From Sulfurimonas hongkongensis (GTDB lineage: Bacteria > Campylobacterota > Campylobacteria > Campylobacterales > Sulfurimonadaceae), in the NCBI RefSeq assembly GCF_000445475.1, contig NZ_AUPZ01000010.1, forward strand, positions 62,001 through 126,000: DNA of 64,000 nt, in the 5' to 3' direction. A model generated the notes under the pieces. It did no database searches, had not been told where the DNA came from, and saw only the letters and a program-made list of their open reading frames with translations. The position numbers and the translations under genes were made by a program. Positions 1 through 64,000 of this stretch are shown piece after piece. How positions within the stretch are numbered: position 1 is the first letter of the stretch; each line of letters opens with the position of its first letter.

Positions 1-419
1 TGCGCTTTTTTTACAGCATCATCTATATCTTTTATAAGTTTTTTTGCCTCATTTGAGTCTATAGTTTTGGCTAGTTTTTCTATAGAGTTTTTTATATCTG
101 TTATAGTTTTTAGCCTTAGTGTTAGTGTTGTTATACCAAAGTGTTTTAGTTTTTTGAGTGTGTTTTGGTTAAAATCTTCTCCGATGACTATGCTAGGATT
201 TAACTCTAAAATCTTCTCTAGGTGTGGACTTGAGTAGTTTCCCACAATGGGGAGTTTTTGTGCCTCTTTTGGGTACAAAGAGTAGCTAGAGGTTCCTACA
301 AGCTTATCGCCTTTTTGAAGTGCATAGACTATCTCTGTGATGGATGGGCTAAGAGAGATGACCCTCTCTGTCGCGCTTAATGTTAAGAGTGATAGTAGTA
401 TGAGTATTAATATTCTCAT
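1..419 (-). CDS. btuF: BtuF-type corrinoid/metal ABC transporter substrate-binding protein (3' end cut by window)
   Basis: This is the N-terminal 139 residues of a periplasmic binding protein, read from the ATG at 417-419; the gene runs off the left edge. It opens with a hydrophobic signal peptide (MRILILILLLSLLTLSA). Next come RVISLSPSITEIVYAL and a GTSSYSLYPKEA segment followed by LPIVGNYSSPHLEKILELNP. These are the hallmarks of the Peripla_BP_2/BtuF family, which captures vitamin B12 or ferric chelates for an inner-membrane BtuCD-type transporter. A TonB-dependent receptor lies about 110 bases upstream on the same strand, which supports corrinoid uptake. Substrate specificity (B12, heme or siderophore) cannot be settled without the missing half. 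Confidence 0.8.
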   Translation of the reverse strand, partial: MRILILILLSLLTLSATERVISLSPSITEIVYALQKGDKLVGTSSYSLYPKEAQKLPIVGNYSSPHLEKILELNPSIVIGEDFNQNTLKKLKHFGITTLTLRLKTITDIKNSIEKLAKTIDSNEAKKLIKDIDDAVKKA

Positions 420-431
420 GTTTTAATATCT

Positions 432-484
432 CGGAAGTGAGGCTTCAGCCTCGCCCTTTTTGCGGGACTAAAGTCCCACTTCCC
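432..484. repeat. Dispersed palindromic element, short copy (family GGAAGTG...CACTTCC)
   Basis: About 53 bases between the btuF-like start and the receptor stop. It begins CGGAAGTGAGGC and ends GGGACTAAAGTCCCACTTCC, so the ends are inverted repeats and there is an internal GGGACT/AGTCCC hairpin. Related copies occur at 7260-7343, 55851-55912 and, diverged and inverted, 31736-31795. It may act as a transcript-end hairpin for the receptor gene. Confidence 0.6.
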
Positions 485-530
485 AAAGAAAGACAGAGTT
501 AATATAAGAGCTTTGATGAGCCTCTCCTTT

Positions 531-2444
531 TTAGTATATTAGTTTAAATCCAGCCAAAGCTGTTGTTGTGAAGTTTACAGGGTAGATGGCATCATCATAT
601 ATCCATAAACCATTTTTTTGGTTAAAAAGATTGTTTATTTTAGCAAAAACTTCCCAAGACTCTTTTGTATAAGTGATAGAGATATCTGTACTCATGTAAG
701 CATCTTGCTTTTGAGAGAAGTTGTTGTTAAAGTCATCTGCAGCGTAAGCTTTAGAGCGGTAACTTTGAGTTAGATAGATAGTTGTAGGTTTATTTGGAGT
801 GTAGCTTAGTGTAGCTTTTATGTTGTGGTTAGAGACACCTGGGAGTTTGTTGCCTGAGTAGTCACTCTCTCCCTCTTTTTCTTCATCAATGATAGCTTGA
901 ACATAGTTATAGTTTAGTGCTACGCTAAACTCTGGGTTAATGATATATTTATCATACAAATCAACTCCATATTTGTATGACTTGTCTATATTTGTATTTT
1001 TAAATGTAATGGGTTGCATATAAATCTCATCTTTTAAATCAGCATAATAGAGGGAGATTTTAAACTTATTGCTCTTACTTATGTTGTTATAGCCAAGAGA
1101 GTATGTATCGACTTTTGCAGGTTCTATAAAATCATTAAAAGTTCCATTAAAGCTGAAAAATCTATCAATATCAGGAGCTTGAAATGAGTGAGTGTAGTTT
1201 ACAAAGATAGAACTCTCTTTATCGATTAGGTAGTTATATCCTAACTCCGCGCCATGAAGATTGTCATCTTGCTTTAAGTTAGTTATGCCACTATCGTAAA
1301 CATACTCTACATTTTCAAACCTGTAGCCTGCTTTAAAGCTTGAGTTGCCTACTCTGTAGTTAGTCATAGTGTAAGCAGCTTTGTTATTTTTACTAGTTGT
1401 GTTATTTGAGCTTTTTCTATCGCCATCAAAGCCATCAACACCAACTTTAAGAGATAAATCATCGCTAGCATAATTGATAGATGCCAAGAGTGACCTGTAC
1501 TCATAATTTGCTTCATATGGCCAAGAAGGAGGTAGGTAGATGGACTTCTTTTTCTCTTGTGAGGCATTTGCCTTTAGTGATAGTTTATCATTTATAAAGT
1601 ACTCAACCCCAGCATCTAGAGCATCGCTATCGTATTGTTGATGAGAGATACTTCCAAAACCCTTTTGCATTGGGTTGTTATCATATTGATCTTTTGTCAT
1701 AGCTCCAGCGTAAAAAACATCTGTTCTTGTAAATGCAGCTCCAAGACTTAGCTCTAAATCATCAGTAACTCTGTAAGAGAGGTTTAGACTAGCTGTTGAG
1801 AACTTATTTTTATCTCTATTTCCATCGCTGTCTATCTCTCTTGTTCCACTGTTTTTTTGTGCTTCACCACTTGCTGAGATAGATAGTTTTTCATCTGTGT
1901 GACCTACGAAAAAAGAGGCATCAGCCACACCGTAAGCCCCTAGATAAAAAGAGACTTCTTTGTCATTGTTTTGCTTTGTAACGATGTTGATAACACCAGC
2001 ATTTGCACCATCTCCGCCTAGAACAATTCCGCTAGATTTTATAATCTCTATACGACTAACAGATGATGGAGATATAGAAGAGAGTAGCTGAGGCACACCA
2101 TCTATGTTGTTTAACTTACGACCATTTATGGTTACAACTATATTTTGATATCCATTGTTACCAAAGCCTCTCATATCTAGTTTTTGGGTAAATGGATTTC
2201 CATAACTCGGAGTAGCTATGACAGAGGTGTGAGAGTTTAAAAACTCATAGATATTTTGAGCATGAGCTTTCTCTATATCTTCTTGTGTATAAATCTCTAC
2301 TGCATCAGTAGATCTTAACTCATCTGTTTTTATGGCAGTTGAAGTAACACTAAGTGGTTCTAAGACTACACTGTTTGTAGTGTCTGCTTGAAGCAAGCTC
2401 ATAAGAGCAACTAGGATTAATGAGAGTTTTATATCTTTTTTCAT
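531..2444 (-). CDS. btuB: TonB-dependent outer-membrane receptor, BtuB-like
   Basis: A 637-residue protein with a signal peptide cleavable near residue 20. A TonB-box-like stretch LEPLSVTST lies at 28-36 and a plug domain spans about 45-155 (RGFGNNGYQNIVVTINGRKL, then SSVSRIEIIKSSG and GVINIVTKQ). A long beta-barrel follows and ends in an aromatic residue (LIY). Such receptors import scarce nutrients through the outer membrane using TonB-ExbBD energy. Pairing with the downstream BtuF-type binding protein on the same strand points to a corrinoid. The length matches BtuB (about 600). No cobalamin riboswitch is recognisable in the 300 bases upstream, so regulation is unclear. A siderophore or heme ligand is the alternative. 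Confidence 0.85.
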   Translation of the reverse strand: MKKDIKLSLILVALMSLLQADTTNSVVLEPLSVTSTAIKTDELRSTDAVEIYTQEDIEKAHAQNIYEFLNSHTSVIATPSYGNPFTQKLDMRGFGNNGYQNIVVTINGRKLNNIDGVPQLLSSISPSSVSRIEIIKSSGIVLGGDGANAGVINIVTKQNNDKEVSFYLGAYGVADASFFVGHTDEKLSISASGEAQKNSGTREIDSDGNRDKNKFSTASLNLSYRVTDDLELSLGAAFTRTDVFYAGAMTKDQYDNNPMQKGFGSISHQQYDSDALDAGVEYFINDKLSLKANASQEKKKSIYLPPSWPYEANYEYRSLLASINYASDDLSLKVGVDGFDGDRKSSNNTTSKNNKAAYTMTNYRVGNSSFKAGYRFENVEYVYDSGITNLKQDDNLHGAELGYNYLIDKESSIFVNYTHSFQAPDIDRFFSFNGTFNDFIEPAKVDTYSLGYNNISKSNKFKISLYYADLKDEIYMQPITFKNTNIDKSYKYGVDLYDKYIINPEFSVALNYNYVQAIIDEEKEGESDYSGNKLPGVSNHNIKATLSYTPNKPTTIYLTQSYRSKAYAADDFNNNFSQKQDAYMSTDISITYTKESWEVFAKINNLFNQKNGLWIYDDAIYPVNFTTTALAGFKLIY

Positions 2445-2490
2445 GTGAATGGGTATCCTTAATTTTAATGTTTTTATAGTTGTTTTAAAA

Positions 2491-2643
2491 TTAAAGTGCC
2501 GGAGGAGAGGTTATTTTTATGGTTAGCGGTTTGCCATCTAGAGTAGATGCAGATGAAAACATCGCTATGAGTTTTTGCTCTGAGGCATGTGCTTGTATGG
2601 CTGCTAGTGAGAAGTAATAACTTCCAAAACCTTTAGGTTGCAT
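2491..2643 (-). other. Orphan 50-codon ORF, possible gene remnant upstream of btuB
   Basis: An ATG at 2641-2643 (minus strand) opens a 50-residue frame beginning MQPKGFGSYYFSLAAIQAHA and ending ITSPPAL. Composition looks protein-like rather than random, with no low-complexity tracts. There is no Shine-Dalgarno before the ATG, and a TAG lies two codons upstream. I do not recognise the family. It may be the C-terminal scrap of a gene lost from the corrinoid locus, or a small real gene read into the btuB message. Otherwise 2445-2775 holds only the promoter regions of the flanking divergent genes. Confidence 0.3.
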
Positions 2644-2775
2644 GTCGTGCTAATATCTTTTATCTGAATTTTTGTCTAATTGTAGTCAAATAGCTTTAAG
2701 CTTTCGCTTTAAATCGCAATTTTGTTTTTATAAGTTAGAATACATGGACATTAAATATCACAGTTGGAAAAACAG

Positions 2776-4488
2776 ATGGATAAAGAACAGTTTGATGAGT
2801 TGATAAAGAGCACTAAAAAGTTAAACCTACTATATGTTGAAGATGACAAGAAAGCCAGAGAGTCTACTCTAAATTTTTTAGAGACATTTTTTTTAAAAAT
2901 CGATACAGCAGTAGATGGTGAGCAAGCTTTCGCAAAAACAGAACTAAAAGAGTATGACTTAATCATTACAGATATAAACATGCCAAAACTAAACGGTATA
3001 GAACTTATCCGAAAAATCAGAGTCGTAGATACTTATATTCCCATCTTGATACTCTCAGCACATGATGATAAAGACTACTTTGTGCAAAGCATCAAGTATG
3101 GAGTTGATGGATATATACTAAAACCTGTTGAGCTTGAGCAGTTTTATACTATCATCTCTAAAGTAGTAAAGAAGATTATGTTAGAGAAATCTTTAGCAGA
3201 GTATAAAAATAACCTAGAGCAAAAAGTAGAAGAAAAAACACTAGAGTTAAGGCGTATGTGTTACCAAGAGTACTATACAGAATTGCCAAACGCTCAAAAG
3301 CTCCAGATTGACATGCATGAAGGGGATTATGACTATCTTCTTCTTTTGGATATGTCTAACTTTTCAACCATCAACAAAGAGTATGGAAAGGTTTTCTCCA
3401 ACCAAGTTTTATCAAAAACAGCACGAATATTAGAACATCACATACATAAAAGAGCTAAACTATATAAGGTAGAGTCAGACAGGTTTGTCATACTTCTTCG
3501 TGAGACTTCACTTGAAGAGTTACATGAGTATTGCAAGCAAATAGTTGCTTTTTTTGATAATAAAAATGTAAAAATAGATGAGGTAGAACTTCATATCACT
3601 TTTAACATTGGCATCTCAACTGTACAAGAAAATGTAGCAGACACACTCATAAATAGTGAATACGCACTAGATACATCTAAAGACTTAGGAAGTAGGCATT
3701 ATGAGATTTTTGATGAAAACAACAGCTCTTTTAAGGATGAAAAAGAGGCTATAAAGTACCTCAAAATCACCAGAGAGCTTATTTTGCAAGATATGATAGA
3801 GCCTTATTTTCAGCCCATCGTAGATATAAAAACTAAAAAGATAAAAAAGTATGAAGTCCTAGCTCGCGGAGTGTTGGAAGATAGCATCATCCTTCCTTTT
3901 CATTTTATAAAACCAGCAGAAAAATTAGGGCTTATGACCTCTATAACTAAAGTCATGATAAATAAAAGCTTTGATTTTTTTAGAGATAAAGAGTATGAAT
4001 TTTCTATAAATATTACAGAGAGGGATTTGCTTGATGGCTACCTTTGTAAGTTTTTAAAAGAAAAACTTGAGTTTTATAAGATAGATGCTAAGAGGATTAT
4101 TTTTGAGATAAAAGAGAGCATCACTCTTGCAAAAGACTATGCAAAAATCACTAAAGAGATAGACGCTCTAAGAGAGATGGGCTTTAAGATAGCCATAGAT
4201 GACTTTGGAGTCAATGACTCAAACTTTAGTAAACTTATGGGCATGAATTTTGATTTTATAAAAGTAGATGGTGTTTTTATAAAAGAGTTAAAACTAGATA
4301 AAAAGAGTAAAAATATCTTAAAAGCCATAGTAAACTTTGCAAAAACTTTGGATATTAAGATTATTGCTGAGTTCGTAGAAGATGAAGAGACATACCAGAT
4401 TATCAAAGAGTGTGAAGTCGATTTTGCACAAGGTTACTTCATTGCAAAGCCGGAGCCTACTTTAGATAGGATCACTCACAAGCAGTAA
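2776..4488 (+). CDS. Response regulator with degenerate GGDEF and EAL (c-di-GMP phosphodiesterase) domains
   Basis: About 570 residues. REC receiver domain (3-125) has the phospho-acceptor Asp in IITDINMP, an acidic pair in YVEDD and the conserved Lys in ILKPVE. A coiled linker (135-160) follows. The GGDEF-like domain (170-310) has its signature replaced by SDRF, so it is probably not a cyclase. The EAL domain (325-570) keeps EVLAR for EAL, a conserved Asn and Glu, IDDFG, DFIKVDG, a Glu in AEFVE and AQGYF. This suggests phosphorylation-controlled c-di-GMP hydrolysis. An in-frame TTG at 2764 is possible, but the ATG at 2776 has GGAAA upstream and is preferred. Its end overlaps by 17 bases the convergent kinase gene, a likely functional partner. 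Confidence 0.85.
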   Translation: MDKEQFDELIKSTKKLNLLYVEDDKKARESTLNFLETFFLKIDTAVDGEQAFAKTELKEYDLIITDINMPKLNGIELIRKIRVVDTYIPILILSAHDDKDYFVQSIKYGVDGYILKPVELEQFYTIISKVVKKIMLEKSLAEYKNNLEQKVEEKTLELRRMCYQEYYTELPNAQKLQIDMHEGDYDYLLLLDMSNFSTINKEYGKVFSNQVLSKTARILEHHIHKRAKLYKVESDRFVILLRETSLEELHEYCKQIVAFFDNKNVKIDEVELHITFNIGISTVQENVADTLINSEYALDTSKDLGSRHYEIFDENNSSFKDEKEAIKYLKITRELILQDMIEPYFQPIVDIKTKKIKKYEVLARGVLEDSIILPFHFIKPAEKLGLMTSITKVMINKSFDFFRDKEYEFSINITERDLLDGYLCKFLKEKLEFYKIDAKRIIFEIKESITLAKDYAKITKEIDALREMGFKIAIDDFGVNDSNFSKLMGMNFDFIKVDGVFIKELKLDKKSKNILKAIVNFAKTLDIKIIAEFVEDEETYQIIKECEVDFAQGYFIAKPEPTLDRITHKQ

Positions 4489-5854
4489 ACTTATTAGGAT
4501 CTAAAGTTATTCTAAACATAGCACCTTCGAAAGTGTTAAAGGCCTCAAGGGTTCCATAGCAGTGGTTTTCTATTATGATTTTACTCATATATAGACCAAG
4601 CCCTGTTCCATTTTTTTTAGTTTTTGTTGAGAAGTATGGATCAAAGATTTTATCCATTAGCTCATTATCTATACCCCTAGCATTATCATAAATTTCAAAG
4701 ATAGCCTTGTCATTTAGTTTATAAGTTTTTATCTCTATAAGACCATTGTCGATACCATCTTCTACTATGGCATCTTCTGCATTTTTTATAAGATTTAGCA
4801 CAACTTGTTCAAACTCATTTCTATAGATACAAAATTCATCTTCAAACTTGTTTTGAACTCTTATGATGATGTCTCGTTTATCAAGAGAAGTTTTTGCTAT
4901 CAAAATTGTTTTGTCCAAGATAGCTTTAAAACTTGTTTTTGTCAGAACCTTAGAGTCTATAAAAAAATTTCTAAAGTCATTTATGGTTGAACTTAGATGC
5001 TGAGAGTAAGCTTGAATATCTTTTATACCGCTTTTAAGGGTCTCTAAATCAATATCTTTTAAAATCATCCTTACTTCAAGCGAAGATGCAGTCGAAGAGA
5101 TGGCTGCTAATGGTTGTCGCCACTGATGGGCTATCATGCTTAGCATCTCTCCCATTTGAGCCATTTTACTCTGTTTGAGCATATATTGCTCTTTTTCTTG
5201 AGTCTCTTTTATGGCTTGTTCAATCTTCTCTTTTAGCGATTCGTTTAGACTCTCTAGCTCCTTTTTACTAGTAATATCTTGCCTTATGGAGTTGTACTCT
5301 ATAATTTCACCATATTCATTTAATACAGGTGAGACTATAGCATCTACCCAGTAAAAACCGCCATCTTTAGTGGAGTTTTTTATCTCTCCTCTCCAAGTTT
5401 TTCCTGCGTTTGTGGTCTTTAGCATCTCTTTGTACATAGCCTTTGGCATATCATTGTGTTTTATAAGCTTATGGCTCTTACCTATGAGTTCTTCTTTTTT
5501 ATAGCCTGAGAGCTTGCAAAAAAGTTCACTCGCATAGACGATATTTCCATCTATATCAGTAGTAGAGGCTATAACATTTTTATCAAAATCTAAGAGGATG
5601 TTTTTTAGTTTTTTTTCTAGTTTATCGTTTGCCTCTTGTAGTCTCTTTTCTCTTTTTATAAGAATATAACTTGTATATGCGACAAGAGCTAAAACTATGA
5701 TGGAGCCTTCTTTAGCTATGTCTACAATATTTTTCTCTGCAATATAAGGTACATAAAAAAACAGAACTACAAAAATAGCCATCAGTAGAAAAGCTATGGG
5801 CGTTAAGATGCTAGAGCGGATGTTTTTTAGTCTGTGAATGATTTTATGTTTCAT
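4472..5854 (-). CDS. Membrane PAS-domain sensor histidine kinase
   Basis: 460 residues with two N-terminal membrane helices (about 16-36 and 50-66) and a short coiled coil. A PAS domain (about 90-195) contains NIVYASELFCKLSGY, GKTWRGEIKN and DGGFYWVDAIVSP, the aerotaxis-type PAS pattern. A second coiled coil precedes the dimerisation box HQWRQPL with phospho-accepting His243. The ATPase core has N-box LNLIKNAEDAI (Asn358), G1 DNARGI and G2 GTGLGL. It is a complete kinase without a receiver, and the convergent REC-GGDEF-EAL gene is a natural partner. The HQWRQPL class is common in Campylobacterota. The sensed ligand is unknown; a redox or energy signal is an inference from the PAS type. Confidence 0.88.
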   Translation of the reverse strand: MKHKIIHRLKNIRSSILTPIAFLLMAIFVVLFFYVPYIAEKNIVDIAKEGSIIVLALVAYTSYILIKREKRLQEANDKLEKKLKNILLDFDKNVIASTTDIDGNIVYASELFCKLSGYKKEELIGKSHKLIKHNDMPKAMYKEMLKTTNAGKTWRGEIKNSTKDGGFYWVDAIVSPVLNEYGEIIEYNSIRQDITSKKELESLNESLKEKIEQAIKETQEKEQYMLKQSKMAQMGEMLSMIAHQWRQPLAAISSTASSLEVRMILKDIDLETLKSGIKDIQAYSQHLSSTINDFRNFFIDSKVLTKTSFKAILDKTILIAKTSLDKRDIIIRVQNKFEDEFCIYRNEFEQVVLNLIKNAEDAIVEDGIDNGLIEIKTYKLNDKAIFEIYDNARGIDNELMDKIFDPYFSTKTKKNGTGLGLYMSKIIIENHCYGTLEAFNTFEGAMFRITLDPNKFTACE

Positions 5855-5917
5855 AGTTTGTTCCTGCCATTACCAAACATTATATAAGTGATGCACTTAA
5901 AGTTGTTTTATATTTGC

Positions 5918-5923
5918 TAGAAT
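5918..5923 (+). promoter_or_regulatory. Extended -10 box placing the start site at or next to the NFACT gene ATG
   Basis: TGCTAGAAT reads as an extended -10 (TGn plus TAGAAT), seven bases before the ATG at 5931, with no Shine-Dalgarno in the gap. Transcription from it would begin at or one base before the ATG, giving a leaderless message. Confidence 0.5.
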
Positions 5924-5930
5924 AGCTCTT

Positions 5931-7256
5931 ATGAAATACTCACACCTAAAACAGATAAAAGACTACCTTGCAAGCTTTCAAAAAATCTCGGCGATATATA
6001 GAGTAAACAATACTATCATAAAAATAGCATTTGATAGAGATGATGAGGTTTACTTTGAGATGCAACGCTCAAACTCCAAGATATTTAAATGCGACTCTTA
6101 TACTCGCTCCAAAGTCTATAATGCACCCTTTGATGTTGTCTTAGCAAAGCGATTTAATCGTGCAAATATTTTAGATGTAGAACTTGTGGATGATGATAAG
6201 ATCTTAAGGTTTAAAACCTCCGTAGCCTCGGCTTACAAAGAGGAGATAACTTATCTACAGTTTGAATTTACTGGAAAGTACACAAATGTCATTATTTATG
6301 ATGAAGAGCAAATAGTTCTAGAAGCCCTGCGACACGTTGATATCTTCTCCTCCTTTCGTGAGGTAAAAGTAGGGCAAAAACTCCTAAGCCCTCCATCAGC
6401 TCCATATACTCCAAAAGAGTACCCCTTAGATGATGTTGAGAAGTTTTTGTATGATGAGTACAAAAAAGAGCTAGATGCAAAGTTAAATAGTCTTAAAAAA
6501 CAAAAACTTTTAGTTCTAAATAAAAAGCTTCAAAAGCTTCAAAAACTTCAAGCCACACTTGAAGATGAGACAAAGCTAGCTCAAGAGGCACAAATAGCTG
6601 AGCATCAAGGAAACTTAATCTTATCAAATTTACATAATATTAAAGCATATCAAAGAAAGGTAGAGCTACAAGACTATGATGGAAGTCTTGTGGAGATTGA
6701 GTTTGCAAAAGAGTTCTCAAATCCAGCATTTATGGCACAAGCACTCTTTAAAAAAAGTAAAAAAGCAAAACAAAAAGCTCTGCACTCACACATTGAACGG
6801 ACATCAATCCTTTCTAAAATAGAGCATACAAAACTCTTTATTGCCATAGTTGAAGATGCTAAGGATATGGCAAAACTAGAGCTTTTGTTTCCAAAACAGG
6901 TTCAGACAAAAAAATTTAAAATGAGTGACTCCATAGAGTCGTTTTGGATAGAGGGCTATAAAGTCCAGCTAGGTAAAAATGAAAAAGGCAATATAGAGCT
7001 ATTAAGACTTGCAAAGGCAAAAGATATCTGGATTCATATGAAAGATAGACCATCAGCACATCTCATCATAACAACAGACAAGCAAAACGTGCCACAAAAT
7101 ATTATACATGAAGCTGCAAAACTATGTGTAGAGTTTAGCACAGCTCAAAAAGATAAGTTTTTGGTCGATTATACTCCAAGACGAGAAGTTACAATACAAA
7201 ATGGTGCAAATGTTCTTTACAATAAGTACAAAACCATAGAGGTGGATGTGAGGTAA
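5931..7256 (+). CDS. NFACT/RqcH-family ribosome-associated protein (Fibronectin-binding-A-like)
   Basis: 441 residues. The N-terminal NFACT-N fold (about 1-165) contains EFTGKYTNVIIYDEE, equivalent to the MGR.SNiIL signature, and ALRHVD. A lysine- and leucine-rich coiled coil (183-300) follows. The C-terminal NFACT-R/DUF814 module (about 335-425) contains DIWIHMKDRPSAHLII. Homologues bind stalled 60S/50S-tRNA complexes; bacterial RqcH adds C-terminal alanine tails that mark stalled peptides for decay. This protein is shorter than the roughly 570-residue Firmicutes RqcH, apparently lacking the HhH module. The Asp-Arg pair needed there for tailing seems to be Asp-Lys here (VDDDKIL), judged by eye. 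The start is the ATG at 5931. Confidence 0.75.
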   Translation: MKYSHLKQIKDYLASFQKISAIYRVNNTIIKIAFDRDDEVYFEMQRSNSKIFKCDSYTRSKVYNAPFDVVLAKRFNRANILDVELVDDDKILRFKTSVASAYKEEITYLQFEFTGKYTNVIIYDEEQIVLEALRHVDIFSSFREVKVGQKLLSPPSAPYTPKEYPLDDVEKFLYDEYKKELDAKLNSLKKQKLLVLNKKLQKLQKLQATLEDETKLAQEAQIAEHQGNLILSNLHNIKAYQRKVELQDYDGSLVEIEFAKEFSNPAFMAQALFKKSKKAKQKALHSHIERTSILSKIEHTKLFIAIVEDAKDMAKLELLFPKQVQTKKFKMSDSIESFWIEGYKVQLGKNEKGNIELLRLAKAKDIWIHMKDRPSAHLIITTDKQNVPQNIIHEAAKLCVEFSTAQKDKFLVDYTPRREVTIQNGANVLYNKYKTIEVDVR

Positions 7257-7259
7257 CTT

Positions 7260-7343
7260 GGAAGTGAGGCTTCTAGGAATGCTAACTAATGGCATTCTCC
7301 ACGATGAGCCTTGCCTATTTTGCGGGACTGAAATCCCACTTCC
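7260..7343. repeat. Dispersed palindromic element, full copy
   Basis: 84 bases starting four bases after the NFACT stop codon. It begins GGAAGTGAGGCTTCTAGG, has a central GGCATTCTCCACGATGAGC and ends GGGACTGAAATCCCACTTCC. Terminal GGAAGTG/CACTTCC inversion and an internal GGGA...TCCC hairpin are visible. Copies occur at 432-484, 55851-55912 and 31736-31795. Confidence 0.7.
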
Positions 7344-7373
7344 GAAAAAACTATAGTTATTTCACACTCTTGC

Positions 7374-7881
7374 AACAAAGGGACTTGTTCCTTTGTGGGA
7401 CTAATTAAATAATAGTCCCTTGAATTTATGAAATAAATCTCTCTCGCCGAGAGGCGAAGCTTTAGTAGCCTCAGCGGCTAGCGGAACAAAGGGACTTGTT
7501 CCTTTGTGGGACTAATTAAATAATAGTCCCTTGAATTTATAAAATAAATCTCTCTCGCCGAGAGGCGAAGCTTTAGTAGCCTCAGCGGCTAGCGGAACAA
7601 AGGGACTTGTTCCTTTGTGGGACTAATTAAATAATAGTCCCTTGAATTTATAAAATAAATCTCTCTCGCCGAGAGGCGAAGCTTTAGTAGCCTCAGCGGC
7701 TAGCGGAACAAAGGGACTTGTTCCTTTGTGGGACTAATTAAATAATAGTCCCTTGAATTTATAAAATAAATCTCTCTCGCCGAGAGGCGAAGCTTTAGTA
7801 GCCTCAGCGGCTAGCGGAACAAAGGGACTTGTTCCTTTGTGGGACTAATTAAATAATAGTCCCTTGAATTTATAAAATAAA
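7374..7881. repeat. Tandem array of a 111-bp unit (4 full copies plus 64 bp)
   Basis: Units start at 7374, 7485, 7596, 7707 and 7818 (AACAAAGGGACTTGTTCC), nearly identical. Each contains three hairpins: CAAAGG/CCTTTG, GGGACTA/TAGTCCC and CTCTCGCCGAGAG. It then has GCTTTAGTAGCCTCAGCGGC and TAGCG. The last partial unit runs into the Shine-Dalgarno of the following gene, so the array forms its leader/promoter region. This explains the 640-base gap from 7257 to 7896; no gene is seen in it. Confidence 0.9.
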
Positions 7882-7896
7882 TTAAAGGAGAAGGTT

Positions 7897-8205
7897 ATGG
7901 CAGTAGGTGCAATCGGAAATGCTATTTTTGTAAATCAGATGACAGCGAATGCGTCTTCTATACAAAATGCTCACAATAATCGCATAGATTTTCAAAATAT
8001 GGTAGCTCAAGCGGCTATGCAAGAAAAGGATGAGAAAGTTCTTGAAGTTCGTCCAGCTGAGGAGACCCATAAAATTGATCCTGATCGTGAACATGAAAAA
8101 AATTCGGCTGATCAAGAGACTGCTAGAAGTGAACATGATGATAAAGAGGATGACGATGAAGAGGAAAAATCCCCACCTCTTCATAAACTAGATATTAAAG
8201 TCTGA
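7897..8205 (+). CDS. Small acidic protein of unknown function
   Basis: 102 residues with a strong Shine-Dalgarno (AAAGGAG, 8 bases before ATG). The N-terminal half (MAVGAIGNAIFVNQM, then NRIDFQNMVAQAAM) is alanine/asparagine-rich and probably helical. The second half is highly charged, with runs of Asp/Glu and Lys (DDKEDDDEEEKS), and likely disordered. There is no signal peptide or membrane segment. I do not recognise a named family. The N-terminal pattern of short Asn/Gln/Ala helices resembles small conserved Campylobacterota proteins, but this is only an impression. It sits 30 bases before cdsA and may be co-transcribed, and its leader is the 111-bp tandem array. Confidence 0.65.
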   Translation: MAVGAIGNAIFVNQMTANASSIQNAHNNRIDFQNMVAQAAMQEKDEKVLEVRPAEETHKIDPDREHEKNSADQETARSEHDDKEDDDEEEKSPPLHKLDIKV

Positions 8206-8234
8206 TTTGGTATAATCCTTGCAAAAGGAGATTC

Positions 8235-8999
8235 ATGGAATTTTTAAAGGCTCTTGGCTCAAACAGAGAGAGAACCATAACGGGTTTGTTTCTTATTGCA
8301 GTAGTCCTAGTTGTAGGTTTTATTGATAATTTTTTTCTAATGTGGGCATTTCTTGGAGTTGTCTATCTTTTAGCTTTTAAAGAGGCTCTTAAACTTTTTG
8401 AGCTTAAAAACAACTCACTTACTCTTTACGCTCTTGGTATCTGGATAGTCGCAGCATTTTATCCTTATGGGGATGATCTTTTTGTTTTAGCTGGTGTTGC
8501 ATATGCAAGTGCAGTAGCTTTTGACAAAGAGCTAAAGTGGAATAATTTCTTTCCTTTTATATACCCAACAGCGGGAATGCTCTTTATCTTTACCATGTAT
8601 CAAGAGTATGGAATGCTCTCAATGTTCTGGCTCCTGAGCATTGTGGCTATGACAGATATTGGAGCATATGCCGTAGGTAAAAGCATTGGCAAAACTCCTT
8701 TTAGCGAGACAAGTCCAAACAAAACTATGGAAGGTGTAGTTGGAGGTGTTTTAGTTGCCACAGCCTCTGGTATGTTTATAGGACTTAGTATAGTTGACCT
8801 AGCAGACTCTTTTGTAATCTCTTGTGTTGTTGCTATTAGTGCTATCTTTGGAGACTTGTTTGAGAGCTCACTAAAGAGAAACGCTGGCGTAAAAGATAGC
8901 GGGAGCATACTCCCAGGGCATGGCGGAATTTTAGATAGAATAGATGGCTATCTCTTTGGAGCTATTGTTATGCTAGTTCTTCTTCGTGGACTTGTATAG
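8235..8999 (+). CDS. cdsA: Phosphatidate cytidylyltransferase
   Basis: 254 residues with about seven membrane helices. It makes CDP-diacylglycerol from phosphatidate and CTP, the branch point of phospholipid synthesis, in the inner membrane. The C-terminal family signature is intact: SSLKRNAGVKDSGSILPGHG followed by GILDRIDG, with the paired Asp metal ligands. The start has AAAGGAG upstream. Two bases separate it from dxr, so the two are almost certainly translated from one message, an arrangement usual in Campylobacterota. Confidence 0.95.
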   Translation: MEFLKALGSNRERTITGLFLIAVVLVVGFIDNFFLMWAFLGVVYLLAFKEALKLFELKNNSLTLYALGIWIVAAFYPYGDDLFVLAGVAYASAVAFDKELKWNNFFPFIYPTAGMLFIFTMYQEYGMLSMFWLLSIVAMTDIGAYAVGKSIGKTPFSETSPNKTMEGVVGGVLVATASGMFIGLSIVDLADSFVISCVVAISAIFGDLFESSLKRNAGVKDSGSILPGHGGILDRIDGYLFGAIVMLVLLRGLV

Positions 9000-9001
9000 A
9001 G

Positions 9002-10084
9002 GTGATACTTTTAGGTTCAACTGGCTCTATTGGTGTAAATACGCTCTGTGTCGCTAAAAAGTTTGATATAAGTGTTGAGATTTTAGTTTGTGGAAACAAT
9101 ATTGGGCTTTTAAATAAGCAGATATTAGAGCACTCTCCTAAAGTGGTTGTCATCGCAGATGCCACTGATATAGACAAGGTAAATCACTCAAATGTGTTTT
9201 CAGGTGCAGATGCTATTTTAAAAGTTATACAAGACTCCAAATCGAGCTTAGTTGTAAATGCTCTTGTTGGTTTTTTAGGTCTCCGCCCAACACTAAAGGC
9301 ACTAGAGTGCGGCAAGAGAGTGGCTCTGGCAAACAAAGAGTCACTTGTAGCTTGTGGAGCTTTTATAGATACGAGCAAAATTCAGCCTATAGATAGTGAG
9401 CATTTTGGTCTTTGGTATCTTATGCAAGATAGAGAAATTAAGAGGATGACTATAACAGCATCTGGCGGAGCTTTTCGTGATTGGGATATAAAAAAACTTC
9501 AAAATGCGACTTTAGCAGACACTCAAAAACATCCAAACTGGTCAATGGGACAAAAGATAACCATAGACAGTGCAACAATGACAAACAAGATATTTGAGCT
9601 ACTTGAAGCTAGATGGCTCTTTGGCGAGGGCAAAAATGGGGTGATGGAGTTTGATGCCATTATAGAAACAAAGTCACTTATTCACGCCCTTGTAGATTTT
9701 AAAGATGGCTCAACTACTGCACATTTTGCTCGTGCATCTATGCAACTTCCCATTGCTTATGCGTTAGATAAAAAGATGAATGAAAATATATTAGAACATG
9801 TTGATTTGTTAGAAGTTGGCTCACTAGAGTTTCGCAAGATAGAAAAAAGCAGATACCCAGTCTGGGAGATAAAAGAAGAGTTACTTAAAAACCCAGCTCG
9901 TGGAGTGGTAGTAAACGCTGCAAATGAAGTGGCCATAGAGAAGTTTATAAACAAAGAGATAGGTTTTATGGATATCAGCAAAACCATCATAGCAGCTTTT
10001 GAAAAATTTAATGAGATGCCAAAAAGTGTAGAAGATGTTTTTGCGATAGATAGAGAAGTCAGAAAAAGTATAAGTTTTTTTTAA
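9002..10084 (+). CDS. dxr: 1-deoxy-D-xylulose 5-phosphate reductoisomerase
   Basis: 360 residues starting with GTG at 9002. It catalyses the NADPH-dependent conversion of DXP to 2-C-methylerythritol 4-phosphate in the non-mevalonate isoprenoid pathway. It shows the NADPH loop GSTGSIG (5-11) and ANKESLVACG. Metal and substrate motifs are PIDSEHFGLW, ASGGAFRDW and HPNWSMGQKITIDSATM, followed by NKIFELLEARWLF. It is slightly shorter than the E. coli enzyme (398) but complete through the C-terminal helical domain. It is coupled to cdsA upstream. Confidence 0.96.
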   Translation: MILLGSTGSIGVNTLCVAKKFDISVEILVCGNNIGLLNKQILEHSPKVVVIADATDIDKVNHSNVFSGADAILKVIQDSKSSLVVNALVGFLGLRPTLKALECGKRVALANKESLVACGAFIDTSKIQPIDSEHFGLWYLMQDREIKRMTITASGGAFRDWDIKKLQNATLADTQKHPNWSMGQKITIDSATMTNKIFELLEARWLFGEGKNGVMEFDAIIETKSLIHALVDFKDGSTTAHFARASMQLPIAYALDKKMNENILEHVDLLEVGSLEFRKIEKSRYPVWEIKEELLKNPARGVVVNAANEVAIEKFINKEIGFMDISKTIIAAFEKFNEMPKSVEDVFAIDREVRKSISFF

Positions 10085-10136
10085 ATTTAATGTAATAGCC
10101 TTATAATAACTATTTATTGAATGTTTTGAAAAATGA

Positions 10137-10206
10137 TTAAATTGGATCCCGAGTCAAAACACGGAATCTAGCTTATAAATGAATCAGAGGGTTCTACTAT
10201 TAATAA
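10137..10206. repeat. Fragment of dispersed repeat family (CACGGAATCTAG / AATCAGAGGGTTC)
   Basis: Between dxr and the permease lies a degraded part of the family seen in full at 32274-32457. ACACGGAATCTAG is followed by CTTATAAATGAATCAGAGGG. Only the right half of the element is present. Confidence 0.6.
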
Positions 10207-10216
10207 GGTTGAAATC

Positions 10217-11539
10217 ATGAGTGAAGAAGCACATGACCACAAGGGTTCAGATTATAAAAAAAATAGCGTAAGCCTCTTTGGAGCTGTTGCTATGGGTACA
10301 AATGTTATGATAGGGGCTGGTATCTTAGCTCTAACTGGACAGATAGCAGAGCTCTCAGGAGAACTATTTCCTTTAGTGTTTTTAGCAGCGGCTATTGTGA
10401 CTGCATTTAGTGCGTACTCATATGTAAAGATGGCAAACGCTTATCCATCAGCTGGTGGGATTGCAATGTTTTTACAAAAAGCATATGGAAAAACAACAAT
10501 AACGGCAGCATCTGGGCTTCTTATGTACTTTTCAATGGTTATAAATGAGAGCCTAGTTGCAAGAATCTTTGGTACTTATACTACACAACTCTTTGATATT
10601 TCTCCTTCTAGCTGGATTGTAGCTGCTTTGGGTAGTGCGGTTTTAATCTTTGCGTTTTTACTAAACCTATCTGGAAATCTCATGATAGGGCTATTTTCTC
10701 TTTTTATGGCATCTATAAAGATAGGTGGTATAGTTATTTTTGCCTTAGCTGGTTTATGGGTGGCAGATTCTTCTTTTGTTAGTGTAGCCTCGCAGACCCA
10801 AGACTCTACGCTTTTGGGCTTTACAGGGGCAATGGCTTTAGCGATCCTCTCTTATAAAGGTTTTACAACCATAACAAACAGTGGTTCAGAGATTACAAAT
10901 CCTCATAAAAATGTTGGCAGGGCTATTATTATCTCCATAGTTATTTGTGTGGTTATTTACTTCCTTGTTGCTGTGGCAGTAGCTAGCAATCTTAGTCTAT
11001 CTGAGATTATAGTTGCAAAAGATTACGCTTTGGCTCAAGCTGCTAAGCCTGCTTTTGGCTCTTATGGTCTATATTTTACAGTTATCATAGCCATCATAGC
11101 TACAGTCTCTGGAATCATCGCTAGTGTTTTTGCAGTTTCTCGTATGCTTGGGATGTTAAGCGAGATGAGGCTTGTACCATATAAGCATTTTGACTCTTTA
11201 GGAAGTGTTCAAACCAATACACTAACCTACACAGTAGTTATAGCTATATTTTTAACAATATCTTTTGATTTGAGTAGGATTGCATCACTTGGTGCAATTT
11301 TTTATTTAGTTATGGATATTGTAGTTCATTGGGGAGTTTTTCGTCACCTTCGACATGAGATAAAAGCAAATGCTTTGATTCTTATAAGTGCGATAATCTT
11401 TGATGTAATAATTCTAGCTTCATTTATAGCACTAAAGATATCTAGCGATATAGTTATAGTCTATGCCGCAGTTATAGCAATAGTTTTGATTTTTTTTGCA
11501 GAGAGAGTCTTTTTAAGTAGGACAAACAAAGAGATATAA
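10217..11539 (+). CDS. APC-superfamily amino acid permease
   Basis: 440 residues with about twelve membrane helices. The first helix region MGTNVMIGAGILALTGQIAE carries the GAGIL substrate-binding pattern of APC transporters, and a conserved SGSEITNPHKNVGRAI lies near residue 225. Families with this architecture move amino acids or polyamines by proton or ion coupling across the inner membrane; the substrate cannot be read from sequence. An AAGG Shine-Dalgarno lies about 8 bases before the ATG. It sits between dxr and tsaD with no functional link to either. Confidence 0.85.
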   Translation: MSEEAHDHKGSDYKKNSVSLFGAVAMGTNVMIGAGILALTGQIAELSGELFPLVFLAAAIVTAFSAYSYVKMANAYPSAGGIAMFLQKAYGKTTITAASGLLMYFSMVINESLVARIFGTYTTQLFDISPSSWIVAALGSAVLIFAFLLNLSGNLMIGLFSLFMASIKIGGIVIFALAGLWVADSSFVSVASQTQDSTLLGFTGAMALAILSYKGFTTITNSGSEITNPHKNVGRAIIISIVICVVIYFLVAVAVASNLSLSEIIVAKDYALAQAAKPAFGSYGLYFTVIIAIIATVSGIIASVFAVSRMLGMLSEMRLVPYKHFDSLGSVQTNTLTYTVVIAIFLTISFDLSRIASLGAIFYLVMDIVVHWGVFRHLRHEIKANALILISAIIFDVIILASFIALKISSDIVIVYAAVIAIVLIFFAERVFLSRTNKEI

Positions 11540-11590
11540 GAGTTGTTTTGATAAAATGACAAGTAAGCAAGATTAAAATATGGAAGATTT

Positions 11591-12568
11591 ATGATACTAA
11601 GCATTGAGAGCTCGTGTGATGATAGTGCGATAGCCATCACAGAGATAGAGACAAAAAAACTTCTTTTTCATAAAAAAATATCTCAAGAGTTAGAGCATAG
11701 CATCTACGGTGGAGTTGTTCCAGAGCTAGCAGCTAGACTTCACGCTGAGGCACTTCCAAAGATATTAGAACAAGTAGAACCCTATTTTGAGCAACTTAAA
11801 GCAGTAGCAGTCACTTCAACTCCCGGTTTAGCAGTAACACTCGTTGAGGGTGTGACAATGGCAAAAGCTATCTCAATCGCACTAAATATTCCACTCATTG
11901 CAGTTAATCATCTAGTGGGTCATATCTACTCTTTGTTTATAGAAAAAGAGGCAGAGTTTCCTCTAACTGTTTTGTTAGTCTCAGGAGGACATACGCAGGT
12001 AATGCAAGTTAAGTCCCTGCATAACATAGAAACTGTTGCAAAGAGTATGGATGATAGCTTTGGAGAGAGTTTTGATAAAGTTGCTAAGATGATGAATCTC
12101 GGCTATCCAGGGGGTCCAATAATAGAGCAGATGGCAAAAGATGGAGATAGAACAAGGTATAACTTTACTATTCCGCTCTCGCAATCACCGCTTATCGCAT
12201 TTTCATACTCAGGACTGAAAAATGCTGTTAGAGTTGCATTAGAGAGTGCTGGTGAGGATGACTACAAAGATATAGCTGCTTCATTTGAACATATCGCAAC
12301 TATGCATATAGTACAAAAACTAAAAAAATATTTCAAAACAACTAGTCCAAAAACCTTTGCAATAGTGGGCGGAGCCAGTGCAAACTTATACTTAAGGGAT
12401 GAGATAAAAAAACTACTAAAACCTCACAATGCAAAATTACTTTTAAGTGAGTTTAAATATTGCTCAGACAATGCTGCGATGATAGGACGAGTAGCTCTTG
12501 AGATGTACGAGAAAAAAATGTTTACTCCCTTAGAAAAGTTAAGTACTTCTGCTAAAAGTAGTATATAA
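11591..12568 (+). CDS. tsaD: tRNA N6-threonylcarbamoyladenosine modification protein TsaD
   Basis: 325 residues, the Kae1/TsaD family. With TsaB and TsaE it transfers threonylcarbamoyl to A37 of ANN-decoding tRNAs. The ASKHA fold motifs are [11 protein letters not shown] at the start, VPELAARLH, and NHLVGH with the two iron-ligand histidines (His107, His111). Further on come [35 protein letters not shown] and the C-terminal [10 protein letters not shown] with the third, Asp, ligand. Complete length for Campylobacterota. 12569-12747 contains only the tpx upstream region. Confidence 0.95.
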
Positions 12569-12747
12569 TATAGCTAAGACTAGATGGAATGAATCTATTT
12601 AGCAAAAGGCTGACAAAAGAAGCAAACTTAAGTAAAACTTATATAAAAACACAGTTCTTGCAAATAAGAGTTTTTTTATCCGATTTTACTTATACTTCTC
12701 TCGTCCAACTTAAAGATCATTAAAAAAGCAAAACGTAAGGAGCCAAA

Positions 12748-13263
12748 ATGGCAACAGTAACATTCAAAAACGACACCGTATGTAATTTAGCGGGTAAAGA
12801 GATAAACGTAGGTGACACAGCACCAGTTACTACAGTAGTAAATTGTGATCCAATGCTTCAAGATGAGCAAATTGGTGGCACTGGTAAAGTTCAACTAGTT
12901 GTAGCAGTACCATCACTTGACACTGGTGTATGTGATGCTGAGACTAGAAGATTTAACACCGAAGCAGCAGCGCTAGATGGTGTTGAAGTTATTACCGTTT
13001 CTATGGATTTACCATTTGCAGCAGCTAGATGGTGCGGTGCCGCTGGGATTGAAAACTTAAAAGTTTGCTCAGACTTTAGAAACAAGGATTTTGCTAATAA
13101 CTACGGTGTGCTTTTGGCTGATGGTCCTTTAGCTGGTATTACTGCAAGGGTTATTTTTGTAATTGGTAAAGATGGAAAGGTAACTTATAAACAAGTTGTT
13201 CCAGAGATTACAAATGAGCCTAACTATGAAGAAGCAATAGCAGCTGCAAAGCAAGCTTTATAA
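12748..13263 (+). CDS. tpx: Thiol peroxidase (atypical 2-Cys peroxiredoxin)
   Basis: 171 residues. Tpx reduces hydrogen and alkyl peroxides using thioredoxin. The peroxidatic Cys62 lies in SLDTGVCDAETRRFN and the resolving Cys96 in DLPFAAARWCGAAGIEN, spaced as in E. coli Tpx. The C-terminal ADGPLAGITARVIFVI matches the family. A strong Shine-Dalgarno (AAGGAG) precedes the ATG. The 179-base upstream gap suggests its own promoter and perhaps redox regulation, though no clear PerR/Fur box was identified. A series of hairpins follows the gene. Confidence 0.96.
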   Translation: MATVTFKNDTVCNLAGKEINVGDTAPVTTVVNCDPMLQDEQIGGTGKVQLVVAVPSLDTGVCDAETRRFNTEAAALDGVEVITVSMDLPFAAARWCGAAGIENLKVCSDFRNKDFANNYGVLLADGPLAGITARVIFVIGKDGKVTYKQVVPEITNEPNYEEAIAAAKQAL

Positions 13264-13278
13264 GCGACTTCGATAAAA

Positions 13279-13441
13279 AACTATGCTTGCTAATAGCATA
13301 GTTAAGATAATTTTTAAGAACTACATTACTTCCCCCTCTTTGTAGTTCTTGGCGCCTTTGGTGCCAAAATAAAATGAATTGATAACTCATTTTACTCTTC
13401 CTCCATTTTTAGGGCTTTATGCCCTAAAATCTTTTTTTTTT
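13279..13441 (+). terminator. tpx: Hairpin cluster ending in a rho-independent terminator after tpx
   Basis: Three stems follow the tpx stop. AACTATGC/GCATAGTT lies at 13279-13303, AAGAACTACA/TGTAGTTCTT at 13316-13350 (10 bp perfect), and TTTTAGGGC/GCCCTAAAA at 13407-13429. The last is followed by a T run (13431-13441), a textbook terminator. A GGCGCC-GGTGCC stem lies between the second and third. Confidence 0.75.
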
Positions 13442-13467
13442 AAGTCTACAACTACAACCCTCTGATA

Positions 13468-13542
13468 TAATAATAGAATTCTCTGATCAATCTATAAACT
13501 TGATTCAGGATCTAGTTTGATAATTCTTTAGAGCATTTGATA
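13468..13542. repeat. Degraded copy of the GATTCAGGATCTAG dispersed repeat
   Basis: GAATTCTCTGATCAATCTAT and AACTTGATTCAGGATCTAG, then ATAATTCTTTAGAGCATTTG, resemble the two ends of the family at 45904-46066, with the middle deleted. Confidence 0.55.
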
Positions 13543-13564
13543 AAATTTATTATTAAGGGATTAA

Positions 13565-14317
13565 ATGAAAAAAATAACGGCAACTCTCTTGTTTATAGGA
13601 GCTTTTTTTAGTACTGCAAATGCAGATATGATGAAAGTAGAAGCGGGCATTGGTCTATGGGATCAAAAATCAAGCGGAAAGTTAAGTTATACGGATAATG
13701 GTGCAGATGGTCGTTACAGCTCAAATGAACCTAGTAACTCATCAATCTATTTTTGGGCACTGCTTAAACATCCAATGCCTGTTGTACCAAACTTAAGACT
13801 AGAATATGCATCAGTTGAGGATTCGGGTGTAGGTAGTGGTAAGTTTAAAAATTTTGATATTGGTGCCACTACTACTAAAATGGTTTACGATATGAAACAG
13901 TATGATATTATTCCATACTATAGTATTTTAGACAACACTGCTTGGGTTACACTTGATCTTGGTTTAGATATAAAAATTGTAGAGGCTTCTATAGACGCAG
14001 CTCCAAATACTCTAGGTTTCAATGGTTATCAAGATAGTGAGATTTTGGCTATCCCACTTCTATATTTAAGAGCACGAGTTGAGATTCCAGCAACAAATAT
14101 AGGACTTGAGAGTGATATAAAGTATATCTCTTATAGCTCAAACAGAGTTTATGATGTCCGTGCTAAAGTGGACTATACTTTTGATATATTCTCAGCTATT
14201 CAACCAGCTATAGAGCTTGGATATAGAGTTCAAAAAATCGATATAGAAGATGAAAGTGATTTTAATGTTGACTTGGAATTTTCAGGATTTTATGGAGGTT
14301 TAATGCTTCGTTTTTAA
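13565..14317 (+). CDS. Outer-membrane beta-barrel protein, TIGR04219-like
   Basis: 250 residues with a signal peptide (MKKITATLLFIGAFFSTANA) and alternating beta-strands ending in a terminal Phe (YGGLMLRF), typical for Bam-dependent insertion. The start MMKVEAGIGLWDQ and a strand pattern of about ten segments fit the TIGR04219 barrel family common in Campylobacterota; the assignment is from pattern memory. Role unknown, perhaps a small porin. AAGGGA precedes the ATG. The last 18 bases overlap the convergent murB gene. Confidence 0.75.
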   Translation: MKKITATLLFIGAFFSTANADMMKVEAGIGLWDQKSSGKLSYTDNGADGRYSSNEPSNSSIYFWALLKHPMPVVPNLRLEYASVEDSGVGSGKFKNFDIGATTTKMVYDMKQYDIIPYYSILDNTAWVTLDLGLDIKIVEASIDAAPNTLGFNGYQDSEILAIPLLYLRARVEIPATNIGLESDIKYISYSSNRVYDVRAKVDYTFDIFSAIQPAIELGYRVQKIDIEDESDFNVDLEFSGFYGGLMLRF

Positions 14318-15100
14318 GTATCTCTCATCCAGTATAACTACCTCACACTCAAGTGAAATACCAAACTCATCAAAGACTCTTTTTTGAGCCTCTTTGATGA
14401 GTGTAATGGCATCTTCAAAAACACCGCCTCCATGATTTAATAAAAAGTTTGCATGTTTAGTGCTAAACTCCATAGCACCAACTCTTTTGCCCTTTAGTCC
14501 TACCGCCTCTATAAGTCTACCAGCAAAATCGCCGTTAGGATTTTTAAAACAACTCCCTGCACTATGTTCATGTGGTTGGTTTGCTCGCATCTGTTTAAAA
14601 AGTTCTGCTTTTTCAACACTATAACCATAAACAAGGGTAAATGATGCTTCTAAAATGGGCTCTTTTATATTAGTGCAACGATATCCATAGTCGATACTTT
14701 TCTTTTTAAGCTCACCCTTTGTTGTTGTGACGCTAAGGAGAGTATTAAATATTTCATGCTCTTTAAGCCCAGCATTCATATATACTAAACCGCCTAAAGT
14801 TCCAGGGAGATGCGAGACAAATTCAAAGTTAGCTATATTGTTTTTCTTGCAATATGAGGCTAGTTTGCCTGATGGTGTGGCGGCTCCGACTTTTAAAGTA
14901 TCATTTTCTATTTTTATATAGTCGTACTTTTTGGAGAGTTTCATAAGTTTTGGTGGTTGTGTGCCAACTATTACATTATTACAAGAGCCTATTAGAAAAA
15001 AATCATCACTAAAATCACTTGCATCCTCTAAGATAAAAACTTCATGAACTCCTCCTATTTTTATAGAAGAGAACTTTGCAAAGTCGATTTGTTTAGTCAT
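14300..15100 (-). CDS. murB: UDP-N-acetylenolpyruvoylglucosamine reductase
   Basis: 266 residues. MurB reduces UDP-GlcNAc-enolpyruvate to UDP-MurNAc with NADPH and FAD, the second committed step of peptidoglycan synthesis. Visible are KFSSIKIGG at the start, the FAD-binding LIGSCNNVIVG and HLPGTLGGLVYMNAG. The catalytic Ser lies in HSAGSCFKNP, followed by AGRLIEAVGLKGKRVG and HANFLLNHGG. It is the short MurB form, comparable with the H. pylori enzyme. Two bases separate it from fliQ upstream, implying one transcript with mqnD-fliQ-murB. Confidence 0.95.
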   Translation of the reverse strand: MTKQIDFAKFSSIKIGGVHEVFILEDASDFSDDFFLIGSCNNVIVGTQPPKLMKLSKKYDYIKIENDTLKVGAATPSGKLASYCKKNNIANFEFVSHLPGTLGGLVYMNAGLKEHEIFNTLLSVTTTKGELKKKSIDYGYRCTNIKEPILEASFTLVYGYSVEKAELFKQMRANQPHEHSAGSCFKNPNGDFAGRLIEAVGLKGKRVGAMEFSTKHANFLLNHGGGVFEDAITLIKEAQKRVFDEFGISLECEVVILDERYLKTKH

Positions 15101-15102
15101 CT

Positions 15103-15369
15103 CTACTCTATAAAGCTTGGCATCATATTAAAGACATTTGTTGCAAAGTCTATCATGGAGTTTAGCATCCACGGCATTGTGAGGATGATAACAATGACCA
15201 CGCCTATAATTTTTGGGATAAATGAGAGAGTCATCTCATTTATCTGTGTTGTTGCTTGAAAGATACTAACAGCCAAGCCTAAAAACATACCGGTTAGAAG
15301 TCCTGGAAGAGCAAGCATTAGCGCTATCTTAAAGGTCTCAATTCCTAATGCTGTTAGTTTGGCTTCCAT
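15103..15369 (-). CDS. fliQ: Flagellar export apparatus protein FliQ
   Basis: 88 residues with two membrane helices. FliQ is part of the FliPQR export gate in the flagellar type III secretion core. Characteristic are LALPGLLTGMFLGLAVSIFQ, then ATTQINEMTLSFIPKI and the C-terminal MPWMLNSMIDFATNVF. Tightly packed between mqnD and murB on the minus strand, with 2-base gaps on each side. Confidence 0.95.
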   Translation of the reverse strand: MEAKLTALGIETFKIALMLALPGLLTGMFLGLAVSIFQATTQINEMTLSFIPKIIGVVIVIILTMPWMLNSMIDFATNVFNMMPSFIE

Positions 15370-15371
15370 TT

Positions 15372-16235
15372 TTATGAATTCCTTAGCTCTTTATACTCAG
15401 TTGGGATAAGATAATCTTTGGTTTTTACAAGTGAGTTATAAAACCCGTGTTTATACCCAAGTTCAAAAAGCTTATCAATAGCACGGTACTGAGTCTCACT
15501 TAGGGTAACAGAATCATCATTTGCATAGAGTTCTAGATATCTATCTAGCGTTTTTGCATCTATGCGTACTAAGTCTCTCTCTAGGAGCATCTTTGAGAGT
15601 CTATCTTTATGCTCTGTTGCAACTGCTACTGCCTTTGTAAGAGTTGCTTCATACTCTATGGCTTTGTTTAGTGGGAGTGAACGTCTTATCGCCATTCCAC
15701 CAAGAGGAAGTGGAAGCTCATCTTCTGCTAACTCTTGCCAAATATCCCACATCTCTCTCTCAACTTCAAGGGCATCATCAAAGTCTAAAATGCTCTCATG
15801 GATCAAAACTCCAGCATCAACCTCGCCATCGAGTACAGCCTTTTCAATCTCTAAAAAGTTCATGTAAGTGATTCTCGCATCTGGATAGGCTATACGAAAG
15901 AGCATCGCATTTGTAGTGTGTTTACCACTAAGAGCTACTTTGAAGTTTCTCTTTAGAGTAACTCCTTTTTTCTTTATAAGCTTTGGACCATAACCCTCGC
16001 CAAAACTAACAGCAGTTCTAAGCGGGGCATACTCCTCTTTTATATGCGGATATAGTGCAAAACTAATAGCTACAATGTCATAAACCCCATTTAGGGCATC
16101 CTCATTTAGTGTTTGAATATCTTTTGCGATATTATCAAAGTTAGTGTTTTTCATATCTACCCAACCAAATTTGATAGCATAATACATAAATATATCATCA
16201 GCGTCTGGTGAGTGTGCAATTAATGTTTTTTTCAT
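15372..16235 (-). CDS. mqnD: 1,4-dihydroxy-6-naphthoate synthase-type menaquinone (futalosine pathway) enzyme
   Basis: 287 residues from the ATG at 16233-16235. A longer in-frame reading that begins upstream inside the recA promoter region was discarded, because the family starts with this MKKTLIAHSPDADDIFMYYA. The protein has the periplasmic-binding-like fold of MqnA/MqnD. The HSPDADD start with a substrate-site Asp, and the KVALSGKHTTNAMLFRIAY and GVLIHES motifs, match MqnD better than MqnA. MqnD converts cyclic dehypoxanthinylfutalosine to dihydroxynaphthoate. The first gene of the mqnD-fliQ-murB unit, divergent from recA. Confidence 0.8.
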   Translation of the reverse strand: MKKTLIAHSPDADDIFMYYAIKFGWVDMKNTNFDNIAKDIQTLNEDALNGVYDIVAISFALYPHIKEEYAPLRTAVSFGEGYGPKLIKKKGVTLKRNFKVALSGKHTTNAMLFRIAYPDARITYMNFLEIEKAVLDGEVDAGVLIHESILDFDDALEVEREMWDIWQELAEDELPLPLGGMAIRRSLPLNKAIEYEATLTKAVAVATEHKDRLSKMLLERDLVRIDAKTLDRYLELYANDDSVTLSETQYRAIDKLFELGYKHGFYNSLVKTKDYLIPTEYKELRNS

Positions 16236-16386
16236 AATATGGATTTTAACCAAATAAGGATAAAATCCGACTAATAGATAAAAAAGAAAAAAAGATTGTA
16301 AAAAAATATGACAATTTGAAATATATTTTAGTAAAAACGCTGTTTTATTATAAAATCTTTGAAAATTTACAAAAAGTGAGCCTAAC

Positions 16387-17427
16387 ATGGACGCAAATAA
16401 ACAAAAATCACTAGACTTAGCAATGAAGCAGATTGACAAAGCATTTGGTAAGGGTGCTTTAATGAGACTCGGAGACAAAGACATAATTCCTATAAAGTCA
16501 ATAAGCACAGGCTCAATTGGACTTGATTTAGCCCTTGGCATAGGTGGTGTACCTGAGGGTCGCGTAGTTGAGATCTATGGACCTGAGAGCTCGGGTAAGA
16601 CAACCCTAGCACTTCAGATAACAGCAGAGTGTCAAAAAAAAGGTGGTGTTTGTGCTTTTATAGACGCAGAGCATGCTCTTGATGTTGGATATGCTAAAAA
16701 CTTAGGTGTTGATGTTGAAAACCTACTTGTATCTCAACCAGATTATGGCGAACAAGCACTAGATATTGTGGAAACAGTTGCTAGAAGTGGTGCGATTGAC
16801 CTTATAGTCATCGACTCTGTAGCAGCGCTTACGCCAAAGTCTGAGATAGAGGGTGAGATGTCTGACCAAAATGTTGGTGTGCAAGCTCGTTTGATGTCAA
16901 AAGCACTTCGTAAACTTACAGGTGTTATAAGCAAGATGAATTGTACAGTTATCTTTATAAATCAAATTCGTATGAAGATTGGGATGATGGGTTATGGCTC
17001 TCCTGAGACTACAACGGGTGGAAATGCTTTGAAGTTTTATGCATCTGTTCGTATAGACGTAAGACGTATAGCTTCACTAAAGCAGGGTGAGAGTCAGATA
17101 GGAAATCGTGTAAAAGCTAAAGTTATAAAAAACAAAGTGGCACCACCATTTCGTCAAGCAGAGTTTGATATTATGTTTGGTGAGGGTATCTCTAAAGAGG
17201 GTGAGTTAGTTGATTATGGTGTAAAACTTGATATTGTAGACAAAGCAGGAGCGTGGTTCTCTTATGAAGATATAAAGCTAGGTCAAGGTCGTGAAAATGT
17301 TAAACAAAAATTTAAAGACGAGCCAGAACTAGCAAAAGAGATAGAAGAGAAAATCAAAGTGGCTATGGGTGTTAGCAATGTTATGATTATGGATACTGTA
17401 GAGATAGAAGATAGCGCAGAAGATTAA
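16387..17427 (+). CDS. recA: Recombinase RecA
   Basis: 346 residues. RecA forms ATP-dependent filaments on single-stranded DNA for homologous recombination and SOS induction. Walker [12 protein letters not shown] begins at residue 65 and Walker B is [10 protein letters not shown]. Loop regions [32 protein letters not shown] and [12 protein letters not shown] are intact, and the C-terminus is acidic. The divergent mqnD start is 151 bases away. A TATAAA-type -10 lies about 30 bases before the ATG. No LexA box is recognisable, as expected in Campylobacterota. Confidence 0.98.
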
Positions 17428-17497
17428 ACTAATGTTTATCTTAATTTGTTTTAGGTAAAATTTCGACATTAATATACTAAGTATAAAGGTGAACTAG

Positions 17498-18763
17498 ATG
17501 TTTATAGATAGCGTAAGTGCAATAGAAGTAATGGATTCTCGCGGAAACCCAACAGTAAAAGCTACAGTAGAACTTAGTGATGGAACTATTGAGAGTGCTA
17601 TAGTTCCATCAGGTGCTAGTACAGGAAAAAGAGAAGCATTAGAGCTTCGTGATGGTGGCGAGCGTTACATGGGCAAGGGAGTCTTACAGGCGGTTGAAAA
17701 TGTAAACTCACAAATCTCAGATGCACTTATTGGACTATCTCCTTTTAATCAAGCTGTTATAGATGCAACTATGAAAGAGCTTGATGGAACTGATAATTAT
17801 GGTAATCTTGGAGCAAATGCTGTTTTAGGCGTATCTATGGCAGTAGCACGCGCTGCTGCAAAAAGCTTAGGTATGCCACTCTATCGCTACTTAGGCGGTG
17901 CAAATGCTATGGTAGTACCAACTCCTATGCTAAACATTATAAATGGTGGCTCTCACGCTGATAACTCAGTTGATTTTCAAGAGTATATGATTATGCCAGT
18001 GGGTTTTGAAGACTTTGCAGAGGGGCTTCGTGCATCAGCTGAGGTATACCATAATCTAAAAGCTATACTAAAATCTAAAAAACACAATACTGCACTTGGA
18101 GATGAGGGTGGTTTTGCGCCAGATTTATCTTCAAATGAGGAACCTATACAAATCATTATGCAAGCTATTGAAAAAGCTGGATACATAGCTGGCGAACAAA
18201 TAGGAATCGCCCTTGATATTGCAGCTTCAGAAATAGTTACTGATGGTGGATATAGACTAGAATCTGAAAATCGTACAGTTTCTTCTGCTGAGTTAGTAGA
18301 TTATTATGTAGATTTATGCGCTAAATATCCTATAGTCTCTATTGAAGATGGTCTCAATGAAGATGACTGGGATGGTTTTAAGCTAATGACTGAAAAACTT
18401 GGGAGCAAAATTCAGATTGTTGGAGATGATCTTTTTGTTACAAATGCTAATATTTTAGCAAGAGGTATCAGTGAAGGAATTGCAAACTCTATTCTTATCA
18501 AACCAAACCAAATAGGCACAGTTAGTGAGACTATGCTCACGGTTCGCCTAGCTCAAAGAAATGGTTACACTTGTGTTATGAGTCATCGCTCTGGTGAGAG
18601 TGAAGATGCTTTTATCGCTGACTTTGCAGTTGCACTAAATTGTGGACAGATAAAAACAGGCTCAACAGCCCGTGGAGAAAGAACTGCTAAATATAACCGT
18701 CTCTTAGAGATAGAAAATGAAGTAGTATATGGCGAATACTTGGGCTTATCTCTTTTTAACTAG
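17498..18763 (+). CDS. eno: Enolase
   Basis: 421 residues. It interconverts 2-phosphoglycerate and phosphoenolpyruvate. Signature motifs are [62 protein letters not shown] with the Mg ligands, [18 protein letters not shown] and [16 protein letters not shown] precedes the ATG. It follows recA by 70 bases and precedes two cell-envelope genes, a gene order conserved in Campylobacter. Confidence 0.98.
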
Positions 18764-18771
18764 AGATAAAA

Positions 18772-19050
18772 ATGCAAAATGAAGAACTTTATGAGGAAAT
18801 AGACAGCTCTCAAAGTATCACCCAAAGATATTTAGGACTATCTTTAACAAAGTTCTTGAGTCTTATATTTATAGTTTTGGCTCTTGGAGTTTATATAGGT
18901 GTTCTTCTCTATGGTACAAATTCTCTTGAAGTTCTTTTTGAACTTCAAGAGTATGAAAACTATCTTCAAAGTGAAACTAGCCGACTTAAACACGAAAATG
19001 CAGAGCTTCAAAGGGAGTATTTTGAGTTAAAAGAGATTTCTGCTCAATAA
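18772..19050 (+). CDS. FtsB/DivIC-like bitopic septum protein
   Basis: 92 residues. A short cytoplasmic N-terminus, one membrane helix (about 27-49) and a periplasmic coiled coil (50-90, LQEYENYLQSETSRLKHENA then ELQREYFELKE) give the FtsB/DivIC layout. These bind FtsL and FtsQ at the division septum. It starts nine bases after the enolase stop, so the genes are probably co-transcribed. The family call rests on topology and synteny because sequence conservation in this group is low. Confidence 0.65.
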   Translation: MQNEELYEEIDSSQSITQRYLGLSLTKFLSLIFIVLALGVYIGVLLYGTNSLEVLFELQEYENYLQSETSRLKHENAELQREYFELKEISAQ

Positions 19051-19106
19051 CTTGATATAATAAGCCTTATAATTTTTCGAAAAAAGATTCAACATAGGGG
19101 CGGTTT

Positions 19107-19748
19107 TTGATTAAAGTTTTATGTGCAGTGCTTCTTTTACTTGCAAGTCTAGATGCAAGAGAAAATCCTTTCTTCCCTGCAAAAGGTGAAAAAGACATAC
19201 CTTATACAACAAATCTAACACAAAACATAGAGCCACTAAAACGCTCATCTATAACCCTCCCATCATCAGCTAGAATCATAAAAAAGGTTACCATAGAGTA
19301 TGAAAATCTTGATGCGACTGTAGAGACAAAAAGTATAGAACTTAAAAATACGGTTGATTGGCATCTGCCTATATTTATCTCTCAGAGCTATATAGAAGTT
19401 CAAAAAAAAGATGAAAAACAAGTAGTTCAAAAAAAAGAGGCACAAGAGTTTAAAGAGATAGCATCTACAAAATACGCAAAATTTTTTGAAAATTTTAAGA
19501 GCCTAAAAATAGTTACAGAGGATAAAATTATAAGAGATTTTTTACTTGTAAAACCTCATAGAATAGTGTTAGATTTTAAAAGAGATGCAAGCATAAAAAG
19601 TTACTCTAAAGAGAACAAAAATAGTAGGTTTTCTAAAATAAGAGTGGGAAATCATGCAGGATATTACCGTGCAGTTGTAGAACTAGACGGACTCTACAGA
19701 TACAAAATGAAAAAAGTATATGATGGGTATATATTAAATTTAAGATAG
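19107..19748 (+). CDS. AMIN-domain periplasmic protein
   Basis: 213 residues starting with TTG at 19107 (AGGGGCGG lies 6 bases upstream). A signal peptide (LCAVLLLLASLDA) is followed by a spacer of mature protein. The C-terminal segment of about 85 residues (FKSLKIVTEDKIIRDF, KPHRIVLDFKRD, KIRVGNHAGYYRAVVELDG) matches the AMIN domain, which binds peptidoglycan and localises amidases or secretins. No enzymatic domain is attached. Placement after the DivIC-like gene points to cell-division or envelope work. Confidence 0.75.
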   Translation: MIKVLCAVLLLLASLDARENPFFPAKGEKDIPYTTNLTQNIEPLKRSSITLPSSARIIKKVTIEYENLDATVETKSIELKNTVDWHLPIFISQSYIEVQKKDEKQVVQKKEAQEFKEIASTKYAKFFENFKSLKIVTEDKIIRDFLLVKPHRIVLDFKRDASIKSYSKENKNSRFSKIRVGNHAGYYRAVVELDGLYRYKMKKVYDGYILNLR

Positions 19749-19755
19749 GAAAAAA

Positions 19756-19884
19756 ATGAAATTTTTTATACTTTGGAGTATTTTGCTTTTGTTGGTACTT
19801 GGTGGATGCTCATCAAAAGAGTTTAGTGATGGTGCTAAAGATATAGGAAATGATATCTCAAAACTTTTTGAGCCTACAAACTAA
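19756..19884 (+). CDS. Very small lipoprotein (entericidin-sized)
   Basis: 42 residues read from an ATG with AGGA 7 bases upstream, seven bases after the AMIN gene. MKFFILWSILLLLVLGGCSS has a textbook type II signal peptide with lipobox LGGC. The mature part (about 25 residues, KEFSDGAKDIGNDISKLFEP) is a short amphipathic helix. It resembles small entericidin-like lipoproteins in size and layout only. It is likely the last gene of the recA-eno-linked operon. Confidence 0.75.
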   Translation: MKFFILWSILLLLVLGGCSSKEFSDGAKDIGNDISKLFEPTN

Positions 19885-19894
19885 AGAGGATTAG

Positions 19895-21721
19895 CTAAAA
19901 ATAGCAGTTTATTGAAGCTTTATATGTCTGCTCATTCTCTTTTTTATCATTAAAATATCTCTCTTTATAGTCATAGCTAAGCTGTAGTTGTAGGTTTTGT
20001 GAGACTCTAAAGCTTTGAGAGGCTTTTATAAGTATTTGCTTATCTGAAGTGTCATAAAATCTCTGAGTGATCTCAAAGTTTGTATTTGTGTTCTTGTATT
20101 TGTCTATCACAACTCCTATGCTTGAGCCAACCCCAAAGACAGACTTTTGTTCATAATAGTATAAGGGATCAAGCATTATGTATGTGTAAGCTAAATCATT
20201 TCCCCAGCTAAATCCAGCACCAAGAGTTGCAAAAAAGTTACTTTTATCATTAATATAGTTATTATCCCATCCAAACTTTGTTCGCCACGAAAAACTATCA
20301 AAAAATTCGCTTCTTTGTGCTATGGAGGCTATGGAGATTATTGTGGCGTTTTCAAGCTTAGTTTTGTCACTTGTTTGTGAAAGCAAAACATCTAAAAACT
20401 CTATCTCTGTACCTCTTAAAAAACCATAACTACTATCTTCTAAACTGTGGTATGCTCCTCTAATGCCAAGAAAGCCAATACCATCTCCATCTCTTATACC
20501 AAAGCCAGTTGTGGCTCTAATAGCTCTATGACTCTCTATTGGATTTGGAGGAGTTTTTATATCTAACTTTTTGCCCTTACCAAAAGTTGCTCTTGCTTTT
20601 GTAATATTATGAAAAAGTTCTAGGTATTGTTCTTTAGTCATATCATTTTTACTAAAAGAGTATTCTAAAAACTCCGTTGCAGCCTCAAGTATATACATCT
20701 TTTGTTGAGCTTCTATTTCGCTACTGTTTATGATATCTTCTAAGCTTATCTTTTTTTCAACTAATTTTCTTGGAAGTTTTATATATTTGACCTCTATAAT
20801 TGACTCATATTTTAGTAGTATGGTCCTCTTTGATGCTCTATAGCTAGACTCTTCTATCAGGTCTTCTTTCAAAGCAGCATGAACAGTCTCAAGTGGTATA
20901 ACCTGATAGGTAAAGTGGTCTCTTAGATTAATAGACGGTCTTGCTATCTCTATAAACCAAAGCATATTATAAGAGCAGTTCTCTGTAAAAAAGTAGTAGT
21001 TTGAGTGAGTTCCGTTTAGTTCCCAAATATGCCTTACCATCTGTAAAACTTCTTCTTCATTGAGGTTTAAATCATACTCCCAGATATCCCTTTGTTCTGT
21101 ATCTCTATACTCTTTGAGTTTGTCATAATAAGGAAGCAAAGAGTATTTTCCATAGTAGCCACCAAAGAGACCTTTTATAGCAAAAATAACACCATTTTCA
21201 GTATCTGGATTTGCATTTGCTGCATAATTTATAGCATAAGAGAGTAGTTTAGATTTATATCCTGAGTTTATCCTCAAAAAAGTATGGCCAAACATTGAAG
21301 CTGGAGAATTTATATGTGCTGATGGAAATACAATAGTGGCAGATTTTGGATTTAATCTTTTTAAAATAGAGTCATATTCATCGCATCTGACTTCTGGAAA
21401 TTCTTTTATATCAAGTTGTTCTTTTAACCAAGCTTTTCTTGCAGGAAATCTACAAGCAGTAGAGTTGTCATCAAATTTTGTCTCATTCAAAAGTGCTGTT
21501 ATTGTAGCATTTAACTCTTTTTTTGCACTTTTTTTTCCATCTTTTGATAAAAAAAAGTTTGCATCATCAATCTCACTAAAGCCATCGTTCATGTGAAGTA
21601 GCAGGTGCCAATATGTACTGTTAGCTAAGTCTAAATCTTTTGCTTTGTCAAGATAATCTTTAGTAGAAGCTTGTAATAAAACTGCACAAAAAATTAGTAT
21701 AAAAAAATTTTTAGTTAAAAT
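19895..21721 (-). CDS. DUF4105 (Lnb N-terminal periplasmic domain) outer-membrane-type protein, probable ATT start
   Basis: The first in-frame ATG (21592) would omit a clear secretion signal. The same frame continues upstream without a stop through NFFILIFCAVLLQAS to a TAG at about 21728. The only plausible start there is ATT at 21719-21721, with AGGA 6 bases before it, giving 608 residues. The DUF4105 core (about 140-290) has HINSPASMFGHTFLRINSGY, then GGYYGKYSLLPYYDKLKEYR and FFTENCSYNMLWFIE. The last 200 residues are beta-rich (possible barrel), ending in Phe. This domain is probably an envelope hydrolase or peptidase-like fold; its function is not established. It lies between the small lipoprotein and the DUF3015 gene. 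Confidence 0.75.
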   Translation of the reverse strand: MLTKNFFILIFCAVLLQASTKDYLDKAKDLDLANSTYWHLLLHMNDGFSEIDDANFFLSKDGKKSAKKELNATITALLNETKFDDNSTACRFPARKAWLKEQLDIKEFPEVRCDEYDSILKRLNPKSATIVFPSAHINSPASMFGHTFLRINSGYKSKLLSYAINYAANANPDTENGVIFAIKGLFGGYYGKYSLLPYYDKLKEYRDTEQRDIWEYDLNLNEEEVLQMVRHIWELNGTHSNYYFFTENCSYNMLWFIEIARPSINLRDHFTYQVIPLETVHAALKEDLIEESSYRASKRTILLKYESIIEVKYIKLPRKLVEKKISLEDIINSSEIEAQQKMYILEAATEFLEYSFSKNDMTKEQYLELFHNITKARATFGKGKKLDIKTPPNPIESHRAIRATTGFGIRDGDGIGFLGIRGAYHSLEDSSYGFLRGTEIEFLDVLLSQTSDKTKLENATIISIASIAQRSEFFDSFSWRTKFGWDNNYINDKSNFFATLGAGFSWGNDLAYTYIMLDPLYYYEQKSVFGVGSSIGVVIDKYKNTNTNFEITQRFYDTSDKQILIKASQSFRVSQNLQLQLSYDYKERYFNDKKENEQTYKASINCYF

Positions 21722-21790
21722 ATTTTTTCCTAGCTTGGTTTAGTGGATAGGGAGTCAAACGAGCCAGGCTCGCTTAACTGTTAACGTTTT

Positions 21791-22237
21791 TTATAAAGAA
21801 GTAGTAGAGATGTTATCTAGAACATCAGACATTTCTACACTTTTTGAAGTATAGATGCTGTTGTAGTTTGCTTGAAGCGAAGATGCAAATGTTGCAGAAT
21901 CTTCAACGTTTAAAAGCTCTGCTAGAGTGTCGATTGACTCTCCATGACCAACCGCAATCTCTTTTGCAAGAATATCCATGTTTGACGCAACAAACTCCTC
22001 AGCTCTTTCATTCATAACAAACTTAGTTTTAGTACAACCAGAAGTTCCAGAAGTGATACCAAAAGTTTGGTTACCAGAGGTACCATTTGTAGTAGCTTGC
22101 AGAGCTAACATAACTGCTGTTGAATCATCCTTGATAATCATAGAACCAAGTCCACAACCTGTTTGAGAATTAACATTTGCCATAGCTGATGAAGTTAACG
22201 CAATTACTGCTACTGCACTTAATAGAATTTTTTTCAT
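21791..22237 (-). CDS. DUF3015 family secreted protein
   Basis: 148 residues with a signal peptide (MKKILLSAVAVIALTSSAMA). The mature part begins with GCGLGSMI and later has SGCTKTKFVMNERAEEFVAS, the two Cys motifs of DUF3015. A helical C-terminal half follows. The function is unknown; members are periplasmic or surface proteins of Proteobacteria. Its stop is 69 bases from the start region of the DUF4105 gene. A short CGAGC/GCTCG hairpin lies in that gap and may terminate this gene. Confidence 0.8.
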   Translation of the reverse strand: MKKILLSAVAVIALTSSAMANVNSQTGCGLGSMIIKDDSTAVMLALQATTNGTSGNQTFGITSGTSGCTKTKFVMNERAEEFVASNMDILAKEIAVGHGESIDTLAELLNVEDSATFASSLQANYNSIYTSKSVEMSDVLDNISTTSL

Positions 22238-22393
22238 TTGACACCTTTATTGTATAAGATAGAACAATTCTAAACAAACTATACTTTATCAAACATTAAA
22301 TAGCTAAAAAATATCTCTAATTTGATATCTTTTGCCTATTTAGCTTTTAGTGAATCTTATGTAAAATGTGTTAAAGAACATAGTATTATTGGG

Positions 22394-22399
22394 TATAAT
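22394..22399 (+). promoter_or_regulatory. mgtE: TATAAT box 8 bases before mgtE
   Basis: A perfect TATAAT ends eight bases before the mgtE ATG and no Shine-Dalgarno lies between them. The 5' leader would be at most about two bases. Confidence 0.5.
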
Positions 22400-22407
22400 T
22401 TCACATA

Positions 22408-23736
22408 ATGAATAGGCTAGAAGAATACTTAAGCTCTCACGAAACAAGTGAGATGCACCCATCGGACATTGCTAAGATTTTAAAAGAGTTAGAAGATAGC
22501 GATCTAAATGAAGCTATTAAACTAATTCCAAAAGACTTAGTTGGTGATGTTGCTCTTGCACTTCCTGATAGATACTTTGACTTTGTTGTTGAATCTTTAA
22601 GTGTAGACGAGCTTTCTTATGCGGTTACAGAACTAGAATCAGATGACCAACTAGAGTTTATGCAAGAACTCGAAGAGGTTAATGAAAACGTAGCATCACA
22701 AGTTTTTGAAATCCTAGATGAAGAAGATAAGCAAGAGATAACAAAGCTTCAAACATATGGTGAAGAAGAAGCTGGTGCTTATATGCAGCTTGAAGTCTTC
22801 ACAGCTAAAAAAAATGAGATAGTTCAAGATGTGATAGAAAGATTTGCAAAGCTAAGGCGCGCAAATGAGTTAGAGAATATCCAAAACTTATTTATAACCG
22901 ATAACAATGCAAAGTTACAGTACACTATTGGACTAGATGATATACTTATTTTTGATTTTTCAAAGACCTTAGAGCAAAATATTGAGCTTAGTGAGGATAG
23001 TTTTGAACCTAAGAGTGGTGTAGACAGTGATAATATAAAAACCATAGTTCATGACTTTAAGCAGTATGACCTCTCAGTTATGCCAATAGTAAATAGTTAT
23101 GGTATCTTGGTAGGTCGTATAACCTCGGACGATATTTATGACATCATTAACGAACAAGCAACCGAACAGATGTATAATCTTGCGGGTGTTGATGATGAAG
23201 CGGAAGAAGATTATGAGATACTAAAAGCTGGAAAGAAACGTGCTACTTGGTTATCTCTGAATCTTTTTACAGCTATAGGTGCATCTTTTGTTATTGGCTC
23301 ATTTGCCGCAACGATAGAGAGCATAATAGCTTTGGCAATTCTTATGCCCATAGTTGCATCTCTGGGTGGAAATGTCGGCATTCAGAGTCTTACAGTTGTT
23401 GTAAGACAGCTGGCTCTTGGAGAGGTATCTAAGAGAGAAGCTAAAAGAGTTGTAAAAAAAGAGGTTGCTATATCTATTATAAATGGCTCCCTCTTTGCCA
23501 TCATCATGGGAATTATCGCTGGTGTATGGTTTAATATGCCCTTGCTAGGAGTGGTTATCGCCCTAAGCATGATTATAAACTTTTTCGTTGCTGGATTTTT
23601 TGGTGCGGTTATACCGCTATTTTTTAGAAAAATGAACATAGACCCAGCCATTGGGAGTTCAGTTGTTTTAACAACTCTAACAGATGTTGTAGGCTTTTTT
23701 AGTTTCTTAGGGCTTGCTACATATATTTTATTATAA
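22408..23736 (+). CDS. mgtE: Magnesium transporter MgtE
   Basis: 442 residues. An N-terminal superhelical domain (about 10-125, HPSDIAKILKELED, LPDRYFDFVVESL) and a CBS pair (about 130-255, with YDLSVMPIVNSYGILVGRIT) come first. A plug helix and five membrane helices follow. The last part contains LPIVASL-like ILMPIVASLGGNVGIQSLTV and NIDPAIGSSVVLTTLTDVVG, the ion-pore signature. MgtE is a magnesium-gated Mg2+ channel in the inner membrane. A CNNM/HlyC-type gene follows within 18 bases, forming a divalent cation operon. Confidence 0.95.
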   Translation: MNRLEEYLSSHETSEMHPSDIAKILKELEDSDLNEAIKLIPKDLVGDVALALPDRYFDFVVESLSVDELSYAVTELESDDQLEFMQELEEVNENVASQVFEILDEEDKQEITKLQTYGEEEAGAYMQLEVFTAKKNEIVQDVIERFAKLRRANELENIQNLFITDNNAKLQYTIGLDDILIFDFSKTLEQNIELSEDSFEPKSGVDSDNIKTIVHDFKQYDLSVMPIVNSYGILVGRITSDDIYDIINEQATEQMYNLAGVDDEAEEDYEILKAGKKRATWLSLNLFTAIGASFVIGSFAATIESIIALAILMPIVASLGGNVGIQSLTVVVRQLALGEVSKREAKRVVKKEVAISIINGSLFAIIMGIIAGVWFNMPLLGVVIALSMIINFFVAGFFGAVIPLFFRKMNIDPAIGSSVVLTTLTDVVGFFSFLGLATYILL

Positions 23737-23754
23737 AAGGATAATTAAACTTAA

Positions 23755-24804
23755 ATGGACCTGTTAATACTATACTTTGCTTTAGCAATTATAATATCTT
23801 TTGTATGTTCTGTACTTGAAGCAGTACTGCTATCTGTAAATATGTCATATGTCTCAGTGCTTGAAAAAGAGAACCCAAAAGCTGGAAGTCTTCTAAGGCT
23901 TCATAAAATAAATATACACAAATCTATTGCATCTATTCTTATATTAAACACAATCGCACATACTATTGGCGCAGCTGCCGTTGGAGCTCAAGCTGCTAAC
24001 CTGTTTGGAAACGATGCTGTTGTGATTATCTCTATAGTTATGACTTTTGCTATTTTATTTCTATCTGAAATTATCCCTAAGACTATAGGAGCTATCTACT
24101 GGAAAGAGTTAGCTCCAATATCCGCTTACATGATTAGAATATTTATCTGGATTACATACCCTGTTATCATCAGCACACTTTTTGTTACAAACAAAATTTC
24201 TGAGGGCAAAGGAGATGCTCATACACTAACAAGAGATGAACTTTTAGAGAGTATGTACTTAAGTGAAGATGATGGACTCATTGATGAAAAAGAATCAGAC
24301 TTTATAGAAAATATTTTAAAACTAAACAAGATAAAGGTGAGTGAAGTATTGACGCCTAGAAGTGTTGTTTTTGCTATTGATGAAAATATGACAATTAAAG
24401 AGATTATAGATACGCAACCTGCCATCTTCAAGGTTTCTCGTATTCCGCTTTATCGTGGATCTATAGAAGATGTTACAGGTATAGTGTTAACTAAAAAAAT
24501 CTTTAAACAAGCTCTAGTAGATGATAGTGTTACCGTGGGTTCTATCAAAAAAAGTATATTTACTATAAATGAAAATATTCCTGTCTCAAAAGCACTAGAT
24601 CTTTTTATATCAAAAAAAGAACACATGTTTTTAGTTGTAGATAACTACGACCAGACAGAGGGAATTTTAACTCTTGAAGATTGTGTTGAGACTGTTTTGG
24701 GTGTTGAGATAGTTGATGAGAGCGATTCTACAGATGATATGAGGCAACTAGCTAAAATGAGAATGAAACAAAGACGAAAAGAAAAGATTAATACAGAGAG
24801 CTGA
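23755..24804 (+). CDS. CNNM/hemolysin-C-like membrane protein with CBS domains
   Basis: 349 residues. An N-terminal DUF21 domain with four hydrophobic segments (1-150) contains SVLEAVLLSVNMSYV and LFLSEIIPKTIGA. A tandem CBS pair follows (about 195-310, with LTPRSVVFAID, SRIPLYRGSIEDVTGIVL and ILTLEDCVETVLGVEIVDES). The architecture is that of CNNM/CorC/YhdP proteins implicated in Mg2+ or Co2+ efflux and maintenance; the C-terminal CorC_HlyC domain is absent. Position after mgtE agrees with magnesium homeostasis. Confidence 0.85.
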   Translation: MDLLILYFALAIIISFVCSVLEAVLLSVNMSYVSVLEKENPKAGSLLRLHKINIHKSIASILILNTIAHTIGAAAVGAQAANLFGNDAVVIISIVMTFAILFLSEIIPKTIGAIYWKELAPISAYMIRIFIWITYPVIISTLFVTNKISEGKGDAHTLTRDELLESMYLSEDDGLIDEKESDFIENILKLNKIKVSEVLTPRSVVFAIDENMTIKEIIDTQPAIFKVSRIPLYRGSIEDVTGIVLTKKIFKQALVDDSVTVGSIKKSIFTINENIPVSKALDLFISKKEHMFLVVDNYDQTEGILTLEDCVETVLGVEIVDESDSTDDMRQLAKMRMKQRRKEKINTES

Positions 24805-24815
24805 AGAGTATAAAA

Positions 24816-24852
24816 AACGCCATAGCCAAAAGGGGGAAGGTGCTACGGCGTT
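24816..24852. terminator. Hairpin between the convergent CNNM and PepSY genes
   Basis: AACGCCATAGC and GCTACGGCGTT form an 11-bp stem with one mismatch around a G-rich loop (GGGGGAAGG). No T run follows, so it may be a factor-dependent end or a structured 3' element. 24853-24972 shows nothing else. Confidence 0.5.
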
Positions 24853-24972
24853 ACTTCTTCGAATCTAAGGAGTGGCTAAAAGAGATTTATACTTCATATG
24901 AACACTATAGGTTCTATATTTCTCTTTTTCATCTATGATTATAGGTTTATAAAGTGTAAATTAAGTGTAAAA

Positions 24973-25308
24973 TTAATCTCTTGGCTCTTTTTTCATAACA
25001 ACTCCATCTATAGCATTGATTTGGAGTTTATAATTTTTTGTTTTAGCCTTGTAAACTAGGTAGATGCCAACATGTGTGAGTTCTATCTCACTTGCGTCTT
25101 CATTAGTCTCTTTTTTGATTATCTCTTTTGCTTCTTTTTCGTCAATGTTTCTAAGCTCTCTTTTCTTTTGATCACTTTTGATGTTTACAAGTGGAGCTTT
25201 GTTGTATCCGTGAATAGAGCTATGCTCAAGTGGAGTCATAGGTGTACTATCTGGTGGTGATGCTAAAGCAAAGAGTGGAACTAGTAGTAATGTTGCTAGA
25301 TACTTCAT
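24973..25308 (-). CDS. PepSY-like small periplasmic protein
   Basis: 111 residues with a signal peptide (MKYLATLLLVPLFALA). The C-terminal half NIDEKEAKEIIKKETNEDAS, then LVYKAKTKNYKLQINAIDGV, follows the PepSY pattern: helix, two strands and a terminal DG turn. PepSY domains modulate proteases or bind metals near the membrane. No partner gene is adjacent. The call is by pattern only. Confidence 0.6.
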   Translation of the reverse strand: MKYLATLLLVPLFALASPPDSTPMTPLEHSSIHGYNKAPLVNIKSDQKKRELRNIDEKEAKEIIKKETNEDASEIELTHVGIYLVYKAKTKNYKLQINAIDGVVMKKEPRD

Positions 25309-25448
25309 GATAAAGCCTTTGATATTTTTATATAGTTGCTTATATACAACTACTCATGAAGTGTAGCAATTTAATACTAATAATATGCTATCTTTTTTAA
25401 AGTTTAGAGTCTATATCAGCCAAAAAAAAGCAAAGCATATATCTTAAA

Positions 25449-27218
25449 TTAGAGTACCTGTTTTTTAACAAACTCCATATAATAACCCTCTTCTGCCTCT
25501 AACTCTTCATGAGTTCCACATTGAACTATCTCTCCTGCATCTAAGACATAGATGGATTCTGCATTTTTAACGGTGCTAAGCCTATGTGCAATGGTAATGA
25601 CAGTTTTATCTTTTAGAAGTGGTTCTATTATGGTTTGAAGTTTTGCCTCTGTGTGAACATCAAGTGCTGAGGTTGACTCATCAAAGATTACTATGCTTGG
25701 ATTTGCGATAATCATTCTAGCGATGCTAAGCCTTTGTCTCTGCCCACCTGAGAGTCTAACGCCATGACGACCTACAATAGTATCAAGTCCGTCCTCCATC
25801 TGCTCTATCATCTCTTTGAGTTGTGCTATCTCTAAAGCTTTATAAATCTCTTCATCGCTAATATGTTCATCGCCCATAGTTATGTTGAATCTAAGCGTTG
25901 AGTTAAATAGAATGGGCATCTGTAAAACTAAAAAGACTCGCTCTCTTAGTGAACGCTTATCAATCTCCTCAACATTTAAAGAGTTGTACTTTAGCTCTCC
26001 GCTGCTCTTCTCATAAAAACCAGATAAGACTTGAGCTAGAGTCGTTTTACCGCTTCCACTAGCTCCGATAAAGGCTATCTTACTTTTTGCTTTTATATCA
26101 AGAGAGATATTTTTTAGTATAAGTTTTTCATCTGCATATGCAAAGCTTAAATCTCTTATAGAGATATCTACATCTTTTTTTTCTATCTTTTTTGTTCCAC
26201 TGACTTGAGTTTTTAGGTTTAGTATCTTGTTTATTCTCCCCAAAGCACTCTTAGCCGATGCATAGCTGTACTGCATAGTTAAGATATCTTGAACTGGAGT
26301 CATAATAAACCAGATATAGCCAAACATCGCAAACATCATTCCGATGCTAAGGTCGCTATAGGCCACGAGCAAAAGTCCAGATGCACGGATAAGTTCAAAC
26401 ATAACTAAAAAGATAGTGTAAGAGAGTTTTTCATATGCCACACTTTTGTAACCATACTCATTTGAAGTCGTCTGAACTTTTTTTGCATGTGAAGTAGCTT
26501 GTGTGAAAAAATAGTCCTCTTTATTTGATGCTTTTATCTGTGCGTAGAGATCTAGTGTTTCGCCTAAATTGTTTTGAAACTCCTCTATTGCACTATTTTC
26601 ATCTCTTTTTAGCTTTCCTGTGATGGCAGCCATCTTTTTGCTAAGTATCATAATAAGAGGCTGGGCTATAAGGATTAAGATGCCTAAAATCGGGTCGATG
26701 ATTATCATCACAATCCCAACTGCCACGAGCGTTAAAACTGAGGAGATGAACTTACTCACACTTGTGATGATAAAGTTATCAAGTGTGTTTACGTCTGTGA
26801 CAAGATTTGAAGTGATGGCGCCTGAGCCTAGAGTTACATACTCATTCATAGAGGTAATCTTAAGATGTTCTATAAGCCTAACCCTTATCATATAAGTTAC
26901 ATACTTTGATATTTTTGTAAAGATTTTAGTGATGATAACGCCAAAAAAGTAGTAGATAAATCTTAGCAAAATTACCACTAAAGTAACTATAGCTATATAG
27001 TAAAATGCTGTGGTAGACCCAAGAAAAAAGTCTATGCTATTTACAAAAAAAGCAGGTTTATCTAGTAAAACCTCATCTACCATGAGAGGGAGCATCAGAG
27101 GAATTGGGATGCTAACTAAGATGGCTAGAAGTGTTATGATTTGACCATAGATAAGAGAGGGTTTCTTATCTAATATAAGTCTATATATGCTCTTAAGAGT
27201 GATTGGTTTATTGTTCAT
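25449..27218 (-). CDS. ABC transporter, fused permease and ATPase (MsbA/HlyB-type exporter)
   Basis: 589 residues. An N-terminal ABC-membrane domain has six helices (about 20-320). The nucleotide-binding domain (345-585) carries Walker A GASGSGKTTLA, a Q-loop in VFLVLQMPILF, signature LSGGQRQRLSIARMI, Walker B IVIFDEST and the H-loop AHRLSTV. It works as a dimeric exporter of lipid, peptide or drug substrates. It directly abuts the SO_0444-type permease gene upstream (1 base), suggesting a shared transcript and possibly metal-related export, though the substrate is unknown. Confidence 0.9.
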   Translation of the reverse strand: MNNKPITLKSIYRLILDKKPSLIYGQIITLLAILVSIPIPLMLPLMVDEVLLDKPAFFVNSIDFFLGSTTAFYYIAIVTLVVILLRFIYYFFGVIITKIFTKISKYVTYMIRVRLIEHLKITSMNEYVTLGSGAITSNLVTDVNTLDNFIITSVSKFISSVLTLVAVGIVMIIIDPILGILILIAQPLIMILSKKMAAITGKLKRDENSAIEEFQNNLGETLDLYAQIKASNKEDYFFTQATSHAKKVQTTSNEYGYKSVAYEKLSYTIFLVMFELIRASGLLLVAYSDLSIGMMFAMFGYIWFIMTPVQDILTMQYSYASAKSALGRINKILNLKTQVSGTKKIEKKDVDISIRDLSFAYADEKLILKNISLDIKAKSKIAFIGASGSGKTTLAQVLSGFYEKSSGELKYNSLNVEEIDKRSLRERVFLVLQMPILFNSTLRFNITMGDEHISDEEIYKALEIAQLKEMIEQMEDGLDTIVGRHGVRLSGGQRQRLSIARMIIANPSIVIFDESTSALDVHTEAKLQTIIEPLLKDKTVITIAHRLSTVKNAESIYVLDAGEIVQCGTHEELEAEEGYYMEFVKKQVL

Positions 27219-27219
27219 C

Positions 27220-28260
27220 TTATGCTTTTTTAAAATATGGTTTAAAGATAAAATACAACATTAAAGTCCACAAAACTATACTGCTTAGTATTTCCAATAA
27301 AGAGACTTCTTCGTGTACATGAACTAAAGATTTTGTATCTATAGAGTTGATATCAAATACAAAATCAAGTCCTAAGCCAAAAATAACACTTCCAAAGATG
27401 ATAGTCCCAAGATAGATATAAAGAGATTTAGTTCCTAGCATCTTTTTAACTACACCGATAGTCACTGTATTTGTAGCAGGTCCTGCACTTAAAAATACAA
27501 AAGCAGCTCCCGCACTGACTCCACTTAGCATAAGCGCAGCAGCTATAGGCAGGGATGCAGTTGCACAAACATACATTGGTACAGCAATAGCAATAGTAAT
27601 GATATATGAAAGCCATGAATACTCTATGAGAATGGCACTAAGATTTTCAGGAATAGAGATAGTAATAATAGCTCCAATAATAAGACCCCATAAAAGCGGT
27701 TTCGCAATGTCACTAAGAAGATTTACGAACGCATATTCTATTGCTTTTTTAAATGAAAATTTTTGTTTAACTTCACTTTCATTTGAACAATTACTAGAGG
27801 AACAGCAGCTATCTTTTTTTTCTTCTACAACTTTTTCGTTAATGATCTCTTTGTCAAAAATATTTGTAAGTATTCCCGCTAGCATAGCTATAATCATAGA
27901 AGTTATAACTCTGTAGAGTGTAAAAATCCAGCCAAACATACCATAAGTAGCAAGAATGGAATCAACGCCTGTTATGGGTGTAGAGATTAAAAATGAGAGA
28001 GTCGCACCTTTGCTAGCCCCACTTTTTTTGATGCTAGATGCCAAAGGTATAACACCGCATGAGCACACAGGAAGCGGAATGCCAAAGATAGTGGACTTTA
28101 TAACTGAACCGATACTCTCACTCCCAAGATGCTTAGTAACAAGTGTTTCAGGCACAAGTTCGTGCATAATCCCTGCAATAGCAAGACCAAATATGATATA
28201 AAGAGCCATTGCATTGCTAAGGTTATACAAGGCTGAGAAAAATTCTATTATTAGTTCCAT
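27220..28260 (-). CDS. SO_0444-type Cu/Zn efflux permease
   Basis: 346 residues with eight to ten membrane helices in two repeats. The first repeat has PLPVCSCGVIPLASSIKKSG, then GATLSFLISTPITGVDSI. The second has VCATASLPIAAALMLSGVSA and LSAGPATNTVTI. This pattern belongs to the permease family including SO_0444, linked to copper and zinc export. A cytoplasmic loop holds a cysteine cluster (Cys152, 153 and 158 in DSCCSSSNC), a probable metal-binding site. It starts the transcript that continues into the ABC exporter. Confidence 0.8.
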   Translation of the reverse strand: MELIIEFFSALYNLSNAMALYIIFGLAIAGIMHELVPETLVTKHLGSESIGSVIKSTIFGIPLPVCSCGVIPLASSIKKSGASKGATLSFLISTPITGVDSILATYGMFGWIFTLYRVITSMIIAMLAGILTNIFDKEIINEKVVEEKKDSCCSSSNCSNESEVKQKFSFKKAIEYAFVNLLSDIAKPLLWGLIIGAIITISIPENLSAILIEYSWLSYIITIAIAVPMYVCATASLPIAAALMLSGVSAGAAFVFLSAGPATNTVTIGVVKKMLGTKSLYIYLGTIIFGSVIFGLGLDFVFDINSIDTKSLVHVHEEVSLLEILSSIVLWTLMLYFIFKPYFKKA

Positions 28261-28329
28261 AAAGCAATAATACTTCTTTATTACTTATAATAGTATATCA
28301 ATGAGATCTATTTTAATAAATAAAGTTTT

Positions 28330-29718
28330 TTATGAGTTTGCAGTGATAGCGTTTGCAATCCTCAATATTGTCTCATCCTTGCCAATTATTGCCATCACTT
28401 CATCTAGTCCTGGACCGCTCATCTTTCCTAAGAGTGCGACGCGAAGAGGCTGACCAATCTTGCCAAAACCAATCTCCATTTCACTCACTACTTCTTGCAT
28501 TGCATCATGATAATCACTAGGCAGATGCAGTTCATCTGAGTTTTGAAGCTTTAGAGCAAATGCGTTTAAAATATCTGTTGAACCATCTTTAAAGGCTTTT
28601 TTTACAGCTTTTTCATCATAAACTCTAGGGGTTGCTAAAATCTCTTTAGTTAACTCCGCCATCTCTTTTAATGTCTTTGCCCGCTCTTTTATAGCATCTA
28701 GTAAAATCTCTTTTTTATCATGTGAAGTCAAAACCAAGTCAAACTCACTCAGTAGCTCTGCTAGCTCTTTGTTAGAACTATTTTTAAGGTAATGTGAGCT
28801 TAGCCAATCAAGCTTTTGAGTGTTGTAGATGGATGCTGACTTGTTTATATCTTTTGGGTTAAAATGGGATATCATCTCATCCATACTAAATATTTCTTGA
28901 TCTCCATGACTCCAACCTAGGCGAACTAAAAAGTTTAGAAGTGCCTCAGGAGTGTAGCCCATCTTTTTGTACTCCATAACATCAGTAGCTCCATCCCTTT
29001 TTGAGAGTTTTTTACCCTCTGAGTTGTGTATCATAGGTACATGATAAAACTTTGGGATCTCAAAGCCTAAAGCTTCATAGATAACTATCTGCTTTGGAGT
29101 GTTTGAGAGGTGGTCATCCCCACGGATAACTTCATTTACTCCCATAAGGTGGTCATCTACTGCTACAACAAAGTTGTAAGTAGGTGAGCCATCAGCCCTT
29201 GCTATTACAAAATCATCTAGTATATCATTTGCTTGAAAACTAACATCACCCTTAACTCCATCACGAACTAAGATCTCTGTGTTTTGAGGTGCTTTTATAC
29301 GGATAACTGGTTCAACTCCCTTTGGTGGCTCTCCATCAAAGTCTCGATATCTTCCATCATACATTGCTCTTTGCTTGTTTGCCATCTGAGTTTGGCGAAG
29401 CTCTGTTAACTCATCTTTTGACATGTAACATCTATATGCTTTTTTCTCATCTAAAAGTTGTTGTATGTACTTAGCATATATTTCATCTCTTTGTGATTGA
29501 TAGACTATTTCTCCATCGTGGGTTAGACCTAGCCAGTCAAAAGCCTTAAGAATAGCATCTGTTGCCTCTTGTGAATTTCTTGCCTTATCTGTATCTTCTA
29601 TGCGAAGAAGAAACTTTCCACCATTTTTTTTAGCCCAAAGATAGGAAAAGAGGGCGGTTCTTAAACCACCAATATGAAGATAACCTGTAGGAGATGGAGC
29701 AAAACGAGTAACAACCAT
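28330..29718 (-). CDS. gltX: Glutamyl-tRNA synthetase
   Basis: 462 residues. It charges tRNA-Glu (and in Campylobacterota often tRNA-Gln for later amidation, with two GltX paralogues). Class I motifs are FAPSPTGYLHIGGLRTALF near the start (HIGH variant) and KLSKRDGAT (KMSKS variant). GVNEVIRGDDHLSNTPKQI and the C-terminal anticodon-binding helices are complete. The family usually has two copies in this phylum, and which one this is cannot be decided here. Confidence 0.95.
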   Translation of the reverse strand: MVVTRFAPSPTGYLHIGGLRTALFSYLWAKKNGGKFLLRIEDTDKARNSQEATDAILKAFDWLGLTHDGEIVYQSQRDEIYAKYIQQLLDEKKAYRCYMSKDELTELRQTQMANKQRAMYDGRYRDFDGEPPKGVEPVIRIKAPQNTEILVRDGVKGDVSFQANDILDDFVIARADGSPTYNFVVAVDDHLMGVNEVIRGDDHLSNTPKQIVIYEALGFEIPKFYHVPMIHNSEGKKLSKRDGATDVMEYKKMGYTPEALLNFLVRLGWSHGDQEIFSMDEMISHFNPKDINKSASIYNTQKLDWLSSHYLKNSSNKELAELLSEFDLVLTSHDKKEILLDAIKERAKTLKEMAELTKEILATPRVYDEKAVKKAFKDGSTDILNAFALKLQNSDELHLPSDYHDAMQEVVSEMEIGFGKIGQPLRVALLGKMSGPGLDEVMAIIGKDETILRIANAITANS

Positions 29719-29866
29719 TAAAGAGCCTTTTATTATAAGTAGTTTAGTAATGAAATTTTAGAGAGTTTTTTGTTAAAAGATGGTAAAAGTCTAGAAATTG
29801 AAGCTTCTTTATAGAAGTATTGGCTAAAAATAGATAAAATTACTTCTTTAATAAACAGGACAATAG

Positions 29867-30703
29867 ATGCAAAAAATAGTTTTAACAATTTTATTAGCTT
29901 TATCATTAGAGGCTAAAATGATAGATGGTGTAGCAGTCGTAGTAAAAGGCAAGGCAATAACTCTTTTAGACATAAAAAAAGAGATGAAGCTCTCAAAGGT
30001 TGATGAAACGGCAGCTACTGATGCTCTTATAAGAAAAACACTAGAGCTTCAAGAGGTCGATGAGAGAAAGATCACAGTTAGCAGTAGTGAGGTTTATGAT
30101 GATATCAAAAAATCAGCAGCAAGAAATGGTCTAAATGTGAGTGAATTTTATGAAGCCATCAGAGAGTCCAATGGCTTAACATCTCTCGAGCTAAAAGAAA
30201 AAGTAAAAGAGAAACTTTTGTCTCAAAAACTATACTCATCCATCGCATATAGTGTTGTAGATGAGCCAAGTGATGATGAGATAGAGAGTTACTACAAGCT
30301 TCACAAAGAGTCATTTATACATCCAAGCGGTTTTAATGTTGTAATATATAATGCAAAGAGCAAACAAAGACTCCAAGAAAAAATAGACAATCCAATGTTT
30401 CACTCTCCTGATATTACAAGTACTGAGCAAAATCTTCCATACGACAGAATTGCTCCAGAGTTAGCACAGCTTTTAGAAAAAACACCATTAAACAGCTTTA
30501 CACCTATAGTTCCAAATGGAAAGGGTGCGTATGCTAGTTTTTACATTAAAGAGATTGAACCACCAAAAGAAGCAAATATAGAGAGTGTGAAAAACAAAGT
30601 TATAAATATGATGATGGCAGAGCAAAGAGAGCAGGTTTTGGGTAACTACTTTGCAAGACTTCGCCATAATGCTGATATAAAGATGATTAGAAATGTTGAG
30701 TGA
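29867..30703 (+). CDS. SurA-like periplasmic chaperone/peptidyl-prolyl isomerase
   Basis: 278 residues with a signal peptide (MQKIVLTILLALSLEAKM). The mature N-terminus IDGVAVVVKGKAITLLDIKK is the conserved SurA N-domain opening. Helical chaperone segments follow and then a degenerate parvulin-like region (about 150-235: EIESYYKLHKESF, RIAPELAQLLEKTPL, YASFYIKEIEPP). It helps fold outer-membrane proteins. It overlaps the next gene by 11 bases. An AGGACA Shine-Dalgarno lies 7 bases upstream. Confidence 0.8.
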   Translation: MQKIVLTILLALSLEAKMIDGVAVVVKGKAITLLDIKKEMKLSKVDETAATDALIRKTLELQEVDERKITVSSSEVYDDIKKSAARNGLNVSEFYEAIRESNGLTSLELKEKVKEKLLSQKLYSSIAYSVVDEPSDDEIESYYKLHKESFIHPSGFNVVIYNAKSKQRLQEKIDNPMFHSPDITSTEQNLPYDRIAPELAQLLEKTPLNSFTPIVPNGKGAYASFYIKEIEPPKEANIESVKNKVINMMMAEQREQVLGNYFARLRHNADIKMIRNVE

Positions 30704-31181
30704 TGAGAACTTTATAAACATAGCAACCGAGATTTCAACTGCCTCAAAATGTGTTTCAAAGCGAGTTGGTGCAGTTATTGTAAAAGATGGCAGGATACTG
30801 AGTACTGGCTACAATGGAACTCCAGCTGGATTTACAAACTGTTGTGATCATTGGGAAGATGAGTACACAAAAGAGCATCATGAGTGGTCAAAGACTTATG
30901 AGATTCATGCAGAGATGAATGCTATCATCTGGGCGGCTAGAAAGGGTATATCTATAGAAGGTGCTACTATCTATGTGACACTAGAGCCTTGTAGTGAGTG
31001 TAGTAAAAATCTTATAGCGAGTGGGATAAAAAGAATAGTTTATGCAAAAGAGTATGAGCATACTCATTCAGAAGTTATTTCAAAGTTTTTAAAAGACAAC
31101 GGTGTGAGTATAGAAAAACTCCCATCAACTATTGTAGAGGTAAAAGATGAAAGACAAAGAACAACAAGAACTAGAGACTGA
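30693..31181 (+). CDS. Deoxycytidylate (dCMP) deaminase, ComEB family
   Basis: 162 residues. The zinc-dependent cytidine deaminase fold has HAEMNAI (His72, catalytic Glu74) and PCSEC (Cys100, Cys103). GTPAGFTNCC is typical of dCMP deaminases, which supply dUMP for thymidylate synthesis. The ATG at 30693 lies inside the end of the chaperone gene, and the gene overlaps the NifU-like gene by 35 bases, so the three are translated from one message. Confidence 0.9.
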   Translation: MLSDENFINIATEISTASKCVSKRVGAVIVKDGRILSTGYNGTPAGFTNCCDHWEDEYTKEHHEWSKTYEIHAEMNAIIWAARKGISIEGATIYVTLEPCSECSKNLIASGIKRIVYAKEYEHTHSEVISKFLKDNGVSIEKLPSTIVEVKDERQRTTRTRD

Positions 31182-31701
31182 GATAGGAAGACATATGCTT
31201 CAACCCCAAAACTATGGGGAGATGCAAGATCCTGATTGTGTCGGTATCGGTATAGATAATGCTACACAAACATACGCCATCATGTACTTAAAAAGAGATA
31301 GTTCTCACATACAAGATGTAAAGTTTGGAACCAACTCCACAAGCCATGATACGGCTACACTAGGTTCGCTTCTTAGTGAGATGATAAAGGGAGACTCAAT
31401 AGCAAATGTTTTAGTTACGGTTTTTGGACTTGAGGAGGATCTAAAAGAGTCATATGCAAATTTAGAAAAGCCAAAAGTAGATACAAGTAAACCAGAGGGT
31501 GAACAAGTTGAGCATATCTCAACCCAGCATCAAGATAGTGCAAACATCATCCTAACAGCATTTCGTGCAGCGATGCGTCATTATGATAGAAAACAAGAGG
31601 GTATAGAAGAAGAGCATTTTGAGATGAGCATAGTAAAAACTTGTCCTTACTCAAGCGGAGATTGTGCTTTTGTGAAAAAGGCTAAAAAGAGCGACAGCTA
31701 G
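31147..31701 (+). CDS. NifU/IscU-fold protein lacking the cluster-binding cysteines
   Basis: 184 residues. The IscU-like fold is visible (HMLQPQNYGEM, DCVGIGIDNATQTYAIMYLK, FGTNSTSHDTATLGSLLSEM, then AFRAAMRHYD). The positions that align by eye with the three scaffold cysteines of IscU are not Cys: the GCGSAI-type loop is NSTSHD and the second lies in NATQTY. Cysteines remain only at 31, 166 and 173 (TCPYSSGDC). The protein may be a regulatory relative or use another cluster site. It overlaps the deaminase gene by 35 bases. Confidence 0.65.
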   Translation: MKDKEQQELETEIGRHMLQPQNYGEMQDPDCVGIGIDNATQTYAIMYLKRDSSHIQDVKFGTNSTSHDTATLGSLLSEMIKGDSIANVLVTVFGLEEDLKESYANLEKPKVDTSKPEGEQVEHISTQHQDSANIILTAFRAAMRHYDRKQEGIEEEHFEMSIVKTCPYSSGDCAFVKKAKKSDS

Positions 31702-31735
31702 AGATTTAAAACCTTGACAAACTTTTAAGTTGTAA

Positions 31736-31795
31736 AAGGCAAAGCTCATCGTGGAGAATGCTATTATTTAGCGTTCTTAAAAACCTCACTTTAAA
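31736..31795. repeat. Diverged inverted copy of the GGAAGTGAGG dispersed element
   Basis: GCTCATCGTGGAGAATGCTA is the reverse complement of the GGCATTCTCCACGATGAGC core found at 7260-7343 and 55851-55912. The outer GTGAGG end is also recognisable (CCTCAC). Confidence 0.6.
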
Positions 31796-31826
31796 AAACC
31801 TTGGCATCTCAAAAATATATAAATAG

Positions 31827-32180
31827 TTAAGCCTGTAAAAACTTATCAATAATGGAAGTTGGTCGCCCTATAATGGCTTTAGATTCTTTAAAAATCACAG
31901 GTCTCTCTATAAGAATAGGGTGCTTTATCATGGCATCCACAAGTTTGTCATAATCATCTTCATCTTTTAGATTTAACTCACTATAGATATCTTCTTTTGT
32001 TCTCATAAGCTCTCTAGGATTCATCCCAAGCATGGTAAGTGCGGTTGTGATTTCATCTTTTGTAGGAATTGTCTCTAGGTAATTAACAGCTTGAACCTCG
32101 TATGTGCTATTCATTAAAATAGCCAACGCCTCACGACATTTTGAACAACTTGGGTTATACCAAATAGTAACTTCTCTCAT
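31827..32180 (-). CDS. ArsC/Spx-family thioredoxin-fold protein (arsenate reductase-like)
   Basis: 117 residues from the ATG at 32178-32180, which has AAGGA upstream; an upstream reading start adds unrelated residues and is rejected. MREVTIWYNPSCSKCREALA carries Cys12 and Cys15. IGRPTSIIDKF and the Arg in LIERPVIF are family positions. ArsC enzymes reduce arsenate using glutathione or glutaredoxin. A generic ArsC-like role is equally possible; there are no ars neighbours. Confidence 0.8.
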   Translation of the reverse strand: MREVTIWYNPSCSKCREALAILMNSTYEVQAVNYLETIPTKDEITTALTMLGMNPRELMRTKEDIYSELNLKDEDDYDKLVDAMIKHPILIERPVIFKESKAIIGRPTSIIDKFLQA

Positions 32181-32273
32181 AAATTTTTTCCTTTTTGCGT
32201 AGTTTACACTAAGTTTTAAAACATTAGTAAAAACAGATGAGTTAAAGTATAATTGCGAGATATTAAAATAATT

Positions 32274-32457
32274 GAGTGCTCTGAGCAATTATTAAGGTAG
32301 ATCCTGAATCAAGTTCAGGATGACGGTTTGTTTGTTCAAGATGACGGTTTGTTTGTTCAAGATGACGGTTTGTTTGTTCAGGATGACGCGCGTCCCGTCA
32401 TTCCGTGCTTGACACGGAATCTAGTTTATAAATTAATCAGAGGGTTCAATTTAAAAA
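32274..32457. repeat. Full copy of a 180-bp dispersed repeat with internal 21-bp tandem units
   Basis: Starts GAGTGCTCTGAGCAATTATT and ends AATCAGAGGGTTCAATTT. It contains the hairpin GATCCTGAATCAAGTTCAGG (CCTGAA/TTCAGG) and three tandem 21-bp units of GATGACGGTTTGTTTGTTCA type. A second hairpin is CCGTGCTTGACACGG. The 45904-46066 copy is inverted. Confidence 0.85.
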
Positions 32458-32466
32458 GTAGTAAAT

Positions 32467-33348
32467 ATGTTAAGTATTGATTTAAAATCAAAGAGTTCAT
32501 TTGAGATTCTTGAGGTTTTTGAGTCTCTTTCTCTCAGGCCTAGAGAGATTCTTGAAGTAGAGATTTTAGAGAGTGACTTGGACTCTTTTGGCTTTAAATC
32601 TTTTGTGGATTTGGCTCAGATATTTCTTTTAAAGATGCTCCTTGCTTTGCAAAAAGATGAGAAAAGTATCGTTTTGAGATTTTCTAAACTCGATGAGAGT
32701 AGTTCTTTTCATAAGTCACAAAGTAGCAGTGAAAAGTATGGCGTTGGTAGTGAGTTTTTTAGTATTGACAAAACAAAGCAGTTTAGTTTTTTATATCACT
32801 ATAAAAAAGCTTTAGAGTTTGTTGGCATAGAGAGTAAAAAACGGGTTTTAAATCTTGGCATAAACCGTGGCGATGAGTTTAGAGTTATAGAGCAACTCCT
32901 AAGAGAAGAGCAGTTTAATGAGAAGAGTTTTGTTGGAGTTGACTACTGTGCATCTGTCATAGAGTACGCAAAAAAAGAGTTAGGTGCTCCAAATGTTGAG
33001 TTTATTTGCCACGATATAAACGCTCTTGATGGGCTAAACTTAGCTAAGTTTGACTTGCTTATCTCTATAGGAACCTTGCAAAGTTCTAACATAAGATTTA
33101 ACGCTTCGTTTATGCACATCTATCAAAACTTTATTGAAGATGGCGGTGCGATAGTGCTTGGTTTTCCAAATTCTAGATGGTGTGATGGCGAGATGATTTA
33201 TGGTGCAAAAGCACCAAACTACAGCTTTAGTGAGATGAGTCTAGTTTTAAAAGATATACACTTTTGTAAAAAGTATCTCCAACAAAAAAAGTATAGAGTT
33301 GTCATCACTGGCAAAGACTATCTCTTTTTAAGTGCGAGGAAGATTTAG
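32467..33348 (+). CDS. Class I SAM-dependent methyltransferase
   Basis: 293 residues. A 100-residue N-terminal extension has no recognised fold. A Rossmann methyltransferase domain (about 115-290) follows, with motif I RVLNLGINRGDEF, motif II VGVDYCASVIEYAKK and acidic VEFICHDINAL. Motif I is unusual (NLGINRG for DLGCGxG). The gene is convergent with the asparagine-synthetase-like gene, overlapping it by 4 bases. No Shine-Dalgarno is evident. Function unknown; small-molecule or surface-glycan methylation is possible. Confidence 0.7.
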   Translation: MLSIDLKSKSSFEILEVFESLSLRPREILEVEILESDLDSFGFKSFVDLAQIFLLKMLLALQKDEKSIVLRFSKLDESSSFHKSQSSSEKYGVGSEFFSIDKTKQFSFLYHYKKALEFVGIESKKRVLNLGINRGDEFRVIEQLLREEQFNEKSFVGVDYCASVIEYAKKELGAPNVEFICHDINALDGLNLAKFDLLISIGTLQSSNIRFNASFMHIYQNFIEDGGAIVLGFPNSRWCDGEMIYGAKAPNYSFSEMSLVLKDIHFCKKYLQQKKYRVVITGKDYLFLSARKI

Positions 33349-34994
33349 AGTAACCACTTTTTAATCCAAACACTAAGAACATAGAGTCCCCAAATATGCT
33401 GTTTAAAGCCGCTCTTTGTGGCACTCTCTATATACTCATCTAACTCTTTAGTTTTAAACATCCCTGTTTGAGCGTTGATCTCTTTTATAAGAGAGATTTT
33501 TTTAGAGTTTATGAGATATTCTAGGAAAGGATTTGAGAAGCCTTTTTTCTTTCTTTTTAAAATTTTCTCATTTAAGTATGGCTTCATAATCTCTTTTAAA
33601 AGCCCTTTTGTAACTCCATCTTCATATCGAAGTTTAGGGCTGATGTTAAAGGCTAAAGAGGCTAAGTTGTTGTCTAAAAATGGAGTTCTTGTTTTTATAG
33701 AGTGTGCCGAACTTACACGGCCTAGTTTTGCTAAAAAATGCTCGGCTTGGAAGTGTTTTAGGTCGATGAAACTATACCAAAGGCTCTCATCCTTGTGAGT
33801 GGATGCGATGAACCTATCTCTATGTTTGCAGAGATATTTTAGGGCGTAGTTATCTTTTATGTTTTGTTTTAAAAGTGCATTTTTTTGCAAATCTGTAAAA
33901 GATTCGCCTGAAGTGCGAAAGAGTAGGGTGTCATCAAAGACTCTTTTATAGTGCTCCCACTCTCTATTTTTAGAGTAGTTTGAGCGAAAATATCTCTTTA
34001 GCCAGTTTTTGTTTTTAAGATTGTTTAGTTGCTCTATGTCTAAAAACTCAAAATATTGTCTATACCCCAAAAAAAGCTCATCACTTCCCTCTCCGCTCAA
34101 AACTACACTATGTCCATCTCGCTTGATTTTCTCAAAAAGTAAGTAAAGAGGAATAGACGCAGGGTCATTTAAAGGCTCATCTAGGGCATCTAAAACTATC
34201 TCACTCGCATCTATAAACTCACTTTGAGATATCTCTAAAGCGATGTTGTTTAAGCCTAAAAGCTTAGCGCTCTCTCTTGCTGCTTCTCTCTCATCATACT
34301 TAGCAAACTCTTTGTAGCCTACTGTATAGGTCTCTAAATTAACGCCTCTTTGTTTTGTAAAAGCACAAATTGTCGCACTATCTATGCCTCCAGAGAGAAG
34401 AGAAGCCGTTGCACTATTTAGCCTTGCATCTATAGATTTTCTTAGAGTTTTCTCTAGCTTATATATCGCTTCGTCTCTATCTGTGATGATGCTAGACTCT
34501 GCATCTAAGAGATTGAAGTACTCCTTTGTCTCATACTTGTCTCCATCAAAGATTAGATACTCAGATGAGCCAAGTTTATAGATGCCATCAAAAAAAGTAT
34601 AAGGAGATGTTGGTGCTAAAAATGAAAGATAAGAGAGCAGGGCATCTTTGTTCATACTAACTCTCCCAAGATATGGAGTGAGTTGTTTTAGAGTAGATGC
34701 AAAGATAAGAGTTTTATCTTTTTGCATAAAAAAGAGAGATTTGAGACCAAATCTATCACGAAAAAGAAATAGCTTTTTTTTATCATAGATGGCAATCCTA
34801 AAGCTACCATCTAGATACTTTACAAAGTTAACTCCCCACTTTTTATATGAAGCCATTATAAGCTCTTCATCACTTAGAGAATCTACAAAGCCTAGCATCT
34901 CTCTTAGCTCTTTTTGCTTGTAAAGTTCCCCATCAAAGATAACTTTTAACCTCTTTACATCTAGTCCTTTTGAAATCGCTAAAAAATCAGACAC
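33345..34994 (-). CDS. Asparagine-synthetase-like protein with truncated glutaminase domain
   Basis: 549 residues starting with GTG at 34994, overlapping the TAG stop of the methyltransferase gene by one base. AsnB normally begins Met-Cys-Gly-Ile, where Cys is the amide-transfer nucleophile. Here the protein enters the Ntn domain only at the FDGELYKQKELREML strand (normally near residue 75), then LDGSFRIAIYDKKKLFLFRD continues. The synthetase core is intact: LLSGGIDSATICAF (PP-loop 201-206), LSGEGSDELFLGY and RTPFLDNNLASLAFN. It should therefore use ammonia or another amine, or be a repurposed amide-forming ligase. The nearest described relatives lacking the Cys are beta-lactam synthetases and lasso cyclases. 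Confidence 0.8.
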   Translation of the reverse strand: MSDFLAISKGLDVKRLKVIFDGELYKQKELREMLGFVDSLSDEELIMASYKKWGVNFVKYLDGSFRIAIYDKKKLFLFRDRFGLKSLFFMQKDKTLIFASTLKQLTPYLGRVSMNKDALLSYLSFLAPTSPYTFFDGIYKLGSSEYLIFDGDKYETKEYFNLLDAESSIITDRDEAIYKLEKTLRKSIDARLNSATASLLSGGIDSATICAFTKQRGVNLETYTVGYKEFAKYDEREAARESAKLLGLNNIALEISQSEFIDASEIVLDALDEPLNDPASIPLYLLFEKIKRDGHSVVLSGEGSDELFLGYRQYFEFLDIEQLNNLKNKNWLKRYFRSNYSKNREWEHYKRVFDDTLLFRTSGESFTDLQKNALLKQNIKDNYALKYLCKHRDRFIASTHKDESLWYSFIDLKHFQAEHFLAKLGRVSSAHSIKTRTPFLDNNLASLAFNISPKLRYEDGVTKGLLKEIMKPYLNEKILKRKKKGFSNPFLEYLINSKKISLIKEINAQTGMFKTKELDEYIESATKSGFKQHIWGLYVLSVWIKKWLL

Positions 34995-35575
34995 TACTTA
35001 AAAAACCCCACAGTTATATCATTTTTCATATAATTTTTTTTAAATTTAACCTCTCTAACCCCAATTTCTGATGCCATAATTTTTATATCACCAAGCGTTA
35101 GGTAGTTGTAAGTTTGGCTCTTTTTTGATCCATATAGTATGTTAAAGATAAAGCCTATCTCACTTGAAGCGTAGCAATTTTGGATAAAAAGATGCGTTTC
35201 AAAAAGCTCTAATGTGTTCATAGCTCCACTACAAATATAGTATGAGGCACTTGGTAGTGAATCTTTACAGATATCAGCTAAAATCGCTTTCGTTTGTGTT
35301 CGCTCTTTTGTAATTTTAACCATCTCTTTGATGGAGTCTATGGCAATGTACTTTTTTGGAAGTCTACCCTCTTTTTTTGCATATAGATAAAAATCTCCAA
35401 AGCCACAGCCCGCATCAGCTAAAGAAAACCCATCAAGATTTGAAGGAAGTAGTTCTAGGATGATTTTAAATCTTAGGTTTTGAGAGTCGCTTGAGTTCCA
35501 GTTTACGCCCTTTGCGCTTACTCCATGAAGTTCTATAGCAGAGGTGTAAAACCTTTCATTGTCGATACGAGGCAT
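34994..35575 (-). CDS. Small SAM-dependent methyltransferase
   Basis: 193 residues. Motif I is LADAGCGFGDFYLYAKK and motif II is KKYIAIDSIKEMVKITKE. ICSGAMNTLELFET and a short C-terminal half follow. Translationally coupled to the asparagine-synthetase-like gene (1-base overlap), with four bases separating it from the small upstream gene. The three form an operon on the minus strand. Together with the 32467 methyltransferase they suggest a modification pathway, but the substrate is unknown. Confidence 0.75.
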   Translation of the reverse strand: MPRIDNERFYTSAIELHGVSAKGVNWNSSDSQNLRFKIILELLPSNLDGFSLADAGCGFGDFYLYAKKEGRLPKKYIAIDSIKEMVKITKERTQTKAILADICKDSLPSASYYICSGAMNTLELFETHLFIQNCYASSEIGFIFNILYGSKKSQTYNYLTLGDIKIMASEIGVREVKFKKNYMKNDITVGFFK

Positions 35576-35579
35576 ATTT

Positions 35580-35948
35580 TTATAGATGTCTTAGCATACA
35601 AGGAACATCAGAGCTATCTCTTAACTCTTCATACTCGTCCATCTCTGTGTGCATAGTATCTGTAAATGTTTCCATAGAGTTTTTTAGATGTGCTTGTGCT
35701 TCTTCAACTAACTTTTTTTGAGTAGATTCAATCTCACTAAAATGTTTAAGGGTTTTTTGATAATATTCTTTATTGTCAGTAAGAAGAATGATGTCCTCTT
35801 TTTTAACCCACTTTCTAAGAGGTTTGCCATCTTTTTGAAACTCAAAGATAACATTGTCGCTATTTTTTGAGGCAATAAATTTTCTTACAGGAAAACCAAT
35901 AAAAGTAGATAAGGGTGTTGCGTGTTGTTTTTTGATTACATAATACAT
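35580..35948 (-). CDS. Hypothetical protein with C-terminal coiled coil
   Basis: 122 residues. The N-terminal part (MYYVIKKQHATPLSTFIGFP, then WVKKEDIILLTDN) looks like a small beta domain. A charged helical segment follows (about 70-105, EIESTQKKLVEEAQAHLKN). No family recognised and no signal peptide. First gene of the minus-strand operon with the methyltransferase and AsnB-like genes. Weak upstream signals: TATATA lies 8 bases before the ATG. Confidence 0.6.
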   Translation of the reverse strand: MYYVIKKQHATPLSTFIGFPVRKFIASKNSDNVIFEFQKDGKPLRKWVKKEDIILLTDNKEYYQKTLKHFSEIESTQKKLVEEAQAHLKNSMETFTDTMHTEMDEYEELRDSSDVPCMLRHL

Positions 35949-36012
35949 TCTCTAAGTATATAACAAACAAACTAAAATATGTTAAAATATTTTACAAATA
36001 TAAGGAGTTTTA

Positions 36013-36966
36013 ATGAGTCATCTATATAATCTAGCGATAATAGGAGCGGGTCCTGCGGGAATAGCGACTGCTATTGAGAGCTATATGCAAGGTATAAGAG
36101 ATATAGTCTTACTAGAAAAAGACCAAAACCATAACTCTACGATCAGAAAATATTACAAAGATAATAAAAGAGTAGATAAAGACTGGAAGGGTCAAAAGGT
36201 TGAGCTAGATGGCAGACTGTTCTTTGTAGATGGCACAAAAGAGACCACATTAGACTTCTTTGACCAGCTCCTAGATCGCCACTCAGTTGAGCTTCAAACT
36301 CATGTCGAGGTTGAGTCCATTATTAAAAAAGAGCACTATTTTGAGGTTAATATGGCTGGCAAAATGATTAGAGCTAAAAATGTTGTTGTGACTATTGGTA
36401 GAATGGGAAAGGTTAATAAACCCAAGTATCCAATTGCTCCGGGGATAAAAAACAAGATAGTTTATACTCTTGAGAGTTGCAGTGAGGGTGAGAAGATTCT
36501 TATAGTCGGAGGTGGAGACAGTGCGGTTGAGTATGCGGTTGATTTGAGTGAAAAAAATGATGTAGCTATCTGCTATAGAAGAGAGACATTCAGACGAGCA
36601 AATCCTACAAATCAGACAAATATAGCAAATGCCATCATCCACAAAGAGGTAAGACCAATACTTGGTATAAACATAGATGGGCTTGAGGATGTAGATGGCA
36701 GAGTAAAAGTTATATATAGAGAGATAGAGCCTGAGATCTTTGATAGAGTAGTGTTTGCAATAGGTGGGACTACTCCGAGTGGTTTTTTAAGTGCGTCTGG
36801 TATAGAAGAGATAGATGGAAAACCTGTTCATGATGAGAATTATGAGACAAATATTAAAGGACTTTTTGTAGCTGGAGACATAACTCAGGAGAGAGGTGGA
36901 AGTATAGCCCTAGGATTAAATCACGGCTACGCAATAGCGTGCTATATACAAGCAATAGATAAATAA
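36013..36966 (+). CDS. FAD-dependent NAD(P)-binding oxidoreductase (thioredoxin-reductase-like without CxxC)
   Basis: 317 residues. Rossmann FAD-binding IIGAGPAGIATAIESYMQG at the start, an NADPH site LIVGGGDSAVEYAVDLS near residue 160, and a C-terminal FAD motif GLFVAGDITQERGGSIALGL. The redox-active CxxC of thioredoxin reductase is absent, so it resembles YpdA or ferredoxin-NADP reductase (TrxR-like) types. AAGGAG lies 6-7 bases before the ATG. It lies immediately outside the left boundary of the genomic island. Confidence 0.82.
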   Translation: MSHLYNLAIIGAGPAGIATAIESYMQGIRDIVLLEKDQNHNSTIRKYYKDNKRVDKDWKGQKVELDGRLFFVDGTKETTLDFFDQLLDRHSVELQTHVEVESIIKKEHYFEVNMAGKMIRAKNVVVTIGRMGKVNKPKYPIAPGIKNKIVYTLESCSEGEKILIVGGGDSAVEYAVDLSEKNDVAICYRRETFRRANPTNQTNIANAIIHKEVRPILGINIDGLEDVDGRVKVIYREIEPEIFDRVVFAIGGTTPSGFLSASGIEEIDGKPVHDENYETNIKGLFVAGDITQERGGSIALGLNHGYAIACYIQAIDK

Positions 36967-36992
36967 AAGGAGAGCTAAAGCTCTTAAAGTTT

Positions 36993-37061
36993 CGTATTTA
37001 AGGGATGGTGCGGATGAGAGGACTTGAGCCTCCACGCCTTGCGGCATCAGATCCTAAGTCT
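36993..37061. repeat. attL: partial duplicate of the tRNA-Leu 3' end (69-bp direct repeat)
   Basis: CGTATTTAAGGGATGGTGCG through CAGATCCTAAGTCT is identical to 41518-41586 except for two bases. It contains the 3' 56 bases of tRNA-Leu(UAG) and then diverges (TATTTTTTAG). This is the left attachment-site scar of the element between 37062 and 41517. Confidence 0.85.
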
Positions 37062-37167
37062 ATTTTTTAGTGTTTTTCATCTTTTCTTAAACTGTTTCAT
37101 TTCCTTTCAAAATCCCTATATTTAGGGATTTATAAAAGGTTTTAAATTTTCATTGTTTTTCAAATTT

Positions 37168-37190
37168 TGTAGTAAAAACTGTAGTAAAAA
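37168..37190. repeat. Paired TGTAGTAAAA motifs, candidate integrase arm-type sites (left)
   Basis: TGTAGTAAAAAC then TGTAGTAAAAA, a 12-base period, lie about 105 bases inside attL. A similar pair lies 48 bases inside the other boundary at 41448-41470. The pairing at both inner ends suggests recombinase binding sites. 37062-37209 has no other feature. Confidence 0.4.
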
Positions 37191-37209
37191 TATGATTTTA
37201 GAAAAACCA

Positions 37210-38430
37210 TCAATCTACTTTTTGGGGAATAAGCTCCGGAATTATCTGCGAAGCAAAGAACGAATTTACTTTCAATCGAAGTGGTGCTTTACTATGTTCA
37301 CTTTCTAGATAGCCCATTTTCGTTAGAGTGCTTACGAGTTTTGTTGCGGTACTTATACTTTTGCCTATGGCCAAAGGCACATACTTTCTTTCTAGTTCAC
37401 CATTTAACAATAGATGAGAAAACAGTAGTTCAGAATATTTAGGGAGAGGTTCTCTTTTATGAAACATCCCCTCTTGCGAAAATCTTACAAATTTTCTGAT
37501 TTTTTCATTGAGCTGATCAAGTCGCAAACTATATCCCATAAATTCAATTTGGTCCAATGATATCTCAAGCATATATTTCAAATAGCCCTCAAGCCCTCTA
37601 AGTGATAATTCACCTCTACCATCAGTTGCACCTTGTTGCTTCATATCTGCATAAGACAGGTGTGTTTGGTATTCTTTAACATCCCTTGCTAGTCCTCTTG
37701 ATATATTCCACAGCCCGTAACCTTCAAGCTTCATATTCCAGAACATTGCATCAAGATGCAGTCTTGAAACCCTTCCGTTTCCGTCTAAGAAAGGGTGAAG
37801 ATACACTAAGCGATGATGAGAACTAAGTGCAGCAAGTAGTTTTATTGCTTTTGTGGAGCTAGTATATGCTGAGCTATACTCTTTTTCATAATAGTTAAAA
37901 ACTGTATCTATTACATCATAAGCAGGTGCGATATGATTTGCTACTTTAACATCTCTGTTTCTGAACTCACCGGGTATCATCTCTATGAGTTCATTTTCTT
38001 TTTCTAGTTTTGTAAATTTTTCCATGCCTTCACTAGAGTAAAACAGTCGATGAATCTCTTTTATAAAGTTTCTATCAATTACACTATGCTCTATAGAGTA
38101 GCCTTCAACAAACTCTTGTGTTTTGATATGTGCAACTGAAAGTTCTTGCAGTGCCTTTTCTTTTGAATCATCTGAGAATTGTTTCAGCATAGCTTTTTCA
38201 ATATCTATAGGGTGTGTACTTTGAGCTTCGATTCTGTTTGAATAGTAGCTGTTTGTAATCCGCAAAACATCCCTAAAAGCATTTACAACATATTGGTTAT
38301 ATCCACTTGCAATCTTTGCACTTTCTATACAAACTTTTTCTGCAAGCTCTAATAATTCTGGCTTTATCTGTCCTTTTAAATTATAAGGCATAATTGGAGA
38401 TATTAACATTTTATCCATCCTTGATGTCAT
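37210..38430 (-). CDS. Fic-domain protein (AMP-transferase type) with inhibitory helix and winged-helix C-terminus
   Basis: 406 residues. The Fic motif is HPFLDGNGR (His212 to Arg220), complete for AMP transfer to target hydroxyls. Upstream, SYYSNRIEAQ (Glu68) fits the inhibitory [S/T]xxxE[G/N]-like motif that blocks ATP binding in cis, with Ala in place of Gly. DUF4172-like N-terminal helices and a C-terminal helical/winged-helix part (about 310-406) match common regulatory Fic proteins. It belongs to the island and may be a stand-alone toxin-like or regulatory adenylyltransferase. The target is unknown. Confidence 0.85.
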   Translation of the reverse strand: MTSRMDKMLISPIMPYNLKGQIKPELLELAEKVCIESAKIASGYNQYVVNAFRDVLRITNSYYSNRIEAQSTHPIDIEKAMLKQFSDDSKEKALQELSVAHIKTQEFVEGYSIEHSVIDRNFIKEIHRLFYSSEGMEKFTKLEKENELIEMIPGEFRNRDVKVANHIAPAYDVIDTVFNYYEKEYSSAYTSSTKAIKLLAALSSHHRLVYLHPFLDGNGRVSRLHLDAMFWNMKLEGYGLWNISRGLARDVKEYQTHLSYADMKQQGATDGRGELSLRGLEGYLKYMLEISLDQIEFMGYSLRLDQLNEKIRKFVRFSQEGMFHKREPLPKYSELLFSHLLLNGELERKYVPLAIGKSISTATKLVSTLTKMGYLESEHSKAPLRLKVNSFFASQIIPELIPQKVD

Positions 38431-38586
38431 TATATTTATTTTCTCTATTTTATTGCAACTTTTACGAGATAAATTATGAGAAATAAATTCAGCTAGAGTC
38501 CTTAAATATTGGTTTTTAAATGCATCAATTAATTTATTAAATCATTATCTTTACGAGTTAAATTACTAGGTATATTACGGGATTAT

Positions 38587-39072
38587 TTAGCTTTTTAACA
38601 TTTCACTAAATAATTTTACAGGATACTTATAGCCAATAGCTTTATAGGGCGTTTTATTTAACTTTCTATTGACTTCGTATATATCATTGCCTATCTCTAA
38701 ATAACTTTCAATCTGTCTTTTCATATCATTCATTGAAGCAACAACACTTCTATTTGAAGTTTTGGAGTAGTTGATTATTTCCATACTTTCTAAGATTTTT
38801 TCAAACTGACTTTGAGCTAATCCACTCTCTATTAAAAGTTTAAATACTCTTTCTCTCACAACCTCTTCAAAATGTTTAAAATCGTCAGCTTTTAATCCAA
38901 ACAAGAAAAATGAGTACAAAGTTTTATTATTAGTGATCAATACACAATTATATCTTCCAAATTTTAGAAGATTACAATGAAAAACATCTATATCATTATG
39001 TGACAATGAGTCAACATCAATAAGTGTTCGTTTTAGCTTATCTGATAATTTTTGTGTGATTTGTAAATTCAT
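38587..39072 (-). CDS. DUF6933-like hypothetical protein
   Basis: 161 residues from the ATG at 39070-39072. A TTG nine codons further upstream is an alternative, but family members seem to begin near MNLQITQKLSDKLK, hence the choice. NDIDVFHCNLLKFGRYNCVL, then ITNNKTLYSFFLFGLKADDF, fits the DUF6933 pattern. There is no known function. There is no Shine-Dalgarno. Island cargo beside the Fic gene (156 bases apart); not obviously one operon. Confidence 0.6.
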   Translation of the reverse strand: MNLQITQKLSDKLKRTLIDVDSLSHNDIDVFHCNLLKFGRYNCVLITNNKTLYSFFLFGLKADDFKHFEEVVRERVFKLLIESGLAQSQFEKILESMEIINYSKTSNRSVVASMNDMKRQIESYLEIGNDIYEVNRKLNKTPYKAIGYKYPVKLFSEMLKS

Positions 39073-39359
39073 GAGTAAGATTGTACAATAATATTTCAAG
39101 AGTTTGAAGTGTCAATACCTCAGGCATCATCATCACAGAGTGAGAGAGGCAATCCCTACTTATATCTTCGGGTGAACCTAAGGCTCATTAACAAAATTAT
39201 ATCTTTTTTTAATGTGCAAAAACTTGAAAGTAACTGTTACTCCTCAAATTTGCTACAACTTTTATGTCATATGATATGAAAGCTATTCAGTGCATATTAA
39301 AAAAATTTAAGCTTAACAATAACAATAAAGTTACTAAATATGCTTTTTTTATATATTTA

Positions 39360-39388
39360 TTGCTTAATTTAAATTAAGAATGTATAAT
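39360..39388 (+). promoter_or_regulatory. AbiE promoter with a palindromic operator in the spacer
   Basis: TTGCTT (39360-39365), a 17-base spacer and TATAAT (39383-39388) form a near-consensus sigma-70 promoter. The spacer holds the perfect 16-base palindrome CTTAATTTAAATTAAG (39363-39378). A repressor bound there would block both boxes, fitting the known DNA-binding autoregulation of AbiEi antitoxins. 39073-39359 otherwise shows no gene. Confidence 0.6.
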
Positions 39389-39394
39389 AACAAC

Positions 39395-40045
39395 ATGAAT
39401 ATTGTTCAACTCAAAAAACTTATCGGATTGAATGTTTTTACAGCTGAGATGCTAAAACCTATCTTAGAACAAGAATATGCCCAACCTACGAAAAAAATTA
39501 ACAGTATGATTAAAAAAGGGGAACTTATTCGTCTCAAAAGAGGAGTTTATGCTCTTGGTGCAGATTATAGAAGTTACCCTTTGAACCTTATCGCTATAGC
39601 GAACATAATCCATAAACCGTCTTATGTCTCCTATGAATATGCATTGTCTTATCACGGTTTGATACCAGAAAGAGTCTATACAGTTACTTCTGCTACAACC
39701 TATCGCCCTGAAACATACGCTACAGATATAGGGACATTTAGCTATAAAAAAATTCCATCAAATGCGTACTCTATAGGAATTGATTGGAAATATGATGAGC
39801 ATGATGGTGGTTATATGATTGCAACAGCTGAGAAAGCATTATGTGATCAAGTCTATGCTGATAAAAGAATTGCTGATATAAAAAAAGATGAGATATTAGA
39901 ATATCTTGAAGATGATCTTCGTATAGAACTTAAAGAGTTAGAAAACCTAGATACAACACTTTTATGGAAAATTTCTTTTGCCTATTCTTCGCCTAAATTA
40001 CGCGATATGACAGCAAGAATTAAAAAAAGGCAAAAAGATGGCTAA
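39395..40045 (+). CDS. AbiEi-family antitoxin
   Basis: The protein is 216 residues from the ATG at 39395. An ATG at 39380 is in frame, but it overlaps the promoter's TATAAT and so would not be in the transcript. With TATAAT ending six bases before the second ATG and no Shine-Dalgarno, the message looks leaderless. An N-terminal winged-helix region (KLIGLNVFTAEMLKPILEQE, RLKRGVYALGADY) is followed by the AbiEi C-terminal domain with SYEYALSYHGLIPERV and EKALCDQVY. It neutralises the AbiEii toxin and represses the operon. It overlaps the toxin gene by 8 bases. Confidence 0.85.
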   Translation: MNIVQLKKLIGLNVFTAEMLKPILEQEYAQPTKKINSMIKKGELIRLKRGVYALGADYRSYPLNLIAIANIIHKPSYVSYEYALSYHGLIPERVYTVTSATTYRPETYATDIGTFSYKKIPSNAYSIGIDWKYDEHDGGYMIATAEKALCDQVYADKRIADIKKDEILEYLEDDLRIELKELENLDTTLLWKISFAYSSPKLRDMTARIKKRQKDG

Positions 40046-40934
40046 TACACATCCACACATTACAGCAATGCTACAAAATTATGATCTTTCAAAAGACGAT
40101 CCATATGAAGCTCTTCGAGAGATATTACAAGAGATCGTTTTATACGCACTAAGTGATGCAAGTTTTTTCAATCATGCAGTATTTTATGGTGACACTGCAC
40201 TTAGAATACTATATGGTCTGCCAAGGTTTTCAGAAGATCTTGATTTTTCACTACTTAAACCTGATCCATCATTTGATCTGAGTAAATATGAAAAAGCTGT
40301 ACTTCAAACACTAAAAACTTATGGTTTTGAAGCTCAAATTGAGACAAAGGTAAAAGAGCAAAGTGCAGTGCAATCTGCATTTATCAAAGGCAATACAATT
40401 AAACACCTTCTTGCTATTAATGCTCCTGAGGATATTGTCAAAAGTTTTAATGCAGGTAAACTATTAAAAATTAAATTTGAAGTAGATACCGAGCCACCTC
40501 TTAACTTCCAAGAGGAGCAAAAACTGCATTTAACACCTACCCCTTTTATGGTAAGAAGCATGAAGCCTTCTTCATTATTCGCGGGCAAGCTTCATGCCGT
40601 TTTATGTCGTGGATGGCAAAATAGACCAAAAGGGCGTGACTGGTATGATATGGTTTGGTATATTCAAAACAAATATCAAGTAGACTTAACGCATCTAGCA
40701 ACTCGCTTAATTCAGAGCTGTAAAGCTCTACAAGATACCGAAGTAGAGTTACCCAAAGAGATAGAATTATATACTCCAGAACTTCTTGTAAACCTCCTAC
40801 AAAAAAGAGTGGATACACTTGATATTGAATTAGCAAAACAAGATGTGCATCGTTTTATATATGATGAAAAAGAGCTGGAGATTTGGAGTAAAGATTTCTT
40901 CTTTGCTATCATCCAGATAATCAAGTTTAAATAA
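40038..40934 (+). CDS. AbiEii-family nucleotidyltransferase toxin
   Basis: 298 residues. AbiEii/MenT-type toxins transfer nucleotides to tRNA or block growth during phage infection (abortive infection). Catalytic motifs are FYGDTALRILYG (residues 49-60) and FSEDLDFSLL (metal-binding Asp pair at about 67-69), with KPSSLFAGKLHAVL and RPKGRDWYDMVWYI later. The first motif has GDT where most members have GGT. It overlaps the antitoxin gene by 8 bases. Complete length for the family. Confidence 0.88.
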   Translation: MANTHPHITAMLQNYDLSKDDPYEALREILQEIVLYALSDASFFNHAVFYGDTALRILYGLPRFSEDLDFSLLKPDPSFDLSKYEKAVLQTLKTYGFEAQIETKVKEQSAVQSAFIKGNTIKHLLAINAPEDIVKSFNAGKLLKIKFEVDTEPPLNFQEEQKLHLTPTPFMVRSMKPSSLFAGKLHAVLCRGWQNRPKGRDWYDMVWYIQNKYQVDLTHLATRLIQSCKALQDTEVELPKEIELYTPELLVNLLQKRVDTLDIELAKQDVHRFIYDEKELEIWSKDFFFAIIQIIKFK

Positions 40935-40946
40935 AAGGTTTTATAT

Positions 40947-41266
40947 ATGGCATTAAAACCAGCAGGCGGCAAATACGAAGGTGTTTGGATAAATGAACTA
41001 AAAAATGGCGATATCTCTTATTACATCAATTATCGTGATGAATTTGGCAAGCCTGTAAAAGTTCAAGTTGGCAAAAAAACAGCAACATCAGATTTTAGTG
41101 TTAAAGATGCATATGCAAACTGATCGAAGTAAAATATAAGCTTCAACACGATCAAGAACCTATCATCAAAGGCAGTAGAGTTGCTAGGTTAAAGCTTGAT
41201 AATCTTTGGTATGAGTTTTTCATTTATGCAAAAGGTTTGAAAGCTCAAACAGTCAAATTGTAACGG
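40947..41266 (+). pseudogene. Frameshifted, truncated tyrosine integrase (N-terminal fragment)
   Basis: An ATG with AAAAGG 8 bases upstream opens MALKPAGGKYEGVWINELKN, then YYINYRDEFGKPVKVQVGKK, the arm-binding N-terminus of phage/island integrases. This frame ends at a TGA after residue 58. One base shift continues KLIEVKYKLQHDQEPIIKGS to a core-binding-like LDNLWYEFFIYAKGLKAQTV, ending at TAA near 41262. The catalytic domain is gone. 41267-41517 may hold a further scrap (YWLKTQGCSKKVVKS read at 41425-41472) but nothing firm. Confidence 0.65.
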
Positions 41267-41447
41267 GCTAATAATATTAGAAATCTAGGCAGATGTTAAT
41301 AAAGGGTTTTTGTCTTTCAGAAGGTGTCATTTTTTAGTAAATTATTTCATTGGGGTTCATATTGTATCATCGGCTTTGAAAATTGAAGAGTTATTTTGAA
41401 GAAAAAAAATTAGTAGTACAAATTTATACTGGCTAAAGACTCAGGGT

Positions 41448-41470
41448 TGTAGTAAAAAAGTAGTAAAAAG
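41448..41470. repeat. Paired GTAGTAAAA motifs, candidate integrase arm-type sites (right)
   Basis: TGTAGTAAAAAAGTAGTAAA and AAG lie 48 bases inside the right boundary and mirror the left pair at 37168-37190. Confidence 0.35.
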
Positions 41471-41517
41471 TTGATTTTTAAGTTTTCTTAAAGTGAGAGT
41501 TAAATCTCTTGAAGTCC

Positions 41518-41586
41518 CGTATTTAAGGGATGGTGCGGATGAGAGGACTTGAACCTCCACGCCTTGCGGCACCAGATCCTAAGTCT
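41518..41586. repeat. attR: 69-bp direct repeat within the intact tRNA-Leu
   Basis: Same sequence as 36993-37061 with two base differences. It spans the tRNA-Leu 3' end and a short downstream flank. The intact tRNA lies on this side. Confidence 0.85.
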
Positions 41587-41615
41587 GGCGTGTATACCAA
41601 TTTCACCACATCCGC
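41531..41615 (-). tRNA. tRNA-Leu (anticodon UAG)
   Basis: Starts GCGGATG at 41615 and ends with encoded CCA at 41531. The acceptor stem, a long variable arm (TGCCGCAAGGCGT) and T-loop GGTTCAAGTCC are intact. The anticodon stem CCAGA/TCTGG carries loop CTTAGGA, so anticodon TAG. It is the integration target of the island. Confidence 0.93.
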
Positions 41616-41696
41616 ATGTGATTATTTTAATAAGAGTAGAATTATAGTTTATATTTCTTTATCTTACTTTAATTTTGATTTTTTCTAAAAAACCAT

Positions 41697-41728
41697 AGCT
41701 TTAGTGCCTTAGCGGCTAGCATAATAAA
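41697..41728. repeat. Single copy of the AGCGGCTAGC core repeat
   Basis: AGCTTTAGTGCCTTAGCGGC then TAGCATAATAAA sits directly next to tRNA-Arg(UCU). It is a lone copy of the core in both tandem arrays. Confidence 0.55.
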
Positions 41729-41805
<77 letters not shown>

Positions 41806-41848
41806 ATGTTTTCTGAAATTTTAATTTTTATACTTTAAAAGTAAAAGC

Positions 41849-42125
41849 TTTAGTGCCTCAGTGGCTAGCTTAGTAAAACGGATTTGTTCTTGCTTTTAAA
41901 TAACTCTTGGTTTTTCTTAAAAACCAAAGCTTCAGTGCCCAAGCGGCTAGCGTAACAAAACGGATTTGTTCTTGCTTTTAAATAACTCTTGGTTTTTCTT
42001 AAAAACCAAAGCTTCAGTGCCCAAGCGGCTAGCGTAACAAAACGGATTTGTTCTTGCTTTTAAATAACTCTTGGTTTTTCTTAAAAACCAAAGCTTCAGT
42101 GCCCAAGCGGCTAGCGTAGATAAAT
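41849..42125. repeat. Tandem array of an 82-bp unit between two tRNA-Arg genes
   Basis: The AGCGGCTAG core recurs at 41859 (variant), 41941, 42023 and 42105, period 82. Each unit contains GCTTCAGTGCCCAAGCGGCT, AACAAAACGGATTTGTTC and the 9-bp hairpin TTGGTTTTT/AAAAACCAA. It encodes a short spurious periodic reading frame on the minus strand. The core matches that of the 111-bp array at 7374-7881. Confidence 0.85.
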
Positions 42126-42154
42126 GGACTTTGTTCATTTATCGTTCAAATAAA

Positions 42155-42231
42155 TGGTACGCCCGATAGGATTCGAACCTATAACCCTCGGAGCCGAAAT
42201 CCGAAACTCTATCCAGTTGAGCCACGGACGC
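42155..42231 (-). tRNA. tRNA-Arg (anticodon UCG)
   Basis: Starts GCGTCCGTGGCTC at 42231; CCA encoded at 42155-42157. The anticodon stem TCGGA/TCCGA has loop TTTCGGC (TCG). T-arm GGTTCGAATCC. It reads CGN codons. Confidence 0.93.
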
Positions 42232-42274
42232 TACTATCATTTTATTTATTTAAAAGTTTTTATATTTATTATAG

Positions 42275-42352
42275 TGGGGTGAGATACGGGATTCGAACCC
42301 GCGACCCCCGGCACCACAAACCAGTGCTCTAACCAACTGAGCTAATCTCACC
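42275..42352 (-). tRNA. tRNA-His (anticodon GUG)
   Basis: Starts GGTGAGATTAGCTC at 42352 with the extra 5' G opposite C73 that marks tRNA-His. CCA is encoded at 42275-42277. Anticodon loop TTGTGGT (GTG). Confidence 0.94.
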
Positions 42353-42373
42353 ATAATTTCATAGACATAAAAG

Positions 42374-42451
42374 TGGTCGGGGTGAAAGGACTCGAACCTT
42401 CGGCCCCCTGGTCCCAAACCAGGTACTCTAACCATACTGAGCTACACCCCG
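42374..42451 (-). tRNA. tRNA-Pro (anticodon UGG)
   Basis: Starts CGGGGTGTAGCTC at 42451; CCA encoded at 42374-42376. Anticodon stem CCTGG/CCAGG with loop TTTGGGA (TGG). First tRNA of the minus-strand cluster. Confidence 0.94.
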
Positions 42452-42564
42452 ACACTTGTACATTAACCAATCTTGTAGCTGATTAATGAGGCGAAATTAT
42501 AGTCAATTACTTTTAAAATGTCAATGCTTTTATCTCATTTCTTTTATATAATTGGTTTTTGCAG

Positions 42565-42570
42565 TATAAT
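42565..42570 (+). promoter_or_regulatory. -10 box for the sodium-coupled transporter gene
   Basis: TATAAT, about 27 bases before the ATG at 42598, with AAAGGG as ribosome site in between. An upstream in-frame TTG (42559) overlaps it and is unlikely to be the start. Confidence 0.5.
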
Positions 42571-42597
42571 TGTCTGCTTTTAAAGGGTTTTTTACAT

Positions 42598-43938
42598 ATG
42601 AAGATAGCAAGATTTAGTAGAATAGGGTTTATATTAGCAGCTGCGGGAAGTGCTGTTGGGCTTGGAAATATTTGGAAGTTTCCATATATTGCAGGTGAGA
42701 GTGGCGGTGGAGCATTTGTTCTTATATACTTAGTAACCGTTTTGCTCATTGGTTTTTCTATACTTATATCCGAGATGCTTATAGGTTACATGGGAAGAAA
42801 AGATGGTGTAAGCTCTTTTGAATCTCTTGCACCAAAACATAAAAATATCTGGAAATTTGCTGGTTTTCAAAGTGTGACCGGGCTTTTTATCATGACTTTT
42901 TACTCAGTGGTCATCGGCTGGATATTGCACTACATTGTAACTTCTACAACCTCACTTCCATCATCCATACAGGAGGCTGAGAGCACATTTACAACAATGC
43001 TTTACTCAGATATTTCAACTCAACTCTTTTATCATACTTTAGTATTTTTGATCATTACATATATACTAACAAAGGGCATCAAAGGAGGCATTCAGAGGTT
43101 AAATCTACTACTAATGCCAACACTTATGATCATAATATTAGGGATGTTTGCTTACGCTACTACTCTCGACGCTTTCTCACAGTCTTTAGAGTTTATGTTT
43201 GCTCCTAAATGGGATAAGATAGACTCTGGAGTATTTATCACGGCTATTGGACATGCCTTTTTTACACTCTCGCTTGGTATGGGAGCTATTCTTACTTATT
43301 CAGCGTCTATGCCAAAAAACTCAAATCTTGTTCAAAATGCTATTTGGATAACACTACTAGACACAGTTATAGCCATCATTGCAGGTCTGATGCTCTTTAC
43401 ATTTTTGTATGAGTATGGCTCAAGCCCTGCTAAAGGTCCAGGTTTAGTCTTTATCTCTTTGCCTACTGTTTTTTTTGAGATGGGTATTATTGGTAATTTT
43501 TTTGCAATTTTGTTTTTTATAGCCCTTGCCTTTGCAGGCTTGACATCTGCCGTCTCTTTGGTAGAGCCCATGATAGAGTACTTCATAGATAGGTTTAAGT
43601 GGAGTAGATTAAGAGCATCTGTCTCTATGGGCTTGTTCTTTTATCTCTTTGGTATAGTTGCTCTTTTGTCAAATACAGATGCTTACAAAGAGTTGCTTAG
43701 CTTTGGAAGTAGGAACTTTTTCGACTGGATGGACCATATTGCCACTTCCATCATGTTACCTCTTGCTGGACTTGTTATGGCCCTTTTTATTGGCTTTGCA
43801 GTTGAGAAGCAAAGAGTGGAGTCTATTGTAAAACATCAGTTTGGAGTTGTAGCATTTAAAGTTTGGTACTTTTCACTTCGCTATATAACGCCTGTGGCGA
43901 TGATACTACTTTTACTCTCTTTACTGGAGATTATTTAA
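42598..43938 (+). CDS. Sodium-dependent neurotransmitter:sodium symporter (NSS/SNF) family transporter
   Basis: 446 residues with about eleven or twelve membrane helices. The first helix is RIGFILAAAGSAVGLGNIWK, then FPYIAGESGGGAFVLIYL, with the unwound AVGLGN sodium/substrate site that defines the family; VTGLFIMTFYSVVIGW is helix 3. Helix 8 and others (ALAFAGLTSAVSLVEPM) are typical. The substrate is an amino acid such as tryptophan, leucine or alanine, which the sequence does not tell. Start at the ATG 42598. The stop TAA overlaps the next ATG by one base. Confidence 0.92.
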   Translation: MKIARFSRIGFILAAAGSAVGLGNIWKFPYIAGESGGGAFVLIYLVTVLLIGFSILISEMLIGYMGRKDGVSSFESLAPKHKNIWKFAGFQSVTGLFIMTFYSVVIGWILHYIVTSTTSLPSSIQEAESTFTTMLYSDISTQLFYHTLVFLIITYILTKGIKGGIQRLNLLLMPTLMIIILGMFAYATTLDAFSQSLEFMFAPKWDKIDSGVFITAIGHAFFTLSLGMGAILTYSASMPKNSNLVQNAIWITLLDTVIAIIAGLMLFTFLYEYGSSPAKGPGLVFISLPTVFFEMGIIGNFFAILFFIALAFAGLTSAVSLVEPMIEYFIDRFKWSRLRASVSMGLFFYLFGIVALLSNTDAYKELLSFGSRNFFDWMDHIATSIMLPLAGLVMALFIGFAVEKQRVESIVKHQFGVVAFKVWYFSLRYITPVAMILLLLSLLEII

Positions 43939-44216
43939 TGAAAAACACCTTAGAGCAAAAATGCAAACAGATTCTTATAGATGAAGGGATAGATGAGACT
44001 TCTACCATAGATTTTGAGGTAAATGAAAAAATCCATACACTTAGTTTTACTTACATTATAGAGACATTCATGAGTGCATCTGAGGAGTCTAGGCTTGTCT
44101 TTTATAGTGCTCTTAAAAAGTCAGTAGATGCTAAAGATATGGGAGTCGATAGATTTTTTGAGGGGATGGGACAACTTCTGCTTATGACTCATCTATCTAA
44201 AAAGATTGAGGTTTAA
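43938..44216 (+). CDS. Small hypothetical protein coupled to the NSS transporter
   Basis: 92 residues starting MKNTLEQKCKQILIDEGIDE at the ATG 43938, which overlaps the transporter stop (TAATG). An upstream reading inside the transporter gene is rejected. It is mostly helical, cytoplasmic, without recognised domain (FTYIIETFMSASEESRLVFY, then FFEGMGQLLLMTHLSK). Tight coupling suggests an accessory subunit or regulator of the transporter, an inference from position only. Confidence 0.65.
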   Translation: MKNTLEQKCKQILIDEGIDETSTIDFEVNEKIHTLSFTYIIETFMSASEESRLVFYSALKKSVDAKDMGVDRFFEGMGQLLLMTHLSKKIEV

Positions 44217-44239
44217 GAAGAAGTAGCTTAACTATTTGT

Positions 44240-44245
44240 TATAAT
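44240..44245 (+). promoter_or_regulatory. Extended -10 box six bases before the heme-sensor cyclase ATG
   Basis: TGTTATAAT (TGn plus TATAAT), then TCACAA and ATG. No Shine-Dalgarno; predicts a leaderless message. Confidence 0.5.
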
Positions 44246-44251
44246 TCACAA

Positions 44252-45871
44252 ATGACAAAATTTAACAAATACATAGTGCTTGGTGCTGTTTTTATAGTAT
44301 CGCTTTTGACTTCTTTTTATTTTATAGATGTTTTTAGTAAAAAAAATATAGAGCTTCAAAAGCAGATTCTTATAAAACAAGCTCAAACGCATTTTAAAGA
44401 CCAAGTAAACACTAGAGTATGGAACGCAAGTTATGGCGGGGTTTATGCTATACCCAAAGAGGGTCAAAAACCAAATCCTTTTTTAAGAGACAATATTTTA
44501 AAAGTTGATGAAAATCTTACACTTATAAAGATAAATCCTGCATGGATGTCTAGACAGCTGTCTGAAATCTCCAACATAGATGGTTTTCGTTTTCGTATCA
44601 CGAGTCTTAAGCTCATAAACCCAGACAACAAAGCTACACCTTTTGAAGAGAGAGCGCTCAAATATTTTGAAAAAACAGATGAAAAAGAGTACTATGAGAT
44701 AGGGGAGGATTCTAATTTTAACTATATGGGAGCACTAGTTACAACTAACTACTGTCTTCCTTGTCATAAACATCAGGGCTATAAACTCGGTGATGTTAGA
44801 GGTGGGATAAGTGTTAGTTTAGACTCTAAAGAGTATGCTAAAGTTACTTCATCTATAAAAACTAGGGTAGTTCTGTTGAAAGTGTTTGTAGTCATTTTCT
44901 TGTTTAGTGTATTTTTACTCATCTTTAAACAACTAAGATATAGTCAAAAGCTCCAAGATGAAGTAGAGCATAGAACAAAAGAGATAGAGTCCACCAAGCA
45001 ACTCTTACAAGAGATTATTGATATAGACGCTAGTTTTATAGTGCTAGCAGATGGTAAAGATGTTATATATGCTAACAAGACGGTGCTTGATTTTACTGGC
45101 TATCCCTCTATAGAAGAATTTAAAAAAGACTATGAATACATGTCTGATCTGTTTGAGTATGTAGAAGATAATAAAAACTTCATTCAAACATATAATGATG
45201 GCATCCATTGGATAGAGTATCTTGTAAAAGAACAAGATAGCAAAAATCTAAAAGTTTGCATAGAAAAAAAAGGTATATATAGATATTTTAGACCTTCTGC
45301 AAAAGAGATAAAAACAGAGGATAAAGCACTCTATCTAATTACATTTGATGAGATTACAAATGAGTATGTCAAAATAAAAGAGTTAGAACATATGGCTTCT
45401 ACAGATGCTTTAACAAATCTTTTTAATAGAAATAAACTAAATGAAGTTTTGAAAAAATCAATAGAACTATCAAGCACCATCTCAGCACCACTCTCTATAA
45501 TATTTTTAGATATAGATCGTTTTAAAAGGGTAAATGATACATATGGACATGACACAGGAGATAAGGTACTTATAGATATAGCAAATATCATAACTTCTAC
45601 TATTCGCACAGGGGATATAGCTGCTAGATGGGGTGGAGAAGAGTTTATGATTACACTACAAGCAACATCTGTTACTCATGCTTCTGTACTTGGAGAAAAA
45701 CTAAGAACTAGAGTGCAAGAGCATGTTTTTAAGACTGTTGGAAAGATCACTATATCTCTTGGTGTTACAGAGTATAGAGACGGTGAGAGTGAAGAGTCAT
45801 TTGTAAAAAGAGTTGATGAAGCACTCTATGAGGCCAAAGAAGCAGGTAGAAATAAAGTCATTGTTAAGTAA
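44252..45871 (+). CDS. Membrane diguanylate cyclase with DUF3365/Tll0287-like heme-type sensor domain and PAS
   Basis: 539 residues. A membrane helix (8-26) precedes a periplasmic Tll0287-like/DUF3365 domain (about 40-190) holding CLPCH at residues 168-172, a CxxCH covalent heme-binding motif. A second membrane helix (about 208-226) and a coiled coil lead to a PAS-like segment (250-370). The GGDEF domain (380-539) has RWGGEEF at 459-465 and an inhibitory RxxD site (RTGD, 452-455) exactly five residues before, so it should be an active, feedback-controlled cyclase. The heme suggests sensing of oxygen, NO or redox state. A hairpin terminator follows. Confidence 0.85.
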   Translation: MTKFNKYIVLGAVFIVSLLTSFYFIDVFSKKNIELQKQILIKQAQTHFKDQVNTRVWNASYGGVYAIPKEGQKPNPFLRDNILKVDENLTLIKINPAWMSRQLSEISNIDGFRFRITSLKLINPDNKATPFEERALKYFEKTDEKEYYEIGEDSNFNYMGALVTTNYCLPCHKHQGYKLGDVRGGISVSLDSKEYAKVTSSIKTRVVLLKVFVVIFLFSVFLLIFKQLRYSQKLQDEVEHRTKEIESTKQLLQEIIDIDASFIVLADGKDVIYANKTVLDFTGYPSIEEFKKDYEYMSDLFEYVEDNKNFIQTYNDGIHWIEYLVKEQDSKNLKVCIEKKGIYRYFRPSAKEIKTEDKALYLITFDEITNEYVKIKELEHMASTDALTNLFNRNKLNEVLKKSIELSSTISAPLSIIFLDIDRFKRVNDTYGHDTGDKVLIDIANIITSTIRTGDIAARWGGEEFMITLQATSVTHASVLGEKLRTRVQEHVFKTVGKITISLGVTEYRDGESEESFVKRVDEALYEAKEAGRNKVIVK

Positions 45872-45877
45872 GCTATC

Positions 45878-45905
45878 TTACTAAAGGAGTTTGCTCCTTT
45901 AGTAA
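45878..45905 (+). terminator. Hairpin terminator after the diguanylate cyclase
   Basis: TTACTAAAGGAG and CTCCTTTAGTAA form a 12-bp perfect stem with TTTG loop. A short AT-rich tail follows. Confidence 0.65.
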
Positions 45906-46066
45906 ATTGAACCTTCTGATTAATTTATAAACTAGATTCCGTGTCAAGCACGGAATGACGGGACACGCGTCATCCTGAACAAACAAACCGTCATCCTGAA
46001 CAAACAAACCGTCATCCTGAACTTGATTCAGGATCTACCTTAATAATTGTTCAGAGCACTCAATTA
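45904..46066. repeat. Inverted full copy of the 180-bp dispersed repeat
   Basis: Reverse complement of 32274-32457: starts AATTGAACCTTCTGATTAAT and ends at GAGCACTCAATT. It contains two or three GTCATCCTGAACAAACAAAC units (21-bp period), CCGTGTCAAGCACGG and CCTGAACTTGATTCAGG. Confidence 0.85.
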
Positions 46067-46067
46067 A

Positions 46068-46847
46068 CTAAAACTGAATCATTCCATCTACTGGGCTTGA
46101 TGCTGTTGCATAAGGTCTTTTTGCAATTCTACCAGATAGATAACTCATCCTACCAGCAACTATAGCATGTTTCATAGCTTCTGCCATCATCATAGGGTTT
46201 TGTGCACAGGCAATCGCTGAGTTTGTTAAAACTCCATGAGCTCCAAGTTCCATTGCATAGACCGCATCTGAGGCACAACCTATCCCCGCATCTACTATAA
46301 CTGGTACACTTACCGCTTCACGGATAAAGACGATATTATAAGGGTTTTGAATCCCAAGTCCAGAACCAATAGGAGCAGCTAGCGGCATGATAGCGTGAGC
46401 ACCCGCATCTTCAAGTCTTTTAGCCATGATAGGGTCATCAGAAGTGTATGCCATGATGGTAAAACCCTCTTTTGAGAGAACCTCACAAGCTTTGATAGTC
46501 TCTAAAACATCAGGGTATAGAGTCTTCTCTGTATCGCCTATAACTTCAAGTTTTATCAGGTCTATCCCTGTAGCCTCGCGAGTTAGTCTAAAAGTTGTAA
46601 TGGCTTCTTCGGCGGTGACACATCCAGCGGAGTTTGGTAGGAAATTTACGTTTGTGCCAGCAAATGTGTCACGCAGGTTCTCTTTGTCTGGGTTTGTAAT
46701 ATTTAAGCGGCGAACAGCTACTGTGATTAGTTCACTCCCAGATGCCAAAGTTGCTTGTTTTGTAGTCTCAAAATCTTTATATTTTCCGCTTCCCACTATC
46801 AAACGAGAACCTAACTCATACTTTCCAATCTTTAAAATATTATCCAT
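46068..46847 (-). CDS. thiG: Thiazole synthase ThiG
   Basis: 259 residues. ThiG makes the thiazole phosphate moiety of thiamine from DXP, dehydroglycine and ThiS thiocarboxylate. [32 protein letters not shown] and TVAVRRLNI open the fold. The Schiff-base Lys is in [29 protein letters not shown] and [20 protein letters not shown] are family motifs. AAGGA lies upstream. No thiS or thiH neighbour and no TPP riboswitch is seen. The stop lies directly at the inverted repeat. Confidence 0.96.
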
Positions 46848-46890
46848 CTTGTTTATTTCCTTAATTTTATTTTGTCTTAGTACTTATAAC

Positions 46891-46975
46891 TGACTCCCAT
46901 GCTCCGCGTGGAAGTCTATATATATAACTGTAACTCAGATATATATGAGTTCCGACGCAGAGCGTTAGAACTAGA
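46891..46975. repeat. Dispersed two-hairpin repeat, copy 1
   Basis: 85 bases in the gap between the thiG start and the NAD(P)HX repair gene: CTCCCATGCTCCGCGTGGAAG, a TATATATA stretch, and TTCCGACGCAGAGCGTTAGAA. Each half is a hairpin. An inverted near-identical copy is at 55739-55824. Confidence 0.75.
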
Positions 46976-46998
46976 GAAAATTTATAACATAGACTTTC

Positions 46999-48360
46999 TT
47001 ACAGCTTACCTATTGCATCTATCAAATCATCCGCTGTAAGAGAAAAATCAGCACCTTTGTAACTTTGTGCTAAGGCGGTATGTGCCAAAGATGCACTCTT
47101 TGCAGCTTCAAGTGGTGTGTAGCCTTGAGCTAGAAGTGCTCCTACGAGTCCACTTAAAACATCTCCGCTTCCACCCTTTGCAAGTGCTGATGTGCCGTGT
47201 GGATTTATAAAAAACTCATCACCCTTGGCGATGATAACATTTGCGCCTTTTAAGATAAGTGTTGCATGAGGATACTCTTTAGTAAAAAGCTCAACATAAA
47301 AAAATCGCTCACTTTGAAGCTCATCTACACTTATATCTGCTAAGCCGACTCTCTTTAGCAGTGCTACAAACTCTTTGGCATGTGGAGTTAAAACTATCTT
47401 ATCTCTTTTTAGTATCTCTTTTATAATCTCCATATGAAAAACATCCGCGTCTGCTATAAGAGGCAAGAAATTGTCTAAAAATTCACTAAGTTCTATGTCA
47501 CTAAACTCATCTCCCAAACCCATTCCCAAAGCTAGTGCAGTTGCATTGTATGGCATAGCGTGTGAGTACATTATAGTGTGTGGGATTTGTGTGTTTTCAT
47601 AACCCATAAGAGTTACTAAACCAGCTCCAAACCTAAGAGCTGCTTTTGCACTTAAGATGCTAGCTCCACTCTTTTGCCCACAAGCAAGTACTAGATGTCC
47701 AAAACTTCCTTTGTGAGTGTTTTTCTTCTCTCTATTTGGTAAAAGCATATCTTCAAAGTCAAGTAGATGCCACGATGGGTCCGTCTCATAGATATTTCTT
47801 GAGACTCCCAAATCTAAAACTCTTATCTCTCCTACAAACTCTTTTTGCGAATCTAAAAACATAGACTTTTTTAAGGCTCCCATAGTAAGAGTTACATCAG
47901 CGTAAAAACCGATAGATGGAACATCACAAGCTATTTTAAAAGCACTATTTTCATTCATCTGGGAGATTAGACTCTTTAACTCATCACTAAACTCTCCGCT
48001 AAAACCAGTTCCAACTATGGACTCTACTAAAACCTCGCATCTCTCTAGTGAGTCTATAACTTTAACGCCAATAGCATCACATCGTTTTTTTTGCAGTTGT
48101 GCCATCTCTGATTTTGGCCTCTTTGCATAGTAGATGCAAGCCTCATAATCTCCGTGCAAAAGTCTTGCAAGTGTGATGCCATCTGCTCCATTGTTACCAC
48201 TTCCACAAACTATAATGACCTTTGCATCTCTTTTAAAATTCTCTCTTATGTAAGAAGCCATCCCCTCTGCCGCATGTTCCATCAGCAAATCTTCACTGAG
48301 TCCGAATTTCTTGTAGCATCTCTCATCAAGAGATGCCACTTCGTCAAAAACTCTTTGCAT
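46999..48360 (-). CDS. nnr: Bifunctional NAD(P)HX epimerase/dehydratase (Nnr)
   Basis: 453 residues. The N-terminal epimerase half (about 1-205) has VIIVCGSGNNGADGITLARL and DVPSIGFYADVT. The C-terminal ADP-dependent dehydratase half has HKGSFGHLVLACGQKSGASI, LTPHAKEFVALL, LKGANVIIAKG and AKGGSGDVLSGLVGALLAQG. Together they repair hydrated NAD(P)H. It overlaps purN by 17 bases at its start. Confidence 0.93.
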   Translation of the reverse strand: MQRVFDEVASLDERCYKKFGLSEDLLMEHAAEGMASYIRENFKRDAKVIIVCGSGNNGADGITLARLLHGDYEACIYYAKRPKSEMAQLQKKRCDAIGVKVIDSLERCEVLVESIVGTGFSGEFSDELKSLISQMNENSAFKIACDVPSIGFYADVTLTMGALKKSMFLDSQKEFVGEIRVLDLGVSRNIYETDPSWHLLDFEDMLLPNREKKNTHKGSFGHLVLACGQKSGASILSAKAALRFGAGLVTLMGYENTQIPHTIMYSHAMPYNATALALGMGLGDEFSDIELSEFLDNFLPLIADADVFHMEIIKEILKRDKIVLTPHAKEFVALLKRVGLADISVDELQSERFFYVELFTKEYPHATLILKGANVIIAKGDEFFINPHGTSALAKGGSGDVLSGLVGALLAQGYTPLEAAKSASLAHTALAQSYKGADFSLTADDLIDAIGKL

Positions 48361-48907
48361 CCAAAACCCTCTCTATCGCCTCTGGCATGATGGAGTATTC
48401 AAGTTCTTTTATCTTTTGGGTAAAACTCTCCATAGTTTCATCTTTGCATCTTAGAAAACTCTTCTGCAAAATAATCTCCCCACCGTCAAGTTCGCCATTT
48501 ACATGATGTACACTTACTCCACACTCTTTGTCTTGGCTCAAATAGCTCTGCTCTATCGCTTTTGCACCTTTGTATTTTGGAAGAAGAGATGGATGAAGAT
48601 TTATCGCTTTTATGTTTGAGGTAAAGACAGAGCTTAGGATCCTCATAAAGCCACTAAGGACTACTAAGTCGGGCTCGTGTTTGTTTATGAGTTTAATAAG
48701 CTCTTTATCAAAACTCTCTCTTGAATCATATCCAGCATGCTCTAAGACCTCTGTTTTTATGCCTAAATCTTGGAGTTTTAAAAGTCCTTTTGCATCTCGT
48801 TTATTTGAGATTCCACAAACCACTTCACATTTTTTGTTGTGCATTTTTCTTACAATATTTTGGGCGTTAAAACCATCACCACTAAACAAAATCACTATTT
48901 TTTTCAT
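48344..48907 (-). CDS. purN: Phosphoribosylglycinamide formyltransferase
   Basis: 187 residues from the ATG at 48905-48907; the reading frame upstream is discarded because PurN starts MKKIVILFSGDGFNAQNIVR. The enzyme transfers formyl from 10-formyl-THF to GAR in purine synthesis. Signature NLHPSLLPKYKGAKAIEQ, GVSVHHVNGELDGGEII and LSGFMRIL are present, with the His/Asp catalytic pair in them. A TATAAT lies exactly six bases before the ATG with no Shine-Dalgarno, so the message looks leaderless. It overlaps nnr. Confidence 0.92.
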   Translation of the reverse strand: MKKIVILFSGDGFNAQNIVRKMHNKKCEVVCGISNKRDAKGLLKLQDLGIKTEVLEHAGYDSRESFDKELIKLINKHEPDLVVLSGFMRILSSVFTSNIKAINLHPSLLPKYKGAKAIEQSYLSQDKECGVSVHHVNGELDGGEIILQKSFLRCKDETMESFTQKIKELEYSIMPEAIERVLDAKSF

Positions 48908-48913
48908 ACAAGA

Positions 48914-48919
48914 ATTATA
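48914..48919 (-). promoter_or_regulatory. purN: TATAAT six bases before purN
   Basis: On the minus strand TATAAT, TCTTGT, ATG. Divergent kpsF has an equally placed TATAAT only 22 bases away. Confidence 0.5.
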
Positions 48920-48940
48920 CACATATGAAGCTAAAAACGA

Positions 48941-48946
48941 TATAAT
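48941..48946 (+). promoter_or_regulatory. kpsF: TATAAT six bases before kpsF
   Basis: TATAAT, CGCACT, ATG (48953). No ribosome site in the interval; predicted transcription start on the A of the ATG. Confidence 0.5.
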
Positions 48947-48952
48947 CGCACT

Positions 48953-49915
48953 ATGAATTATAAAGAGATTGCACAAGAGACTTTAAACATAGAGGCCCTT
49001 ACACTACTAGATGCTTCAAAAAACATCACTGATGACTTTGTCAGAGCTGTTGAGACTATACTTGCCTGTAAAGGAAAACTTATAGTAACGGGCGTTGGAA
49101 AGAGCGGACTCATAGGAGCAAAAATAGCTGCAACATTTGCATCTACTGGAACTCCTAGTTTTTTCTTACACCCTACAGAAGCACTTCATGGTGATTTGGG
49201 TGTGATTAGCAGAGATGATGTTGTTCTAGCCATTAGTTATAGTGGAGAGAGTGAAGAATTAAGCTCGATACTTCCGCATGTTAGAAGGTTTGAAACTCCA
49301 CTTATCGGGATGACAAGAGATAGAAATTCAACCTTAGCAAAATATAGCGATGCTGTGATAGATGTAGTTGTAAAAAAAGAGGCTTGCCCACTTGATAGTG
49401 CGCCTACAAGTTCCACAACTCTGACTTTAGCTTTAGGGGATGCTCTAGCAGTTTGCTTAATGAGAGCAAGAGGCTTTCAAAAGAGTGACTTTGCGTCTTT
49501 TCATCCAGGTGGTGCATTAGGTAAAAAGCTTTTTATAAAAGTCAAAGACCTTATGAGACAAGATAACCTCCCTATCATCAAAAAAGATACAAAAGTAAAA
49601 GACGCTATAGTCGAGATCTCACAAGGAAGACTAGGTACCGTTCTTATAGTAGATGATAAGAACAAACTCATAGCACTTGTAAGTGATGGCGACATTCGTC
49701 GCGCTCTTTTAGAGGATGATTTCTCACTAGAAGACAACATCTTAAAGTACGCAACAATGAGTCCAAAAACTCTTGATGATGAAGATATATTAGCAAGTGA
49801 AGCTCTTGTGCTTATCGAAGAGATGAAGATACAACTCTTAGTAGTAACAAACAAAAATAAAAAGATAAAAGGCGTACTACACATTCACACGCTTATAGAA
49901 AAAGGAATCTCGTAA
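48953..49915 (+). CDS. kpsF: KpsF/GutQ-type D-arabinose 5-phosphate isomerase
   Basis: 320 residues. The SIS domain (about 35-180) has VTGVGKSGLIGAKIAATFAS and SYSGESEELSSILPHVRRFE, then ACPLDSAPTSSTTLTLALGD. Two CBS domains form the C-terminal third. It interconverts ribulose 5-phosphate and arabinose 5-phosphate, the first step to KDO for lipopolysaccharide. It lies two bases before rluB, so is in one operon with rluB and rarA. Probably leaderless. Confidence 0.93.
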   Translation: MNYKEIAQETLNIEALTLLDASKNITDDFVRAVETILACKGKLIVTGVGKSGLIGAKIAATFASTGTPSFFLHPTEALHGDLGVISRDDVVLAISYSGESEELSSILPHVRRFETPLIGMTRDRNSTLAKYSDAVIDVVVKKEACPLDSAPTSSTTLTLALGDALAVCLMRARGFQKSDFASFHPGGALGKKLFIKVKDLMRQDNLPIIKKDTKVKDAIVEISQGRLGTVLIVDDKNKLIALVSDGDIRRALLEDDFSLEDNILKYATMSPKTLDDEDILASEALVLIEEMKIQLLVVTNKNKKIKGVLHIHTLIEKGIS

Positions 49916-49917
49916 AG

Positions 49918-50700
49918 ATGAGACTAAATAAATACATTGCACACCACTCAAGCTACTCTCGCCGTGAGGCAGACAAGGCCATTCAAGATGGTTATGTAAG
50001 AATAAACGGCGAGATAGTTGACAACCCAGCTACTCAAGTTGTTGAGGGCGAAGATATCGTCTATGTAAGTGGAAAACAGATTACTACACGAGACAAATAC
50101 ACGGTTATAGTCTACAACAAACCAAAAGGTGAGCTTGTAACTAAGAGTGACCCACGAGGGCGAAAAACTATCTATGACTCACTAGAGAAAAAGTACAAGC
50201 ACTTTGTTCCCATCGGAAGACTTGACTTTGCAACTGAGGGGCTTTTGCTCCTTACAGATGCTTCAAAGGTTGCATCAGCGCTTATGAACTCAAACCTTGA
50301 GAGAGTTTATAAGGTGAAAATCAAAGGTCCTATCACAAAAGAGATGGAAGATGCGATGATGAACGGTTTAGAGTTAAGCGATGCAACCGCGGGTGGACAC
50401 TCTCACTCTAAGATAACAAGCATGACTTTTTCACCTTTTATAGGTTATAAGATTCATAAGAGTGAGCAAAACTATTCTGTCTTAAAAATTGCCATAGCTG
50501 AGGGTCAAAACAGAGAGATAAGAAGATTTTTTGCTCACTTTGGAGCAGAGGTTGCAGACTTAAAAAGAGTAAGCTTTGCAGAGATAGAACTTAACAATCT
50601 CCCAACAGGAAAAGTTAGATTTCTCTCAAGAAGCGAGTACTCTGCACTCTACACCTTTATGAAAGAAGTAAAGAAAAAAGAAAAAGAGCGAGCAAAATAA
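49918..50700 (+). CDS. rluB: Ribosomal large subunit pseudouridine synthase B family
   Basis: 260 residues. An N-terminal S4 RNA-binding domain (MRLNKYIAHHSSYSRREADK, GYVRINGEIV) is followed by the RsuA/RluB/RluF-type synthase with catalytic Asp in GRLDFATEGLLLLTDA. The C-terminal EGQNREIRRFFAHFG is intact. It isomerises a uridine in 23S rRNA. The RluB versus RluE/F choice is by common usage in this phylum. Flanked by kpsF (2-base gap) and rarA (1-base gap). Confidence 0.88.
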   Translation: MRLNKYIAHHSSYSRREADKAIQDGYVRINGEIVDNPATQVVEGEDIVYVSGKQITTRDKYTVIVYNKPKGELVTKSDPRGRKTIYDSLEKKYKHFVPIGRLDFATEGLLLLTDASKVASALMNSNLERVYKVKIKGPITKEMEDAMMNGLELSDATAGGHSHSKITSMTFSPFIGYKIHKSEQNYSVLKIAIAEGQNREIRRFFAHFGAEVADLKRVSFAEIELNNLPTGKVRFLSRSEYSALYTFMKEVKKKEKERAK

Positions 50701-50701
50701 A

Positions 50702-51880
50702 GTGGACTTTACGCATCTTCTAAGGCCTAGTTCTTTTGATGAGTTAATGGGTCAAGAGCATTTAAGCGACAAAGATGCCCCACTTAGAATTTTGTGTGAA
50801 AAGCTCTCTCTTGGTCATAGTTTTTTTTATGGTCCTGCTGGGTGTGGAAAGACTTCTATTGCTAGGATAATTTCTAAAAAAATGGAGTTACCTTTTTATG
50901 AGTTTAATGCTACTTCGCTAAAAGTAGAACAATTAAGAAAGATTTTTGAGCAGTATAAAAATACTCTACAAAAGCCACTGATTTTTATAGATGAAGTGCA
51001 TCGTTTGTCAAAAAATCAACAAGAAGTATTACTTCCGGTGATGGAAAACAACACAGTTCTTATCATGGGCGCTTCAACAGAGAATCCTTTTTTCTCTCTA
51101 ACCTCTGCCATTCGCTCTCGTTCTATGCTCTTTGAGTTAAAATACATAGAAAACTCTTCACTACTCAAACTCTTAGAAAAAGCCATAAAGCACGCAGGAC
51201 TAGCGATTGATGAAGATGCAAGCGAGTATCTAGTTGCTAGTAGCGGAGGTGATGCTCGCTCGATGCTAAAGCTTTTAGAGTTTGCATCAAGCATCAAAAC
51301 TCATATTACTCTAGAGCTTCTAAAGTCGCTTAGACCAAATGCATTGAGTGTTGGAAGCAGTGAGGCTGGTGTTCATTATGACTTAACGAGCGCTCTTATT
51401 AAGTCCATCAGAGGTTCTGATGCAGATGCTGCCATCTACTACTTAGCTAGACTTATAGATGGTGGGGAGAGTGCTGCTTTTATAGCGAGAAGACTTGTAA
51501 TCCTTGCTAGTGAAGATGTAGGAAATGCAAATCCTCAAGCACTAACACTCACAACTTCAACTCTCACAAGTGTCTCACAAATCGGCTATCCTGAAGCTAA
51601 AATCATCTTAGCTCAAGCTGTCATCTACCTCTGTGCATCTCCAAAATCAAACTCTGCATACTTAGCCATAAACAAAGCCGAGCAAGCTATAAATGATGGT
51701 CTGATGCTTGAAATCCCAAAAAACATTACTCAAAAAAATATCGGCTATCTGTATCCGCATGACTTTGGTGGTTATGTAAAACAAGACTACTTATCAAAAC
51801 CTCTGAAGTTTGTAGATTTAAAAGATGTTGGATATGAGAAGAAGATGAAGGAGTGGATGCTTAGGATCAAGGATTCATGA
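50702..51880 (+). CDS. rarA: Replication-associated recombination protein RarA (MgsA)
   Basis: 392 residues starting with GTG at 50702. AAA+ ATPase: LRPSSFDELMGQEHL, Walker A GPAGCGKTS at 44-52, Walker B IFIDEVHRL, sensor 1 GASTENPFFSL, and the C-terminal domains with DVGNANPQAL, YLAINKAEQAI and YLYPHDFGGYVKQ. RarA acts at stalled replication forks. Last gene of the kpsF-rluB-rarA unit. Confidence 0.95.
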   Translation: MDFTHLLRPSSFDELMGQEHLSDKDAPLRILCEKLSLGHSFFYGPAGCGKTSIARIISKKMELPFYEFNATSLKVEQLRKIFEQYKNTLQKPLIFIDEVHRLSKNQQEVLLPVMENNTVLIMGASTENPFFSLTSAIRSRSMLFELKYIENSSLLKLLEKAIKHAGLAIDEDASEYLVASSGGDARSMLKLLEFASSIKTHITLELLKSLRPNALSVGSSEAGVHYDLTSALIKSIRGSDADAAIYYLARLIDGGESAAFIARRLVILASEDVGNANPQALTLTTSTLTSVSQIGYPEAKIILAQAVIYLCASPKSNSAYLAINKAEQAINDGLMLEIPKNITQKNIGYLYPHDFGGYVKQDYLSKPLKFVDLKDVGYEKKMKEWMLRIKDS

Positions 51881-51933
51881 TAAATTAAAGCTTATCATTA
51901 TAAACTATAGACTTAAAAACAAGGAGATTTAAG

Positions 51934-52221
51934 ATGGAGATAACATCATCTGCAAACACTATCGATATTACTGGAAATATAAAAAGCATAAGTGATTTTT
52001 CTCAAATCAAGAGCTTAGTTGATGGCGTTGTTGCTGATCATAAAAGTATAACTATAAACATAGTTGATTCTCTCTCTATTACATCTTCTGTTATTGGATA
52101 CTTTAACAAGCTAGTTCTAAAAGATAAGATAAATATAGATATGCGCGTAGGAAATGAGCAGCTACTAAACCTCATAGATGACCTTAACCTAACCTCAGTT
52201 TTTAAGGCAAGAAAGGCTTAG
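51934..52221 (+). CDS. STAS-domain anti-sigma-factor-antagonist-like protein
   Basis: 95 residues; a small STAS fold with [20 protein letters not shown] holding a Ser in the SpoIIAA phosphorylation-loop position ([13 protein letters not shown]). AAGGAG precedes the ATG. One base separates it from the chemoreceptor gene, which in turn is followed by a HATPase protein. This suggests a Ser-phosphorylation partner-switch attached to a nitrate-type receptor. Confidence 0.75.
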
Positions 52222-52222
52222 T

Positions 52223-54199
52223 ATGAGCATAAAGTTTAAACTAAACCTCATTGCTACTATAGTCATATCTTTTGCTCTTATTATCATAGCTTTATCTGCT
52301 ATTAAAGCTATGCAAGAAAAGAGTGTATTAGAACAGGCTAAAGAGCTAAACATACTCTCTCAAAAACTCTCACTGCTTATACATGAAACACAAAAAGAGA
52401 GAGGTGCAAGTGCTGGATATATAGGCTCTAAAGGTACAAAATTTACAGATATATTGCCAAAACAAAGAGCACTAACTACAAAAAGAAATAAAGAACTTAG
52501 TGCTTATGCATCTAGTCTCGATTTTGCTTCATTTCCAAAATCTCTTCAAGAAGAGATAACAAACTTTAACGAAGATATGAGTAAAATTGAGAAAATTCGC
52601 TCAAAAGTAGAATCTCTAGAGATTAGCACTAAAGATGTAGTGGCTTACTATACAAATATGAATGCTAAGATTTTAAACGTCATAGCACTTAGTGCAAAAC
52701 TCGCTAGTACACAAGAGCTTGTAAAAGCACTTGATGCTTATACTAATTTTTTAAAATCAAAAGAGCGAGCTGGTGTAGAGCGAGCGGTTCTTAGTGCTAC
52801 TTTTGCAGCAGATAAGTTTGGCGATGAGATGTTTGCTAAGTGGATGACCTTAGTTGCAGAACAAGATGCATATCTAGACTCTTTTTTAGCAATGGCTACG
52901 GACTCTTCAAAAGATTTTTATGAGACTAAAATGAAATCAAGCGTGGTTGATGAAGTAAATAAGATGCGTCAAATAGCAAAATCAAGAGCATTTGAGGGTG
53001 GTTTTGGAGTTGATAGTGTTAAATGGTTTGAGACAATTACTAATAAAATAAACCTTTTAAAAGAGGTAGATGATGAACTAGCAAAGCTAAATACAAAGCT
53101 CCTTGAGGAAGTAGAAGCAGCTTCAAAAAGAGTTGTGATTACAACACTTGCTAGTTATAGTGCTTTTGCAATTGTGATATTTTTTATCATTTTTTTAATC
53201 TCAAGAGGCATAAACAGAAGTGTTAAAAGTTCGCTAGAGAAGATTCGTTGCGTCTCTGATAATCTTGATTTGACTTGCGATATTATAGTTGAGGGCAAAG
53301 ATGAGATATCTCAAATCTCAAGAGCTATAAATGTTATGATAATAGCTTTTAAAGAGAGTGTAAACGAAGCCAAGTCTGTATCTTTAGCTACGATAGATCA
53401 AAGTCAAAAACTGGGCAATGTTGTTATAGATTTGACTAAAAATGGTGAAGTAGCTGATGGTAAAATTACAAACATAAATATTCTTGTCTCAGAGGTAGGA
53501 CAAAGGCTTGACGCTGTTGAAGAGGCTTCTATAACAGTTACAGAAGATCTGAACAAAACTTTTAGCGTTCTTGATAACTTTATATCTAAACTCGACCATG
53601 TGGTTGAGTCTATCGATGAGGGAAGCGAGCAACAAGAAGACTTAGTTCAAAAAGTATCTTCACTTACAGAACAAGCTAAAAACATCAAAGATGTGCTTGC
53701 TATCATCTCAGATATAGCAGATCAAACGAATCTTTTAGCTCTTAATGCCGCTATAGAAGCAGCACGTGCAGGCGAGCATGGACGAGGTTTTGCTGTTGTT
53801 GCTGATGAAGTCCGTAAACTTGCCGAGAGAACCCAAAAGTCACTTGGTGAGATTAGTGCAAATGTAAACCTTATAACTCAAAATGTTGTAGAGATATCAG
53901 AAGAGACAAACAAAACATCAGAGAATATGCAACATATCTCTGGCTCAGCACAAGAACTAATAAGCAACTCTCAAGAGACAAAAGAGAACCTTTTAGTAAC
54001 ATCTCAAAAGTCAACAAATGTTATGCACCAAAGTACTTATATTGCTACAAAAACAAAAGAGCTTATAGCGAATATGGACGAGATTATACAGCTCTCAAAT
54101 GAAAATATTAAACATAGAACGGAAGTTCAAAGTAGTGTCGAAATACTCTCAAGTGACTCAGAGAGACTTCAAAATGAACTTAGTAAATTTAGAGTCTAA
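52223..54199 (+). CDS. NIT-domain methyl-accepting chemotaxis-type receptor
   Basis: 658 residues. A membrane helix (about 7-28) is followed by a large periplasmic NIT domain (about 40-300, [38 protein letters not shown]) as in nitrate/nitrite-sensing proteins. A second membrane helix (308-328) and a HAMP linker follow. The signalling domain (380-658) contains [20 protein letters not shown] and [16 protein letters not shown]. It should feed CheA or, given the neighbours, another output. No C-terminal CheB/R pentapeptide is evident. Confidence 0.9.
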
Positions 54200-54210
54200 C
54201 AAAGTTTTTT

Positions 54211-54726
54211 ATGGAGTGTGAGTTTACAGATATCAACAATAGCATTGAGAGTGTAATATCTCAAAGAGATTTCAATACAACCTTAGAAGATATTGATGAA
54301 GCAAATGAGTACTATAGAGCAGTGTGGGAGAGTTTGACCGATGATACCAATCTTATATATAGAGCGGGTATCGTCTTTAGTGAGCTCTTTATGAACGCTT
54401 ACGAGCATGGAAATCTCTCCTTAGATACACAAGAAAAACATACTCTTATAGAAGAAGATAGATACTTAGACACTCTTATAGAACTACAAAAGGGTTGCAC
54501 TAAAAAAATAGAGGTAACCATCAGCAAGATTGAGCATAACTCTTTTAGTTTTATCATCACTAAGATAGAAGATGAAGGAGATGGCTTTGATACTCAAATA
54601 CTAAGTAAAATTTTTAGAGATGTGAAGTCTTTTAGTGGAAGGGGTGTTTTTTTATCAAGAAGTGCGTCACTTGGGATTTACTATAACGAAAAAGGCAACT
54701 CTGTACTTTTTTTACACAAAGTTTAA
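54211..54726 (+). CDS. HATPase (anti-sigma/RsbW-like) protein
   Basis: 171 residues. ATP-binding fold of the GHKL group: N-box SELFMNAYEHGN, G1 DEGDGFD, G2 FSGRGVFLSRS. Stand-alone GHKL proteins of this kind are serine kinases that phosphorylate STAS antagonists. The STAS gene two genes upstream in the same direction is a natural substrate. It starts 11 bases after the receptor stop. No sigma factor gene lies nearby. Confidence 0.8.
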   Translation: MECEFTDINNSIESVISQRDFNTTLEDIDEANEYYRAVWESLTDDTNLIYRAGIVFSELFMNAYEHGNLSLDTQEKHTLIEEDRYLDTLIELQKGCTKKIEVTISKIEHNSFSFIITKIEDEGDGFDTQILSKIFRDVKSFSGRGVFLSRSASLGIYYNEKGNSVLFLHKV

Positions 54727-54759
54727 AACTTCTTGAGCTAAAAAACTCAAGAAGTTTTT
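54725..54759. terminator. Bidirectional terminator between the HATPase and rplT genes
   Basis: AAAACTTCTTGAG and CTCAAGAAGTTTT form a 13-bp perfect stem, flanked by A and T tracts, serving both convergent genes. Confidence 0.85.
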
Positions 54760-54766
54760 AGCAAAA

Positions 54767-55126
54767 CTACTTACTAAGTGCTGCTTTTGACGCGTCTACA
54801 ACTGCACTAAATGCTGCTGCATCATTCATCGCCATATCAGCTAAAATTTTACGGTCAAGTGTGATGCCAGACTTGTGAATACCGTTCATAAATGTAGAGT
54901 AGTTCATTCCATTTAAACGAGCAGCCGCGTTGATACGGATGATCCATAGTTTACGAAAATCTCTTTTCTTTTGTTTACGATCACGATGAGCATATACTAA
55001 TGAACGCTCAACTTGCTCTTTAGCTTTTCTAAAGTGTTTACGGCGACCGCTATAAAAACCTTTTGCTAGTTTTAATATTCTTTTGTGTCTTCTTCTACGA
55101 ACAACACCTGTTTTTACTCTTGGCAT
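54767..55126 (-). CDS. rplT: 50S ribosomal protein L20
   Basis: 119 residues, starting [20 protein letters not shown] and ending in the folded C-terminal part ([20 protein letters not shown]). It binds 23S rRNA early in assembly and in many bacteria represses its own operon. Follows rpmI after a 105-base gap; infC is not in the window, as in some Campylobacterota. Confidence 0.98.
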
Positions 55127-55231
55127 ATTTTTCCTTTTTCTTTACCTAGCCGCTTCTTGCGATCAAGGTGCCACCTCTTTAGTGGTCTTGCCCAGTTATA
55201 TAACTGGAGATTTACGATAATTAATCTTTGA
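55127..55231 (-). promoter_or_regulatory. Structured rpmI-rplT spacer, possible L20 autoregulatory site
   Basis: 105 bases with a perfect 16-base palindrome CCAGTTATATAACTGG (55192-55207) and a CCAC/GTGG hairpin (55171-55185) before the rplT ribosome site. Unusually long for a ribosomal gene pair. Role inferred. Confidence 0.35.
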
Positions 55232-55423
55232 TTAATTAATCATAGCCTTAACATTTGCCTCATCAGCTTTTGACACAATTTTTGGTGCGTTTTGCTTACG
55301 ACGAGTTTTAGCGTCTTGTTTTGTTAAGATATGGCTTCTAAACGCAGTTCCGCGTTTAACAGTTCCATTTTTCTTAACTTTAAAACGCTTTACAGCGCCT
55401 TTTACCGATTTCATTTTTGGCAT
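55232..55423 (-). CDS. rpmI: 50S ribosomal protein L35
   Basis: 63 residues: [20 protein letters not shown] then [17 protein letters not shown], the L35 pattern. AAAGGAG lies upstream of the ATG; TATAAT is about 25 bases further. Co-directional with rplT. Confidence 0.97.
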
Positions 55424-55480
55424 CGATGACTCCTTTTAATTTGGAACTGGGATTATACCCAAAAAAGTCTGAAATTTTGC

Positions 55481-55486
55481 TACAAT
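55481..55486 (+). promoter_or_regulatory. Extended -10 box six bases before the 55493 ORF
   Basis: TGCTACAAT, AGCTTT, ATG: extended -10 with no ribosome site; predicted leaderless. Confidence 0.45.
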
Positions 55487-55492
55487 AGCTTT

Positions 55493-55720
55493 ATGAATTC
55501 GATAAAACACATACAAAACGCCCTCGATGAGCTTGATGGCGAGGTACAAAAGATACTAATAGACTGGAGCATTCCTCTAAATGAAAAAGATAATTTAATG
55601 CTTCCAATACTACAACAAAAAAGAGTCCTCACTCAAACACTAGAAGACTTAACATACTTAAGGGACAATCCACCAAAACCAAATCAACCGTGTGGAATAA
55701 GTAAATATAGAGAGGATTGA
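55493..55720 (+). CDS. Small hypothetical helical protein
   Basis: 75 residues (MNSIKHIQNALDELDGEVQK, then LNEKDNLMLPILQQKRVLTQ). Helical and cytoplasmic, ending in a Pro-rich tail with one Cys (NPPKPNQPCGISKYRED). No known family. Divergent from rpmI; the two share a 69-base promoter region. Followed by repeats. Confidence 0.6.
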   Translation: MNSIKHIQNALDELDGEVQKILIDWSIPLNEKDNLMLPILQQKRVLTQTLEDLTYLRDNPPKPNQPCGISKYRED

Positions 55721-55738
55721 CAAAGTTGTGTGGCTTTT

Positions 55739-55824
55739 CTCTAGTTCCAACGCTCTGCGTAGGAACTCATATATATTTGAGTTACAGTTATATATATAGA
55801 CTCCCACGCGGAGCATGGGAGCCA
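55739..55824. repeat. Dispersed two-hairpin repeat, copy 2 (inverted)
   Basis: TTCCAACGCTCTGCGTAGGAA, TATATATA, and CTCCCACGCGGAGCATGGGAG. Inverted near-copy of 46891-46975. Follows the 55493 gene and may act as its 3' end. Confidence 0.75.
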
Positions 55825-55850
55825 GCGACTCAAAACTTTAACATGGCTTT

Positions 55851-55912
55851 CGGAAGTGAGGCTTTTAGGAATGCTAACCAATGGCATTCTCCACGATGAG
55901 CTTCGCCTGTTT
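55851..55912. repeat. GGAAGTGAGG dispersed element, truncated copy
   Basis: CGGAAGTGAGGCTTTTAGGA and GGCATTCTCCACGATGAGC match 7260-7343, but the GGGAC...CCACTTCC half is missing. Confidence 0.65.
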
Positions 55913-55983
55913 GGCTTATAATTTTGTTAGAGTTTAATAGATAAATGATAAAGTGGGAGTTGTTTAAAAGTATATGAAAAAGT

Positions 55984-56088
55984 GCCCTTCCCCAGATTAC
56001 TGCGGCACATAACGCTTTAAGGTGTGCTGCTGTATTCCTACCCTGACACATTGTCTCAAAACACCATTGCACAGGTCTAAAGAAGAGC
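55984..56088 (-). ncRNA. ffs: Signal recognition particle RNA (4.5S type)
   Basis: Read on the minus strand, TGTCAGGGTAGGAATACAGC then AGCACAC is the conserved SRP domain IV (E. coli GTCAGGTCCGGAAGGAAGCA). The ends GCTCTTCTTTAGA and TCTGGGGAAGGGC pair over 13 bp with G-U allowed, fixing the boundaries. Length about 105. It binds Ffh to target membrane proteins. 55913-55983 holds nothing recognised. Confidence 0.88.
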
Positions 56089-56159
56089 GATGAAATTATA
56101 TCAAAACTTTTACCAATAGCAAAGTTTTTTGTTATAATCTTTTTTATGAGAGAAATAAG

Positions 56160-56636
56160 ATGATTTATATAATCTGTGCTTTAAAATGTGAAGCGCAGGC
56201 TTTTGTTGATAAATATAAACTTGATAAGAGCAAAAAAAATGAAACTGTTACTATTGTGGTTAGTGGAGTTGGAAAACAAAATATGCAAGATGTCGCTTCT
56301 CGTGTTGTCTCAGAGATGCAAAACGATGATACAATCTTAAATGTCGGAATATGCGCTGGAGATGAAAGTTTTAAGATAGGCGAGTTAGTAGATGCAAGCA
56401 AGCATAAGCTAACTTGTCTAGATAATGAAATCTCACAAAGGGGCATTTATACTCTTGTAGATATGGAGTCAGATGGTTTTTTACAAGCTACTAAAGGTAT
56501 AAAAAATAGCTATATATTTAAGATAGTTTCAGACCACTTTGAACCTCAAAACATTACAAAAGAGTTTGCAAAGTCTCTTGTGTTTAATGCGATAGATGAT
56601 ATAAATAGACTACTAAAACAAAAGGCAAAAAAATGA
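56160..56636 (+). CDS. Compact nucleoside-phosphorylase-fold protein
   Basis: 158 residues. MIYIICALKCEAQAF, VVSGVGKQN, LNVGICAG, IGELVDASKH and the active-site-like VDMESDGFLQA follow the MTAN/PNP fold. KIVSDHF ends with the conserved Ser-Asp. MTAN is about 230 residues, so this is short. It may be a divergent nucleosidase; substrate unknown. First gene of an operon with overlaps to nagZ-like, mltB-like and SDR genes. Confidence 0.65.
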   Translation: MIYIICALKCEAQAFVDKYKLDKSKKNETVTIVVSGVGKQNMQDVASRVVSEMQNDDTILNVGICAGDESFKIGELVDASKHKLTCLDNEISQRGIYTLVDMESDGFLQATKGIKNSYIFKIVSDHFEPQNITKEFAKSLVFNAIDDINRLLKQKAKK

Positions 56637-57712
56637 AATATATACTTATACTTCTTCTTTGTATCATGACATTAGATGCTAAAGAGATAAGCGATGAAAA
56701 ACTAAAACAACTCATAGGTCGCATGCTTGTTGTGGGCTTTGATGAGAGTAGTGTTACAAAAGAGTCTCAGATTGTAAAAGATATAGTGCGTTATGATTTG
56801 CTGGGTGTCATCTTGTTTGATAAATTTTACAACGATAGAGATAAAACAAAAAATATAAGCTCGCCAGAGCAGCTAAAGAAGCTAACGACTCAGCTGCAAT
56901 CTTTTTCTAAAAAACCTCTGCTTATCTCTGTTGATCAAGAAGGAGGAAGAGTTGCAAGATTAAAAGAGGCTGATGGATTTGAGGCTTTTTTATCCGCAAA
57001 AGAGGTCTCAAAACTCTCAAAAGACGATGCAAAAAAGAGTTACGATAGACTCTCTAAAATGCTAAACACCAATGGCATCAACTGTAACTTTGCGCCTGTT
57101 GTCGACCTTGCATTAAATCCACAAAACAAAGTGATAGTGGGCTTAGAGCGTTCTTATGGGGCAGATACGAACAAAGTTAGTGAGTATGCAGGTATTTTTA
57201 TGGACTCTCTAAGAGAACATAATGTTATCTCTGTTATAAAGCACTTTCCAGGTCATGGCTCATCTTTGGATGACTCCCATCAGGGTTTTGTAGATGTTAC
57301 AAGAACTTGGGATAAAAAAGAGCTAGAGCCTTACAGAAAGCTCATAGAAGCTAACAAAGTAGATATGATAATGACTGCCCATATTTTTCACAGATTTTTA
57401 GACTTAAAACTCCCTGCGACTCTTTCATATAAGATAAATACAAAACTCCTAAGAGAAAAACTTGGATACAAAGGCGTTATCATTAGTGATGACTTGCAGA
57501 TGGCAGCCATCACTAAACACTACTCTTTAGAAGACACCATATTATATAGTATAAACGCAGGGGTCGATGTACTTCTTTTTGCAAATCAGTTAGCATCTAA
57601 CACACCAGAGGAGTTGGTTGAGACTATCTTTCATCTTGTAAAATACGGGGATATTTCAGTAGAGAGAATCATGGACTCCGTAGAGAGAATAGAGAAACTG
57701 AACATAAAATGA
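56633..57712 (+). CDS. nagZ: Glycoside hydrolase family 3 (NagZ-type) beta-N-acetylhexosaminidase
   Basis: 359 residues with signal-like start (MKYILILLLCIMTLDA), so exported or membrane-attached, unlike cytoplasmic E. coli NagZ. GH3 motifs: SVDQEGGRVARL, FAPVVDLALNPQN, KHFPGHGSSLDDSHQGF with the His/Asp catalytic dyad, and VIISDDLQMAAI with the nucleophile Asp. It removes GlcNAc from peptidoglycan fragments. Overlaps both neighbours by 4 bases. Confidence 0.9.
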   Translation: MKYILILLLCIMTLDAKEISDEKLKQLIGRMLVVGFDESSVTKESQIVKDIVRYDLLGVILFDKFYNDRDKTKNISSPEQLKKLTTQLQSFSKKPLLISVDQEGGRVARLKEADGFEAFLSAKEVSKLSKDDAKKSYDRLSKMLNTNGINCNFAPVVDLALNPQNKVIVGLERSYGADTNKVSEYAGIFMDSLREHNVISVIKHFPGHGSSLDDSHQGFVDVTRTWDKKELEPYRKLIEANKVDMIMTAHIFHRFLDLKLPATLSYKINTKLLREKLGYKGVIISDDLQMAAITKHYSLEDTILYSINAGVDVLLFANQLASNTPEELVETIFHLVKYGDISVERIMDSVERIEKLNIK

Positions 57713-58701
57713 TAAAAATAATACTACTTTTAACACTAAGCACAAGCATCTGGGCAAAATATACAAACTGTGAGTTTAAAAACAAACACTACAAAGATGT
57801 ATGTGAACAACTTATAAAAGAGGGTGTTTCATATCAGTATGCTAACAAGTTTTTACTCTCATACTTTAAGACCAAAAAGTATGATGAAGTAAGTTGGAAA
57901 TATCTCCAACCTAAGCACATCATAACGCATACAAAAAATGAGAAAAAAGCAAATAATGTTTTAGTAAAATATGTCCCAGATATAGTAGAACATCTAAAAA
58001 AGTACAGCGAAGTTTATGATCACAGTGAAAAAAAGTACGGTGTAAATCGTGAAATTGTCGCAGCTATACTTATGAAAGAGACAAGACTTGGTAAAATAAA
58101 GCCAACTCATGATGCTTTTATAGTCTTTAACACTATTGTGACCCACATAGATGTAAAAACCAAAAGAGATGAGTGGCTACTTAAGATGGGCAAGAACAAT
58201 ATGAAGTCTATCATAAAACACTGCTACAAAAAAGGTGTAGAACCTGAGTCTTGTAATCTTGCAAGTTCATATGCTGGTGCGGTTGGTATCCCACAGTTTA
58301 TGCCATTTAGCTTTATATATATGGATAGCTATAAGTCTAAAGTAGCAGACCTCTCCAAGATGGAAGACGCCATAGTCTCAGCTAGCAACTACTTAAATAA
58401 AAAAGCAGAGTTTAACACGCTTATAGACTGGAGTAAGATGCCAGAGATAGATAAGTTAGAGGCAGAGTGGTACGATTTTGAGCATGAAAGAGAGCATAAG
58501 AATGTCTCTCTCGTTTATAAACAAAACAAACACAACAAAAGCAGGGAGTGCTTTACTTGTGATAAATCAGAGTTTGACTACTTTAGAGAGTATGCTAAAA
58601 AAATCATGCGATATAATAGTTCATCAAACTACACCATCGGAGTTATGAGACTAGCTTATGATGCGCATTTTTTACTTCACAAAGAGAAACCAAAGAGATG
58701 A
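57709..58701 (+). CDS. mltB: Lytic murein transglycosylase, MltB type
   Basis: 330 residues with signal peptide (MIKIILLLTLSTSIWA). The SLT domain has AAILMKETRLGKIKPTHDA with the catalytic Glu, then NLASSYAGAVGIPQFMPFSF. It cleaves glycan strands to anhydro-muropeptides. A CxxC lies near 285 (CFTCD). Overlaps nagZ and the SDR gene by 4 bases; NagZ and MltB work on the same turnover pathway. Confidence 0.88.
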   Translation: MIKIILLLTLSTSIWAKYTNCEFKNKHYKDVCEQLIKEGVSYQYANKFLLSYFKTKKYDEVSWKYLQPKHIITHTKNEKKANNVLVKYVPDIVEHLKKYSEVYDHSEKKYGVNREIVAAILMKETRLGKIKPTHDAFIVFNTIVTHIDVKTKRDEWLLKMGKNNMKSIIKHCYKKGVEPESCNLASSYAGAVGIPQFMPFSFIYMDSYKSKVADLSKMEDAIVSASNYLNKKAEFNTLIDWSKMPEIDKLEAEWYDFEHEREHKNVSLVYKQNKHNKSRECFTCDKSEFDYFREYAKKIMRYNSSSNYTIGVMRLAYDAHFLLHKEKPKR

Positions 58702-59405
58702 AGAAAAAGGCAGTAGTCAGTGGCGCTAGTAGCGGTATTGGCAAAGAAATTTGCTCAAGACTTCTACAGCTTGGGTTTAGTGTTATTGGCATCAGTAGAA
58801 GTATAAAAGATGATGAGTTTAGTAGCGATGATTTTCAGGCCATCAGAGCTGATCTCTCAAATGAAATATCAACTCAAATAGTTTGTGATCAACTTAAGAG
58901 TGAGTCTGTTTATATCTTGGTAAATTGTGCTGGATTTGGCAAGTTTGAACCTCATGAAGAGCTTAGTGCTAAGAGTATAAAAGATATGACATTTTTAAAC
59001 CTAACATCTGCAATGCTCTTATCAAATACTCTTTTGCGCTCACTAAAGTCAAACGGTGGATACCTTATAAACATAAACTCCATAGAAGCTATAAAGTCTA
59101 GTAAATTTGCAGGGGTTTATAGTGCTACAAAAGCGGGTCTAAGAGCTTTTGGTGACTCACTTTTTGAAGAAACAAGAAGAAGCTCGCTTAGTGTTGTAAA
59201 CATAAACCCAGATATGACTAAAAGTTCTTTTTATGATGATTTGCGTTTTGATGTAAGTAGCAAAGAAGATGAGAGACTCTTAGCATCAGATATAGCAGAT
59301 GCCATCACCCACATACTTCAACTGAGAAAAGGTGCGGTTGTGAGTGAGTACACTATAAGAAGTTTAAACTTTGGGATATCTAAGAAAAAACCAACTAAGA
59401 ATTAA
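58698..59405 (+). CDS. Short-chain dehydrogenase/reductase
   Basis: 235 residues. NAD(P)-binding GASSGIGKEICSRL at 8, NCAGFG, the catalytic Ser in LININSIEA and YSATK Tyr-Lys. Classical SDR; substrate unknown. Last gene of the operon from 56160. Overlaps the convergent flagellar gene by 4 bases. Confidence 0.88.
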   Translation: MKKKAVVSGASSGIGKEICSRLLQLGFSVIGISRSIKDDEFSSDDFQAIRADLSNEISTQIVCDQLKSESVYILVNCAGFGKFEPHEELSAKSIKDMTFLNLTSAMLLSNTLLRSLKSNGGYLININSIEAIKSSKFAGVYSATKAGLRAFGDSLFEETRRSSLSVVNINPDMTKSSFYDDLRFDVSSKEDERLLASDIADAITHILQLRKGAVVSEYTIRSLNFGISKKKPTKN

Positions 59406-59656
59406 AACTTAACATCCAATCTGTTTTGAGTTTGTGACTGAGTTGATTCTATGAAACGAATATTTTTTTTGAGTTGTTTCATAGTAAGAGCTGTCTCATC
59501 CTTTAGAGTATAGATGAGCTCCATCGCCTCTCTTAAAAGATACATCGCACGCTCTATCTCTTTTGTATTTTCAAACTTTGGAGCCTCTTGCACTAAAGCA
59601 TCTATGCTGTCTGCATCTTTTTCTATAATGGCAATCTGTAGTTTATTTATCCACAT
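59402..59656 (-). CDS. Small flagellar FliT-like protein following fliS
   Basis: 84 residues from the ATG at 59654-59656, one base after the fliS stop; a longer frame inside fliS is rejected. All-helical (MWINKLQIAIIEKDADSIDA, ERAMYLLREAMELIYTLKDE), resembling FliT-like FliD chaperones in size and place. No sequence signature is strong enough for a firm name. Confidence 0.65.
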   Translation of the reverse strand: MWINKLQIAIIEKDADSIDALVQEAPKFENTKEIERAMYLLREAMELIYTLKDETALTMKQLKKNIRFIESTQSQTQNRLDVKF

Positions 59657-59657
59657 G

Positions 59658-60020
59658 TTAAGTAGTCTCTCTCCAAGCTTCAAGAAGCCCTTTAAAGACA
59701 TTACTAACCTCATCAAGCTTGTCTGAATCACTCTGTGAACTTGCAGTAGTTAGAAGCTGAATTTGATAGTTATAAAGTCCATCTAAGTAAGCACCAACAC
59801 TACCTTCTGATCTGTCTAAAACAGTGAGAAGCTCTACTATTATAGCAATAGAACGATTTGTCCAATAGACCTTTTTTTCAACATCTTTATCTTTTATAGC
59901 TTTTTTTGCCTGAGCGTTAAAACGAAGTACACCCTCGTACAACATTTCTATAAGTTTTGCTGGGGATTCTATGCCTACATTATTTTGTGCATAGGTGTTA
60001 TGAGCGTTGCTGCCATACAT
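59658..60020 (-). CDS. fliS: Flagellin export chaperone FliS
   Basis: 120 residues from the ATG at 60018-60020, which has AAAGGA 8 bases upstream; an upstream ATG (60056) has no such site and FliS starts MYGSNAHNTYAQNNV. Helical bundle with SPAKLIEMLYEGVLRFNAQA and LLTVLDRSEGS. It binds flagellin C-termini and prevents premature assembly. Divergent from fliD. Confidence 0.92.
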   Translation of the reverse strand: MYGSNAHNTYAQNNVGIESPAKLIEMLYEGVLRFNAQAKKAIKDKDVEKKVYWTNRSIAIIVELLTVLDRSEGSVGAYLDGLYNYQIQLLTTASSQSDSDKLDEVSNVFKGLLEAWRETT

Positions 60021-60099
60021 ATTTAGTCCTTTCTTGCCACCGTTTATATCTTTCATGCAAAGTATATCGGCACTACATCTGTTTTGTTAATAGAATGCT

Positions 60100-60167
60100 C
60101 TGAAGAATTATCAAAATGTATCTTGAATCAAGTTCTGGATGACGATTTGTTTGTTTAGATAGATAAA
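60100..60167. repeat. Partial copy of the dispersed GATCCTGAATCAAG repeat
   Basis: TGCTCTGAAGAATTATCAAA, then TCTTGAATCAAGTTCTGG and GATGACGATTTGTTTGTTT match the left third of 32274-32457. Confidence 0.55.
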
Positions 60168-60195
60168 GTGTAGAAGAATACTTTTAAATTTTTTC

Positions 60196-60222
60196 TAAAC
60201 ATAATTGGGGTATAGTCGATTA
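60196..60222 (+). promoter_or_regulatory. fliD: Sigma-28 (FliA) promoter for fliD
   Basis: TAAA (60196-60199), 15-base spacer, GTCGATTA (60215-60222), against consensus TAAA-N15-GCCGATAA. About 33 bases before the fliD ATG; fits late flagellar gene control. Confidence 0.7.
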
Positions 60223-60255
60223 TAGTGTTATACTTTATATAAAAAAGGATTTATT

Positions 60256-61656
60256 ATGGGTTCAAGTATTAGCTCACTAGGTATTGGTTCGGGAGTCTTA
60301 ACAGCAGATGTTATCGACCAGCTAAAAGAGGCTGATGAAGCTCGAATCGTTAAGCCTTTAGAAAACAAAATTACTGAAAATAACCAAAAACAAGATGCTC
60401 ATAAGTTGCTAGATTCGCTTATGAAGAGTTTTAAAGCGAATGCATCTGCTTTGAGTTTTGATACTATTTTTGATAACAAAACCGTAGAAAGTAGTGGTAA
60501 GGCAAAGGTAGAGGTGGATGCAGGTGCAACTGTAGAATCTTTTACACTAGAGACTACAACCCTTGCTAAAAAAGACATAACAAGCTTTGGAGAGTTTGAT
60601 GGTAAATCATCGGCCTTGGTCGGCAGTGGGGAAAGTGGTGTCTTAAACCTAACAATAGATGGATCAACTTATGGTATAGCCTATGATGACACTACAACAC
60701 TAGAGAGTTTAGCTCAGTCTATTACTGATGAGGCTGGAGCTAGAATCTCAGCTTCTATCTTGCAAACAGGTGATGGTAAGTATAGTCTTGTGCTCTCTTC
60801 AAAGGAAACTGGTGCTAATCAAGCTATAACCATAGAAGATACTGATGATGGTTCAATTGGTAATGGTACATTAGGTGGGATGTTTGATGCTTATGATGCG
60901 GGCACAAATCCTGATGGATATCAAAATATTCAAGCAGCTGGGGATTCAGAATTTTTATACAATGGGATTACAGTTAAAAGATCTACAAATGAAATAAGTG
61001 ACCTTATAATTGGTGTAAATATTGAGCTAAAAGAGGAAGGAGATTTTTCTTTAGTCGATATCTCACAAGATACTACTGTTGTAGCCGATGAGCTACAACT
61101 CTTTACAGATAGTTACAATACACTTATGAGTAACTTGCACGATATGACCTTAAAAGATAAAGAGACTGGTGCTGAGGGGATATTTAACGGAGACTCGTTT
61201 GTAAAGTCTATCTCTAGGGACTTAACTAAAACCATCACTTCTCTTAGCTCAGATGGTGATTCTTTGGTAAATTACGGCATAGACTTAGATAGAAATGGTC
61301 ATATGAGCTTTAGCAAAGCAACTTTAGATGAAAAAATAAAATCAGATCCTGATGGGGTAGAGGAATTTTTTACTGGAAGTATCGACAGTGAGGGAAACAG
61401 AGTAGATGGTATTTTTACAACTATAGATGATAAACTAAAAAGTTATACCGGATATGGAAATCAGCTTAGTAATTTTGAAAATAATTTAAAGAGCGAAGCT
61501 ACAAACTTGTCTAAAAGTCATGCAGCGGCAAAGGCATCACTTGATGCAAGGTATGAAATAATGACAAAAAGATTTACCGCTTATGATGCAATGATAAGTA
61601 GGGTTAACTCCCAATTCTCATCCCTTCAAATGATGATAGATGCTGAAACGAAATAA
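60256..61656 (+). CDS. fliD: Flagellar filament cap protein FliD
   Basis: 466 residues. Starts SSISSLGIGSGVLTADVIDQ as FliD proteins do, with EADEARIVKPLENKI and the ends of the coiled coil. ANQAITIEDTDDGS and a C-terminal helix (KRFTAYDAMISRVNSQFSSL) complete the fold. FliD caps the growing filament and helps flagellin polymerise. AAAGGA lies before the ATG. pseB follows after six bases, linking filament assembly and flagellin sugar synthesis. Confidence 0.94.
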   Translation: MGSSISSLGIGSGVLTADVIDQLKEADEARIVKPLENKITENNQKQDAHKLLDSLMKSFKANASALSFDTIFDNKTVESSGKAKVEVDAGATVESFTLETTTLAKKDITSFGEFDGKSSALVGSGESGVLNLTIDGSTYGIAYDDTTTLESLAQSITDEAGARISASILQTGDGKYSLVLSSKETGANQAITIEDTDDGSIGNGTLGGMFDAYDAGTNPDGYQNIQAAGDSEFLYNGITVKRSTNEISDLIIGVNIELKEEGDFSLVDISQDTTVVADELQLFTDSYNTLMSNLHDMTLKDKETGAEGIFNGDSFVKSISRDLTKTITSLSSDGDSLVNYGIDLDRNGHMSFSKATLDEKIKSDPDGVEEFFTGSIDSEGNRVDGIFTTIDDKLKSYTGYGNQLSNFENNLKSEATNLSKSHAAAKASLDARYEIMTKRFTAYDAMISRVNSQFSSLQMMIDAETK

Positions 61657-61662
61657 AATTAG

Positions 61663-63729
<2,067 letters not shown>

Positions 63730-63737
<8 letters not shown>

Positions 63738-64000
63738 ATGTGTAGCCATAATCCCAGCACGAGGTGGAAGTAAACGCATACCTAGGAAAAATATAAAAGA
63801 TTTTTTTTCTAAGCCACTTATTGCCTATAGTATCGAGACTGCACTAAAATCCAAACTCTTTGATAGAGTCATTGTGAGCACTGATGACGAGGAGATTGCT
63901 CGTACTGCTAAAGAGTATGGAGCAGAGGTTCCATTTTTGCGACCATCTGAGCTAAGTGATGACTTTACAGGAGTTGGAGCCGTCGTAGAACATACACTAA
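63730..64000 (+). CDS. pseF: Pseudaminic acid cytidylyltransferase, PseF (5' part, cut by window)
   Basis: The ATG at 63730 overlaps the end of pseC by eight bases. The first 90 residues have CVAIIPARGGSKRIPRKNIK, SKPLIAYSIETALKS, VIVSTDDEEIA and AEVPFLRPSELSDDFTG, typical of CMP-sialic/pseudaminic acid synthetases. It activates Pse with CTP. Right edge truncates the gene. Confidence 0.93.

Follow-up and report, generated by a model that had tools for sequence, protein, structure and literature searches.

The window, a stretch of 64,000 nucleotides from Sulfurimonas hongkongensis, carries a group of four genes that an earlier sequence-only reading had positioned correctly. Three of them are encoded on the reverse strand: a small protein of 122 aa without an assigned function (35580..35948), a class I SAM-dependent methyltransferase of 193 aa (MT, 34994..35575) and a predicted AsnB-like amide synthetase of 549 aa that lacks the glutaminase (33345..34994). 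The fourth gene encodes a second methyltransferase (MT2, Methyltransf_31; forward strand, 32467..33348). It is convergent, overlaps the end of the AsnB-like gene by 4 bases, and is kept in the genus, mostly not beside AsnB. The AsnB-like gene has a GTG start that, as claimed, overlaps the preceding stop codon: in the TAGTG at 34992..34996 (reverse strand), the TAG that ends MT and the GTG share one base. Neighboring genes in the window include gltX and genes for PpiC-like, deaminase, ArsC-like, thioredoxin-reductase-like and Fic proteins (names partly based on reading the sequence).

In the 549-aa protein, the Pfam model Asn_synthase matched residues 180-544 (1.2e-64), and GATase_7 matched only from profile position 22, so the Cys is missing. 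The synthetase half (residues 196-549; 33348..34409, reverse strand) carries the PP-loop SGGxDS, an ATP pyrophosphatase signature present here as SGGIDS (residues 201-206; 34377..34394, reverse strand), together with SGEGSDE and the C-terminal KKKGF lysines. The protein shares the synthetase fold and the ATP site with E. coli AsnB (1CT9) and human ASNS (6GQ3); the 1ct9 match had a Z of 27.8 and an rmsd of 2.9 over 412 residues at 27% identity. It differs from both in having no N-terminal Cys, neither Arg30 nor Arg49, Asp in place of Asn74, and Phe420/Lys423 in place of the pair that binds aspartate (Asp400/Arg403 in human ASNS). Phe, Tyr or Leu together with Lys occupies this pair in all of the intact homologues that were aligned. 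The protein scores above the NCBIfam cut-off for TIGR01536 (asparagine synthase, glutamine-hydrolyzing; 292.1 bits, cut-off 267.1) even though Cys1 and the Ntn site are absent, which makes the label 'glutamine-hydrolyzing' misleading.

All but a few of 36 genomes of the same genus contain an AsnB orthologue (about 54-69% identity, open frames of about 600 aa). The full-length orthologues start with Met-Cys-[Ala/Gly/Ser]-[Ile/Val/Leu]-Phe-Gly, and their HRGPD, FFAHQRLSI and FNGEIY motifs are all complete. Because these orthologues with a whole Ntn domain lie at the same locus, we conclude that the glutaminase was complete in the ancestral gene. For instance, the orthologue L004 (68% identity), the direct sister on the tree, resembles the window gene in its upstream MT and its synthetase residues, but keeps Met-Cys and the complete glutaminase domain. 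Many orthologues have an overlapping MT stop and AsnB start that read TA-ATG-TGT (Met-Cys, the Cys codon being TGT or TGC among the orthologues), whereas the window gene and the one from Sulfurimonas sp. isolate STCSWMC_194 (L033, JAQUFE010000002.1) have TA-GTG-TCT (Met-Ser), the TAGTG being homologous to TAATG. The start codon is probably homologous too (ATG to GTG), with a one-base change from Cys to Ser and an in-frame deletion of ~50 codons just downstream, rather than a new start inside the domain. The edges of the deletion are approximate, as the residues after the start of the truncated protein align ambiguously to MCAIFGI or to LFFAHQRLSI. It had been proposed that the protein begins ~70 residues into the Ntn domain; the first part is indeed missing, but the net loss is about 50 residues and the start position looks ancestral.

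The L033 protein is truncated too, with 549 aa, 87% aa identity to the window protein, and an identical start junction and gene order. A tree built from the synthetase half groups both genes in one clade (100/100) next to the intact L004. The stem branch before their split measures 0.31, as against 0.13 in the sister L004, a length that would also fit a change of substrate.

We compared functional residues between 75 intact and 15 truncated proteins. Cys1 is present in 74 of the 75 intact proteins (one row is incomplete) and in none of the truncated ones; the same counts hold for Arg49, and Arg30 is likewise absent from all 15. Asn74 is Asn in every intact protein, and Asp (2) or Glu (13) in the truncated proteins, although this position is not diagnostic alone (TsnB9 has Ser there). 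At the domain interface, a Glu (Glu414 in human ASNS) that has been described as absolutely conserved and as lying within 5 Å of the glutamine pocket (PMC6748925) is present in 75/75 intact proteins and is changed in 12 of the 15 truncated ones (two Lys, ten Gln; three keep Glu). The window protein has Lys434 here (codon 33693..33695, reverse strand). The PP-loop, Glu348, Asp351 and both KKKGF lysines are kept in all 15 truncated proteins. Substitutions at otherwise invariant columns affect 34 of 73 columns in the Ntn domain vs 9 of 148 in the synthetase half. The position of E. coli Met120 (Ser64 here) was dropped as a tunnel marker, since human ASNS has Val there.

The Ntn domain remnant (residues 17-130; 34605..34946, reverse strand) reads FDGELY where FNGEIY is expected. 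A structure prediction of the truncated domain had been suggested as a check, and the remnant is folded in the model: pLDDT is 84 for the whole protein and reaches about 90 in most of the remnant, with residues 1-12 disordered. Between the window gene and L033, dN/dS is 0.075 in the synthetase half (bootstrap 0.047-0.114), close to the 0.076 of gltX, vs 0.42 in the remnant (bootstrap 0.21-0.89). The same Ntn stretch gave 0.04-0.12 in 16 intact-length pairs (L040-L041, with damaged Gln-binding residues, included) and 0.16-0.42 in nine truncated pairs. For the synthetase half, values were 0.03-0.08 in most of the intact-length pairs and 0.08-0.16 in the truncated ones. Truncated synthetase halves therefore evolve somewhat faster than most intact ones, which counts somewhat against the explanation that we favor below. 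The enzyme is thus retained with its glutaminase constraint relaxed, and what is left of the Ntn domain persists as an open, folded scaffold.

Signs of a pseudogene (stops, frameshifts or dN/dS near 1) are absent, and all 15 truncated genes are free of stops and frameshifts. Full-length Ntn domains do occur in homologues at this locus, which had been named as grounds for suspecting a frameshift, but there is no frameshift and the rest of the gene is under strong purifying selection; on the open frame of L033 and the low synthetase dN/dS we reject frameshift and decay. The earlier description thus holds: this AsnB homologue has no nucleophilic Cys, and its synthetase half is intact. Purifying selection points to a functional rather than a decaying gene.

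The loss of the glutaminase is not confined to Sulfurimonas. A genus from another family of the same order (g9) has a truncated AsnB in 13 of the 31 species sampled, single-contig genomes among them. These forms have open frames of 531-536 aa that start with MKK...FEGEIY, and their congeners have 597-617 aa and start with MCGI. Similar upstream sequence in the truncated and full-length sets of this genus suggests the same locus. The truncated proteins share 67-96% identity across the 13 species. A single origin of the truncations in the two genera was rejected (log-likelihood difference 499, p-AU 7e-48, in a test flagged for long outgroup branches), and both truncated groups sit deep inside different genera. 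Three further Sulfurimonas lineages, on separate branches of the tree, show damage to the glutaminase. L057 combines a change from Cys to Gly with a deletion that takes in Arg49, and L040/L041 and L028/L029 keep the Cys but have Arg49 replaced by Leu and Asp98 changed. In one genome (G026) the AsnB gene is gone and MT and MT2 are kept about 70 bases apart.

The sequence-only reading had also proposed that the genes form a joint amidation/methylation pathway, for which we found weak support. Conservation of the neighborhood is partial: MT adjoins AsnB in 26 of 38 loci, and in G039 and G058, which belong to another family, the two genes are also near each other. But MT is missing from several genomes that carry AsnB, and others (G042 and G055) carry MT and gave no AsnB match. 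Beside the truncated AsnB of L074, from the second genus, there is no MT but a putative AEC-type transporter (named from reading the sequence). The small protein is genus-limited (13 genomes of those searched). MT has the glycine-rich SAM motif ADAGCGFGD and a model with a Rossmann methyltransferase fold (pLDDT 95), and a structure search retrieved generic class I methyltransferases only, the best matches being ChlM and similar proteins. The separate occurrence of MT and AsnB, the genus-limited small protein and the generic MT fold do not support a shared methylation/amidation product, and no biosynthetic-cluster signature was found.

Judged from the sequences, loss of the glutaminase site, an intact synthetase site and purifying selection are common to two species, with an independent repeat in a second genus. 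Given independent glutaminase loss in two genera with the synthetase half under strong selection, the truncated enzymes most likely depend on free ammonia. The window gene would probably encode a glutaminase-dead, ammonia-dependent synthetase of the AsnB family that performs the orthologues' own amidation. In the proposed mechanism, glutamine hydrolysis would have been lost through replacement of the N-terminal nucleophile by Ser and deletion of ~50 Ntn residues, including the positions of Arg30 and Arg49, and the remaining Ntn domain would serve as structural support for the synthetase half. This half would activate the carboxylate used by the full-length orthologues of the genus (ATP to acyl-AMP and PPi), and free ammonia would attack the acyl-AMP, as glutamine-derived ammonia would be absent. 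A type-B asparagine synthetase with a blocked N-terminal Cys still forms the amide from NH4Cl (PMC10866355), and NAD synthetase offers a natural precedent for glutaminase-less forms that use ammonia (PMC3376133). On these two precedents, adenylation followed by attack of free ammonia is the most likely mechanism; we infer the acyl-AMP chemistry, ammonia as the nucleophile and an unchanged acyl substrate. Type N single-domain NadE is, like the predicted window enzyme, an adenylating amide synthetase that is glutaminase-less and uses ammonia (PMC3376133). Unlike AsnB, NadE belongs to another family, and its glutaminase-less form is thought to be ancestral, whereas that of AsnB is derived.

The product need not be asparagine for translation. 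No match to AsnRS passed the asnS cut-off among 60 relatives, in a search whose control passed it in seven of 14 known genomes, GatB was over its cut-off in 39 of 41 relatives, and AsnA was not found in the organism's own genome. Without an AsnRS over the cut-off and with GatB, the asparagine used in translation is most likely formed on tRNA. Asparagine may be the product of the truncated enzyme, but translation does not require it here, and supplying it for translation is unlikely to be the conserved role of AsnB. In 13 other Sulfurimonas loci, though not beside the window gene, the surroundings of AsnB include a gene of the sodium:dicarboxylate symporter family, a hint of amino-acid metabolism. 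The AsnB/LtsA enzymes of Gram-positive bacteria that amidate mDAP also belong to the AsnB family and also lack the Asp and Arg that bind aspartate (a criterion from PMC8554201); Listeria AsnB, with such a non-Asp pair, amidates mDAP in peptidoglycan (PMC8554201). These enzymes are also marked by an extra loop in the substrate region and, unlike the window protein, keep the glutaminase.

In a different reading, the truncated enzyme has turned into a ligase and couples the activated carboxylate with an organic amine, either intramolecularly or from a second substrate, as happened in beta-lactam synthetase and the lasso cyclases. These known Cys-less relatives, the accelerated stem branch before the split from L033 and the change of the interface Glu to Lys or Gln, which could open a new amine route, speak for it. 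Beta-lactam synthetase uses a Tyr-Glu catalytic dyad, with the Tyr at the position of AsnB Glu348. The window protein keeps the AS-type Glu302 (in SGEGSDE) at this position and lacks the Tyr of the beta-lactam and carbapenam synthetase dyad, and the catalytic positions of its synthetase are unchanged. Its score with the lasso cyclase model NF033535 is far under the cut-off (140.9 vs 525 bits), and no lasso precursor peptide, leader peptidase or RRE occurs among the four genes scanned at the locus. Beta-lactam synthetase, carbapenam synthetase and the lasso cyclases share the AsnB fold and the loss of the nucleophilic Cys (structure Z of 24-27 for the first two), but differ in identity (17-19%), in their catalytic acid/base and in the absence here of a matching gene cluster. 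The two truncated groups share no new gene partner, and the close orthologues are ordinary glutaminase-bearing proteins whose active site is retained, which indicates ammonia as the ancestral nucleophile. The analogy that the sequence-only reading drew with these enzymes was therefore not borne out. We consider an amine ligase unlikely here, and it is equally doubtful that glutaminase-less AsnB proteins in general are amide ligases that use an amine other than ammonia, make an undescribed product and evolved twice independently in one order.

Ammonia could in principle also be delivered in trans by a separate glutaminase subunit. Amidotransferases with such subunits exist (PMC3376133), and a full-length paralogue in the same genome (L084) could in theory act as donor. 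The operon contains no glutaminase gene, and the interface Glu is lost together with part of the glutaminase-side interface, which would leave no conserved docking site, so we regard this arrangement as improbable. Slow decay, in which the glutaminase was lost first and the remainder will follow, would account for G026, with no gene left between its two methyltransferases, for the damaged Gln-binding residues of several lineages and for the raised dN/dS of the remnant. It is a little less probable still, given the synthetase dN/dS, the uninterrupted frames of all 15 truncated genes and the persistence of the truncation over 13 species of the second genus. That the true gene is full length and the truncation an assembly or start-site artefact is barely conceivable. 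The two Sulfurimonas genomes with the truncation are draft assemblies, but two species of differing sequence have the identical junction, the upstream bases are the MT stop, and the truncation is present in single-contig genomes of the second genus; L033 and the latter rule out an error in a single assembly.

In a survey from 2012 that covered about 700 genomes, asparagine synthetase B was listed as always (100%) fused to its glutaminase and never without it (PMC3376133). The truncations described here provide two independent, conserved counter-examples to an always-fused AsnB. We found no earlier description of glutaminase-less AsnB orthologues in an open-access subset of the literature, and current annotation still names such proteins 'glutamine-hydrolyzing'. 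On the sequence comparisons, natural AsnB orthologues have shed the glutaminase, in two cases through truncation, and selection still maintains their synthetase. Partly degraded stages in sister lineages make the routes of loss comparable: the Gln-binding Arg and Asp changed in some lineages, the Cys in another, and in two the first Ntn segment was deleted and the interface Glu changed. With no AsnRS seen in the genus and with GatB, asparagine supply for translation is unlikely to be the conserved role, which turns the real substrate of these enzymes into a testable question.

Beyond the truncated AsnB-like gene, the glutamine-binding residues of the glutaminase domain are degraded in AsnB orthologues at other Sulfurimonas loci. 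In L040:5818-7620, L041:4120-5922, L028:1327-3120 and L029:1501-3294, Arg49 is replaced by Leu and Asp98 is changed while the nucleophilic Cys is kept; in L057:5845-7620, the Cys is replaced by Gly and a loop is deleted. The genome of S. hongkongensis itself encodes one more AsnB paralogue, which is full-length and begins with Met-Cys (L084:1001-2662, G000:C19).

In genome G026, AsnB has been cleanly lost from between the two methyltransferase genes, both of which are retained (L076, G026:C62, locus positions 1931-2001). AsnB has a gene of the sodium:dicarboxylate symporter family beside it or close by at 13 loci in Sulfurimonas (for instance, L047:7632-8840). The window also encodes a Fic/DOC family protein (37210-38430, minus strand).

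An intergenic palindromic repeat at 32300-32430 comprises 3.6 tandem copies of the 21-base unit GTTCAAGATGACGGTTTGTTT, adjoining TGAATCAAGTTCAGGATGAC. A pattern search allowing up to two mismatches retrieved 47 copies of TGAATCAAGTTCAGGATGAC across the genome (the reversed pattern, used as a control, gave 0 matches), some of which form arrays (for instance, C21:7680-7809). This repeat is a REP-like dispersed element.

The glutamine-hydrolyzing model TIGR01536 (cut-off 267.1 bits) accepts both the AsnB-like protein (33345-34994; 292 bits) and the truncated AsnB of another genus of the order (L074:1551-3143; 268 bits), neither of which has a glutaminase. Its passing of glutaminase-less proteins is a systematic annotation error.
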